A stretch of 64,000 bases of DNA from Tetracentron sinense (Eukaryota; Streptophyta; Magnoliopsida; Trochodendrales; Trochodendraceae). Positions within the stretch are counted from its first letter, which is position 1. Each line of letters begins with the position of its first letter. Where the stretch lies: NCBI GenBank assembly GCA_015143295.1, contig CM026551.1, positions 12,883,827-12,947,826 of the forward strand, written 5' to 3'. The position numbers were made by a program, and so were the translations under genes. The notes under the pieces were generated by a model, which did no database searches, had not been told where the DNA came from, and saw only the letters and a list, made by a program, of their open reading frames with translations. Shown here one piece after another: positions 1 through 64,000 of the stretch.

Positions 1-781
1 CAACCTGACATAGAACTCTTCTCCTTTATTAAGGCTTAAGGCTTGGGACCGACAATACAAGGTGAGGATTGCTAACCTCATTCACACTTATGTTACAATA
101 GAGGGTTAGATTATGTTGGGTTTAATTTACAATGGGGTAAAATTACAACCACACCCTCGATTAATACCATTATAAGACTGTTAGATTAGTATGGTTAAAT
201 TAAAAGGAAAAAAACATGCGTTACAATTTACATGAAGATTTTGGATAGAAACTACACTTCTATCACACACACGCTTTAGATTTAAAAGGAGAAGAAAAAA
301 TGTGGTTACAATACAGCGGTAGTTTGTTACATATACAAGTAAGTCTTAGCCTCTATTAAAGGCCCCTTTAACTTGATTTCAAATTTGGGGCAGCAAGGGT
401 ACTCCTTGCTGCCATGGTGGGGACTATAAAGACCCCTTTGATTTGATTTCACACCGAAGTTCCAGCACCTCACACAAGTGTGGCGGTCGAAACTTGGTCA
501 TTTCAAACGGCATCGGCCGAGCTTGGTGTTTATCGGGCACAACCTTCAAGTAAGAGAGTCTTTCAAAATTATGTCCGGTTCGGCCCTAAAGGCTTAAAGA
601 AAAACAAAAAGGCCTCTATTTTGCAGGCATCGAAGGGCCAGACTGGTCTTCAAACAAGATCTTAGTTTCATGAATCCAAGCCAACCACCAAACCCATAAT
701 TCCCAAGGTAGGCTCACAGCCACAAGGGAGAGAGAAGAGGGCATGGAGAAATAATAAGAAAGACAAAGGAGACGTGTGTAC

Positions 782-921
782 TGATGGCAGCCATAGAGAT
801 CGTCTAACTTGGTAGTGAATGTGCACTTTTCACGTTCATAGACATAACCCAACTCAATTATATCAACTCCGACCTCATGGTGGCGGACTTTGTTGACGAG
901 TTGAGCCACTGGAATCTCCAC
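782..921 (-). other. Unidentified exon-like segment, copy A
   Basis: Read on the minus strand, this gives an open stretch VEIPVAQLVNKVRHHEVG followed by about 29 more residues ending LDDLYGCHQ. It is bounded downstream by a GT donor (CATCA|gtacac). The paralogue at 17122-17262 differs at only three positions, all synonymous (ACA/ACG Thr, TTG/CTG Leu, GGA/GGG Gly). The flanking 125 bases show about ten differences and small indels. That pattern fits a coding exon. In this copy the acceptor region seen in B is deleted, so splicing here is doubtful. I do not recognise the protein family. Confidence 0.4.
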
Positions 922-1414
922 AAATGTTATCATCTGGACTCCCATTACATCCCTATACTCCTTCAAATTCAATTCTAATCTATCTGAGATGTATTTCATC
1001 ACTATACTATTGTGCTCTATAATATCTTTAATACTCCCCTTCAAACACATGGGATAATAGAGATATCCTCATGGGTTTGCCAGGGGCGGAGCTAGGAAAT
1101 TGTTGTATGGGGCACATTTGGTTCAAGGGATGGGGTTTGGGGGCGGAGTCCCCGAATTTTTTTTTTGACAATTAAATTTGTGGATCATTTCATCCATACA
1201 TTTTGTACATATACTATAAGTATTGTTTCTCTTTATTTACACGAGTAATTTTCCCCTTTCTCTATAGCATGACCCTATTAAATAATATAATATAATTTTT
1301 TTGAAAAGTTAGAGAGCAGTTGCCTCCTTGTCTAATGACTACGCCCTATTAAATAATTAAACAAAATAGTTAAAAGATAGTTTTTTTGAAAATTCAGTGA
1401 GACAAATGCCAAAT

Positions 1415-1650
1415 GACTAATCCTCTACGATTATAATCAAACTTCTTGGAGTCTGGTTACAATACAAAATTCTTTTAACTCTAGTTAATAATTTTAACCA
1501 TTAAACTTAATTTTTTTCTTCTAGAAACCAAGGTTAGGTGATTAAACCTAAGGGTTAATGAATCTTAAAAGGGACATGTGTTGACTTATGGATTATAACC
1601 GACTCCAAGGAGTCCGGTTATAACAGTAGAGGATTCTAATCTTTAGTAAA
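1415..1650. mobile_element. Foldback MITE, AATCCTCTAC family, copy 1
   Basis: A short element with inverted ends: AATCCTCTACGATTATAA at the left and the complement of AATCCTCTACTGTTATAACC at the right, with a body that is roughly self-complementary. Related elements lie at 12364-12692, 14552-15090 and 31775-31985. All share the TIR core AATCCTCTAC-GTTATAACCGG and inner arms containing GTGTCCCTTTT and TTAAGATTCA. This copy sits inside the hAT element at 1081-2134. Confidence 0.6.
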
Positions 1651-1689
1651 TATTTTTTTTTAAATTCAAAAGCTGAGGGGCACCAACCT

Positions 1690-2040
1690 AAGATGGAATC
1701 ATAACCAATCACGATTGAACTCGGATAGAGTTCAATCACACCCACTGGTCAACACGTGTCCCTTTTAACCTCTATTAACTGTGGTTAAGATTTACTAACT
1801 CTTGGGGTTCAACAATATAACCTTAGTTTTTAGAAAAAATATTTAAAAAATATTAAAGTCTAGTTAAGGATTTTTAACCCTTAGAGTTAACATTTTTTAA
1901 TATACTTAAAAATAAACTGAAGTTATATTATTGAACCCCAAAGGTTAAAAATAGACACATGTTGGCCTGCGGGTTTGATTGAATTCTCCCCAACTTGAAT
2001 TGGAATTGACTGTGATTGGATCTCAATCCACCTCCATTTC
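1690..2040. mobile_element. Foldback MITE, related variant
   Basis: The left arm (GGAATCATAACCAATCACG, then GAGTTCAATCACACCC and ACACGTGTCCC) is mirrored by the right arm, read in reverse complement as GGATTGAGATCCAATCACAG, then GAGAATTCAATCAAACCC. The inner part shares the TTAAGATTYACTAACYCTTGGGGTTCAACAAT arms with many scraps through the window, for example 35690-35760, 54420-54600 and 58150-58350. It is nested in the hAT element at 1081-2134. Confidence 0.5.
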
Positions 2041-2142
2041 CCATGCAGCCATGCTATACCATATAAGCCCTTTTTGTTTCAAAAGTTTAGGGGGGTGCAC
2101 GTGCCCCCCAGGCCCTCCCTTGGCTCCACCCCTGGGGTTCGC

Positions 2143-3530
2143 CATTGTAGGCTTGTCATTGTTGAATGTGTCGATGATATATTACAATTGTTAGATGCGT
2201 CGGGGATACTAGTCATGCCGATGATGTTGATCTTCATTCTCATACCGATGATATTTCTATAACTCCATTATTGCTTATGAAAATCTGGATACATAAAAAT
2301 GGGTAAAGAATGGGCTGAAAAATTGGCCGATGTGGGCCTAGATAGTGAGCCTTGATGGGCTTGGAGAAAGAAGCCTCTAATGGGCTTGGGTAAAGAGCCT
2401 CTATTGATTTTTTTTAAAAAAATGACTTTATGGAATTTTAGAAAGTGGTACTTTAAGAATAGCATCTATGGCTAATACAATGAGCTTCCGTGGGCTTGAA
2501 AATGGGCCTTCATAGAACAAGTCACCCACTAGCTTTACCTCTCCATTTGGGACCTACTTTTTTCATTCTATCAACATATATGCTCTGCTCACTGATTGTT
2601 TGGCTGCAAGACTATTCTTGTTTGAATTTGATGTTTGGTTACAGTTCATCTTAATTCCGAGTCAGCTTCTTCAATTTATTGACTGTTTGGTTACAGCCTA
2701 TTCCCATTTCAGTTCATCTTTTTGGTAATGGTCTTCACTTTAATTACTCTTGACTGTTTGGTTACGAGAATTCCTCTACTTCCAATTTCACTCTACTTGA
2801 TTACATCTTTGACACATGTCTGTTTAATATTGTTCCAATAATCCTATTTAGTTTACAGGTGGAATCCTAAATTCCTAATACATTTAGAATTGTTTAGGTT
2901 TATGCTATTTTGTTATACGGATCCTCTTACTCTAGTGGATCTATTGGGATCCATTTAGTTACAAGGTTGTCCTTAACCCATTAGCTTTCTATCCCATGTT
3001 TGGTGCACAAAATTAGTTTGAACCGTCTTGATATTATTCCCGGTTGGAATTGAGATATATTGTCTCCAATCGGATAGAGAATCCCCTCATCCTAAATTGT
3101 TTTGATGATTGGTTCAATTCCCTCATCCTCTATCCCACGTTTGGTGCATCTATTTGAGAGGTGGATCTTCTCTTGGTTCAGTCTTGGAGGAGCAGGCCTT
3201 GAAGAGAAGAAGCCGCCTTCTTTTTCCTTGGCTCGGATCATACCTCGATGAGATCGAATCACAGCCAATTATACCTACTTAAACCCCGGGGAAGGAGGAT
3301 GACACGTGGTGGGTTGAGAGGGTTTTTTTAGGAGGTTGGATACTAACAGTTAAAGAGTCCTCACCTATCATTCATCTTGATTTCTGTATATTTCACACTT
3401 TTGTGGACAGACGCAACTCTTCAAATACTCGATTGGATCGTACTGTTGAAGAGTTCTCCCCTATTATTCCTATTGATTTCCTTTAAGATTCTTTATTTTT
3501 TTATACAACTCTTCACATGCTATGTAATTG
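2143..3530. repeat. Dispersed block with four copies in the window
   Basis: This AT-rich sequence, with repeated GACTGTTTGGTTACAG motifs and a GGATCCTCTTACTC landmark, recurs at 17461-18780, partly at 20815-21365, at 29262-30440, and as a scrap at 54595-54740. No open coding frame is conserved between copies. Family unknown. Confidence 0.7.
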
Positions 3531-3535
3531 TAGGG

Positions 3536-3933
3536 GTATACACGAGATCAAGCCGAGCTTAAGCTTGATTTTGAGGCTCGATCAGGCCGAAAAATCAAGC
3601 TTGAAATTTACTTTGGGCCAACCTCTATTTGATTTGGCCCGGCCTGATTGAGGCTCAATTCGGCCCGAAACTTGGCCCAACTTGAATATTATAAAAAAAA
3701 TTAAAAATATTATTTATATATATCACTATTATATATAAATTATATAAAATATTATTACTTTTATTTAAAAAATATTTTATTAAATAAAACTGGCTGAGCT
3801 CGAGCCAGATCCAGTTATTTGAATTCGGGCTGAGCTACTGGCCAAGCTGTTTGAACACCATTTCAAGCCGAGCCTAGATTTAGCCCTCTTTCAAGCCAAG
3901 CCAAGCCTGGCCAAGCCCGGCCCGAATACACCC
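3536..3933. mobile_element. hAT-like MITE rich in AAGCCGAGC motifs
   Basis: The left end (AGGGGTATACACGAG) and right end (CGAATACACCCCTG) form an imperfect inverted repeat resembling the hAT element at 32903-33530. The body alternates AAGCCGAGCTTAAGCTTGA-like motifs with an AT-rich centre. The paralogue at 18785 keeps only the left end, CAGGGGTGTACACGAG, and then jumps to sequence equivalent to 4604. A clean target duplication was not found. Confidence 0.55.
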
Positions 3934-4879
3934 CTGTATGTCAAAACTCAAAAGACACAATCCTTAGACGGCCCCAACATCAATACTTAGAGTGCTACTC
4001 TTCGGACGTTATACTTTAGGATTCTTTCCTTCCCATTATATTACATCAATGTTCCCCAATGTACTCATTTACTCTCTCTTCGTCTACGCAACAAAACTCT
4101 CCTTCTCTCCTCTTCATAAGACTCTATATATATAGAGAGTGATATATATATAGAGAGTGATATGTTACGTACTTTTTAATTGAAAGAAAAAAATTTAAAA
4201 AGTAGAAAATGGAGAAGAAAAAGTTGATTCGAGACAGCCAAAGACCTCCATTGATGCCTCTTCGAAAGTGCAAACCTTCAGATATTCTCTAAGAACAATT
4301 CATTTCATTCAACATATCTAGAAATGAGAAATTACAGGCCCTTCAGCCATGACCAGAAAACCTGGCTTTGATATCATTTGTAACGTGTTTTTCTAAAATA
4401 TAAAGAAATATAACAAGAAGACTAGAATTTGGGTCTCTTCTAGGAGAACCGAGACCTCCTTTTGGATTCTCTTCGAGGAAAACTCTTCTTTCAATCCTTT
4501 AAACAAGGCAATTCTTAATTAATTGCTGATTTCCTTTTCATTAAACTCTATAATAAATACAAATACAAGTAATTGTCAATAACCCACGTTTACAAACTCC
4601 CCTCCCAATACATATTCACTATCTCACTAGACTCCAACTGCAATCAACTACTAAACCATCTAAATCACAACTCACACATCTCTTAAAAACTCTCTTAACT
4701 AATTACTAATTAAAGTGACTGCGTCTCCTAACTAATTAGGATACTATCCCAAATAGGTATGTATCATTCTCTTAACTTCTTGATTCTTCGATGATGAAGA
4801 TGGTTTTCAAGGTTTCCCATGAGTCCTTTGCACTCTTTTAAAGGAACCTCTTTTTCCTCTTCTCTACACATGCATCAAT

Positions 4880-5380
4880 CAATCCTTGGAATAAGTTCAA
4901 CTTGGACCATCCTAAGTGCAATAGGACCATAGTTTTTATGGTAAAACCCCAATCCAGATAATGAATCAACATGCACGTTGAGAAAGGGAGAGAGCAAGTA
5001 TTGAATCATTATAAAGGGAGGCAGAGAGAGTATGGATTTGAACCCGACATACAAAGGGGGAGATATAGAAAAAGAAGAATACATTTTAAGATAAGATATG
5101 TGAAAGGAGCAAAATAAATTGACGAAGAGTCAAGAGACCCAATAAGGGGCAATTTATAGAGGGGATTAAGCCACAGGCGTGATACCTAACGAATGTTTTA
5201 CACAGCATAATCTTGCATTTTTGGAAATAAAATTAAGAGGGGATTTTTTATATCTTTCTAAATATACAGTACAAATGTATGCATAAGCATGACAATATTA
5301 CTCCATCAGAAGATATTCATTGATTTGCATCGAGTCCTAATCCTGGCCCCACCCGGCCAATTGTGCCTTATACTCAGAAA
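4880..5380 (-). repeat. Promoter-like repeat P, copy 1
   Basis: First of eleven copies of a conserved roughly 450-600-bp repeat. On the minus strand each copy has a TATA-like TATAAATTGCCCC, a CT-rich leader, and a short open frame containing FKSILSLPPFIMIQYLLSPF and ending FYHK. The other copies are at about 13030, 15640, 19130/19746, 21384, 24045, 26165, 28900, 31310, 34650 and 55480. The family is unknown. It could be a duplicated gene promoter with a first-exon fragment, or an LTR-like unit. Confidence 0.65.
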
Positions 5381-5617
5381 GTAAAACCGGAATCTTAACT
5401 AAATTGAAGTTAAGAATTTTTTTTTAAAGCTAAGATTGGATTGCTTAATCATAAGAGTGAGTGAATCTTAACCACAATTGATGAGTATTAAAAAGTGGGG
5501 CGTGGACCAATGAGAGCTGTCATTCCCTAGAAATGCATCTACGGTCCACCAACCATTTCCTTATTCTCAAATATTGGCAGGTGAGGTGAGTAATTTGGGA
5601 GATCGTTCTCACATGTA

Positions 5618-5690
5618 GTAGATTCTGTGGGACCCACCTGGCCCTAAATGCTGCAAGTTGAATTTTGACGAATCACTTAAAAAACTTTGT
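5618..5690 (+). pseudogene. RNase H-like fragment (WDPP...KLNFDG type), copy A
   Basis: A short frame resembles the start of plant RNase H-like domains: Trp-x-Pro-Pro, then Lys-Leu-Asn-Phe-Asp. The paralogue at 22080-22160 reads ILWDPPGPKCYKLNFDGS. Such domains occur in LINE polyproteins and in small host RNase H-like families, and the fragment is too short to tell which. No downstream catalytic residues are visible, so it is a relic. Confidence 0.35.
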
Positions 5691-5699
5691 CCAACGGGA

Positions 5700-5965
5700 T
5701 TACCTATTAAATCCTGCACGAATTAGATAAATACAGAAAAAATAAGTATATATATAAAAGAATCATGTCAGGAGAGGCGCTCGATTAAATCTTTCTTGAA
5801 GATAGTCAAAGCCTCTCATGTATAAGGGAGAAGTAGTACTATCTCCGGAATACAACTCAGATTGGTTCCAACCTAGGTAGTACTATCTCTGGAATACAAC
5901 TCAGCTCGATTCCAACCTAGTATATCCTACAAGCTTGCATTGCTCGACGGAGGATGGAGTATCAA
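5700..5965 (-). repeat. LTR-like fragment related to 10592-11790
   Basis: On the minus strand, motifs such as GAGGCTTTGACTATCTTCAA and AAGAAAGATTTAATCGAGCG align with 11735-11800 on the plus strand. Copy B holds the same fragment at 22200-22430. It is a fossil piece of a long terminal repeat or similar repeat. Family assignment is tentative (Copia-like). Confidence 0.4.
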
Positions 5966-6470
5966 ACCTCCTTTTTAGAAGTGCCCGAATAGTTCATTTA
6001 ATTTAATATAGTCTCCCAAAAAATTAGTTAAGTCTTAAAAACTTAATTTCAATTTTAACTAATTTATCCAAAACACTTTATGATTTTAGTCCGAAAAAAC
6101 ATTTCACGATTCAATCCAAAATAATACGGAATTTAGAGAGGGCTTCGACTGGCTGCCGAACTCAACATAGAACTTAGTTCTATTGGGAATATGGACGTGG
6201 ATTCGTGACATTCAATGATTATTAGATATTTTCTTGCTCTGCCTAAAACATTCTTACGACAATTACAATCTACTTCGAGTGCACATTATTAAACTCCCAA
6301 ATGTGCCAAGCACAAAAATTATATGATTTTTCATTTGGATTTTGCTAGTCTTATGCATAGCGGCCCTTAGATGCCCCATTCTTAGAAAATTAATTTGACT
6401 TAAAATTCTCTACGGAGATCAATACTTGTCCCTTTTAATACTCTTTAATTGTGGTTAAGATTCACTAAAG

Positions 6471-9041
6471 GGGCAGAGTGTGTGAGTGCCCTGTGGTGAA
6501 TGGTGTTCAGTATCTTGGAGATGGTTATACATCTTGTGAAGGTACACCTTTCCCTTGTTGTACTCTTCTATAATGGTTTGTTTTGATTAAAATTTAAATG
6601 GTTTTTTTTTAAAGATTTATTCTTCTGTGCCCATAAGATTTTGAAAACTCCCTTTTCCTACAAGAGAGTTTAATGCTTGGTAAGAAGAAGCCCAGAATCA
6701 GAGAACAAAGACTAAACCAGTTCAGGCCGTTATCCTTCTACTTAGTAAGGAAGAATAAGGCATGGATTTCTCTCCTATAATCTAGGGTCTAAACAATGAA
6801 AACAGGACAATTAGGCTTACTACTATGAGGTTATGGTTCCACTTCACTTCCATGAAATCCATTTTAGACTCCCACATGCAGTGTGGTCATTGAGTTCCCT
6901 CTTTATTAGTTTGTGAATTAGATATTAAGTTGAGATAAAGTTAGAAAATAAATTTTTTTGGACATCTGGTGAAGTGGTTAAGTACCTCATCTCTGCTGGA
7001 TCAGTGCAATTCTGTTTGGAATCTAAGGTTCGAGACCCATTTAGTTTAGTCATAATGATAGAGACCCTTGCACATGAGAGGCTCCGGCTATCTAAAAAAG
7101 GCATGCAACAGACCTTTAAGCCTTTTGTTGTTCATGGTAGATGACTCCAACTCTGTCAAAAGTTATTCAAGAAAAGTTTTTTTTTTTTTTTAAATGTAGG
7201 GGCAACTAGAATTCATATCAAACATGAATAACCTCTCAATAATGAGAAAAGAAGCTGGATATGATAATTCCCATTAGCATCTATCTAACGAGCACATAAT
7301 ATAGAATGATGTGTGGAAGTTCAAATTTTCTGTCAATATCGTCAATGTGAATGTAATGCAAGTCGGGTTTTAGGCTTGTGCGGGGATTGCAACAAACTTT
7401 AACTTGTATATGATGGAAACTAACTTATTCTTTATTCCTTAATTGACAGCTATCGGACCCGCGAGGTGCACAATGAATAATGGTGGTTGCTGGTCTGAAA
7501 GTAGAAATGGAAATACTTTTTCAGCTTGCTCAGTTCCGTACTGTTATCCCTTACCTTTGGCCTTTACTAATGGCTTTCCTATATTACTTCTCCATTTAGT
7601 TATACATGAATACTGCAAGTTCTATTATACTTCTATTAACTATGCTTACAAGTTTCTGCTTCTTTCATTTCTGCATCTTACTTGAGTTAAATGTTTTTAC
7701 AAAATAGAAATCTGAGTTAACAGGGTGTCGCTGCCCATATGGCTTTCGCGGGGATGGTCATAAATGTGAAGGTGTCTTTCTGTGGTCCTGTTTTGATTAA
7801 TAGTGGACACTTCCGATTCCATCCTGTAATATATACAATGTTTCAACTTATCCTATCCCTTATGAAACTAACCATCATATCGCTCTTTTGATTGTGCATC
7901 AGATATTATTGAATGTAAGGAAGGTCTTGCTTGTGAGTGTGATGGCTGCACTTGTAAGAACACATGGGGTGGATATGACTGCGAGTGCAAGGGAGATCTT
8001 TTGTATATAATGGAGCAAGATACCTGTATTGGTAAGGCTGAACATTTCATTTGTGAAAATTCAATGACAATAGCTGCAGAAATAGATCAAATTTTATGGC
8101 AGAAGAAACCGCCGTTCATCCTTTTGTTGTCACTTAGAACATTTTTAAAGTTGAGTATTGGAATCCCAGTAGGAAGGATCCTTCTGACCTCCCTACCACA
8201 TGGATGGGAAGTTGGGAGTTGACCCTCGCTCCATGGGTATCGCCTAGAAGAACCCCCAGTCTATAAATCGGCCCAATTCAATGATTATGAGCATTCATTG
8301 GGTTATTTAGCCAGAGTTCAAGATAAATTTTTTTTATCAATATAGAGTCATAGACATACATTTTAATCATCTGATCAATGTCAACATGTCCTGGGATATC
8401 TCTTTTGGATGGAATTGGTGATTAGTAGGCTCTGGTTCATTCTGTGTGTAAAACATGGGTACAAAGAGGGGACAAATGCTCTCTTTCTTTCTTTCATTTT
8501 CTTTTTTTTGACTTTTTCCAACATATATTGAGGGAAATTTTTTTTTTGAGATTTGAATTTATGTTGAGGTCTAATGAAATTAGGATTATACATCTCAAGG
8601 TTTCAAACTCTTGAATTAGTTTCATGTGATTAATTTCAGACTTCAGAGTAATGCATGAGCCTGTGAAATGTTACGAGGTCAGCATCTGATTTGTACATAT
8701 AACAAGATATTTGTTTTGATCTTTGTACAGACAGGAATTCTTCTAAATTCCGATGGTTCCTTACGCTCTGGGTCCTAGCGGGTGTTGTGGGTTCTGGTAT
8801 TGCAGGATATATATTCTACAAATACAGATTCAGGGTCTGTCTAAAGGAGAACCATTACAAGGATATGAACCCATGTGTTTATCTTTGTCCATGATTTTTA
8901 ACATGTTTGTTTAAGATCTTCGGCTCTTTTCTTATGCAGTCTTACATGGTCTCGGAGATCATGGCTATCATGTCACAGTACATGCCACTTGACAACCAGC
9001 AAAATGAGGTCCAACCCCTACAACAAGCTTCATCAGTATAA
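6471..9041 (+). CDS. Vacuolar sorting receptor, C-terminal exons (5' part not in window)
   Basis: Vacuolar sorting receptors carry soluble proteins from the Golgi/TGN to the vacuole. Six exons are seen: 6471-6541, 7450-7532, 7708-7771, 7903-8031, 8731-8834 and 8940-9041. All have GT-AG borders and matching phases. They encode [19 protein letters not shown], the Cys-rich [13 protein letters not shown] region, then [17 protein letters not shown] and [17 protein letters not shown]. These are the EGF-like repeats that precede the membrane. A transmembrane helix follows ([20 protein letters not shown]), then a tail with [16 protein letters not shown]. The YMPL motif is the family's tyrosine sorting signal. 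The exons are intact, so the gene could be live. The signal peptide, PA domain and central region are missing. They may lie upstream of the window across a very long intron, or may have been lost when block A was joined at exactly this exon border. Confidence 0.88.
6960..7190 (+). mobile_element. tRNA-derived SINE in a VSR intron
   Basis: TGGTGAAGTGGTTAAG resembles the pol III box A, and AGGTTCGAGACCC is a good box B, spaced about 50 bases apart. The unit ends near a run of T (7176-7189). The position inside an intron and the lack of a tRNA fold or anticodon arm argue for a SINE rather than a tRNA gene. Confidence 0.55.
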
Positions 9042-9625
9042 GGAAGTATTTTTTCTTTTGCCTTCATGAGCAGTGGCCACTTTTATTGAATTGCAGTACT
9101 ATGTTGTTATGCTCAATTCTCACAGTAGATTCCAACTTTGTTTCTTTCACAATCTGATAGGTGCTTATAGTGTTGGTATTTGCAGAAACAAGAACAAAAG
9201 CCACTTTAAAACTCTATGAAAGCTTCCATGGGAGGGATAGATGATGATGCTGTCTGTGTCAGAATTCGACAACTCTCACCTGCATCAGAAAGGTCCAACT
9301 GTTCTTCCTTCACCATTCCACTTATAGGAATATGTTGTGAATTATCTCACCTATAGGAAAGGATGAGAGTCTTACAGAACCCAGTTTTCTTTAGTCTTTG
9401 TGTAGAAAGTAAATGAGATGTAAATGCTGGGTTAAGGAATAATACGGCTTGATATAGTAATCAATAGATTAAGCAGATAAAAATGAAGCAAATAAGAAAA
9501 AAAAGTACAGCTTGAGTTGTCTTGAAAGGGAAAAGTGGATAACTATACAGCTGAGAATGGTTTGGCTCTGATTGTGGCAGTGAGACTGTTAAGCTTCTTA
9601 GGTTTCAGGTAGAGATTCAATCATG
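9042..9625 (+). other. VSR 3' flank, probable 3' UTR and downstream sequence
   Basis: The receptor stop codon is followed by unique, non-repetitive AT-rich sequence. No further exon or clear polyadenylation signal could be fixed. Nothing else is recognised before the SINE at about 9630. Confidence 0.4.
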
Positions 9626-9629
9626 GGTT

Positions 9630-9800
9630 ATGGTTAAAGGCTTACGCCTTCCTAATGGTCCCAGTGGTTGGAAGTATGTCCCATTTGTGGACGACTTGGG
9701 TTCGAGTCAGACTGGTATAGCAATGCCCATTTCCAAGCTTCCCCACCCTTCTGTTCTTTAAAATGGTTTCATCTAAAATAAATAAATAATAAATGAATCC
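9630..9800 (+). mobile_element. tRNA-derived SINE, second family
   Basis: CTAATGGTCCCAGTGGTTGG matches a box A and TTGGGTTCGAGTCAG a box B. The element ends in an A-rich tail, AATAAATAAATAATAAATG, as expected for a retroposed SINE. It lies just 3' of the receptor gene. Confidence 0.55.
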
Positions 9801-9864
9801 AGTCGCATAAATCCTGTAGATCTGTCTAAAATCCCCCATAGAAATTGAGATCTTGTTAAAATAG

Positions 9865-9965
9865 AAAGCCGAGCTCGAGCATGTTCAAGCCAAGCTAAAG
9901 CCTAAACTTTCGGGCTCCAATCAAGCTTGAGCATGTTCAAGCCAAGCTCGGCTCGATTACACCCT
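9865..9965. mobile_element. Remnant of an AAGCCGAGC-type hAT MITE
   Basis: Contains GCCGAGCTCGAGCATG and ends GATTACACCCTA, like the right ends of the elements at 3536-3933 and 32903-33530. Only part of the element is present. Confidence 0.45.
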
Positions 9966-10071
9966 AGGAATTATGTAAAAAATATAAATTAATAAGAATA
10001 CTTTAACCTTGTGAAGTCTTCATATAGGAATATGATATATAGTTGGTCGAATATATATCAAATTAGATATA

Positions 10072-10226
10072 GTTGCGTGAGTGGTAGGAGTGTGGCGTGG
10101 AAGGAGGTTTGGGGATCCAATCCTCACCGGGGTATGAGTTGCAAGAGTTCAAATGTCCAATCTAACATCTTACCGTATTGACCCACGTAACGTATGTAAA
10201 TGATGACGACACCCAAAAAAATGTAA
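10072..10226 (+). mobile_element. SINE-like repeat, plus copy
   Basis: Starts GTTGCGTGAGTGGTAGGAG and includes GGGGATCCAATCCTCACC and GTATGAGTTGCAAGAG, ending near ATGATGACGACACCCAAAAA. The same sequence, inverted and with an A-rich 3' tail, lies at 20940-21110. Two scattered copies with A tails at the same end support retroposition. Confidence 0.55.
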
Positions 10227-10591
10227 TAGTATTATTAAAAAAATAATAAGTACTATTCACGGGTTACCTATTTGAATAATTAAGGGTAAATTACCTGAGA
10301 GTAAGAAGTTCATCCCTTCTTATGAGTTGAGGCTTATCTCTAGAGCTCTCAGTAAATTGGGATATAAGCATGATACAAATAACCTCTGAAAGGATTGTGT
10401 GTGCAACAGATTCGGTTAGTCAATCCGGGTTCATAGTTTAAAGTTCTATCTACTGTGTTCCTTGGCTATCTTTGATTTGTTTGCACTAAGTAGAGGTTCA
10501 AGTCGAAAGACACCTTCATGTATGCACATGATATTTTTGAATGCCCATATATATGTATATATATTTTAAAATAAAATCAAGTGGAGATTTG

Positions 10592-11790
10592 TTGGATTTG
10601 ATTTGTTTTTAAAATAATAAATTAATAATAGTTTATCATTATTAAATTATGTTTTACCGTGTCCATGTCAGACATATTAGTGTGTTATAGTGTATTTGCT
10701 TTTGGCTCCATTCAATATATATGAATCATTGGATTAATTTGATATTTGAAATCTATGGCTATGATGGATAGAGTTGGACCTATCGATCATGAAAATTCAT
10801 GGGTTGGTAACTTGTGACTCTCTATTGTCTATCGGTTTTAGAAGTGTTTGATTCTCTAACTTTTCATAGCATAACGTTTGTATCATGTGTGTGCATTTAT
10901 GCCATAACGCATGGTTTTTTTGTGTATCTTGAGAAACGTGCTATTGATTGAGTACCTTCTCTCAAACACCTATATATAATAGAGGGTAAAAAGATGAGTC
11001 ATACCATTTTTCTTTTGAAAGGACCAAAACTCTACAGGACTCTTTTTGAGGTGTTTATATTGAGGTACAAACAAATAGTTCAAGATATTCGAAGTTTCAT
11101 ACTCATCCAAATCTCTCTGGACCAATCATATCTGATCTTTCTTGGGACAGGACTATTTAGTTCAGACCCGTTGAATTGATCCAAACTAATTGTCTTTTTA
11201 GATAAACCTCGGGATCAATTTTGACAATCCAAATGGATCGTCTGTCAATTAGACTAATTAGACAGACTCTTTTAGGTCCATCCTAACTTACTAGTATTTT
11301 GAGATACTCCGATCCGGTCGTCAATTTTTGGATCGGTCTTTAATTGGACTAATCCATCAACCCGAAACCTCGTAAGCTAATGGGGAGACTATGTCGAACA
11401 ATGTGCAACACTTCGAATAATTTAATTTAAAAGTGTTTTAAAATAATCGGCAAAATAATATTTTGTGGGATGATTTCTTAAAATTAAATTAAATTAATTT
11501 AATTGAAATCAATTCAGATACAATAAAATTAAATTGATTAATTTTATATATGTGGTTAAATTTGAAATATATGAAGAAATTCAATTTAATTTAAAATTAA
11601 TATATTTGGGCATTCTAAAGGAGGTTGGGTACCATCGTCTTCTGCCAAGTAGTGCAAACTTGTAGGGAAAGACCGGATGAATCCGAGTTGAGTTGAATCC
11701 CGGAGATAGAGCTGCCTTATCCCTTGCACAATGAGAGGTTTCGACTATCTTCAAGAAAGACTCTTCGAGCGCTTCTCACTTCGAGTGATT
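10592..11790 (+). mobile_element. LTR retrotransposon remnant (probable Copia 3' LTR)
   Basis: A polypurine-like AATCAAGTGGAGATT is followed by TGTTGGATTTGATTTG, the usual junction between a Copia internal region and its 3' LTR. The roughly 1.2-kb tail ends in sequence that also occurs as shorter fragments at 5700-5965 and 22200-22430. No intact internal genes are seen. It is a broken fossil. Confidence 0.45.
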
Positions 11791-12363
11791 CATTGTAAAA
11801 TTATATAATTATTTATTTTATTTTTTTGATTAATGGTAGTTAATTGTGCTCTAATTTGTGAATGTTTTTTTTTAGACTAACCATCAACAAAGAGTGTTTG
11901 CAATCGGATTTGATCTGGTTCTCGCCAATCAAAACCATCCGGCCCTAAGTGCAGTGTGTGACACAAATCCGGCTCTTGCCATACCAAAACCATCCGGCGT
12001 AAGTGTACTGCATGACATGTGTTGAAAAAGGGAGAAGATATCAAATGGAGAGAAGTCCAAAAATATTAGGGAAATGAAATGACTTCTTCCCTTTTTATCG
12101 CCACATGTCATACACTGCACTTAGGCTAGATGGTTTTGGTCTGGCGAGAGTCAGCTCAAATCCGATCCCATTTGGAAAAATGGATAGCCCTTGGGCTCAC
12201 ATTCCACATATAAAATCAACCTCAAAAGTTGGTTGATAGTTTCCACCCTACCCATCAACTAGCCTGAAATAACCCGACTTTTCACACATGTTAGGATTAA
12301 GGTTATGTACCCTTGGGTTGTGTTCGACTTTGTTTTCCACAACCCTTTTTATAATGAGACCAA

Positions 12364-12692
12364 ATCTTCTACGGTCATAACCGGATTTGGCAAATCCGGT
12401 TATCACCCTTAAGGTCGCCACGTGTTCCATTTGACACCTCTTAATTGTGATTAAGATTCACCCACCCCTAGGGTTCACTCATCCATCCTTGGTTCTTAGA
12501 AAAAAATATTAATTTTTTTAAAAATATTTTAATATTAAAAAAAAACCTAGAATTAATATTTTTTTTAAAAAAAATCAAAGATGGGTGGGTGAATCTTAAC
12601 CACAGTTAAGGGGTGTCAAAAGGGACACGTGGGGAACTCAGGAGTGATAACCTTATTTGCCATCCGGTTATCACCATAAAGGATTTGGTTTC
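12364..12692. mobile_element. Foldback MITE, AATCCTCTAC family, best copy
   Basis: The left end, AAATCTTCTACGGTCATAAC, is mirrored by the right end, CCGGTTATCACCATAAAGGATTT. The arms (CACGTGTTCCATTTGACACC / GGTGTCAAAAGGGACACGTG) and inner parts (AATTGTGATTAAGATTCACC / GGTGAATCTTAACCACAGTT) continue the palindrome to an A/T-rich centre near 12520. The transcript could fold into one long hairpin. Confidence 0.75.
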
Positions 12693-13029
12693 TTTTATAA
12701 TTGGATAGAATGTTTCACCTTAGGGCGGAGCCCATACCCCAAGTATGTGTTATTTTGCCAAGAATGGGGCAGCTAAAGTCCGCTACGTCGTATCTAAGGC
12801 TCGCAAAATCTAAATCCTAAATTATAGACCTGAACATCTACAAGTCGAGAAATAAAAGACAACATGAGAAGAAATACAATGTTGCATGCTAGTTTAAAAG
12901 TTCTTGGTTTTGATATCTGTCGGTCTCCATACTTCGATTTTTTCAGTTCTTAGAGTTACTTCCTTCCTAACCGTAAGAATGCAGATTTACTTCTATTCTC
13001 TCACTTACTGCGGAATGCCAAGTCGCCGG

Positions 13030-13576
13030 AAGAAATGGTAGATCGCTAGCCCGATTCACATGTCCATGGACCATGTTTTTTTATGGTAAAATATCAAACC
13101 AAATATTGCATCAAAATATACGGAAAGAGAGAGAACAAGTATTGAATCATGATGTAGGGAGGCAGAGAGAGTATGGATTTCAATCCAACATAAAAATGGG
13201 GAGAGATAGAGAAAGAACAACACATTTTAAGATTAGTCAAAAGACCCAAATCCATATTCTCTCTGCCTCCCTACATCATAAAATATTAATTATGTGAAAG
13301 GAGCAAAATTGATGATGAGTCAAGAGACCTGATGAGGGGGAATTTATAGAAGGGTAAAGCCAAAAGAAGTGATACCTAATTAATATTTTACAAAGCATAA
13401 TCTTGTATTTTTGGAAATAAAATTAAGGGCTTTTTAATATCTTTCCAAATATATATAGAGCACAAATGCATGCATGAGAATGAAAGCGGCACTAGCAAAT
13501 TACTCCACCATGTCCAACTTGTCGGGGATGGAATTAGGTTAAAGGTATTCATTGACTTGTGTTAAGTCCTAACCCA
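13030..13576 (-). repeat. Promoter-like repeat P, copy 2
   Basis: Carries the shared motifs GATCGCTAGCCCGATTCACA, TATGGTAAAATA and GGAAATAAAATTAAGGG. The segment around 13150-13180 reappears inverted at 13245-13275 (ATTCTCTCTGCCTCCCTACA), giving a local hairpin not seen in the other copies except the paralogue at 24065. It is cut at its end by the CACTA terminus at 13577. Confidence 0.65.
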
Positions 13577-14110
13577 CACTACAAGAAGAAAAAAGGACTT
13601 TTAGCGACGGCTCAAAAACTATCCCTAAAAACAACAATCTCCCTACCGCTAATATATTTAGCAACGAAAAACATAGCCATCACAAATCCGAGGGAAAAAA
13701 TAGTGTGGTTAAAGGTTACAGTGACAAAATAGCTTTTCCATCGCTATAGGATATAAGTTCTTCGCGAACAATACTTTTCCATGATTATTAAAGGATATTT
13801 CCGAACAAGTTCTTGGATGACAAGCCTTAGTAACGGTAATGATAAATTTAGTGACTCCGCTAATCATCGACAGAAGATATCCATTGCTAAATATCATTGT
13901 ACCGACGGTAATAGACCCGTCTCTGAAGGTTCACTTTACAAATGGAAAATATATCATCACAAAGTTATGCTTTTACCGATAGATCAGTATATTCGTCTCT
14001 AAAAACTATACTAACAACGGTTATGTAACCATGACAATTTATAAAAATTACCGTCGCTAACTGGTTCTTTCGCTAATTGTTTAAAACCTTTAGTGGCGGA
14101 AATATAAATT
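13577..14110. mobile_element. CACTA (En/Spm) transposon end with subterminal repeats
   Basis: Begins CACTACAAGAAGAAAAAAGG, the standard plant CACTA terminus. It is followed by many degenerate subterminal repeats related to TTTTAGCGACGG on both strands, down to CTTTAGTGGCGGA near 14100. No transposase lies directly beside it. The paralogous end is at 24400 and a TNP2-like fragment is at 20160-20790. Confidence 0.8.
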
Positions 14111-14551
14111 TAAAAAATGCGTATGACATTAATCTATTTCTTTCACATTTAATAAATAGTATAGACTTGTAAAATAACAAGAATAAATTAATACATAGAA
14201 TTTGGAAATCGAAATACTCACCGTAGATACATAACAAGTTCTAAGAAGAAAAAAAAATGGAGACTGAGACGGCATGTCCTACAGAAACGTTGCTACCTAT
14301 GGGCACACGCTCATATGAGTATCTCACCCGCTGAATGGATGTGATGAAATTAAAACATTAAGCAACCCTAATGCAACTCAACGATGATGCATACCTGCAA
14401 ATTGTGCTTCGTAGCGTCTGAATCTATTTGCCCTCACCCACACGCACGAGCCCACTCGTGGATCAACACTACGGTAGTAATAGTGTTGTGTGGGGGAGGG
14501 GGGCTATTTTTTTTTTTGGAAGGCACCTTAAGGGGAGTTTATATACGACTC

Positions 14552-15090
14552 GTAATCCTCTCCCGTTGTAACCGGTTTTGTCAAAACCGGTTAAACCCCT
14601 GAGATGGCCACGTGTCCCTTTTTATACATTTCAACTGTACCAGGGGGCTCAAGCCATTTGGAGGCCTAAAGCAAGAATTTTAATTAAGATTTTTTTTAAT
14701 TGGACTCGTTATAAAATGGGGCATTTTTTTTAAGTGAGGTTTTTTTAGGGTTTCTTTTCATTAAATCAGGTTCATAAAGCCATCAATGGAAATGGGGCCT
14801 TCATTTTTTTGGGGCCTAAAGCACGGGCTTTGATGGCTTAATGGACGGAATGGCCCTGAGATTCACTCACCCCTAGGATTCACCCACCTATCTTTCGTTT
14901 TTAGAAAAAAAATATTTAAAAAATTTTAACCTTAGAAGTTAGTGAATTTTAACCACGGTTATTAAATATTATTATTTTTTTCTAAAAATCAAGGATAGGT
15001 GGATGAACCCTAAGGGTGAATGAATCTTAACCACAGTTAAGAGGTGTCAAAAGGGACATGTGGCTTTCGTAGAAAAGTTATCATGTAACA
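14552..15090. mobile_element. Foldback MITE, AATCCTCTAC family, interrupted copy
   Basis: The left arm (TAATCCTCTCCCGTTGTAACC, then CCACGTGTCCC) and the right arm (CTTAACCACAGTTAAGAGGTG, then AAAGGGACATGTGGC) match the family. The left arm is split by a second element at 14641-14858. Confidence 0.6.
14641..14858. mobile_element. Small hAT-like element nested in a foldback MITE
   Basis: Starts CAGGGGGCTCAAGCC and ends GGAATGGCCCTG, so both ends read CAGGG inward. GAGGCCTAAAGC and GGGGCCTAAAGC recur near each end. It splits the host MITE between CAACTGTAC and AGATTCAC. A clean 8-bp duplication is not visible. Confidence 0.5.
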
Positions 15091-15119
15091 CATACACATA
15101 CACCCTAAACATGCACACA

Positions 15120-15330
15120 GCCTTACATACACATACACCCTAAACACGCACACAGAGCCAGACCTAAGGTAGCCGCTAAGGTGCCATAAGGGTATGTCCA
15201 AGCAACCATTCAAAAAGGGTCTGTCTTAAGGAGGGTTGATGGCCCCTTATACACTCTTACGAAGTCCACTTCCCAACCGATGTGGGACTAAACCCGGGAT
15301 ACACCCTAACACATGTGGTAAACAGCAATT
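15120..15330 (-). repeat. Possible TRIM/LTR-like fossil
   Basis: On the minus strand it reads TGTTAGGGTGTATCCCGGG followed by AGTCCCACATCGGTTGGGAA. The CCACATCGGTTGGGA motif is common in terminal repeats of small plant retroelements. No second terminal repeat or target duplication was identified, so the assignment is weak. Confidence 0.3.
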
Positions 15331-15639
15331 GGCTTTCCTTATACATTCTCTCTTGTAGTTAGGAAATGTGTAACTAAACATTTAAGAGAAATAACACGCT
15401 TGAAAATATAGGTGAGTTGCTCGTTCTAGTATAAACACCAAACTTTGAACCCACTAAGCACCACATATGGGATTTATCAATTTGGTGAAAATTTAAACCA
15501 CTTAAACCAAAATGGTCCCAATTTCATAGCATATGAGAATTAAAATCAACATAAAAATACAAGGTATGAATTTTCTTCATACGATAAACATAATAATAAT
15601 AAAAATGGGGGAGTAAAATGTTCACAATCAGCCTTTGCA

Positions 15640-16320
15640 GTCTACGCTTAACCTGGACCAAGATTCCTTCCCTCCAAGAAGCGGAAAGGTTGAAGTTGCG
15701 AGTGCCTTCTCCGGGGGCACTAGATCCAAGTGATATGGTAGATCGCTAGCCCGATGCACATGTCCATGGACCACATCATTCTTTATGGTAAAATACCAAA
15801 CCAAATATTGGATCAAAATGTACGTTGAGAAACGGAGAGAGCAAGTATTGAACCATGATGTATGGAGGCAGAGAGAGTATGGATTTGAATCCGACATAAA
15901 AAGTGGGAGTGATAGAGAAAGAACAACACATTTTATGATTAGATATGTGAAAGGAGCAAAATAATTGACAAGGAAACAAGAGACCCAATGAGGGGCAATT
16001 TATAAAGGGGATTAAGACAATGACACGATACCTAATTAATATTTTACAAAGTGTAATCTTATATTTTTTGGAAATAATATTAAGAGGGCTTTTAATATCT
16101 TTCCAAAATATAGAGCACAAATTCATGCATGAGCATGACAGTAGCAATAGTAAATTACTCCATTGGGTCCAACTTGTCGTGAATGGAATTAACTTAAAAG
16201 ATATTCATTGATTTCTGTTGAGTATGAGCATGACAATAGTAAATTACTCCATTGGGTCCAACTTGTCGTGAATGGAATTAACTTAAAAATATTCATTGAT
16301 TTCTGTTGAGTAAGGTTGTC
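15640..16320 (-). repeat. Promoter-like repeat P, copy 3 (longest frame at its start)
   Basis: The minus strand has TTTATAAATTGCCCC near 15995, then an open frame (15776-16147) with YVGFKSILSLPP and QYLLSPFLNVHFDP. Beyond it the sequence continues as CACTTGGATCTAGTGCCC and CTTCTTGGAGGGAAGG, which also occurs degenerately at 31250-31330 and 55400-55460. A roughly 70-bp segment (ATGAGCATGACAGTAGCAAT to TTGAGTA) is tandemly doubled at 16130-16315. Confidence 0.6.
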
Positions 16321-17121
16321 AAAGGACCAAGCCCTAGGTCTTATTGGGCCCAGCTCTCATTCACTGGGGTGAGGCCCTAGCCCTACCCTTAGGGGCCAAG
16401 GCCAAGTTAGGGTCAGGGCCGAAAGAACAAAAAAAAATTCTATCATATTTTAGCAATTTTTTCCTACATTGACTTTTAACCTGACATACAACCCTTCTCC
16501 TTTATTCAGGCTTCAGACCGATAATACAAGATGAGGATTGCTAGCCTCATACACACTTATGTTATAGTGGAGGGTTAGGTTAGGTTAGGTTGGGTTTAAT
16601 TTATAATAAGGTGAAATTACAGCCACGCTCTCAATTAATACCATTATAAGATTGTTAGATTGGTATGGTTAAATTAAAAGGAAAAAAACATGCGTTACAA
16701 CTTACATGAAGATTTTGGATAGAGACTACACTTCACACATGCGCACAGTAGCCTCTGTTAGAATTAAAAGAAGAAGAAAATGTGGCTACAATACAATGAT
16801 AGTTTGTTATATATACAAGTAAGTCTTAGCCTTATGTTATTATAAGTCTTAAGTTAATATATTATATATGTTATAACATATAAAGTAGAAGTAAGAGAGT
16901 CTTTCAAAATTATGTCCGGCTCGGCCTAGAAGCTTAAGGAAAAACAAAAAGGCCTCTATTTTGGGGGCTTCCAAGGGCCGGGCTGGTCTTCAAACATGAT
17001 CTTAGATTCTTGTCCAAGCCAACCACCAAACCCAAAAATCCCAAGGTAGGCTCATGGCCACAAGGGAGAGAGAAGAGGGCATGTAGAAATAATCAGAAAG
17101 ACAAAGGGGACATGTGTGTAC

Positions 17122-17262
17122 TGATGGCAGCCATAGAGATCGTCTAACTTGGTAGTGAACGTGCACTTTTCACGTTCATAGACATAACCCAGCTCAATTA
17201 TATCAACCCCGACCTCATGGTGGCGGACTTTGTTGACGAGTTGAGCCACTGGAATCTCCACC
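17122..17262 (-). other. Unidentified exon-like segment, copy B
   Basis: The minus-strand frame reads VEIPVAQLVNKVRHHEVG and ends LDDLYGCHQ. It is preceded by an AG acceptor in CCTAATAG and followed by a GT donor (CATCA|gtacac), so both splice borders exist here. It differs from copy A at 782-921 only by three synonymous changes. It is not recognised as any family. Neighbouring exons were not found. Confidence 0.45.
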
Positions 17263-19129
17263 CTATTAGGAACTTACTCACAATCCAAGTCACAAATGTT
17301 ATCATCCCGACTCCCATTAGATCCATCCCTATTCTCCTTCAAATTCAAATCTAATCTATTTGAGACCCGTATTTCATCACACTTTATTATTGTGCTCCAT
17401 AATATCTTTAATACCCCCCCTTCAAACACATGGGATAATAGAAATATCGTCATGGGTTTGCCATTGTAGGCTCGTCGATGATAGATTACAATTGTTATAT
17501 GCGTCGGGGATATAAGTCATGCCGATGATGTTGATCTTGATATTTGTATAACTCCACTGTTGCTTATGAAAATCTGGATACAGGCATATAAAGATCGGTA
17601 AAGAAGGGGCTGAAAAGCTGGCCGATGTGGCCTAGATAGTGAGCCTTGATGGGCTTGGAGAAAGAAGTCTCTAATGGGCTTGGGTAAAGAGCCTTAATTG
17701 ATTTTTTGAAAAACAAAATGACTTTATGGAATTTAAAAAGTGGTACGTTAAGAATAACATCTATGGCTAATACAATGAGCTTCTGTGGGCTTGAAAATGG
17801 GCCTTCATAGAACAAGTCACCCACTAGCTTTACCTCTCCATTTGGGACCTACTTTTTTCATTCTATCAACATACATGCTCTGCTCACTGATTGTTTGGCC
17901 GCAAGACTATTCTTGTTCGAATTTGATGTTTGGTTACAGTTCATCTTAATTCCGATTCAGCTTCTTCAGTTTATTGACTCTTTGGTTACAGTCTATTCCC
18001 ATTTCAGTTCATTTCACTTTAATTACTCTTGACTGTTTGGTTACGAGAATTCCTCTACTTCCAATTTCACTCTACTTGATTACATCTCTGACACATGTCT
18101 GTTTAATATTTTTCAAATATTCCTATTTGGTTTACAGGTAGAATCCTAAATTCCTAATACATTTAGAATTGTTTAGGTTTATTCTATTTTGTTATACGGA
18201 TCCTCTTACTCTAGTGGATCTATTGGGATCCATTTGGTTACAAGGTTGTCCTTAATCCATTAGTTTTCTATCCCATGTTTGGTGCACAAAATTAGTTTGA
18301 ACTGTCTTGATATTATTCCTGGTTGGAATTGAGATATATTGTCTCCAATCGGATAGAGAATCCCCTCATCCTAAATTGTTTTGATGATTAGTTCAATCCG
18401 CTCATCCTCTATCCCATGTTTGATGCCACTCTATTTGAGAGGTGGATCTTCTCCTGGTTCGGTCTTTTTCCTTGGCTCGGATCATACCTCGATGAGATCG
18501 AATCACAGCCAATTATACCTACTTAAACCCAGGGGAAGGAGGGTGACAAGTGGCGGGTTGAGAGGGTTTTTTTTTAGGAGGTTGGATACTAACAGTTAAA
18601 GAGTCCTCACCTATCATTCATCTTGATTTCTGTATATTTCACACTTTTTTTTTTGTGGACAGACGCAACTCTTCACATACTTGATTGGATCTTACTGTTA
18701 AAGAGTTCTCCCCTATTATTCCTATTGATTTCCTTTAAATTTCTTTATTTTTTTATACAACTCTTCACATGCTATGTATTTGCAGGGGTGTACACGAGAT
18801 CAAGCCGAGCTTAAGCTTGCTTTTTAGGCTCCCCTCCCATTCATATATTCACTATCTCACTAGACTCCAACTGCAATCAACTACTACACCATCTAAATCA
18901 CAACTCACACATCTCTTAAATACTCTCCTAACTAATTACTAATTAAAGTGACCGCGTCTCCTAACTAATTAGGATACTATCCCAAATAGGTATGTATCAT
19001 TCTCTTAACTTTTGATTCTTCAATGATGAAGATGGTTTTCAGGGTTTCCCATGAATCCTTTGCAGTCTTTTAAAGGAACCTCTTTTTCCTCTTCTCTATA
19101 CATGCATCAATCAATCCTTGGAATAACTT

Positions 19130-19985
19130 CAACTTGGACCATCCTAAGTGCAATAGGACCATAGTTTTTATGGTAAAACCCCCAATCCAGATAATAAATC
19201 AACATGCACGTTGAGAAAGGGATAGAGCAAGTATTGAATCATTATAAAGGGAGGCAAAGAGAGTATGGATCAGGGTTATCAAGATCGCTACATGCTATAG
19301 TGAACTGCAAACCGAGCGAACCCGAACTGGTTCGTGGTTCGGTTTGGTCTACTTCATGAAATTAAGCGAACCACATAATGGTTTCAAAACAATCTTAGTC
19401 TGTCAAATTTTTTATTCAAATACTGATATTTTTCATTAGACAAATTTATACTTTGAGTTCACAAACCGTTCATAAAAATATATATTTTTAATTATTTTTC
19501 AAATAAGTATTTGTAATATTTTGCTTACATGCTTAAAAGATATATATTTTTATAATATAATATAAAATATATATTTTATTTTACATGCTTAAGTAGCAAA
19601 CCAAGCTAGCGAACCAAACTAAAGAACCGAAGCGAACTGAAAAACGAATTATCTCACCCTACCCCTAGTGAACCGGGTTCACTCTAGTGGCGAATTGTGA
19701 ACCACGAACCTGAATTCGAACCAGCGAACCAGGTAATTAACATTGGTATGGATTTAAACCCGACATACAAAGGGGGAGAGATGGAAAAAGAAGAATACAT
19801 TTTAAGATAAGATATGTGAAATGAGCAAAATAAATTCACGAGGAGTCAAGAGACTCAATAAAGGGCATTTTATAGAAGGGATTAAACCAAAGGCGTGATA
19901 CATAGTGAATGTTTTACACTGCGTTATCTTACATGTTTGGAAATAAAATTAAGAGAGATTTTCAATATCTTTCCAAATATATTGT
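19130..19985 (-). repeat. Promoter-like repeat P, copy 4, split by a hAT insertion
   Basis: The two halves, 19130-19270 and 19746-19985, rejoin seamlessly at GTATGGAT when compared with copies 1 and 5. The intervening 475 bp is a separate mobile element. Confidence 0.7.
19271..19745. mobile_element. hAT-like element, 475 bp, with perfect 8-bp target duplication
   Basis: GTATGGAT occurs at 19263-19270 and again at 19746-19753, directly flanking the element. The same site in the paralogous copies (near 5030 and 21497) is uninterrupted. The ends read CAGGGTTATCAAG and, inverted, CAATGTTAATTACC, a weak inverted repeat. The interior has repeated GCGAACC / GGTTCGC motifs. A relative is at 26795-27193. 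Confidence 0.85.
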
Positions 19986-20159
19986 CTTCATTAGTGATTG
20001 AGAATGGGTGCTTGTTAATCATTTCTATAGTAGAACATTGTCAAATAGCTGCCACTTAGTCATTTTATATTGTCTTCTACTATTAGTGATTACTAAAGCT
20101 GGATACGTCACCATAGATAAAGTTGGGTTTCAACAAACAGGTTGAGTGATGTATACGAA

Positions 20160-20790
20160 TAGGGTGTCCACAGATTTTTGGATTTCATAGTTACTAATTC
20201 AGCTCGAGGTGATGGTACTATCAAGAGTTCATATAAGAAATGGTGCAACCGATATTATAGAATACGACATTTAGTATATGAGCATTTGATATGTGGGATG
20301 GGACCGCGGGATAAGGGTTATGTGACGGGCATGCATGTGCATTTTTCACGGGAAATTTCTGCTTCGCTGAGTTTCTACTGAAATATTACATGAAGAGAAT
20401 GCTCGTGAAGCCTATGATATGCATGGACTATTGCACGGGATATTTAGGATGAGTACTGAAGAGGAGACAGGTGAAATGAGAGAGAGTCCTAACACTGAGG
20501 CAACTAAATTCAACCAGTTGGTGGAAGATGTCAACCAAGAGTTATATTTCGGATGTAAGAAATGCAATAAACTTTCTTTCATCGTTTGGTTATTTCACAC
20601 TAAATGTCGGAATGGATGGAGGGACAAATCATTCACCATGTTATTTGAATTACTAAAATAGGCACCACCCGGAAGTGAAACGTTGCATGTGATCTTCTAC
20701 CAAAGTAAAAAGATAATTGTTGAATTAGGTCTTGGGTACAACAAGATGTATGCATGCCCTAATGACATGTTATTGGAAAGATAATGTCTA
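20160..20790 (+). pseudogene. CACTA transposase (TNP2-like) N-terminal fragment
   Basis: Translated pieces match the amino-terminal half of En/Spm TNP2 transposases: a CNRYYRIRHLVYEHLICGMG-like region, then LVEDVNQELYFGCKKCNKLS, then NGWRDKSFTMLFELLK. After a stop at 20659-20661 the frame continues with ETLHVIFYQSKKIIVELGLG and YNKMYACPNDM. The catalytic transposase domain is absent and in-frame stops are present, so it is a dead fragment. It probably belongs with the CACTA ends at 13577 and 24400. Confidence 0.75.
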
Positions 20791-20939
20791 TTATAGTACA
20801 TGTTTTGTCTGTGGTAAAGGACCTCTATAGACCCCAAAAAAAATGCTTTTATGAAATTAAAAAAAATGGTCTCTAGGGACCTTTAAGAATAGCATGTATA
20901 TGGGCTAATAAAATGAGCTTTATGAACTTGAAAATGGGG

Positions 20940-21110
20940 CTTTTTTTTTTTTTGTAGGCATCATTTATCTACGTTAGTACGGTCAGTACGTTAGATGTTA
21001 GCTTGGGCATTGGAGCTCTTGCAACTCATACCCTTGGGGTATTGGATCCCCTGACCTCCCTCTATTGAAGGCCACACCCCTACCACTCACGCAAGAGGCG
21101 GGGGTGTGAA
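20940..21110 (-). mobile_element. SINE-like repeat, minus copy
   Basis: Reverse-complement partner of 10072-10226. In that orientation it starts CTTGCGTGAGTGGTAGGGG and ends in a run of A (the T run at 20940-20953). It sits inside a copy of the dispersed block. Confidence 0.6.
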
Positions 21111-21383
21111 AATGGGCCTTTATAGACCAAGAAACAAAACACATTGATATGCTTGTATATGAGATAGACAATATCAAGGTTAAAGAAATCAAAAGTAACA
21201 TGACAATCGATTCTGATCACAACAACAATAGATTCACGATGCGTCCTGGACTTCATCATTTCAAGTCTCCCACTAGCTTTACCTCTCCATTTGGGACCTA
21301 CTTCTGTAATTCTATGAACATTTATGCTCTGCTCTCTGATTGTTTGGCCGCAAGACTATTCTTTTCTTAAGTTCCGATTCCCC

Positions 21384-21835
21384 TGTCCATGGACCATGTT
21401 TTTTTATGGTAAAATCCCAAACCAGATAATGAATCAACATGCAGGTTGAGAAAGGGAGAGAGTAAGTATTGAATCATTATAAAGGGAGGCAGAGAGAGTA
21501 TGGATTTGAACCCGACATACAAAGGGGGAGAGATAAAAAAAAGAACAATACATTTTAAGATATGTAAAAGGAGCAAAATAAATTGACGAGGAGTCAAGAG
21601 ACCCAGTAAGGGGCAATTTATAGAGGGGATTAAGCCAAAGGCGTGATACCTAATGAATGTTTTACGCTGATCTTGCATTTTTGGAAATAAAATTAAGGAA
21701 ATATTTTTTATATCTTTCCAAATATAGAGTACAAATATATGCATAAGCATGAAAATATTACTCCAACAGAAGATATTCATTGATTTGCATCACCTAATCC
21801 TGGCCCCACCCGACCAATTGTGCCTTATACTCAGA
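21384..21835 (-). repeat. Promoter-like repeat P, copy 5
   Basis: Close to copy 1, with an antisense frame (21367-21780, 137 codons) containing YVGFKSILSLPPFIMIQYLL and ending GLGFYHKK. A TATA-like TATAAATTGCCCC is at about 21612-21624 on the minus strand. Confidence 0.65.
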
Positions 21836-22079
21836 AAGTAAAATCGTAACCAGAATCTTAAGTAAATTAAAGTTGAGGTTTTTTTTTTTAAGCCAAGATT
21901 GGATTGCTTAATCCTAGGAGTGAGTGAATCTTAATCACAATTGATGAGTGTTAAAAAGTGAGGCGTGGACCAAAGAGAACCGTCATTCCTTAGAAATGCA
22001 TGTATGGTCCACCAACCATTTCCCTATTCTCAGATATTGGCAGGTGAGGTGAGTAATTTGGGAGATTGTTCTCGCATGC

Positions 22080-22168
22080 AGTGGATTCTGTGGGACCCAC
22101 CTGGACCTAAATGCTACAAGTTGAATTTTGACGGATCACTTAAAAAACATTGTCAAGCAGCAGCATGA
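22080..22168 (+). pseudogene. RNase H-like fragment, copy B
   Basis: The frame ILWDPPGPKCYKLNFDGS is the clearer partner of 5618-5690. It resembles the first strand of RNase H-like domains (WxPPxxxxxKLNxDG). The frame ends soon after at QAAA. Confidence 0.4.
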
Positions 22169-22935
22169 GAAATAATATGTGTTGGATTACCTATTAAATC
22201 CTGCACAAATTAAACAAGTATAGAAAAAATAAATATATATATAAAAGAATAACAAAAGGAGAAGCATTCATGTAAGGAGAAGTGCTCGATTAAATCTTTC
22301 TTGAAAATAGTCGAAGTCTCTCATGTGTAAGGGAGAAGAAGTACTATCTCCGGAATACAAATCAACCCGGATCCAATTTAGCATTTCCTACAAGCTTGCA
22401 CTGCTCGCGGATGATGGAGTATCAAACCTCCTTCTTAGAAGTGCCCGAATAGTTCATTTAATTTAATATAGTCTCACAACAAATTAGTTTAGTCTAAAAA
22501 TCTTATTTCAATTTTAACTAATTTATCCAAAACACTTTATGATTTTAGTCCGAAAAAACATTTGATGATTCAATCCAAAATAATATGGAATTTAGAGAGG
22601 GCTTCCAATGGCTGCCAAACTCAACATAGAACTTAGTTCTATTGGGGAATATGGACATGGATTCGTGACATTCAGTGATTATTAGATATTTTCTTGCTTT
22701 GCCTAAAACATTCTTGCGACAATTACAATCTACTTCGAGTGCACATTTTTAAACTCCCAAATGTGCCAAGCACAAGAATTATATGTTTTTTCATTTGGAT
22801 TTTGCTAGTCTTAGGCATAGCGACCCCTTATATGCCCCATTCTTAGAAAATTAATTTGACTTAAAATTCTCTACGGAGGTCAATACTTGTCCCTTTTAAT
22901 ACTCTTTAATTGTGGTTAAGATTCACTAAAGGGTT

Positions 22936-24044
22936 CAACCATCTAACCTTGGTTTTAAGAAAAAAATATTAATGCTAAAGATTGAAGTTGTTAACAAGAG
23001 TTAAAGAAGGCTTTTGTGTTACAACCATAGAGAATGTCAAGTAAAAAATAATTATCTGGAACACGATGTAAACATGCAGATGGGAACTTGTCGGTTCTTC
23101 ATTCTTCGGTGATGAAGTCCATTTCTAGGGCTTCCCATGAATCCTTTGTATTCTTCGTCTTCTTAGACAACCGATCCAATAACTGAACCCGAGTAGATCT
23201 GTCAAAAAAAAAAACCTTTAATAAGGGTACCCTGCCCAGCGGGGTTAGGGCCTAGCCAATATAAGTAAGGGCAGTGTGACCCTCTCTTGCTCCCACCCTA
23301 CCCTTTGACAGTCTACCCTAACTCAGACTCCTTAAAATCGTAATTCTAATCCCTGTTAACTTTAACCATAATCCCCTTATTGACTGATTCTCTAACCTTA
23401 ACATTGTAATTATCTTGAACACTTTAATTACAACCTTAGTTTGTTGTCAAATTATATTTCATCTAGTTTAATTATCATACTTGTTTTACTTTACTTTTCT
23501 TTTTAATTTATTTTATTTTTAAAGAATTCAATTGAATTATCTATTGGGTTGGTGTTCGGTATAGAAAAAAAATTTGTTATCTCGAATGAAAAAAAAAGAT
23601 CATTTTTCTTTCCTGCCCTGTGGCCCCGTCAATCCATCATGCCTTACCCTAACCCTTTGAGGGCAAGGTCTAGGCCTAGTCAATCCAAAAACCAACCACA
23701 AGGCAAATACCCAAGTGTTTAACCGATTGCAAGTTCTTCACCATTTTGGTACCTACTCATTCAGGGATAGAAAAAAGACAAAAACTAATAAAAGACCTAA
23801 TTTAGTTAATAACTAAAAAATTTAGTAATTAATTCAAAATTTTCAGTAGAATTGAAAAAAAAATAAAAAGAAATAGAAAAATATTATTTTCCAATCATTA
23901 TATTCCAACTGAGAAAAACTAAATACAGAAAATTTGTGCAATTTTTTTGTCATGGTCTTGGATATAGTCTATACAATTAAGAAATTTTTGTATGTATTAG
24001 ATATGGGACAGTCTATAATTTTCTAATCACGCTCAATCTTTTGC
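22936..24044. other. AT-rich intergenic stretch without a recognised gene
   Basis: No conserved reading frame was seen. Two short GC-richer patches (23225-23330 and 23605-23690) share CCTGCCC and TACCCT(A)ACCC motifs with 16320-16430 and may be scraps of one small element. Confidence 0.4.
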
Positions 24045-24399
24045 AGATTTTAAGATTAGTCAAGAGACCCATATCCATATTCTCTCTGCCTCCCCAAATC
24101 ATAAAATATTAATTATGTGAAAGGAGCAAAATTAATGATGAGTCAAGAGACCCGATGAGGGGCAATTTATAGAGGGGTCAAGCCAAAAGAAGTGATACCT
24201 AATTAATATTTTATAAAGCATAATCTTGTATTTTTGGAAATAAAATTAAGGGATTTTTAATATCTTTCCTAATATATATAGAACACAAATGCATGCATGA
24301 GAATGAAAGTAGCAATAGCAAATTACTCTACCAAGTCCAACTTGTCGTGGATGGAATTAGGTTAAAGATATTCATTGATTTGTGTTGAGACTTAACCCA
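24045..24399 (-). repeat. Promoter-like repeat P, copy 6
   Basis: Paralogue of 13235-13576, with the same inverted ATTCTCTCTGCCTCCC segment at its start and the same CACTA insertion point at its end. Confidence 0.65.
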
Positions 24400-24515
24400 C
24401 ACTACAAGGAAAAAAAAACTTTACTAACAACGGTTATGTATCCATGGCAATTTATAAAATTTACAAATGTATATTTATCCGTCGCTAATTGTTTAAAACC
24501 TTTAGCGACCAATAT
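24400..24515. mobile_element. CACTA transposon end, paralogue of 13577
   Basis: Begins CACTACAAGGAAAAAAAAAC and keeps a few subterminal CAACGGTT and TAGCGACC motifs. It is shorter than the block A copy through internal loss. Confidence 0.65.
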
Positions 24516-25170
24516 ATATATATATTTTTAAAATGCATATATGACATATAACCTCTTTCATTCACATTTACTAAGAAGTATAGTCTCATAAAATAACAAG
24601 AAAAAATTAATACATAGAATTTAGAAATCAAAATACTCAACGTACATAATATCTAAATTTACAACATACATAACAAGTTTTAAGAACAGAAAAAAAAAGC
24701 AGAGGCTGAGATGGCATGTCCTACAACTACAAGAATATACACCGCGGGGACACCCCCCTATGGGCACTCGATCATGAGTATCTCAACTGCAGAATGGATG
24801 TGATGAAATTAAAACATTAAGCAACCCCTAATGCAACTCCATGATGATGCGCACCTGCAAAGTGTGCTTCATAGCACCCAAGGACCATTTGCCCTCACCC
24901 ACACTCACACTTGCATCCAAATTCCAAGCTCATGCACGAGCCCACTCGTGGATCAACACTACGGTGGTAATAGTGTGTGGAGTATTTTATACCTTAAGGG
25001 AGTTTTTTTTCGGAATGCATCTTAAGGGGACATTATATACTCTCTCTTGTAGTTAGGAAATGTGTAACTAAACATTTAAGAGGAAGAACACGCTTGAAAA
25101 CACAGTTGAGTTGCTTGTTCTCGTATAAACACCAAACTTTGAACCCACTAAACATCACATATGGGATTTT
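24516..25170. repeat. Paralogue of 14110-15480
   Basis: Shares CTGAGAYGGCATGTCCTAC, GAATGGATGTGATGAAATTA and GAGCCCACTCGTGGATCAAC with block A. The nested MITEs of A at 14552-15090 are absent here. A further scrap of this unit lies at 54770-54830 and 55210-55290. Confidence 0.65.
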
Positions 25171-26164
25171 TCCTCTTTTAAAAAACTGGCCTTAAACTAA
25201 ATGGCTTGGACCAAGACTAAACTAAAACAACTTTAAGGGGTGTTGTACATTTTATAATTACTAATTTTGGGTTAATTGACTTCTTCTTTTTAATCTCTTA
25301 CCCAACTTTTTTCAGATTTTATGGATTTTTTTTCCAATTTTTCTCTAATCAAAAAATGATCAAACTCCTACGACTTGGTGACTATGCAATACATGAAAGA
25401 TGCAGGGCCTTAACAGGTAGTTAGAGATACTCAATTAGACCATCCAATAATGGTTTGATGGCTAGTTCAATCAGACCAGTACGATAACTAGTTCTGGCAG
25501 ACTAGTCCCTCAATCAAGACTGGATGGCAAAAGATTTAGCTCATCCCTATGGTGAACAATGCCATCACCACGAAAAAAAGGACATATGGAGAGAAGTCAA
25601 AAAAAATTCCCACCTGTTTTTTGACTTCTTTCCATTTAATTTTTTTTTTCTTTTTCTTATCACATGTCCACTGATGGCGTTGCTCACCAGATGGAGGGAT
25701 ACTCTGGTGAGCAACATAATAAATCTCTTGCCAGCCTGGATCATGCTAAGTGGTACTTGATAGACCATTCTCTGAGACAATGGACAACTCCATTTGGCTG
25801 TCACATTGGAGTTTTTCGATTTGTAGATCACCTATTGGTGCATCCATGTCTTGTATTGGTTGCCCAAATAAGAGGAGATTGAACTACACAGCTTGACGGA
25901 AAAACAAGATTGGAAGAAAAAATCAATCAAGATATTTATTGAATAAACTTGGATAATCTTTACTCCAACCCTATAACATTTATATAAAGATGAAAACATC
26001 TGAAGATACAAATAAATCACAAAACCAAGCTAATCTAATTTTACAAAATCTAATTAAATCAAATTCAAATTTAAATCTACCCAAGATGAATATATCTCAT
26101 CTCACCTTATTACATCACTCTATTAATTTTCTAATATTGCATCTCCAAGGGGCGAAATCCTAGT

Positions 26165-26670
26165 TATGCGGTAGATCACCGGCCTGAAGCAGATGTCCAT
26201 GGACCATGTTTTTATGGTAAAATAACAAACCAAATGTTGAATCAATATGTACGTTGAGAAAGGGAGAGAGTAAGTACTGAATCATGATGTAAGGAGGCAA
26301 AGAGAGTATGGATTTGAATCCTACGTGAAAAGGAGGAGAGACAGAGAAAGAACAATACATTTTAATATGTGAAAGGAGCAAAATTGACGAGTCAAGTTAT
26401 CCAATGAGGGGCAATTTATAAAGGGGTTTAAGCCAAAGGCGTGATACCTAATGAATATTTTACAAAGCGTAATCTTACATTTTTGGAAATAATATTAAGA
26501 GAGGTTTCAATATCTTTCTAATTTATGGAGCTCAAATGCATGCATGTGCATGACAGTAGCAATACCAAATTACCCCCACCGGGTCCAACTCTCATAAATG
26601 AGATTAGCTTAGAGATATTGATTTGTGTTGAGTCCTAACCCAAGGCCCCACCTGAGTAATTGTGCCTGAA
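26165..26670 (-). repeat. Promoter-like repeat P, copy 7
   Basis: Carries the antisense frame HVGFKSILSLPPYIMIQYLL and the TATAAATTGCCCC motif near 26415. It ends with TGTGTTGAGTCCTAACCC like the other full copies. Confidence 0.65.
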
Positions 26671-26794
26671 ACTCTCCCAATCATATTTATTCATGTCCGT
26701 ACGTTGATTTAGCATATGTTCTAGAGTGCTTGTAAAATAGAAACCCTGTTTTACATTCCACACTCAAATTCAAATTAACTTATTAGACTAAAGA

Positions 26795-27193
26795 CAGTGT
26801 TTTGTTACCTAGTTCGCTACCTACTAGAACGAATCGCGAACCACTTCGTGATTTGGTTTATTTGAATTTGTGAAAATGAGTGAACCCACTACTCGAATCC
26901 AATAGTTTTAGTTTGACGAACTTTTTATTCGGATTCGATGAATTTTTTTTTAAGTTTGGCGAATTTGTCTTATGGGTTCGCGAACTGGTAATAAAACTAA
27001 TTTTTTAATACTTTTTAAAAAATAAATATTTATAATATATTTATTTACATGGTTAAAATATATATTTGTATTAATATTATATAAGCGAACCAAGAAACGA
27101 ATTGTTTCATCCTACACGAATTGGGTTCACTCTAGAGTAGCAAATTGCGAACCCGAATTCAAACCGAGCGAACCGATGAACCAAGTAACATTG
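26795..27193. mobile_element. hAT-like element related to 19271-19745
   Basis: The ends CAGTGTTTTGTTACCTAG and, inverted, CAATGTTACTTGGTTC, plus internal GCGAACC / GGTTCGCG motifs, match the 475-bp element in block B. No convincing target duplication remains. Confidence 0.55.
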
Positions 27194-27398
27194 GGTTAAG
27201 GGCATCTAAAAAATTGGCATGTAAAACCCATCCCTCTTTTTGGTTCCTTAGAAATTAAGATGTCAAAAAGAAAAGTGGAAGAGAATTCAATTTTTCAATA
27301 TTTGATTATAAAGAAATATGTTAGAAAAAAAGGGAAATTTTTTAGAAACTCATCACAGACGTTACCAAATGGCAATGCATTTATCTAGAAGTTATTTT

Positions 27399-27947
27399 TA
27401 CTAGTATAAAGAGAATGACCGGGTTAACGTTGATTAAATTTCAGTTGAATTTCATTTTAATTCAAAAACTGCTCATTTAGTATTATATAAAGAGAATGAT
27501 ACTTAAAAAGGTTGATTGAATTTTAGTTGAATTCCAAAACTGTTCATTTACTAATATATAAATAGAATAATATTTACAAAGGTTAAATAAATTTTAGTTT
27601 AATTTCAAAACTACCCCTTTATTAATATATAAAGAGAATGATACTTAAAAGGGTTAAATGAATTTTAGCTTAGTTCCAAAACTCCTCTTTATTAATATAT
27701 CTATACTAATATAAGAGTGATTGGGTTCAAAACGTGATTGAATTTTGTCTTAATTCCAAATTACCATTTACTAATTTCAGCTTTATTAATACAGGAACTT
27801 AAAAAGTTGATTGAAATATAACTTAATTTCATAACTGTGTTTTACTAAATATAAAGTAAATTTTGATAATTGGGCCAGTTGTCGAATCGGCTGGGTGACT
27901 CATTCTCAGTTCGACCGGTTTGGTTGAATCATGTCCTTTTATTATTA

Positions 27948-27984
<37 letters not shown>

Positions 27985-28320
27985 CTTTTTTTGGTTGGTT
28001 CTTCCGATTTTTTCCAGTTATATCACCAGTTTTTTCGGTTCAATTGGTTGGTTCTATTGGTTCCCGATTTTAAAGACGGTTTTCACAACAATCCAGTTAT
28101 GATGATTTTTGGGATTGATTGACTGGCCGGTTCCTGATTTTACCGATTTAACCAGTCGGGTCAATCCGATTTTCAAAACACTGATTTAAAGAAAATGAGA
28201 GAGTTATTACAAATGTAGATTGAAAATTATCTTAATTTAATTGAAAATTATCTTAATTTCAAAATTGTCATTAACTAATATAAAGAGAATGTGACTTAGA
28301 AAATGTACTATTTTATTTCT
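27399..28320. repeat. Tandem array of roughly 72-bp monomers, array 1
   Basis: At least seven degenerate monomers start at about 27399, 27480, 27553, 27624, 27703, 27774 and 27848. Each runs TAATATAAAGAGAATGA, then TTAAAA-GTTGATTGAATTTT, then CCAAAACT-TTTAC. An unrelated 330-bp element (about 27858-28186) interrupts the array, which resumes to 28320. The monomer start resembles the 5' end of the small Helitrons at 34007 and 35397. Confidence 0.7.
27858..28186. mobile_element. GGTTGG-rich MITE, copy 1
   Basis: Runs from TTTTGATAATTGGGCCAG to TCCGATTTTCAAAACACTG, with repeated CCGGTT / TTCGGTT motifs and an (AT)n microsatellite at about 27951-27980. The same element lies at 32308-32638 in the second array, with ends ATGTTTTCATAACCGGGCC and TGATTACTAAAACACT forming an imperfect inverted repeat. 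Confidence 0.6.
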
Positions 28321-28899
28321 AAAAATGTCTCTCAAATTTTATACCCAAGACGCCCCAATTTCTAATGGCCATAACCGTGTTTGGTTTGTAACAATATAAT
28401 GGATTGTCGTGCAATTGATACCTAATGACTAAAATTTACTTTTTTTTGTTTGAATTATTAAAATTTAGGGAAATAATTACCTAGATAATGGTTCTGATTA
28501 GACGAGGCGGTGGTGACATTTTGACTATATTATTTCAAGTAGTGATTTATTCATGGGGCCTTAGGGATGGTGCAATGTTTGCCGACACTGATGAAAACTT
28601 AGGCAAAGGGAAGGCTATTTTGGTCCACTGATGAAAACTCAGACAAAGGGAAGGCTATGTTTGTCATTGCATCCCATTGACATTGTTTCGGAGGATGATT
28701 CAGACCCCAATGTCTAAAACCAATATAAAAAAGAAACTTTCAATTCTACAAATTCAGAAATATCACCTTTCTTCGTGACAGTTCAGAAAACATAGACTAA
28801 AATCAAATGGGTGTGCTAGAAAAAAAAAAGAGAAGTACATTGCTTGCATGACAGTTTAGAAGTTGCATGCTTTGATATGTATGTATCTCCACACATTGC

Positions 28900-29215
28900 T
28901 GCATCCAGGTTGCCAGTGCCGTCTCCGAAGGATTGAGATCCAAGTGATAATGTAGATCACTAGCCCGATTCAAGTCCATGAACTACGTTTACGTTTTTTA
29001 ATGGTAAAATACCAAACCACATATTGAATCAAAATGTATTTTAAGAAAGGGAGAGAGAAAGTACTGAATCATGATGTAGGAAGGGAGAGAGAGTATGGAT
29101 TTGAATCCGACATAAAAAAAAATGGGGGAGAGATAGAGAAAGAACAATACATTTAAGATTAGATATGTGAAATGAACAAAATAATTGACTAGGAAACAAG
29201 AGACCCAATCAGGGG
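28900..29215 (-). repeat. Promoter-like repeat P, copy 8 (truncated)
   Basis: Has GATCACTAGCCCGATTCAAG and the GGGAGAGAG...TATGGATTTGAATCCGACAT core, then stops at a truncated hAT end (CAGGGGCGGAGCCACATGGG at 29210) and a C run. Confidence 0.6.
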
Positions 29216-29261
29216 CGGAGCCACATGGGGCCCGGTGGGGACTGAAGCCCCCCCCCCCCCG

Positions 29262-30440
29262 ACCTTTAAGAATAGCATCTATGAGCTAATAAATGAGCTC
29301 GTGTGGGCTTGACAATGGCCTCTTTACGGACCAAGAAACAAAACACATTGATATGCTTGTACTGTGTATGAGATACACAATACGAAGGTTAGAGAAATCA
29401 AAGGAAACATGACTATCTATTCTGATCACTGACAACAATAGATTCACGATGATGCGTCCTGAACTTAGATCATTTAAAGTCACCCACTAGGCACTAGCTT
29501 TGCCTCTCCATTTGGGACCTACTTCTTGTAAGATTTTTTGTAAGGTTTATGGTCTTGGCAATGTTCATGGTCCAAACCCGGATAAAGTCTACTCCAAATA
29601 AGGTTTTAGTTGTAGCCAAAAAGTGTTGGTTTATGCATTAATTAAGTATCTCGGGTTATAAAGATGGTCTATAGTCTCCTTGATGGGTTAAGACTCTAAT
29701 GACCTAAACCTTAATAGGCTATCGGTCACAGATCCAACTCCTAAGAAAGCCTACAGTAAGTATCTTCCCCATTGAGAGCTAAGGAGTCATGGAATCTGAT
29801 GACCGTGTGCTTCGTCATCGACAACTAAAGGTTCTTTTCATCGTCTTCAATGATCGGAACAGCTAAGTAATTCTTGAATCCATGATTGGCTAGATCCAAT
29901 ATAAAATATAACACTTCTGTTATACTATGAACAAATATTCTCTGCTCTCTGATTGTTTGGCCGCAAGACTATTATTGTTCAAATCTGACTTTGTTTGATT
30001 ACAGTTCATCTTAATTCTGACTCAGCTTCTTAGTTTATTGATTGTTTGGTTACAGTCTATTCTCATTTCAATTTATCTATTTGTTAATAGTCTTCACTTT
30101 AATTACTCTTAACTGTTTGGTTACGAAACGCCCTCTATTAATTTCCAATTGCACTGTGCTTGATTACATCTCTGACACAAGTCTGCTTAATATCGTTCCA
30201 ATTATCCTATTTAATTTACAAGTGGAATCCTATTACATCTAGAATTGTTTAGGTTTATTTTGTTTCCATACGGATCCTCTTACTCAGGTGGATCTCTTGG
30301 GATCCATTTGGTTACAAAGTTAATCCTTAATCTATTATTAGCTTTCTGTCTCATGTTTGACTGCACAATTAGTTTTGAACCGTCTTAATAATATTCCTGG
30401 TTGAAATTGAGATATATTGTCTCCAATCATAATTTCATCC
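29262..30440. repeat. Dispersed block, third large copy
   Basis: Aligns with 2430-3080 and 17740-18360, from CCTTTAAGAATAGCATCTAT through GGATCCTCTTACTC to TTGAGATATATTGTCTCC. It is interrupted by the solo LTR at 29527-29913. Confidence 0.7.
29527..29913. mobile_element. Solo LTR, 387 bp, with 5-bp target duplication
   Basis: The insert starts TGTAAGATTTTTTG and ends AAATATAACA, giving the TG...CA ends of an LTR. It is flanked by CTTCT at 29522-29526 and 29914-29918. The paralogous site at 21300 reads CTACTTCTGTAATTC with no insert. This is a fossil left after loss of the internal region. Family unknown. Confidence 0.75.
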
Positions 30441-30792
30441 TTGGCCATTTGGACGAGGGTGATTTATAATCTGTGTTTTTTTAGGTTGAAATGATATCAC
30501 GTAACTACCACACACAGCCTGCAGACCTAAGAGATACTCGATTAGACCATCCAAGATTGCTTTGATGATGGTTCAATCAGACATTTATCATGACTAGTCC
30601 ACGCAAACTTGACACAAGTCTCGCAACGTTTCTTGAGGGGAGGAGCAGGCCATGAAGAAGCCATTTTCAATTTCCTTGGCTCAGATTATACACGAGTGTT
30701 CCTTTTTTAACCCTTATTAACTCTGGTTAAGAACTTTTAACCCAGATTAATATTTTTTTAATATATTTCCTAAAATCCAAGATTAGATCACC

Positions 30793-31097
30793 GTTCTTTT
30801 GGTGGAACTTTTAAAATCCGAACTTTCATTGTTTCATGCCTAATTTTACTTAATGTCTAAAACTATATTTTTCCATAGAGGGTTAAAGTTCTACAAATAT
30901 GGAACTTTCAAGTTCCACCAAAAATTTTGGATTTTTTAAGTTCCATATAGGTAGAACTTCTAAATAAATTGAATCCAATAAAACTGAGATGCCATCATGT
31001 AACAGGGTTAGAAACCCTCTCTCCTCTCATCCCAAACTCTTGCCTCTTCTTCAAAAGTATTAATATTCTGGACTTCTAAAAGTTCCACCAAAAGAAC
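30793..31097. mobile_element. MITE with perfect 21-bp inverted ends
   Basis: GTTCTTTTGGTGGAACTTTTA at 30793 is mirrored exactly by TAAAAGTTCCACCAAAAGAAC ending at 31097. Inner copies of the same motif (CAAGTTCCACCAAAAATTTT near 30910) lie inside. No clear target duplication was found. Confidence 0.7.
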
Positions 31098-31309
31098 ATT
31101 ATGGAAAATTTAAACCACTCGAAGTAAAATGATCCCAGTTACATAGCATATGAGATATTTATTTCCTACAAAGCTGATGAAAATTAACAACATAAAACTA
31201 TGACAGATGAATTTGTAACTGTTGGCATGCGGCTTTTGCAGTCTATGCATGCTTCCCGAGGACCAAGAATAGATTTCTTCCCACCAAGAAGGCGTAATGG
31301 TCGAAGTTG

Positions 31310-31765
31310 TTGGCGCTACCTCCGGATCAGGACGAGATCAAAGATATGGTAGATCCCTAGCCCGATTCACAAGTTCATGAACCATTTTTTTTTATGGTAA
31401 AAGACCAAACCATATAATAAGTCAAAATGCACGTTGAGAAAGGGAGATAACAAGTACTACATCATGATGTAGGGAGGGAAAGAGTATGGATTTGAATCCA
31501 ACATAAAAACGGGGAGAGATAGAGTAAGAACAACACATTTTAAGATTAGATCTGGGAAAGGAACAAAATTAACTAAGAAGCAATAAGGGACAATTTATAG
31601 AGGGGATTAAGCCAAAGGCGTGATACCTAATGAATGTTTTACACAACGTAATCTTACATTTTTGGAAATAAATATAAGAGGGATTTTCATATCTTTCCTA
31701 GTACAGAGTACAAATGCATGCATAAGAATGACAGCAATTGCATATTACTCCACCAAGTGTCCAAC
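31310..31765 (-). repeat. Promoter-like repeat P, copy 9
   Basis: Keeps GATCCCTAGCCCGATTCACA, the TATGGATTTGAATCCAACAT core and CAATTTATAGAGGGG. The antisense frame is interrupted here. Confidence 0.6.
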
Positions 31766-31774
31766 CGGAAGATT

Positions 31775-31985
31775 GATGGAACCGATTCCTCTACATTTAT
31801 AACCAGATTTTGGGGATCTGGATATGCCTCTGAGATCATCATGTGTCTCTTTTGACACCCCTTATCTGTGATTAAGATTCACCCACCCCTACAGGTCACC
31901 CACCCACCATTGCTTTTTGAGAAAATAATTTAATGATCTCAAGGGCATAACCGGATTCCCCAAATCCGATTAAATGAATTTTAGT
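31775..31985. mobile_element. Foldback MITE, AATCCTCTAC family, decayed copy
   Basis: Left end GATTCCTCTACATTTATAAC, then GACACCCCTTATCTGTGATT. The right part is CATAACCGGATTCCCCAAAT and then merges into the tandem array. Confidence 0.5.
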
Positions 31986-32790
31986 TTACTTCCAAAATTG
32001 TCATTTATTAATATATCTATACCAATATAAGAGTATATGAGAATAGCCTAGCTTAATTCCACAACTATGTACCCCTTTACTAATAATAGACAAAGAGAAT
32101 GATACTTAAAATGTTAAATGAATTTTAGCTTAATTTCAAAATTACCATTTATTATTATATATATACTAATATGATATTGGAGTGGCTGGATTCAAAACGT
32201 TGATTGAATTTTAACTTGATTCCAAAACTACCGTTTACTTCAGCTTTATAAATATAGGGGGCTTAAAAAGTTGATTGAAATTTAACCATTCAAAATTATG
32301 CTTTACTAGCCCAATGTTTTCATAACCGGGCCGATCGTTGAACTGGCTGAGTGACCCATTCTTAGTTCGATTGATCCGGTTGAATCGTGTCCTTTTATTA
32401 TATATATAATGAAATGCTAACGACCACTCAATGTGTGAAATTGTATATTTCTCTCTTTTTTTTGCTTGTTTTTCCAGTTATATTACTAGTTCTTCGATTG
32501 AACTGGTTGATTCTTCCGATTCCCGGTTTTAAGGTCGGATTTTAAAACAATCCAATTATGGTGGCTTTGGGACTGATTGATGGGCCGGTACCCTATTTTA
32601 CAGGTTTAACCGGCCGGTCCAGTCTGATTACTAAAACACTAATATAAAGAGAATGAGAAACTTAAAAATGTTGATTAAAATTTATTTCAAATCTAAAATT
32701 GTCATTAACTAATATAAAGAGAATGTGACTTAGAAACATTGATTGAAATTTACCTTATTTCAAAACTGTTTTTATTTTATTTTAAAAAAA
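31986..32790. repeat. Tandem array of roughly 72-bp monomers, array 2
   Basis: Same monomer as array 1 (TAATATAAAGAGAATG and GTTGATTGAATTTTA). It is likewise interrupted by the GGTTGG-rich MITE (32308-32638) and likewise followed by CAAAATGTCCCTC-type sequence, so arrays 1 and 2 are duplicates of one compound region. Confidence 0.7.
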
Positions 32791-33895
32791 TATCCTTCAA
32801 ATTTTTATACTCAAAATACCCTCAATTTGTTTTATAGTCAGAGTGTCTTTAAAGTTTTTTTATTCCCAAAATGCTCTGAAGTTGGGTTTCTATACCCAAA
32901 ATTAGGGGTGTATTCGAGCCAAGCTTGGCCAAGTTTGATCTTGCTTGAACAAGCTTGTTCGAGTTCGAGCTCCAACTTTAATAAAGCCAAGCAGAACTCG
33001 GGTTGGCTCAAGCTTGATTCACGAAATTATTTTATTTATTTTACATAATTTTAATAAAAACATTTATTAATAAATTATAACACAATAGATTATTTAAAAA
33101 ATAATAATACATATATATACTAAAATAAGATTTGAGAGTAGTCCTTCAATCCAAAGAGTTGAAAGTAATACAAGAGTTTTTGCTTTTAGTTTATTAACTT
33201 TTTTTTTATTATTATTATCTATTAAATTTATTATAAATTGAAAATTATTATAATCTATAATAAAGAAATTTTTAAATATTATTATGTATTAATAAAATAA
33301 CATTACCAAAAAATATTGTGTATGTATATTTTTTGAGTAGTCGAGCTCAAGCCAAATCGAGCTTTGAGCTGAGCCGGCAGGGTCTAGCTTGAGCTTGGCT
33401 TGTTTCACCATTTGAACTTAAACAAAAGCTTGGCTTGATTCGTTCAAGCCTGAAATGCCAGTTGGAGCTTCGCTCAAATGAGTCGAGTTGCGTCAAGCCA
33501 TTGAGCTAGCTTGGCTTAAGTGCAACCCTACCCAAAATGCCTTCAATTTTTTTTCTGTAGTCAGAATGTCCCGTGATTTTTTGTTTCCCAAAATGCTCCT
33601 AAATCATGTTTCTATATCCAAAATGTCTCTCAAAATTTATTTTATCAAAAATGTTCTTCAAGTTTAATCATATTTTATTTTATTTTATTTCTAAAATGTT
33701 CTTCAAGTTTCTATACCCACAATGCCTTCGATGTTCTCTATACCCACAATGCCCCCAAAAGTTTTTGGGTTCTCAAAATGTCCCTAAGTCAGATTTCTAT
33801 ACTCAGCATGCCCCTCACAAATATTTTAATGTATATGTCACTCAAGTTATACCCAAAATGTTCCTTAATTTTTTTTTCCAAAATGTCCCTCAAAT
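32790..33895. repeat. Degenerate tandem repeat, roughly 27-bp unit, split by a hAT element
   Basis: Units of the form CCCAAAATGTCCCTCAAATTT-CTATA repeat from 32790 to 32902 and from 33531 to 33895. A short stretch of the same unit closes array 1 at 28330-28360. The plus-strand frames across it are a by-product of the periodicity. Confidence 0.65.
32903..33530. mobile_element. hAT element, 628 bp, perfect 8-bp target duplication
   Basis: CCCAAAAT at 32895-32902 and 33531-33538 flanks an insert starting TAGGGGTGTATTCGAGCC and ending GGCTTAAGTGCAACCCTA (inverted: TAGGGTTGCACTTAAGCC). These are hAT-type ends. The body has AAGCTTGGCC / GAGCTTGGCT motifs around an AT-rich centre. No transposase. 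Confidence 0.85.
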
Positions 33896-34006
33896 TTCTA
33901 TATTGTTTATTTATGCATGTGCACGCCTACATATATAAGGATATTATTTCGATGTAGTGATATGTAGTTGATCTCACATGCATAACCCTCAATCCAATAT
34001 TATTTA

Positions 34007-34239
34007 TCTTTACTATTATAAAGAGTGAGCTGGTTGAATTTTGTCATAATGACAAAATTATACTTATTCTTATTTTATACCTTTACTATTATGAAGATAA
34101 TAGGGCAATTAAAAACGTTGATTGATTGAGTAATTGAAATGTCATAATGACAAAATTACCCTATCACTAGGGACCTTCTTCCCACTCTCTCTCCTCCTCC
34201 CCTCTTTCTGACGTGTGCATCGCACGTGCGGCCCACTAG
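34007..34239 (+). mobile_element. Small non-autonomous Helitron, 233 bp
   Basis: Starts TCTTTACTATTATAAAGAG, a common plant Helitron 5' end, and finishes CCCACTAG. The hairpin ACGTGTGCATCGCACGTGCG at 34211-34230 sits 5 bases upstream of that tail. It lies between A (34006) and T (34240), the expected host dinucleotide. Confidence 0.75.
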
Positions 34240-34649
34240 TTACCAATAAAGAGAATGCTCAGGTTCAAAACATTGATTGAATTTTAACTTAATTTCAAAA
34301 TCATCCGCTCTTTGAAATTAATAATTCTCATGTTAAATTCCCACCGTCCGAACTTCCAATGACCATTGATACTCACAATCTCAAGACAGAAAAGGAAATA
34401 TATACCCAACAATTGCTTGTTTTTTTTTTACCCCAAGATAAATTTTTAATAATTAAAAGTAAAAAAATAAATTAATTAACAAAAGAAAATCCAATTTCAT
34501 TTCATTCAAATATTGCAATCTCCACTAGAAAGGCACCAAGACGTCATATCCATAGGATAGCTCCCCAAAACCCTAAGAAATTACGTGAATTCCTGCACCT
34601 CAGCAAGGCATTCTGAGCCCTAGACTCCACCATTGATTCTCCAGTAGTA

Positions 34650-35095
34650 CCATTTCCGGGGGACGAGATCCAACTGATGTTGTACGTCGCTAGCCCGATG
34701 CAAATGTCCATGGACCACGTTCTTTATGATAAAATACCAAACCCAAAATCGAATCACATATACATTGAGAAAGGGAGAGAGCAAGTACAGAATCATTATC
34801 GATGGAGGCAGAGAGAGGATGGATTTGAATCCCACATTTTTAAGAGATAGAGAACGAACAACGCATTTTTAAGATTAGATATGTGAAAAGAGCAAAATTA
34901 ATGACTCTAGAGACCCAATGAGGGGCAATTTATAGAGAGAATTAAGCCAAAGGCGTGATACTGATACCTAATTAATATCTTTCAAAACGTAATTTGCATT
35001 TTTGGAAATAATATTAAGAGGGGTTTCGATATCTTTCTAAATATAGAGCTCAAATGCATGCATGAGCATGACAATAGCAGAGTACAAATCCTCCC
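34650..35095 (-). repeat. Promoter-like repeat P, copy 10
   Basis: Contains GTCGCTAGCCCGATGCAAAT, the antisense frame MGFKSILSLPPSIMILYLLS, and CAATTTATAGAGAG. It ends at ATGACAATAGCA, where a palindromic element follows. Confidence 0.6.
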
Positions 35096-35097
35096 GG

Positions 35098-35325
35098 TGG
35101 CATTTGGATTGGATTTTTTTGGCCAAAAATCAATTTTAATAAAATTGATTGTATAGAAATTCATGATCAAATAATCATTTTTTTAAATAATAGTGTTCGA
35201 AGAATACGAAGTTGAGATACTCGCCAACCGAACACTATTATTTGAAAAAATTATTATTTGACCATTAATTTCTACACAATCAATTTTATCATAATTGATT
35301 TTTGGCCAAAAAAATCCAATCCTAA
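35098..35325. mobile_element. Near-perfect palindromic MITE, about 228 bp
   Basis: The left half from GGCATTTGGATTGGATTTTT, through GGCCAAAAATCAATTTTA, to AATAATAGTGTTCG is mirrored almost base for base by the right half, ending AAAAATCCAATCCTAAAGCC. The loop is short (about 25 bases near 35205). It would form a hairpin over 90 bp long. Confidence 0.75.
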
Positions 35326-35396
35326 AGCCCCACTAGTCGGCCCCTAATACTAGAATTGATTTCATGCATCGCACTTGCATCCCACTACTATATTTT

Positions 35397-36030
35397 TCTA
35401 CTACTATAAAAGAGAAAGAACTGACTAAAACATTGTTCAATTTTGTTATAATGACAAAATTAGTCATATTTATCTTCGACTTTCTTCTTTACTATTATAA
35501 TGGGAGAGGCAGGCGTAATTGATTTTTCTGAAATTCCCATACTACCCCTATATAAAAACAAAATCTTGATTTAATGTTTTGCTTTAAAACCCAAACTACC
35601 CTTGCCTTTGATTTAATTTCCAAACTACCCCTTACTCATCTATCTTTTTAGAATCCTTTTTAGAATCACAGCCAATCGCGATTAAACTCAGGGAGAGTTC
35701 AATCGCACCCGTGAGGTTAACACGTGTCCCTTTTAACTCCTATTAACCATGGTTTAACTCCTTCCCCACGCTCTCAAGTGCATCACGTGCTACTAGCAAG
35801 TTCAATCACACCCACGGGTTAACACGTGTCCCTTTTAACTATTGTTAACTCCTTCCCCTTGCTCTCACGTGCCACCCGCTAGTTACTGTAAAGAGAATTG
35901 GCCAATTAAAAATGATTGAATTGTCATAATGATAAAATTACCCCCCACCCCCCACTGGGATCCCTCTTCTCACTCTCTCGTCCTCCCATCTCTCATCTCT
36001 CTCCCGTGCATCACACGTGCATCCCACTAG
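35397..36030 (+). mobile_element. Helitron relative of 34007-34239, carrying a nested Helitron
   Basis: Starts TCTACTACTATAAAAGAG, shares ATAATGACAAAATTA with the 233-bp element, and ends in a CCGTGCATCACACGTGC hairpin followed by ATCCCACTAG. The shared body is split by the second element at 35486-35882. Confidence 0.6.
35486..35882 (+). mobile_element. Non-autonomous Helitron with two successive 3' ends
   Basis: Starts TCTTTACTATTATAATGGG. It has a first hairpin-like end, AAGTGCATCACGTGCTACTAG-type, finishing at 35796, then about 80 bases later a second 3' end finishing CCGCTAG at 35882. A partner with the same layout, including both ends, lies on the minus strand at 58115-58508. It contains the AACACGTGTCCCTTTTAACT motif also seen in the foldback MITEs. 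Confidence 0.65.
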
Positions 36031-37123
36031 CTATGCTCAAAGTACCTTAACTTCTTTGTCATCAAACCTTCGGTCAAAGCCTCTGGGCGTGGAAGGGTGA
36101 TAGAAAGCTCCTTACTCTTTGTGATGATGAAGGCTGGGGTACAATCACCGGTTGGGTTTGGGTGATAGTACCTCCCCACACCCACCCATCATCACATTCA
36201 TCTCCAAGAGGCACAAAAATGGTGATTTTGTGATGCTTTTAACGAATCCAGCCTTCATCCATTTGTTTTTCTGCACCATTTGCTCGCACCCACTACAATT
36301 TGATCACACCAAATCCGACTCTATGCTTCACACTGTTCCTCTTCATGTTCCAGCCACTACCTCTAGTATCAATTGCAAGCACCAGCAATCTTTCTATGCC
36401 TCATTTCTATCTCAATACCGGCACCCACCTTCACCTTCGAAGGTGAACTAACTGCATATAAAACTGTCCGTGTTCAATGGAGAACCCCCACCTCCAGTTT
36501 GTATAAAATGCAATTTTGATGGACCTGCATAGGCTAATCCGAGAGGAGTCCATATCTATACATTAATAAAAATCAAATATTTCTCCCAAATAAATAACGA
36601 CCTTGCTCTGTTGCGTGCTAGGGAAACTTTAGGGTTTAGCAACAGAGGTTAAAATTAATGGCAATGGTAAAAATAGCCTTAAAGAGCTAAACCCTAGGCT
36701 TTCACTAGGACTGAAAAAGCTAGCAACAGACGTATGGCTCATTTCTCTAAAAGTATGTCCTGAAAATCTGATGAAATGGAGAAGTTGCTTGATGGTGTCA
36801 CAGAATGAAGGTCATCAAAAATTGAAGAAATTTTCTGAAGCACAAGGTGGTCTTAACATACATTTACAAATCTGCTCCTTCCGAAGGTTTGAGAGCCATG
36901 AGCAAACTATCTCCCCCCAATGACAAATTGGGTGTACACATGGTATAATCAAAAGTAACTAATTCTAAAAAATATAGAAGAAACATAACTCACATTCAGC
37001 ATTTACCAGCTGCAAATGAGGGGGGGGGGGGGGGCATAATATAATAAAAAAAGATAATTAATTCATAAAAACATAGGAAAAAATACAACTCACTTTACGA
37101 TTGTGACAAAATTGATGAAAACA
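36031..37123. other. Intergenic region 3' of MRD1, no clear gene
   Basis: An open frame at 36152-36451 has no recognisable domain. At about 36471-36555 a short PPPPVCIKCNFDG-like stretch resembles the start of RNase H-like domains and breaks at once. A run of 15 G lies at 37020-37034. I see no supported coding gene. Confidence 0.4.
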
Positions 37124-39120
37124 CTATTCTGCAATCCTTCCAAAATTAACACTACCTTCATGGACAATGGATGAGTGCTTCCTTTTCTTGGATAACTTAG
37201 TCGGATTCTGAAACCCGCTTTGTTCGTCAGTGAACTGGGCAGCTGTTCGAGCCCGTAATTCTTCCAAGCTTTCACCTTCCTTCGCTCGCTCTAGAACCTG
37301 AAAGTTGTGGGAGTTATAACCAGGAACCTGTTACATCTGGGTGCATTAGGGAACCACTAAGAGACTTACCAGATGCCGACCATACAGGTGAGTGCTGGAG
37401 AGAGCTTGAAGTGCATTCTGTGCCTCTTGCTTTGTAACATACTCCACAAATGCAAAGCCTCTATGGTTGCCAAACTTCATTGGCAGCCTTAATCTCTTAA
37501 TCTACATGATAAGAAGATATCTGAGAAAATGCCCATTTGGTAAACCAACAGAATTTTCAATAGGGATCATCTCAAGTCCCTTAGCAGCTTGATAGGGTAC
37601 TCATGCATATCTTTGTTATTCCATTTGCCTTGCTTCTTTTAATGAATATCAATTATCTTGTTAGGAGCAGGATAAAGGGAGTGAAATGGAGGCAAATTCA
37701 TTCACAGCCATATTTACAACCATTTAAGATTCAATCATTATGAAAGAACGAATGTCAAAGATGCAATGGTTATAAGATTGAGTCTCAAAAACATGAGCTA
37801 TGTCAAATTAGTACAGTGCATAGCAACCAAAATCACTCACAGCATTTGCTCAAAGAGGGTTTAAAAATGCACCGCACAAAAAGAGAAAAGGAGTGAGGGT
37901 TAATCAGATATAATCCATGAGTAAGAGAAGTTGCAAAACAAAAAAATTTACCAATTTTAGCAAGCTTAAAGTCCTATTGCTGATTAATCCAATAAAATAA
38001 CTGAGGCTTTATAAGAAATAGGTAAGAGCTGAGCATGAACCACATAGTTTCTTTGGAAGAAAACATCTAATATAAAGACACCCTCTTAAGCAGCAACCCG
38101 AACAACTCACCAGCTTCCTGGACATATTAATAACTTGACTATCGAATTTAACACATTACATGTACACCTGTGTGGAGGAATGTAAGGTGAGCACAGGTTG
38201 TTAATTCTGGTGTGAGCATCATTTGACATTGATATGAAGTTGGGGGAGGAAGAACATGGTTTAATAGGCTGATGGCTCATATAATTTGTCAGGTACAAAA
38301 AAATGCCAAAAAACAATGATCTCATTCTACAAGTTCATTGAAAATTGTAGAAACTTCCTACCTAGTTAAACTGACTAAATACCAAGCTCAGGTTTCAAAG
38401 TGTGGGCAAGGCTAACTTTTCGCAAAATGAAATTATTCACCAGTTATCCTGACAGCTTATGCCTATTTTGAAGATTGTCACATTTCAAACTGATAAATAG
38501 TTTAATAGTGAATGTGTGTGTGTGGGGGGGGGGGGGGGGGGGGTATCAAAAACATGCAGAATTAGGATCTCCCTGAAATATCCTCATAAGTTCTTATGAT
38601 CACAAAATTCGAAGGCCACTAAGAGAAAATGCAGGATATTTTCATGCATATACTGTATACCATGTTCTATAGAAGGGCGATGACTAATAATCACCTGGCC
38701 AAATGAACTAAACAGCTGCCTTAGATCCTTTTCCGTTGCCTCAAAAGCAACATTTCTCACAATTAATTTTGTTGAACTTCTGTCATTCTCAACTTTTTTC
38801 ACCATTTGCTCATCTTTCTTGGCATGACAAAGTTGCAAAATAAGAGCATGTCCATCCAAAACAGTTCCCTGAATTAGAAAACATCAGAGTTGCATTAGTT
38901 AACTAAGATTACAGGAAGAAAAATGAATATAAAAATAATAATTGATTATGCATCATAAAAATATTACCTGCAAATCCCTGCATACACTTGCGGCCGTTTC
39001 CGCAGAATCAAGCTCGATAAAACCAAATCCCATTGAGACATTCTTCCCATTTTTCAGGTGCTTCTTTACCTGACAGGGACAGAACTATAATATAAGAAGA
39101 ATGCTACAAAAAAATATATG

Positions 39121-39181
<61 letters not shown>

Positions 39182-42100
39182 GAGACCCATGAATATTACC
39201 CTAACACTTCGGATCTTTCCCTCCACGCTTTTATTAAAATGCTTTCTCAAACACTCATCAGATGTCTTGAAATTCAGATTCTTGACAAAAAGAGACCGTG
39301 ACTGTAACAAGAACAATGGAAGATATCATCAGTGATCAAATGGATTGCATACAAAGAACAGGCACGGGTTTCCAGAAGCATGCAAATAACAACAAAGAGT
39401 TGACGATATGTCAATCAATTCATAGGACTGTCTTTTGTCAATATCAATTTCAATAATCAATACAAGTATCATATGTAGCTCAAATAGTTATGTACTCATT
39501 TTAACATTATCTTAACCAACTGTTAATTTGGTAAGGTTAGTGATTATCTCTGTTTGTTGTTGATGATGTCATGTGAGAGATGCAGGATGACAATCAAAAT
39601 GTAAGAAATCAAACAAATTGCATCAAAAAGCTGTCTGTGATCCACAAAATAAAATTATTCTAATTTTTATCATGTAGAGAAATTTTTAAATAGTCCAGGT
39701 AGTTCTGGGAAGAACCATCTTCAAGGAAAAAAGATCTAGAGAAACTTTAACCTTCTAGGCAGAAATTAGGCTTCTTGTCGCATTGTAGATGTAAAGGTCC
39801 AAACAGATTATCTAGGGTGTGACATATGTATAAGCTACAACGAATATATCATAGAACATGTTTACTGCGGTCATTTTACATATATCGTTCAATTAAAGAA
39901 AGTAAACAAGATAGCCAACAGCTTCAACAAAGACAAGCTGTCAGCAAGCTAACAGGTAGCATTACTTTCTAGAGTGCATATATACGCCCAAAAACAACCC
40001 AGAATGCTTGTCTGACCCAAGGGAATCAAGCATAATAACCAAGACAGCCAGCCACAGCTACAACTAGCAGCCCATCTCCCGGCCACATGCAATGAAGAAT
40101 GGAAGATAAAGAAACAAACATGATAAATAATAACAAAGGCATACGAAGAATACCATGAAAAAAAATCGAGTGAGGCAAAGAGTTTGCAAACACATTATTT
40201 CGTTCTTTACTATACCAATAAACAAATGCGTAAATATTATTCAACCACATTAACTCTTTTACTCAGAAAGTAGGTTCAACTCATGAATGAAAACTGTTGG
40301 GTATAGAGATCAATAATGACCAAATGAAACATAGAAAGTCCTTCCAAGAGATGGAATCTCCTTCTCTAAATTAGTGTTTCGACCTCTCATATTGATAGGG
40401 AGAAAAATTACTTGGCCGGTAGGCTTGCTAATGCTAGGGTGTCTCAAAATACTCTTAGGGTGTCTCAAAATACCCTTGTTATTTGGATCATTTAGTTTGT
40501 AATCACTCCTTGCTGGGGCATTCGGAGAGAAAAGAATGAAAAGAAAAAAAATGAAGACTTGTATGCATATTTAAAAGTCAATAAAGGAAATCTATCCATG
40601 ACTAGAAAAGAACGAAAAGGAATGTATAGAAAGGAATGCATAAAAGATGTCAAACCTCAATCCTATCAGGATCAATATCCACTTCCAATAGTTCTTCCAT
40701 GCTTTGCTCTAGTAAGACTCTCTTGACATCCTTTTCACCAACAATGATATTATTCTGTGCATTGGCCTCTAATGTTGATTTTTGAATGAGAATGTTGCTG
40801 GGAGCCCATTCCAAATACAATGGAGCATCTCTATTGTAAAATGAAAAGAAACAGTTAAGCCCATCCTCTGGAAATGGTTATATAGAGAACGCTTTCGATG
40901 GAAGGAATGATAACAAAAGATTTTAACAGTGAAAATAGGCATTCATATCAAGAATGACAAAGTTAGTAACCATTGCAAATTGACACAAACGAAAGCAAGT
41001 GAACATAAAGAAATGTAAAAGAAAAGAGGCGTGCAAAACAGAAAAAAGAAGAAAGAATGGAACCACCAAAAAATACGTGAGCTGCAAGAAGCTAATACTG
41101 GATATAAATTTTAAGTTTTGAACATTAAAGGAAATAGTTATGCAGCAAAAAGGTGCTCCTAAAATGGTTGGCCCCAATGGCTTGCAGATATAGCAAGCAA
41201 TCATATCTCTGATTATCAGGAATGAGCTAACCTAACAGGATAGGCTATAAAAAAAAAGAGAGAAAAGCATGTATAGATGTGGAGATATATCTATAGGGTA
41301 ATGCTAGCTACAGTTTTTTAAAGTCATTTTCTTTAAGGGAAAAGACGTATTATTGTCTTCCATTAAGAGAAAGACGTGTTTTGAACCAACACTTTGTCCA
41401 CTTAAAAGAAGAGTGTGTCTTAAAAGGAAGTGATGATATATATATATATCCAAAAACGAAAAGAAAAACCAATGAACAAAATTTTGTTGGTGGGTAAGCC
41501 AGATTCAACACCAATAAAAACATTTCTACAAAGGGAAGCAAAGTTCCCTCCAATATGATACTAGAGGAATGCCCATAATTACAATCACGACTCACGAGAA
41601 GCAAAGCGAAAGTTAGAAGCGGGAAGCAAGGCTCCAAAAATCCTAGGGAAATGAGAAGCGAGAAACGATTAAGAAGTGGTTGAGGATGCGTGAAGAAAGG
41701 GAGCAAGAAGTGATTGACGAAGCAAGTATAAATTTTGGAGGGTTCTACCAATGAGTCAAATCCTCTAGGCAACACCTAGGTGATAGGGGGTTCCCTAGGT
41801 GAGGCAATGCCTAGGCATCGCTTAAGAGATGCCCAAGTGCCCACCTAGATCATGATTAGGCAATAGGGTCTTGGCTAGGCAAGGCGGTGGCCTACGCAAC
41901 AATTGGACTACACTGGGTTCTACACAAGGTTGTTAAATTGTAATTGAATCGTAAAATCGTTTTAAGACTGATTCGATTCAAATCGTAAGATTCAATCCGG
42001 TTTTTTAAAAAGTTGTTTAAAATACTTAAAAAGTAAAAAAAAATGGAATAATTTCATTCATATCTATTGATTAAAGCAAGTAATGAACATTTCATTGCAT

Positions 42101-45100
42101 ACACTATATAAAACACGAAAGAAATCCATAAAACGAAACATAAACTCCAATATTATCAAAGATAAATCAACCAAAGTAAATTCATATAATCATGTTGTAT
42201 GAAATCAAGTATCAAAAGACTTGTACAATCAAAAAGACTAATAAAATAAACTATCAAGTACTCCAAGAGTCAAACTCTCCAACTTCATCTCTTTCTTCTT
42301 CATCCTTTCTTCTCTCTTCTATCTCTTTTTTTTCCCGTTTCACAACAATAGAAAGAAAACTCAAATATGGGTTTTGGCATGTTAGTAATAGGGGTTTTCT
42401 CATTTATTCTCTCTTCTTAAAAGACATAAGTACCTTTAGAAAATTGAAAAGATAAAAAATATTAAAAAACATTTTTTAAGTATCAGTCCATAATAGGGGT
42501 TTCAAGCTCGAATCGCATGAATCGTATGATTTGAATCGCAAATTAAATGGGATTTACTCATTTACGATTTTCACCTTAGAGTTGAACCATTTTGTCTACA
42601 ATTTGATTCAAATCGTAAAAATTTGAATCGCAAATCCCAACGATTTAACAACCATGGTTCTATATTATGCTCCTAACAATCTACATATATATATATAGTT
42701 AAATCTTATTTTTGTGTTGTTACTTGTCAGCGATGATGATATTATCTATGTTGTTGAAGGTTTAGCATAACCAAGTCCCTGTTTTATAAAGGGAACCTAT
42801 TAGGAAGCTTCATTTCACATGAAATTAGAGGATATAGCTGAAGTCGTGGCCAATCTTTATTTCCATACAAGTTCTTTCTTGTTAGCCTTAGCATTTCTAA
42901 ATGCAATAAGAAAATATTGGTTAAGTAAAACCATTGTAAATTGGATGTCTTTCAAATGAAAGAATAACAAGAAAAGAGAGAGAAAAGTAGAGAAAACAAA
43001 TATGGAATTAGTTATAAATTAGTTTGTTTCATTTTTCTCTCGTTTTCTTCATGATTTCTATAATCTCTCCACTTACCAAAGAGCATTTCCAAACACTTCC
43101 CATGAGCTTCCCAGGAAGTGAGATTGTTACCTTGGACAAGGCTTCCCTGCAGGCTCCAACTATGGCATGACAGTCATCATCATCATTGCCTTATCTCATC
43201 TAGTGGCATAAGAGTGCAAGTATAGATTAAAAGATATATCCAAAGGATCTAATAGTCTACCAAATGCACTCATAACAGGGGGCAGCTATTTATTGTAACT
43301 TGTCTTATGTGTTGGTGTTGTGTCGTGTTTAGCAGTTGAAATTGTGACTTTTTTTTTGTTAATTATGACGGACACTCAGATTATTTAAGAACTCAAGAAT
43401 TTAGATTACTTTTCTCCTAAATAGACTTCCCTCATCTCACAGTGAATTTACATATTCTTGGGCACAACAGGAGTAATGATTTGTGAATGGAAATGTCAAA
43501 TAACCATATATAGGTGACTTTGCTTATGGTGAATGGGGAAACACTTACATGGTTGACTGTTTTTCATTCATAAGTAATGTTCTATGTTTTGAATTTTGAA
43601 CACCAAAAAAAGATTCCATGTTTGTAGTTAAAGCAATAAAATAACCCAGACGCTGACCAGCTCCATTAGAGAGATAAGTCCCTCAATAGCAGAGCTGTTA
43701 TCCTTCACAGCGCAAAGGATGCTGAAGAACAGAAAATGAAGAATGATGATAAAAAGACAATTAAACTTTTGTTGGTCTTTCATAGGGAATTGAAGGCGGT
43801 TTCATCCTTCTGGGAATAAGAGCTTCCCTATGTTAATGTTGTATGTGTTCTGGTGCATAGAGAGGCTACATAAGGCCCTGATGTTGGCTTCAACTGGTAA
43901 GAAAGATCCGATTCCCGGTTGTGGTAAAAGAAGTCATGCTCATGGCCAAGGTTGAGGTGATTCTGGTAGGAGAAGTTGCGACTGTAGGGGAGAAAATGAG
44001 ATTTTCTTATCACGGAAGACATAAAAGCGCACCAGACACATGGTGGATCGCCATGGGAAACCTTTATTAGCCATTGCTTGCTAGCATCATCTTCAATACA
44101 CCTGAATATCAGAGTGCTCCAGACTAGGCATTTACTTGTGGCATCCAACAACCTAGTAAATCAAATTATATTGTATCAGTTGCCTTTAATCCCTTAGTTT
44201 AGCTAAGAATCACCTGAAAGTGTCATCCCTTCCAAAGCTAACTCGAATAGTAGCAAATTCAAGAATTACTGATCCTAAGCAAGTTGAGACATTAGTGTGA
44301 AGAAGCCACTGTGAGGCGAAGTATTATTACTCATCAGATTAGACAAGTGATCTTTTCTATTGTCTGTGCGAGCATTGTCTGTGCGAGCAAGTAAATGAAA
44401 TCTAGAGTTATTACGGGAAGACTGGATTTCTATTCTGTTCAAATTGCACATCAAATTTTCATTCCCCAAACACTTGTAAATATCTTCTTACTTAATACAA
44501 TTATTGATAATTATAAGAAAAACAATACAATTTCAACTTGTTGGATATCAAATGATTATTAAAATATAGATTAATTATTGTTGTCAAGTGTTTTAATCAG
44601 TGACTAGAAGAGAAACCAGATGAAGTTACTTGTAACGCTTATATGCTAAGCCTTTGAAAGCTGCACGCGCTTCAGCTGCCTCAAGGAAAACAACCTGAAA
44701 TATCATGCACCGGGCATAAATAAGTGAAAAGGAATACTACTGCTTATATAGCCGGACAACATTGCAAAGCATGGCAAAATGAGAAAGACAAACACCTCTC
44801 TCGTAGAAAGTTTATGTGCGATCACCATGTAACCACTTAACAACCATTTAACATTAACTTCAACAAGTTCCACCATCATTCAAGATGCTTATTTAACTAA
44901 CAATGATAAAACCTTATAAGGTAATGAAAAAACACATCATTATAAACAACGGTTCTTCAACCAAAGAAAGAGGAAAAGAATCATTGCCCTATAACTAGAG
45001 TCACTAGACTGATCTACAACAAAATAGAAGAAACAGTAATTAAGTGGGATTACATCAAGAAAAAAAATTACAGAAGACTCAAAAGTAATTATATTGGGGA

Positions 45101-48100
45101 GGAACTTAAGAGAAATGCGCATTAATTGCAATTGATCACTTTTTCTTGAATACCCACATTGTGAAAATGTGTATTATACACAATACACACAGACACAAAC
45201 AAAGCTTTGCATCTGTGTGTGTAAAATACACATTTTTTCATAAAAATGATATTGATTAAATAATTTAAGGGAAACACGAAAGGAGCCAAAAGGCTTTTAT
45301 GAGAATGGAACACCAAAGGTGTGGCATAGTAATACAAAATGAAAATTTCCTATATTATGAACTAAATGTGAACAACATCCTAGAACCAAGCACCTATGTA
45401 GTTTATGTTAAAAGTAAAATGGCCTCCACCATATTGATCTCAATGCTCCTAGAGTATAACAGTAGGATCTAGTACCAACTGAAGAACCATCATAAATGAA
45501 ACTTAATAAGAAAGTATGCAACTTTGAGGGTTTTTTTTTTCAAACAAACATTTTTTGTAAATATGTAAATCTTACACTGTACTGTGTAACCAGCTACTTT
45601 AAAGCAGGTAACAGAAGTTCATGAAACAATTATACTTTCCTCCAACCAGAGATGAAGCATAGAAAACTTACCAAAATCCTAACATTATAGAGTAACTAGA
45701 AGTGATATATAGCACAGCAAGTGTTAGCAAATATTCGAACCATATCACTCCAGAAAATAATGACACGAATGCATACCAAGGCCAATGTTTTTGTTGGGGG
45801 GAGAATAATTTTGTCCAAACTCCCGAAATTTCCGAACATCTTAGCAAGATCGCCTTCAGAGGAACCATACGGCAAGTTCTTCACTAATAGGACATGGTTG
45901 CTTCTTTTAACACCATCACTTTTTCCAGCAGCAAATTCATCTAAAGCAGCTATATTTACTCCAGCATTTACTAAAGATTTTTTTGTCTCTGCAATCACGT
46001 GAGTTTCTCCCAGAGCAATACGCACAGCAAGATCATCTGCTTCCCGATCAAGTAAATCACTTTTACTGACACCATATTTCCTAGCAATGTTTTCAACAAC
46101 CTATTCAATATACAGGAGTGGATATGAGAACAAATTTTCAGAATAGGCTATAGAGTAAACATACTCCAAAAGGTTGACAAAAGTATGAATCTAGGAAGCC
46201 TACTTGAGAAAAGTAAACATATACAGTAATGAACTACTATATATGCAACAGTGAGATGTCATACCTAAGATAAGAAGCGGAATCTTATACAGAGGTAACC
46301 TTTAATCAAGTATTACTCTTATGGTATAAACAATCGCTGAAACCATTACATAACGGCCGTTATGATACGGTTTTGGCTGTACCTGAACCGTTACGAACAG
46401 TGACACACTATTATACATGTTAAGTGCGAGTCAGTTACGTAACGGACGTTATGTAATGGTTTGGCATTATGTAAAGACTGTTTCAGCATTATGTAATGGT
46501 TTCAGTGATAAATGATAATAAATCAAGTTGGCATATGAAAATCAAAACAAAAGGGCAAAATGGACGTTGTTAGGTAAAGTCCATTACGTAACGGTTTCGG
46601 CATTATGTAATGGTTTTGGCCAGAACTGTTATACAACCCATATCCAGTTTTTAAATCCTTGTCAAATAAAGTGAAACATTAAAGTAAACCACAACATGCA
46701 ACAGTAGCAATGTGATGGATGATGAATTTCAGTAGAATAATGTAGCAATAGTGAGTGATACATGAGAGCCTACTGCCCACTTATGAACTTTATTTAGCAT
46801 GACAATCAGCAAGAGTGTAAACTGTAAACATTATTCAGGTATTGTATGTGAACATCATTCCCTAATACAATACTATATTGTTATTAGTCAAAATTTTGCA
46901 TATGAATATATCTTTTTTTATAAGGATATTATTAACAAGAGAATATATAAGGGGCTAACTTAAAGACGATATCAGCCTAAAGGCAAGAGAAGTGGAAAAA
47001 CTATACCAAAGTCAAGACCAAAACCAACAGGATTTTTATCAATAAAATCTCTCAAATGAGAGCTGAAAAGATTTTTCATTCCAGAGAGCACTCTAGCTTC
47101 CTACCAAGAGCAATCATCAAAAACTCGATGTTTGCACTTCATCCAAATGGACCAGCAGATGGCAGCATAGTTAACAAGTATGGGTACGGGTATAATACGA
47201 CAATGATCTGTTCGGGAAGTACGGGTGTTATACGGCAAAGTACAGAAAAATAAAAAAATAATTAATAATTATAAATAAATAAATAAATCATGATATTGAT
47301 TAATAACAATCATTTAATATGAAATATGCGTTTAACACGAAAAAATACGGCAAAAACATGCGTATTGTACGCGTTTTATACATAATTCATGCATTAAACG
47401 GGTATTATACGGCGATACGGGTAAAATACGTAACATGGCAAAAGTACGCAGTTTTAAACGGCGACCCCCTCTCAAAGTATTATACAGGCACTATACGGGT
47501 ATAATACGGGTGTTTGGTAACTATGGATGGCGCCAGGGATCATGCATTTGATAATGAGATTTCTACCCTCTACCTCATCCAAATACAATAGAAACTTAAG
47601 GGGAAGACCCAGTTCTTGGACATGAAGTTAAAAAAACACGGACCCTATTTTCTTAGTGTAGCTGCAGTGAAGAAGTAAATGATCGATTTGCAATCCTTCC
47701 TTCCATCATACACAAACAGAATTAATTCGCAAATCGCCAAACTCTGCCCATAAGGTGATCTATAGTGAGCATTTTATCCAGTGTCTCTATCCCGGGAAGA
47801 ATATAATCAGTTAGTGACTAAACTCAACAATTGGTTATTCAAACTTCTACTTCAACATCTACTCTTGCAGTCTTGCACACTCAGGTACTCCTGCGTTTAT
47901 TGCTTTCCAATAAGGCAACAACCATACTCATGGGTAATTGATAGGAGCGTCTAATCATATGTCTAGTGAGTTAAATTTGTTTACTTCTTTAGATAAGTCT
48001 GTTAATACTTCTTCTGTTATCTTTGTTAATGGGTCTTCATCTTAACGTGTTGGACAAGGTGTAATTTGTCCTACACCTTCCATTTCTCTTTCATCAACAA

Positions 48101-51100
48101 TGTATATTCCTAAGTTACCATTTAATCTGATGTCTGTTAGCAAACTAACATAATCCATACAATGTTTTGTAACCTTTTTCCCTTTTCATTGTGTCTTCCA
48201 AGATCTCAAGACAAAGAGGATGATTGGTGGAGGCCATGAATTCGTTGGTTTATACTACTTAGATGTTCCTCCTCAACCTACTGCAGCTGCCTTGCATTTT
48301 CAAGTGTCTCCTCTTCAATGGCATCAGCGGTTAGAACATCCCTGTCTCAATAAGTTAAAGTGTCTTGTTCTTTCTCTTCAGTCAGTGTCAAGCCTTCAAT
48401 GTGAAGCCTGTGAACCTAGTAAATATCATACGTAGTCTTTTAGTCTTAAAAAGTCGAGAAAAGGAGGTACGTTCCTTTCTCCTTAGTTCATTCTGATGTT
48501 TGCGATCCTTGTCGTGTCATAATCAGATTGGTTATTAAGGACAGAAGTAAAGTGCTACCTGTTTTTAAAGCCTTTCACAACGAAATATAAAAGTTCAGTT
48601 TAAAAAATAATTATAATGTTGTGTTTCATTCTGACAATGCTTTAGAGTATGTTCAGCATGAACTTAAATGATAAATGTGCAAATAATGGGATTCGAAATC
48701 AAAAATCATTGGGGGGTTTCAAACTCCTACTTTAGTTAGAAGTTAGAACCCTAGTTGGATTTTTTTTTTAGATTATTCTGTTAGATTGTTATTAGGGTTG
48801 CATACTTGCATCATTTTTTTTATTGGATTATTGGGGGTTTTCAAACTCCTATTTTGGTTAGAAGTTAGAACCTTAGTTGGTTTTTTATTTATTTATTATG
48901 TTATATTGTTATTTAGGTTGCGTACTTGCAACAATTTTTTTGTTGTTGTTGAATTATTGGGGGGTTTCAAAACCCTACTTTGGTTAACAATAGAACCCTA
49001 GTTTTTTTTTGTTTTTTTTATTCTGTTAGATTGTTGTTTGTGTTGCAAACTTGCATCATAAATTTTTTCATTTGTTCTATTAGGTTGTTACTAGGGTTGC
49101 ATACTTATTACTGTTGTTACTTTATTTCGTTTATTAATTAGAACCATGTTATTGCTCCTTTGGGTTGCATACTTGTTCAGGATTGTTACTGCTAGACTGT
49201 TTAGGGTTGCATACTTGTTACTGTGAGTCTGTGAGGGGTGGATCAACACAGATAAAATTAATTATTCTTTTTTGCAGATTCCAATCGGAATCAATATAAT
49301 GAGTTGTAAGAGTGATATAACAAATTGTTTGGTTAGATCATAGATGTCCACATGTCAGATGTAATCCTTTGACGGAGTACTTTCAAAATTCAAATATTTT
49401 TAATAGTTTAAGTTTTACAGTCTTGTAAATTCCTAAACAATCACATTTGATGGTAATGCATGAGTGCACGACACAATCTTAAATTGAGGATGCAATGTGT
49501 GAATAAATTCAATAAAAGTATAAAACCTTCATGTGTTACTATGTTGAAGGGATATTCCCCTTTAATTATCATTCTTGCTAATGCTTCTCGACTTCTTATT
49601 TGATCAAATTATTGACTTACGGGACTAATACCACCAAAAGCCATGGTCAATAATTGTTGATTGCTATCACGATTGGGTTTTCTAGGACATGTGTACTTTA
49701 AGTGGCTAGTTCCACTTCTAGCATCATTGTTCAATTGCCCTTTACACTATTTGCATTCACCTAAATGCACTTCTATCTTATCTTTACTATTTTTTTTTAA
49801 ATTTAAGTTACCATTTTTTGGTTAAAATGTTCCCAAACATTAGAAGTTTGTTTGGCTTTTTTGCTAGCGGGTTCACTAGCATCTTCAGCTTGAGAAGAGG
49901 GAGAGGGATGAAAAGGAGGACGGTGAGGACTAGGAGGGCATGATGATGTTACTTGCATCGAGGGCAGCTCACTAATAAGGTCATTGACCTCACTACTACC
50001 ACTACAACTACTACATGGAGTAAACATACTTTAAAAATTAATTATCTTAATGATATAACAAAAAATAACAGATGAAGTAAGACCCAATTTGGCATGTGTA
50101 AATTTTGGGTCTATTTGTCTATAAGTCTATCGCGAGTAGACGTTTTCACATTTTAGACCATTTAGTAGCATGTCTTACTTGCTATAGAGGGAGGGGGAAG
50201 ACAAAAAGACATTCCATGTCTAAAAACAAAGTTTAATTTTTGGTATTTTTGGGAAAGAAGCGCGCAACTATTACCGATAGACGATGGAACGGAGAATTTC
50301 GTCTTCTTCTACTGTGTTTCCTCCATATGAGCCTTTAAAAAAATCCTCTAGTACGCAGCTTTTATTTCTAAAAATTACAACAAAAAACAAAAAAAAAGTC
50401 TATTACTATGGGCTGCTAAATGGCTTTATTGTTAACAGATCTATTTCTTACAGATAATTTTGTCATGGATTTATTATGGCTAGATCTGTCCGATATATAC
50501 AAGATCAGATAAGATCTACCGAGCGAGTCCTAATGTAACAATAAGTCAATAACAGAAATGATAACAATCAAGCAAAATCTCCACTCCAATTAGTAGATAA
50601 CCGAGGAAGTAATAATAATAGTAAATATAAAAATAAAATAAATAAACCCTACGGTTCTAACTTCTAACAAAAGTAGCAGTAACAGTAACAGTCTAACAGA
50701 AAGAAGGTAGGATATTTTATAATGGCATGATCAATAACTCACACGAACAATTTCTAAAAATAACAACATCCAGCAGCATTTAATTTATGGGAATTGGGAA
50801 TGAGTAAAGGAGTTATACTAACAACCGGATGCAACAAAATAAATAAAGTACTACGTGACTTCTTCTGCATTGAAACATACAGTATCAGGCCGCATGAACA
50901 AACTGTTCCATGCACTTGTATCTCCACTAGCTTCAGATGCCTTCCTCTGTTCCTCCCTCTGTTGCTTAACAGTTTTTGAAGCTTGGCTGGCAGCAACATT
51001 ATTTCTGTAGAGTCCTCATTACATTATTCAAAAACACCAACATAAAAACCATAAAAAATTCAGACAGAAAAGGCAAAGAGACTAAAATATTTAGCTCTAA

Positions 51101-53205
51101 CTAACTCTTGATTCGCAGAGGGGTTTTTTTGTTTTGCTGGCATAATATGCAACAATCTGCCTTGGAAAATCGAGTTGTCCAATTCTTCTAATGCCCTGGA
51201 ACAAAGACAAATTCATAATCATCATTTATATAAAAGAAAATGTCAACGGATTCTCCATGCTAGCAAGTGATAAATGTCTGGTAGATTCTTAAACAGCTCC
51301 AAATTATAGTAAAACAAGAAAAACTCCTCGGAGGCACGAATTAGGAGTATGGCAATCATAAAATAAAACAAGAGCATAAATTTGTATCCTTGCCCTCTGA
51401 GGCAAAAATAAATTTGTGAAGTACAAAGGTCAGATGGTCCTCATCAACAAGGATTGAAGCAAAGCTACATCTAGCTCCTGCTTTTTAGTATATCAAGGCT
51501 GCATCTTGATAACCCAAAAAAGAATCTAAAGTTTTACAAAGATTCAATATATACAATATTAATAATAAAATATTCATTTAAACTTAAATTTGAAAACTAC
51601 CTAATTGCAAATTCTGGAAGTTTGTAAAGAACATAAGCAATTCCTTTGGACCGTTTGGTATCTTTATCAACTACAAGATGGACCTGCGAGACATCACCAA
51701 ATTTTCTGAAGAGCTCCTCCAGGTCATCCTCACTGAATTACATCAAAAATATAAAAAGCCAGTCAATTTAAACAACTATTAATAACAACCATTAGTAATT
51801 CATAGATATTTCATATGAAGGATAGAACATTTGGTGTGGAATAGACATTCTAAAAAGATGAACAAAGACGAGCATACGTTGCAGTATATGGAAGATTGCG
51901 GACAAAAAGACGACCAGTCTCAAGTTCTTCTTCTTTCTCATCTTTCAAACCTAATGATGGGTTTCCTTGGTCAATCATTTCACCATTGGCTTCTTCAGAA
52001 AGGCCCTCATGTTCAACCTTCTCTTGTGGGGGATCCCCTTTATGGGTACCATAACATTCCTTAACATCATGGTCATCGAGGTTTTCATTGAGAGAATCAT
52101 CATCATTATCATCACCATCACTTTCTGAATCTGACCACTCTTTCTTTACTCTACTCTTGAAATAATCAATGTCTGAGATGACCTCATTACGAGCAAGAAC
52201 ATGTGAGCGCTTCGCCATGTGCTTGTGGGAATAACCATTTTCTCTTTCATCATTTTCACCAAACTCAACCTGCATTGGAACTGATTGCTTTTTTTCTTCC
52301 TTGGTTGGCTGAGTGTGTTTCCTACTAACTTTGCTATTTTCTTCAATAAGGGGAGCTCCCAATGTATCATTTGCCCACAACTTTGACTTAGTTCGTGGCT
52401 GCATAACCTGAAGAAACTCTTGTAGCTGAGGGTCATTATTCTCGCTGCTCTTTTTAAAATTCTCTGTCTCTCCTTTGGAATCCCCAAGGCTCAAACTTTT
52501 GGCACCAGTAACTTTATTCATCTCTTCAGCAGATTTCTCTTGTTTCTTCGCAGAATACCGACTCCACGGACGAGGAATATTTGGATCACCAACTTTCCGA
52601 GCAATCTGAAAGTAGGCAATTGTTGATTCAAATATGTCACTTTTTCCAAATTAAGCTCATCATACTTTTGGGTGTTTCTGGGCATCCAATATAATTAAAT
52701 TGGTTGTATTCTTAATGACTACTAATTTTTAAGAGAGACATGTCGCAAAAATTCCGAGTTTTTAAGATGGCCAATTACACACCTCGCAAGTAATTCTAGA
52801 AGTATCAAGGTAAGAGTTGTTGAAGTACTTGAGAGCTTCTTCAGCTTCTTGCTCTGTTCGAAACCCAACAAAAGCAAATTGTCTGCTTTTACCATCCCTG
52901 AACGAAGCAAAACCAAGCACCATTAATAATAAAACGAATTAAACTCAAAACAAAACCCAAACAACAAATAAAGAGAAAAAGATCCAATCAAATTACTTGG
53001 TTCGCATGAGTTTGGCATCAGTTACTTCTCCTTTCTGAGAAAAGAATTCTCTCAGGCGATCTTCAACAGCGTATTTAGGTAAATTTTTCACACATATACG
53101 AGACCTAAGGAAATCAAATTAATTGCATACAAAAAAAAAAAATCAAATTAATCAGGGTAAAAAAAAATAATTTGATTTCGTTGATTGGAGACAAATTACT
53201 CACAT
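37124..53205 (-). CDS. MRD1: Multiple RNA-binding domain protein MRD1/RBM19 homologue
   Basis: Nucleolar RNA-binding protein that, in yeast and animals, binds pre-rRNA and is needed for small-subunit processing. Fifteen coding exons join in phase to 848 codons: 53205-53204, 53104-52997, 52897-52783, 52605-51878, 51732-51601, 51195-51106, 51004-50881, 46100-45777, 44694-44630, 40830-40656, 39301-39200, 39069-38968, 38868-38695, 37501-37370 and 37297-37124. Five RRMs are seen: about 2-78 ([11 protein letters not shown]), 305-385 ([13 protein letters not shown]), 502-575 ([13 protein letters not shown]), 622-700 ([13 protein letters not shown]) and 722-800 ([13 protein letters not shown]). Between the first two is an acidic stretch with [13 protein letters not shown] conserved [21 protein letters not shown] segment spans intron 7. 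The start ATG is split AT|G by intron 1. Introns 7 (4.8 kb) and 9 (3.8 kb) hold transposons. Length and RRM count fit plant and yeast members; animal RBM19 has six RRMs. All borders are GT-AG and no frame is broken. Confidence 0.95.
38524..38543. repeat. G homopolymer in an MRD1 intron
   Basis: About 20 consecutive G preceded by TGTGTGTGT, in the intron between exons 13 and 14. The length may be uncertain. Confidence 0.8.
39119..39179. repeat. (TA)n(TG)n microsatellite in an MRD1 intron
   Basis: About 7 TA units followed by about 23 TG units, 20 bases before the exon 11 donor on the plus-strand map. Likely polymorphic. Confidence 0.9.
41740..41905. repeat. CTAGGC-rich repeat in MRD1 intron 9
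   Basis: Repeated CCTAGGTG, GCCTAGGC and TAGGCAATG motifs in both orientations make a self-complementary patch typical of a small MITE. The ends were not fixed. Confidence 0.45.
41923..42655. mobile_element. hAT-like MITE, 733 bp, in MRD1 intron 9
   Basis: GGTTCTA at 41916-41922 and 42656-42662 flanks an insert whose ends are CACAAGGTTGTTAAATTG and CGATTTAACAACCAT. Inner arms repeat GATTCAAATCGTAA in both directions. The pyrimidine-rich frame at 42192-42455 inside it has no coding support. Confidence 0.65.
43265..44600. other. Intron 9 sequence without recognised feature
   Basis: Unique AT-rich intron sequence. A minus-strand frame of 107 codons (43828-44151) has no known domain and no splice support. 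I do not call it a gene. Confidence 0.4.
46330..46640. mobile_element. ATTACGTAACGG-type palindromic MITE in MRD1 intron 7
   Basis: Many direct and inverted copies of CATTACGTAACGG, CGTTATGTAATGG and ACGGCCGTTATG. The outer limits are approximate (AACCATTACATAACGG to CAGAACTGTTATACAACC). Confidence 0.5.
47166..47525. mobile_element. MITE, 360 bp, in MRD1 intron 7
   Basis: The ends CATAGTTAACAAGTATGGG and, inverted, CATAGTTACCAAACACCCG form a good terminal inverted repeat. They are flanked by GATGGCAG (47158-47165) and GATGGCGC (47526-47533), a decayed 8-bp duplication. The interior repeats CGGGTATAATACG. Confidence 0.65.
48180..48435 (+). mobile_element. Copia retrotransposon fragment (pre-integrase region)
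   Basis: The translation [16 protein letters not shown], then [14 protein letters not shown] and [10 protein letters not shown], is the zinc-finger-like pre-integrase region of Copia polyproteins (WH-RLGHP...CEAC-K pattern). Nothing of the reverse transcriptase or the terminal repeats is recognised here. It is a broken fossil lying antisense to the host gene. Confidence 0.75.
48690..49215. repeat. Tandem repeat, roughly 120-bp unit, in MRD1 intron 7
   Basis: About four degenerate units contain GGGGGTTTCAAACTCCTA, TTAGAACCCTAGTTGG, GTTAGATTGTTATTAGGGTT and GCATACTTGCATCA. An inverted scrap lies at 50640-50700 (CCCTACGGTTCTAACTTCTA). They may be subterminal repeats of the hAT element whose transposase fragment lies between them. 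Confidence 0.55.
49520..50027 (-). pseudogene. hAT transposase N-terminal fragment (BED finger region)
   Basis: The minus-strand translation starts [20 protein letters not shown] and then [13 protein letters not shown], typical of the segment ahead of a BED zinc finger. After a stop at 49797-49799 it continues with [19 protein letters not shown] and [17 protein letters not shown], the latter being the conserved block after the finger in Ac-like transposases. The zinc-binding part is disrupted and the catalytic core is absent. Confidence 0.7.
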
Positions 53206-53530
53206 TCTTGCGTAGTTTTGATTATAGAATTCCAGAAGCTCAGATTGGGCACCTTGAAAAAAATCTGAGAGGAAAAGAGAGAGAGAGAATGAAGAGAGTG
53301 CTGCTTTAGAAACCCTAGAAAAAAAAAAGGAGGAATAATTAGTATGAGAGGCAGAGGATGTGATGGTTTTGGAACCCGCTAGAAAAGAGAATGGCGGGTA
53401 AGTTAAGTATATGATGAGCAGAAGTCGAACTTTACTAGAGCTTTGCTTTTGAGTTTTGAGAACCCTAGAATTCAAACTCTACTGGGGAAGGATTTAAGAG
53501 GACCTTACCTACCTGGCTAGGGCTGGATGC
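53206..53530 (-). promoter_or_regulatory. MRD1 5' leader and promoter region with telo-box motifs
   Basis: Just upstream of the split start codon, the plus strand carries AAACCCTAG at 53310-53318 and AACCCTAG at 53461-53468. AAACCCTA telo-boxes are common near transcription starts of plant ribosome-biogenesis and translation genes, which fits MRD1. A GA-rich stretch lies between. The exact transcription start is not visible. Confidence 0.5.
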
Positions 53531-54419
53531 TTGGCTTCCGTTTCCGTCCCTTTCTTCTTCGTCCTCCTACTATTTTCGTTGCCCTAAAAATCACTAAGGA
53601 AAATCAATAGAGCAGTGATTAGCAGACCGTGCCGTCGGCTAGCAAGCCGAATGCCGGTCTACGTGTCCTTTTCAATGACTGATATTCCCGATTGTTAAAA
53701 AAAAAAAAAAACAGGAGGCGAATCGAGCTGGGCACTGTTCAGGCCGAAATTTTGGAAAATTTTGTTTCGGAGCCTGGTCCGAAATTTCGGTATTGGGCAG
53801 TGATTAGTACACCCCTATGGTCTAATGACATGGCCACATGTCCTTTTAACACTCATTTAATTATGATTAAGTTTAAGAAACTTAAAATTAATATTTTTAT
53901 TCTTTTGATTTTTAAAAATCAAACTTAGATTATTTAACAAGTGAATGTTAATTACAGTTGATGTGTGGTAAAAAATAGGACATTAAAAAAGAGGGCATTG
54001 ACCAGTGAGGAGTATGCATTAGACTACACCGTCTACTACGGCAATAAGTTAAGTATTTTCCTTTGGTTTTTCTTAAACATTTGCTCAAATACAGCCTTTC
54101 AATTAGAAAAAAAAAATATCTACTTGATTTTCTCATCTCTCTCTATTCAGTAATCACAGGAATCCCTCTAATTCACGGCTGCACCTCTCCCATCTCTAAA
54201 ACAACATCCTCACCCGTTTTTTGCATCACATTCTAACAACTGAAAATTTCTTATCTCTCTTCCGACAAGTCTCACTCTTCCTTTTTAATCTCCACCGTCT
54301 CATTATAGTTAAAAGAGTAAAACGAAAATATGAGAAGAAAATCAAATAACAGAGATAGAAAAATGAAAAAGAGTAACCACACCTGACAGTGGTTGGACGG
54401 CCCTTGAAGTTATCAAACC

Positions 54420-54600
54420 AGGCTATTAATCCTTAGAACTAATGTTTTTTTTCTAAAAATCAAGGTTAGATTATTGAACTTTAAAGGTTAGTGAATCTTA
54501 ACCATAGTTAATAGATGTTATCAGGGACACGTGTTGAGTTGTGGGTAAAATTGAACTCTCCCCCAATTCAATCGCAATTGGCTATGATTCGATCTCGTCA
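54420..54600. mobile_element. Foldback MITE scrap
   Basis: Contains TCTTAACCATAGTTAATAG, GGGACACGTGTTGAGTTG and TTCAATCGCAATTGGCTATG, the same arms as 1690-2040. Only one side is well kept. Confidence 0.45.
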
Positions 54601-54835
54601 AATTATCCTATTTAGTTTACATATCCAATCCTAATGCATTTAAAATTGGTTCAAGTTTATTCTATTTAGTTATATGAATGTTTAATTACACATATCCTCT
54701 TAATCCGGTGGATCTCTTGAGATCCATTTGGTTACTTGGTTAAACGTGTGACTATACATTTAGTCTGAGCCGTCCTCGTGGGACCCACACTGTGGTCTAG
54801 TAGTGTGTGGGATAGTAAAATTTTATAACTTAAGG

Positions 54836-55204
54836 TGTGTACGGTTGGGGGTAAATGGGTGAGAGTAAAATAAAATAAAAGAAATGAATGAAAAATAATT
54901 GTGTAATCCCTCTTATTGTGTTTGGTTTGAGAGAAAAGTGTTGAAGAAAGTATAAGATTTTTCAAAATTACTCTTTTACTCTCTCTTAAGAATACAACTA
55001 TACAATGGTAGAATTGAATTTATTTCACAGCTCCTTCCTTTGGAAAGAATATGATTTATAAGTAAGTAGGAGAAAATCACAAACTCCAGAGAAAAAGTTT
55101 TTTCCCTACTTTCTCTCAAATTCTCTCAAAGCAAACATGGTGAAAGTGAAGTTTTCTTTAACTTTCACCTACTTTTCCTTATATTCCACTCAAACAAATG
55201 CACC
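54836..55204. mobile_element. MITE, about 370 bp, with CTTAAG target duplication
   Basis: CTTAAG occurs at 54830-54835 and 55205-55210 on either side of the insert. The ends read GTGTGTACGGTTGGGG and, inverted, GGTGCATTTGTTTGAG. The paralogous sequence near 25000 reads ATACCTTAAGGGAG with no insert, so this is an insertion into an existing block. Confidence 0.65.
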
Positions 55205-55479
55205 CTTAAGGGGGAGTTGGTTATGTAATATGTGACTAAAACATATAAGAGGAAGAACACGCTTGAAAAAAAAGTGAGTTGCTTTAACAAGCTTTAAACC
55301 CCCTAATAAACTTCATATATGGAATTTTTCTTCTTTTAAAATACTGGCCTTAAATTATAAAAGATAGGAAACAAAACAAAACAAGATAACTTGACGATCA
55401 ACAACAATATCTTCTCGCCAAGAAGAGGAAATGTCAAATTGGTAGCACCATCTCCGAGAGGATGAGATCCAATTGTTAA

Positions 55480-56045
55480 GGTAGAGCGCTAGCCTCATTC
55501 ATATGTCCATGGACCTACACGCTTTTCATGGTAAAACACCAAACCGTATACTGAATCAACATGTACGTTGAAAAAGGGAGAGAGCAAGTATTGAATCATG
55601 ATGTAGGGAGGCAGAGAGAGTATGGATTTGAATCTAACATATAAAAAAAAAAAAAAAAAAAAGGGGGGGGGGGGGGGGGGGGGGGGGGAGAGATAGAGAA
55701 AGAACACAACACATTTTAAGATTATATATGTGAAATGAGCAAAATTGATGATGAGTCAAGAGACCCAATGAGAGGCAATTTATAGAGAGGATCAAGCCAG
55801 AGGCATGATACCTAATTAATATTTTACAAAGTGTAATCTTGCATTTATGGAATTAAAATTAAGAGGGGTTTTTAATATATTTCCAAATATATAGCACAAA
55901 TGCATGCATGAGTGCAAAAGAAGCAATAACAAATTACTCCAACGGGTCCAACCCATTGTGGATGGAATTAGCTTAAAGATATTCATTGATTTGCATTGAG
56001 TCCTAAGCAAAGGTCCATCTGACCAATTGTGCCCTAACACACATA
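55480..56045 (-). repeat. Promoter-like repeat P, copy 11, with A20-G26 run
   Basis: The distant copy has the usual core plus the antisense frame VRFKSILSLPPYIMIQYLLS. An uninterrupted run of about 20 A (55643-55662) followed by about 26 G (55663-55688) replaces the short A/G tract of other copies. Confidence 0.65.
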
Positions 56046-56743
56046 AACAGGGGAAAATTTTATTCAAAAACACATCCATCTCCTATTTGGACTACACCAT
56101 TTGCAACGAGGCCATAGAAATTCAGGATCACCTATTTTTGTAGTGCTCCTTTTCAATGCAAATATGACGCCCAGTCCAAAACTATATTAATAACTTTCAT
56201 TTGGCACAAGATAGATTGCAAAGAGGTTAAAACAAACTCTAATAGAGCCTCTTGTAGTATTAACAAGGGAAAATTTTACTTTTGGGCCTTAGATAGAGAA
56301 AGGTAAGGGAATGAAGGGTACAAAAATGGAGTGTTTAAAGGCATTATTCATGTGTTTATAAAAACCTCCTTTTAAGCTTGAAAACAAATATTGGATGTGG
56401 CTTATATTTTATTTGTCTAGTATGTTCTATACAAGAGTTAAGAAATACCCTAGGGTTGCTTACAAACACATGAAGGATATGATATGTATAGCAAAAAATG
56501 ACTCTGTCCTCGGGCCTATGTACTAGAACATATATGGATGCATCTTTGCTTTACAAGTATGCAGTTTTTAAATGAACATTCATTTTGCTTTAGTGAACAA
56601 AAAATTATTTGTTATTTCTTATTTATCATGACTTATAAAATGTTGTAATGCACTGCTCGAATGTTACAGAACACCTCTCAAACCTGTTTGTTTTTGAGTC
56701 TATGTGCATGAGAGTCATCATCCCTAGGTTCGACCTTTTAAGC

Positions 56744-57160
56744 TCATGAAAATAGACTATTGACATCAGCATATAGATCTTCATAAGATCTCATTATTTG
56801 TTTTATTATAATCTCTCTATGCAACCATGCTTTCCTAAAGTTGACTGCTGACCTCAACCCCATAATCTCATGTGGCCTATATGTCTTTATTTTGAAAACT
56901 CTAACTTTGCTCACCCTTAATGCATGAACCCTCCAACTACAACATTCAACAAGACGTGTGATTATGTATCTCCGGGCACATGAAAATAGGACCTTGTATT
57001 GAATGTGCTTCCGCATTACAAACTTGCTTAGAACATTCCGTAGCCGATTTTTATCCTTAAACATTTGTTTGATGGATATTTTATCTGTATCGTCCACCAC
57101 ATCCTGGATATGATGATAAATTTGCATTAACGTATGGATCGTCATCATCTTTATGCACAA
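56744..57160 (-). pseudogene. Mutator-like (MULE) transposase N-terminal fragment
   Basis: A single open frame of 138 codons contains FKDKNRLRNVLSKFVMRKHI, then CCSWRVHALRVSKVRVFKIK and FRKAWLHREII. This matches the MuDR N-terminal region: a domain ending in C-WR-HA, then F-IKT, then the segment leading to the transposase. The DDE catalytic domain and zinc knuckle are not found downstream, so it is a remnant. Confidence 0.7.
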
Positions 57161-58114
57161 CCTTCACTGACTCTTAATGGGGAGAGGCAATGGGGAGAGG
57201 CTGATGAATGGATGATCAATAATGGCACGGTGAGGAAAATGAAAACGATTAAGTGGACCATTGATATATTAACGCGATTTGGTTACTCACATTAGTGTAA
57301 GTGAGGCAACGACGACACATCCCAACAACTCTATACCATCATCCCTAAGCGGGATGTTGGGGACTTGGGGTCTAACGGGTTGAAGCATCCCAACTCTAGA
57401 CCGAGAAACCTAATTGGGACGTTGAGGTCTAATAAGGTGCCCTCTTCAACGTCCTCAATGCAATGGCAACATAATCAACCATTCTTCCTTGGTCATCAAC
57501 ATCGTCATCCTATGCAACCAAACCATCAATGTCATCATCATCATGACCCTCCCAATAGTAGCCAAAACAATCATCAACGTCATCATGATCCACTGCATTG
57601 AGAAATGAATTCGATACGAATTTAACGAGTAATAACAAGTTCACGAGCTCCCTATTCTCTGAATATGGTTTTCATGGCTGACTGGTTCCCTCCATTCTAA
57701 TACGACGTAATCCCTTGGACTTGGAGAAAGGTCCTCTCTTGAACAACTAAAGTCCGTTCTTGAACAACCAAACTCCGTTCTTGAAAAACCAGTGAAAATC
57801 TCTCTTCAATTTGATTGGAGGAAACGTTACAAAAATTATATCCTAAAAAATAATTTTGAGAAATGAAAAACGGATGGTACGGTTAGCCTCCATAGTTTAT
57901 GTTACTAGGCTTTGTTTGATTGGAAGGAAACTTTGTAAAAAATTATATCTTTAGAAAAATTTTGAGAAATGGAAAACCCTTGCTGTCCAAGCTGACCGCG
58001 CAATCTCGTTGGTCCACCCCCTCCTTTTAAACACCCACTAACTGTGGTTAAAATTCACTCATCCTAGTAATTATACATTTGGATTTTAGGAAATTTTTTT
58101 AAAAATAATAATTA

Positions 58115-58508
58115 CTAGCAGGTGACATGTGCGATGCAAGGGAGAGCGAGGGGAAGGAGTTAACCACAATTAATAGTAGTTAAAAGGGACACGTGTTAAC
58201 CCGCAGGTGTGATTGAACTCCCTAGTGACATGTGCGATGCACGTGAGAGCGAGGAGAAAGAGTCAACCACAGTTAATAGGAGTTAAAAAGGACACGTGTT
58301 AACCCATGGGTGCCATTGAACTCTCCCCGAGTTCAATCACGATTAGCTGTGATTATAAACCGATAGATGAGCAAGGGATAGTTTGGAAATTAAATCAAAG
58401 ACAAGGGGTAGTTTGGGTTTTAAATCAAAATTTTGTTTTTATATAAGGATAGTATGAGAATTTTGGAAAAATCATCTACACCTACCTCTCCCATTATAAT
58501 AGTAAAAA
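58115..58508 (-). mobile_element. Non-autonomous Helitron, partner of 35486-35882
   Basis: On the minus strand it starts TTTTTACTATTATAATGGG and shares its whole body with 35486-35882. It also has two 3' ends, GCATCGCACATGTCACTAG and, about 80 bases on, GCATCGCACATGTCACCTG followed by CTAG. The final CTAG is followed by T on that strand. Lengths are 394 and 397 bp. Confidence 0.65.
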
Positions 58509-58849
58509 TAATTTAGTTAAGCATAATCATGGTTAAAAAGTGATTAAATCTTAAAAGTTAAAAGTAACATTTTTTTTTAAGGATTCCAAGCTCTTTTTTT
58601 TTGGGAAGAGAATTAGGGATTCCAAACTCAAAAATTAGTTCTTACGAATAATAATTTGGGATGCAGAGCTCTAAAATGCGTAATTATCAAAGTTCAAAGA
58701 AACTGTAATAATTAAAAAAAAAAAAAAACATTTTTTCCCGTTCAAAGTTCAAAGAAACGCAACCTAAGGTTAAAACCTCACTTAAACCCGGGCAATAGCA
58801 TACATACCAAATTGCAAAGCTCGAAGAGCCGTTGACAGAAGAACCTCCC

Positions 58850-61137
58850 ATGGCGCATCGCCTGCGCTGCGCACCCCTAGCGCGTTACATTTCCTCCGCT
58901 TCTTCTCCTTCCACCTCTAAAATTCCCCTACTATGGAACACCGAAACCGAGTCTGCCGACGCAATCACCACCGTCCAACTCCTATCATGGGGTCGAGGCA
59001 GCTCCGGACAACTCGGCGGCGCCACCGAAGAGATCCGCCTCTACCCCTCCCCTGTCGCCTCTCTTATCCTTCCCTCTAAATTCCATCTCTGTCCCTTCCC
59101 CGGCCGTCTCCCACCGTCCAATCCACCCGATATCGCCGCATCGCCACCGTCCGTCGAGGTCGGCATCTCTTGCGGCCTCTTCCACTCCTCCATTCTCATC
59201 GATGGCAAGCTCTGGATTTGGGGCAAAGGCGACGGTGGACGCCTCGGGTTCGGGCACGAAAACCCGGCAACTGTTCCGACTCTAAACCCTAATCTTGATT
59301 GCATCCAAAGCATTGCTCTCGGTGGACTTCATTCTATCGCGCTTACTGCTCTCGGTGAAGTCTTCACTTGGTCAGTACTGCATTCATAAACACTTGTTTA
59401 ATCACAATTCTGAAATGTCTAATTATGAATCTATCAATTTCTTCTGTTTTTGATGAGTAGGGTTGTGTTCTTTCTCCTTGAATTTATTTTCATTTCAGTT
59501 TGTTTGATATGGTTAATTTGTAATTAGTGCTATGATGATGTTAATGGGTTTTTGTTTTTTTATTATAATTCATGTAATGTAGTGACTATGGTGAAATGTT
59601 AACTTGGTTGTGGTCACTGTCTCGGAAATTCACTTCAGTTCATGCTCCGTTTGTTTTGATGTAAAATAGAGGAATACAAAAGAATTCTACGGAAAATCTC
59701 ATTTTTCGTGTGTATTTTCTATAGGACAATTGACATTTTCCATGAATTTCATTTGTTTTCCCCTATTTTACATCAAAACAAACGGAGCATCAGTTGAAAT
59801 TGAGATTATTGTTGTGATGTTAAAGGGATTTGTTTGAATTTGTGGAATGGCTATGCTGAAATGTTAATGTGAATTTGTTTTTGATCTGTGTATTGTAATG
59901 ACTCAATGGTGGCGGTGAAGTTTGCAGGGGTTATGGTGGTTTTGGTGCTCTTGGGCATTCTGTTTATCATAGAGAATTGTTGCCTAGAATGGTGAAAGGT
60001 GTTGGAAATGAGAAAATATGCCATATTGCGACTGGTGGGACTCATACTGCCGCTATCACAGATTTAGGTTTGTCGATTGCTTATTGCTTTTTATGATGTT
60101 TAACTAAAGGATTTTTATATATTGGTTTGCGGATTTGAATAGATTTTGAGGAGTTCTAGTTCTCTATTAGAGCTTTTCATGGTCTGGGGATATTTCATTT
60201 TAAATCAATCTGGAATCGACCAGGGTACAGTCGGATCAGCCTGAATGGGAGTAGTAAGCGATCCGAGGGACTACTGGGAAAATGTATATTAAGCATGATC
60301 TGGACCCATAATGTGGTCTAGATCCAATTTTACTAGTTGGATCAAATTGAATTAGTAGATCACCCTAATCCATTTACACCCCTATTGTTTGGAGTTACCG
60401 AGAATGAGGGCCAATTTGATGCCTTACTTAACCACTGCACAATTGGAAATTCTGAATGAGTTGACATGCGTTTGAACAGTAGATTGGACCAAACATCATT
60501 TGTCAGATGATAAGTTACACACTGATGGAAACTCCATCCAAAACCTTATTCCTGTCAAAATTAAGTTTTGCCATTATTAGTTTAATGACTTTATGAGATC
60601 CTTTCGTTATTGGAATTTGGAAGCTAAATGGTTGATTGGAGACAAATTGGACGGTTTCGATTCATGTCCTAATATCCCTAAAATTCCATTAATGCAAAAC
60701 CATTTAGTAAATTAAGTGGCCAAATAAATCCATTTCCCCTTCAATGTAGCCAACAGAAAAAGAAGTGAATTTTGAAGCACATAATCAGACCAGACTAACT
60801 ATACTGTAAATGATGCTGTAAACTGTAAAGTTTCCAGTCATCTGGTGTACTTGTAATAGTATTAAATTGTGGTGTAGCAGATTAAAAGGATTTTATTGAG
60901 ATTGGTATTCTGTAGTTTTTGTGGTTTATTATTCATTTGACGTAGGTGAACTTTATACTTGGGGTCGAGATGAAGGAGATGGTAGATTGGGGCTTGGTGC
61001 CGTTCGTGGCCCAAATGAGGGTGCACTTAGTATCCCCTCCAAAGTAAAAGCATTACCTGTGCCTGTGGCTGCCGTTTCCTGTGGAGGTTTTTTTACGATG
61101 GCACTGACTAAGGAGGGACAGCTTTGGAATTGGGGAG
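58850..61137 (+). CDS. RUG3: RCC1-repeat protein RUG3 (first three exons; gene runs off the window)
   Basis: RUG3 of Arabidopsis is a mitochondrial RCC1-family protein needed for splicing of nad2 transcripts. Exons are 58850-59370, 59928-60067 and 60946-61137, all GT-AG with matching phases, giving about 284 residues. The N-terminus MAHRLRCAPLARYISSASSP is Arg- and Ser-rich without acids, as in a mitochondrial presequence. RCC1-type blades follow: LLSWGRGSSGQLGG, KLWIWGKGDGGRLGFG, VFTWGYGGFGALGH and ELYTWGRDEGDGRLGLG. They alternate with SCGLFHS, GGLHSIALT, GGTHTAAIT and CGGFFTMALTKEGQL. The order and spacing match RUG3 rather than UVR8 or RCC1. The start at 58850 (CCCATGG) is the first ATG. 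Exons after WNWG are beyond 64000 or were not seen. Confidence 0.92.
59643..59789. mobile_element. hAT MITE, 147 bp, in RUG3 intron 1
   Basis: TGCTCCGTTTGTTTTGATGT (27 bases in all) at the left is mirrored exactly at the right, ending CAAACGGAGCA. The flanks are TCAGTTCA (59635-59642) and TCAGTTGA (59790-59797), an 8-bp duplication with one mismatch. Both fit hAT. The high TIR identity suggests a fairly recent insertion. Confidence 0.85.
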
Positions 61138-61591
61138 GTGAGGATATCCCTTTTCTCGTTTTACTATTTGTCTACAAGATTCACGTTCAATTAAAATTAT
61201 TGATAATATTCTGAAAGAAAGCTTGTTTATTTTTTGGGCACCTTCTAAGATTTGGAAATTGTTTATTTTCTTGTTAAAGATAAGAAAAAAGAAAGTTACT
61301 ATTGAAGGTGCTTTCTAGTATGGATTTTCAAGGACTGAAAACCTCAATTCCTTCGTTTTTCTTTACAAGATTCCCAATAACAGAAAAATATCAATTTTAC
61401 TCTATAACGCACATCCTGGGGCACTTTCCTAGATATACTTAAATAGTGTTGAACCTGTTTCGGTGACAGATACAATATCATAGGTTTTTGTTATATTGTA
61501 GCTTGTTGGTTTGAATTGGCAATGTTAATCTAAACCTGCATGTGAGCAACGGAATTTACCGCATTTTCTTCCGGGCTAGGCCTTACTGAGG

Positions 61592-63990
61592 AATGATGCT
61601 AAACTCGCTCAATAGGAAGAAGAGAGTTTAAGGGGTGCAAAAATGAGGTGTTCACAGTTGTCCCTCTTTGTCGGAGAGTGCTTACAATTGAACGACAACG
61701 ATTGAAATCACCGTCATTTTTGCACACAAGAAACAACCTGTGAAACTTATGAAAATTAAAGATAGAAGACAGGAAAACTAAATTCTAACCCTAGTTAAAC
61801 TTGCAAAAACAAAATAATGGAGTTATTATGGATAGTAATTTATAGCCTTATTGCGGAAGACTGTTGGGAAAAATGGTTATAAGTGCTATATGGATCGAAG
61901 GGAGCTCGGGAAAACTATCGCATGAAGACGGACAATGTTCAAGGTGAGAGTACTACTGCATGAAGGTTGATGCAATACCTCAAATGAGCATTCTGAATGA
62001 ATGGAATGGATGACATCGCCTTAAATATAAACCAAAATGCTGGAAGATGACATTGACATCACCTAGAATGCCAACCGAATGAGGAGGATGACATCGCCTC
62101 GAATGTGAACCGAAAAGATGGAGGATGACATCGCCCAAAATATCGACCAAGATGATAAAATGGAAGATATTGCCTAGAATACCAACTGAATGGATGAAGG
62201 ATGACATCGCCTTGAATGTCAATCGAGGATGAAGGATAACATCGTCTAGAATGTCAACTAAAAAAATAAAGGATGACATCGCCTAGAATGTCTACCAAAA
62301 GGATAGAAGATGACATTGCCTAGAATGTCATGGATGGAGGATAACGTCGTCTAGAATGTCAACCGAAATGATGGAGGGTGACATTGCCTAGAAAGTCAAC
62401 TAAATGGGTGGAGGATGATATCACCTAAAATGCCAACCGAAATGATGGAGAGTGGCATCGCCTAAAATGTCAATCGAATGGATGGAGGAGAAAACGCCTA
62501 AAATGTCAACTGAAAATATGGAGGATGACATTGCCTAGAATGTCAACCAAAAGGATAGAGATGACATCGCTTAGAATGTCAACCGAATGGATGAAAGATA
62601 ACATTGTCTAAAATGTCAACCAAATGGATAGAGGATGACATCACCTAGAATGTCAATCGAAAAGATTGAGGATGACATCGCCTAGAATGTCAACCGAAAA
62701 GATTGAGGATGACATCGCTTCAATTGTCAACAAAAAGAATAGAGGATGACATCGCCTAGAATGTCAACCGAATGGATAAAGGATGACATTGCCTAGAATG
62801 TTATCATCCACCAATTTGGTTGACATATTAGGTGATGTCACCCTCCATCATTTTAGTTGACATTCTAGGCAATGTTATCCTCCATCCATTCGGTTGACAT
62901 TCTAGGCAATGTTGTCCTCCATCCATTCAGTTGACATTTTAAACGATGTCATCCTCTATCCTTTCGGTAGACATTCTAGGTGATGTCTTTTATTTATCTT
63001 TTCGGTTGACATTCTGGTGATGTCATCCTCTATCTTTTCTGTAGGCATTCTAAGCAATATCATCATTTCGGTTGACATTCTAAGCGATGTAATCCTCTAT
63101 CCTTTCGGTTGACATTTTAAGCGATGTCATCCTCTATCATTTTGGTTAACATTTTAGGTGATGTCATTCTCTATCATTTCGGTTGACATTCTAGGCGATG
63201 TCATCCTCCATCTTTCGGTTGACATTCTAGATGATGTCATCCTCCATCCATTCAGCTGCATTTTAGGCTATGTCACCACCCTCCATCATTTCGGTTAACA
63301 TTTTAGGCGATGTTTCCTCCATCAATTCGGTTGATATTCTAGGCGATGTCATCATTTATCATTTCGGTTGACATTCTAGGCGATGTCATCTTTCATCATT
63401 TCGATTGACATTCAAGGCAATATCATCCTTCATGCATTCGGTTGGTATTCTAGGCGATATCTTCCATTCCATCATTTCAGCCGATATTCAAGGCGATGTC
63501 ATCCTCTATATTTTTCGTTGACATTTTAGGCAATGTCATCCTCCTTTAATTTAGTTGGCATTCTAGGCGATGTCGCCTTTCAGTTGACATTCTAGGCGAT
63601 GTCATCCATTACTTTCATTCCGCATGCTCATTTGAGGTATTGCATCAGTCTTAATGCAGCAGTACTCTCGCCCTGAACACAATCAGTCTCCATGCGATTG
63701 TGTTCCCAAGCTCCTTCAATCCATATAACACTTACACCCTTTTTTTTTTCAGCAATCCTTCGCAATGAGGCTATAAATTACTTCCATCACTCTAGGGTTA
63801 GAATTTAGCTTTCCCTTCTTCTATCTTTTGATTTTCATAAGTTTCACAAGTTTCTCGTGTGCAAAAATGATGGTAATTTTAGTCTTTGTCGTTCAATTGT
63901 CAGCACTCTCCGACAAAGAGGGCAATTGTGAACACCTCATTTTTGCACCCCTGAAACTCTCCTTTCTTCCTATTTAGTGAGTTTAGAGTC
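61592..63990. mobile_element. Large foldback element with tandem-repeat arms in RUG3 intron 3
   Basis: Outer arms of about 400 bp are inverted copies: AGTTTAAGGGGTGCAAAAAT at the left and, in reverse complement, AGTTTCAGGGGTGCAAAAAT at the right. The pair continues through AATTCTAACCCTAG and ATGCAATACCTCAAATGAGC. Inside each arm lies a tandem array of roughly 33-36-bp units with core GATGACATCGCCTAGAATG. It is direct at 62000-62800 and inverted at 62800-63615. No transposase is seen. The right end touches the window edge, so the target duplication cannot be read. Confidence 0.85.
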
Positions 63991-64000
63991 ATTCATTTGT

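Follow-up and report, generated by a model that had tools for sequence, protein, structure and literature searches.

An intronic foldback in Tetracentron sinense whose arms are 3' ends of a Ty3/gypsy-like LTR retrotransposon family

A foldback with long inverted ends and opposed tandem arrays at its centre lies near the right edge of the window, the 64,000-nucleotide stretch of Tetracentron sinense DNA analysed here. Is it a mobile foldback element, as the first-pass annotation had proposed, or was it put together from something else? The extent of the structure, the identity of its arms and the relationship between them were each considered in turn.

The inverted repeat and its intron

In a self-comparison, one inverted self-match runs end to end from 61541 to 64044, with 2610 aligned columns, 76.5% identity and 212 gaps; no inverted self-match longer than 36 arose in 50 mononucleotide shuffles. 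The inverted arms are confirmed as real and stand far above chance. Together with the array calls, this single match bears out the first-pass description of two opposed arrays between inverted outer arms, and the switch of array orientation near 62800 is likewise recovered (62054-62801 against 62798-63574, opposite). The boundaries required correction: the left edge moves from 61592 to 61541, and the right edge, previously placed within the window, lies at 64044, 44 bp beyond it, as read in locus L031 (window position = L031 position + 60000). Array-free sequence makes up 513 bp of the left arm and 470 bp of the right, where about 400 bp had first been estimated. The features are as follows.

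Up to 61540: host intron, adjoining the U5 end of the left LTR
61541..61656, - strand: left LTR, shortened to 116 bp; inverted partner of the right LTR; LTR ends elsewhere in the family match its outer 60 bp
61657..61680, - strand: left-arm polypurine-tract region, motif GTTGTCCCTCTTTGTCGGAGAGTG; same motif in all six long copies (L032-L037)
61681..62053, - strand: left-arm 3'UTR stretch; family matches genome-wide; sister to the right arm
62054..62801, - strand: left tandem array, 37-bp unit, 20.5 copies
62798..63574, + strand: right tandem array, the 37-bp unit of the left array inverted, 21.1 copies; turn at about 62800; centre pattern single in the genome
63575..63903, + strand: right-arm 3'UTR stretch; family matches genome-wide; sister to the left arm
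63904..63926, + strand: right-arm polypurine-tract region, CACTCTCCGACAAAGAGGGCAAT; motif match at 63904-63927
63927..64044 (window part to 64000), + strand: right LTR, shortened, 118 bp
To 64682: GTCC after the right LTR; primer-binding site at 64049; a stretch without match elsewhere; LTR start (- strand)

Pfam RCC1 matches are found on the + strand on both sides of the foldback, at 60900-61211 and at 67278-67532 and 67662-67856 (window numbering, L031), and the earlier intronic placement therefore holds. The foldback lies within an intron of about 6 kb between RCC1-repeat exons, whose edges were judged by eye. Neither an empty site nor a second copy of the intron was found in the plant's own genome. 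In a genome search, the 718 bases beyond 64682 match only themselves and one 77-bp stretch elsewhere.

The arms as retrotransposon tails

Both arms are 3' ends from a single Ty3/gypsy-like LTR retrotransposon family, each comprising array, 3'UTR, polypurine tract and LTR. Searched against the genome, the left arm drew 1363 first-look candidates; 40 of these were scored, the query locus among them, and every one matched (42 matches including second pieces). The copies inspected, part of the 1363 candidates, were 29 other loci of 3.3 kb (L002-L030) and six 9-kb stretches (L032-L037), partly overlapping. All six long copies share one order, namely array, UTR, purine-rich tract (AAAGAGGGGCAAC or close) and then TGTGAACACC or a one-letter variant, which matches the 3' end of an LTR retrotransposon; within each of them, the array runs in a single direction. 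The inner repeats, previously called satellites, are 3'-UTR tandem arrays of this family.

The coding region provides a further marker. Upstream of the array in L037, the frame 7825-8901 matches Pfam rve (5.8e-13) and Integrase_H2C2; open frames were listed for three of the six long copies (L033, L034 and L037), with the Pfam scan covering L037. The clade is probably Tat, and an integrase upstream of an array does not by itself separate Tat from other Ty3/gypsy clades. Ogre arrays were reportedly described by Macas in 2009 as an origin of satellites. The excerpted literature on the Tat-clade elements Ogre and Retand describes non-coding arrays between integrase and 3'LTR that vary among subfamilies, as they do here (PMC11963269, PMC7004042), with arrays between pol and 3'LTR in about half of the recently active Retand elements (PMC11963269) and Ogre arrays acting as a source of satellites (PMC7004042). 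The Tat-clade criterion given in PMC6317226 is the second RNase H domain and its position. Unlike in Ogre and Retand, two 3' ends face each other at the present locus, and the LTRs are inverted and shortened.

The outer edges of the foldback are LTR ends. With 61541-61600 as query, 39 other scored places in the genome match. In the five copies printed, the repeat begins TGTGAGCAAGG after differing flanks, which read backwards is an LTR end, ...TTGCTCACA; a pattern combining the family LTR end with the primer-binding site occurs at 759 places in the genome, the present locus included (reversed control, 0). The primer site reads TGGCGACTCTGCTGGGGA in five other copies and TGGCGACCCTGTTTGGGA here; this is a usual primer site for such elements. 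The arm ends coincide exactly with LTR ends, and both shortened LTRs retain TG...CA ends and a polypurine tract on the inside, with a primer-binding site outside the U5 end of the right one. On the left, the U5 end TGTGAGC... (...GCTCACA in reverse reading) abuts the host intron at 61540, while the right LTR has the polypurine tract on one side and the primer-binding site on the other. The LTR start that ends at 64682 is of another type than the two complete LTRs and lies in minus orientation. Nothing in the stretch up to 64682 matches elsewhere in the genome except its last ~85 bp, and the part between the primer site and this LTR start has no match elsewhere. A reading of the stretch as a complete short LTR was rejected, the family LTR end positions showing an LTR start only, in minus orientation.

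Plant LTR elements mostly make 5-bp target-site duplications, some of 4 or 6 bp (PMC6317226). The duplication sought at the true right end is absent at either candidate, 64044 or 64682. Over 5 bp, the left flank CTGCA agrees with GTCCT after 64044 at 2/5 letters and with AACGT after 64682 at 0/5; over 9 bp, the two ends agree at 3/9 and 4/9 letters, respectively. An 8-bp comparison of the flanks at 61540 and 64682 agrees at 6/8, which is weak given the lengths and ends tried. Direct LTRs are likewise absent: the two complete LTRs are inverted and no 4-6 bp target-site duplication accompanies them, so the structure is a derivative and not an intact element.

The first-pass interpretation held in part, but a mobile foldback element is not supported. 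Copies of the arm are indeed spread over the genome, but the copies inspected are single tails with one-direction arrays, and none of the 35 stretches is a foldback. Inverted self-matches of at least 200 were found in 0/29 of the 3.3-kb stretches and 0/6 of the 9-kb stretches, the longest being 100 (L016). The array-to-array centre pattern, in which short gaps but no mismatches were tolerated, has a single match in the 1.16-Gb genome, at the present locus (control, 0); a stricter earlier form did not recover the locus itself. For the other common unit type, a pattern run without a positive control gave 0 genome matches.

Origin of the foldback

The reading favoured here, at a probability of roughly 0.8, is that the foldback is a decayed single-copy composite in which two 3' ends, from one subfamily of a Ty3/gypsy-like LTR retrotransposon (probably Tat), meet at their arrays and have their U5 ends outward. 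Evidence for a shared origin of the two arms comes from the shortened LTR. When its outer 96 bp served as query (310 candidates), only two of the 40 scored hits matched across, both at the present locus; in the remaining 38, the match is confined to the first 29-46 bp of the LTR plus the tract on its inside. Further decayed members of the subfamily may exist among the 310 candidates, of which 40 were scored. A tree was built from 33 arms: those of 29 copies, both arms of the foldback and two from a pair on C15. The left and right arms are sisters in it with 99/99 support, and much of its backbone is weakly supported. The arms are identical at 268/320 sites, and the best other copies reach 0.801 with the left arm and 0.810 with the right. 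Because the only two copies found with the shortened LTR sit 2.4 kb apart, we infer that one linked event produced the pair.

The foldback is probably old, since both arms are far from the family: they carry 59/326 and 50/298 changes from it, whereas the 29 other copies, from which this yardstick was itself built, average 30.1 and reach 44 at most. C-to-T plus G-to-A changes make up 26 of 59 and 22 of 50 in the arms and average 11.7 of 30.1 in the others; as a candidate footprint of cytosine methylation, this share shows nothing clear beyond age. An assembly artefact is unlikely, as the arms differ at 52 of the 320 compared sites.

A plain inverted duplication of an integrated copy with its flanks was rejected: the left LTR is bordered on its left by host sequence, the right LTR is followed by a primer-binding site, and the inverted match crosses neither LTR end. 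Nor does an inversion within one ordinary linear copy explain the foldback, because the right LTR has both a polypurine tract and a primer site. This layout fits a circular or tandem element, or a plus strand made by copying back along a minus strand. The most likely route, at about even odds, would be that a copy duplicated in tandem or in some other way was rearranged at the DNA level, the break falling within the arrays and deletions following.

The foremost rival, itself doubtful, holds that two elements of one subfamily inserted separately in opposite orientation, adjoining or nested, and that the sequence between their arrays was deleted. The arrays provide evidence for it and a point against the composite reading. 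Their unit order is shared overall (2/2000 permutations as good) because of the outer third, where 8/2000 permutations are as good, compared with 1781/2000 in the middle third and 924/2000 in the inner third; colinearity confined to the outer third also fits two insertions. Tandem arrays turn over from within, and unit order therefore does not decide between duplication and two insertions. Nested insertion is common among plant LTR retrotransposons (PMC6911290). Against this history stand the shortened LTR, found in these two copies only, which would make independent hits within 2.4 kb of a 1.16-Gb genome a coincidence, and the need for both deletions to end inside arrays.

Less probable again is a snap-back cDNA, in which the minus strand, primed at the primer-binding site, would have turned inside the array, copied itself and integrated. 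The product of this unlikely course would read LTR, polypurine tract, UTR, array, array, UTR, polypurine tract, LTR and primer-binding site, the right LTR preceding the primer site because the copied-back strand reads in that order. The order and the exact ends match the locus, with a clean left U5 end at host DNA and with GTCC and a primer site after the right LTR; the sister placement of the arms agrees as well, and each 37-bp unit bears a short dyad, TGACAT-N8-ATGTCA. This account is opposed by the missing target duplication at either right end, by inner array units that are not colinear (though arrays turn over), by a hairpin that has one open end only, yet a third LTR start on the right, and by a dyad length that is weakly unusual in the units of the present locus (shuffle p 0.02-0.06). 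We hold it improbable that the foldback preserves an integrated snap-back cDNA that had turned in a 3'UTR array of dyad-bearing units, with inverted LTRs and U5 ends outward. If it did, 3'UTR tandem arrays would be a route to palindromic insertions and intronic hairpin RNA, and the TGACA(T)...(A)TGTCA dyad would have been the turning point as well as a feature of the retroelement RNA. The LTR start at 64682 and the missing target duplication are accounted for by neither snap-back nor tandem rearrangement.

Long inverted ends with tandem repeats inside are also the anatomy of Arabidopsis FARE elements. Drosophila FB, FARE and nematode Tm1 share it with the present locus, Tm1 having composite inverted ends and mostly 9-bp duplications (PMC3169594), whereas the present foldback is single-copy, has LTR ends and is without a target duplication. 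A mobile foldback DNA transposon (FB, FARE or Mutator-like) with composite inverted ends is a very remote prospect: the anatomy agrees, but the centre pattern is single, no inspected stretch is a foldback, an 8-10 bp duplication is absent and the termini are those of LTRs, accompanied by a polypurine tract and a primer site. In the composite reading, a foldback with satellite-like inner repeats can come from retrotransposon tails, no foldback transposon being needed, and anatomy alone is insufficient for filing such structures as FB elements. Among the matches listed for inverted LTRs, foldback hairpins, head-to-head LTR elements and snap-back reverse transcription, the arrangement is absent from the titles and the starts of the abstracts.

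Hairpin potential and related arrays

The earlier expectation of a very long double-stranded hairpin in the transcript is upheld as a potential by the computed fold. RNA of 61542-64044 folds at -1547.9 kcal/mol, with 1036 of 1059 pairs crossing the two halves; when the right half is turned round and the inverted repeat is gone, the value is -613.4 kcal/mol. In this model, about 1,036 base pairs could form between the arms of the intron RNA, and the effect of the foldback is likely passive, the predicted outcome being an intron RNA able to form a hairpin of about a thousand base pairs. Intronic inverted-repeat loci that give RNA hairpins are a known class, and a transcript over both arms here would likewise fold on itself; a hairpin locus of the small-RNA kind would be marked by 21-24-nt small RNAs derived from each arm. 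The present arms differ from that class in being diverged, with a longest unbroken cross helix of 34 bp and 12 helices of at least 21 bp, and the hairpin is known here from a computed fold.

The short dyad TGACA(T)...(A)TGTCA is found in several unit types (62054-63574; loci L002-L037, L053-L060 and L068), with loops that differ in sequence (CGCCTAGA, ACACATTTCGA, CTCATAACA and others). The stem length of single units departs weakly from chance (shuffle p about 0.02 to 0.45), and the dyad is missing from some arrays within these loci; a conserved RNA hairpin in the array units is a lead, not a result.

Other short tandem repeats occur in the window at 27446-27700, 48704-49059 and 58122-58323, with periods of about 71, 122 and 103 bp, and are unrelated to the foldback as far as they were looked at. 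At L037 95-6432, integrase, array and LTR on the same strand are followed downstream by long open frames, three of them without a Pfam match at 0.01; a tandem or nested element may account for this order. The family also has a second inverted pair, at C15:23806437-23823199 (L075, L068, L076), with 99.85% identity over 5358 bp. Within the part read, which stops short of the outer ends, no LTR end of the family was recognised, and the pair may be a true recent inverted duplication or an assembly error. It includes about 4 kb outward of the LTR start, and its left inner edge lies inside a tandem array, which suggests that arrays can be breakpoints.
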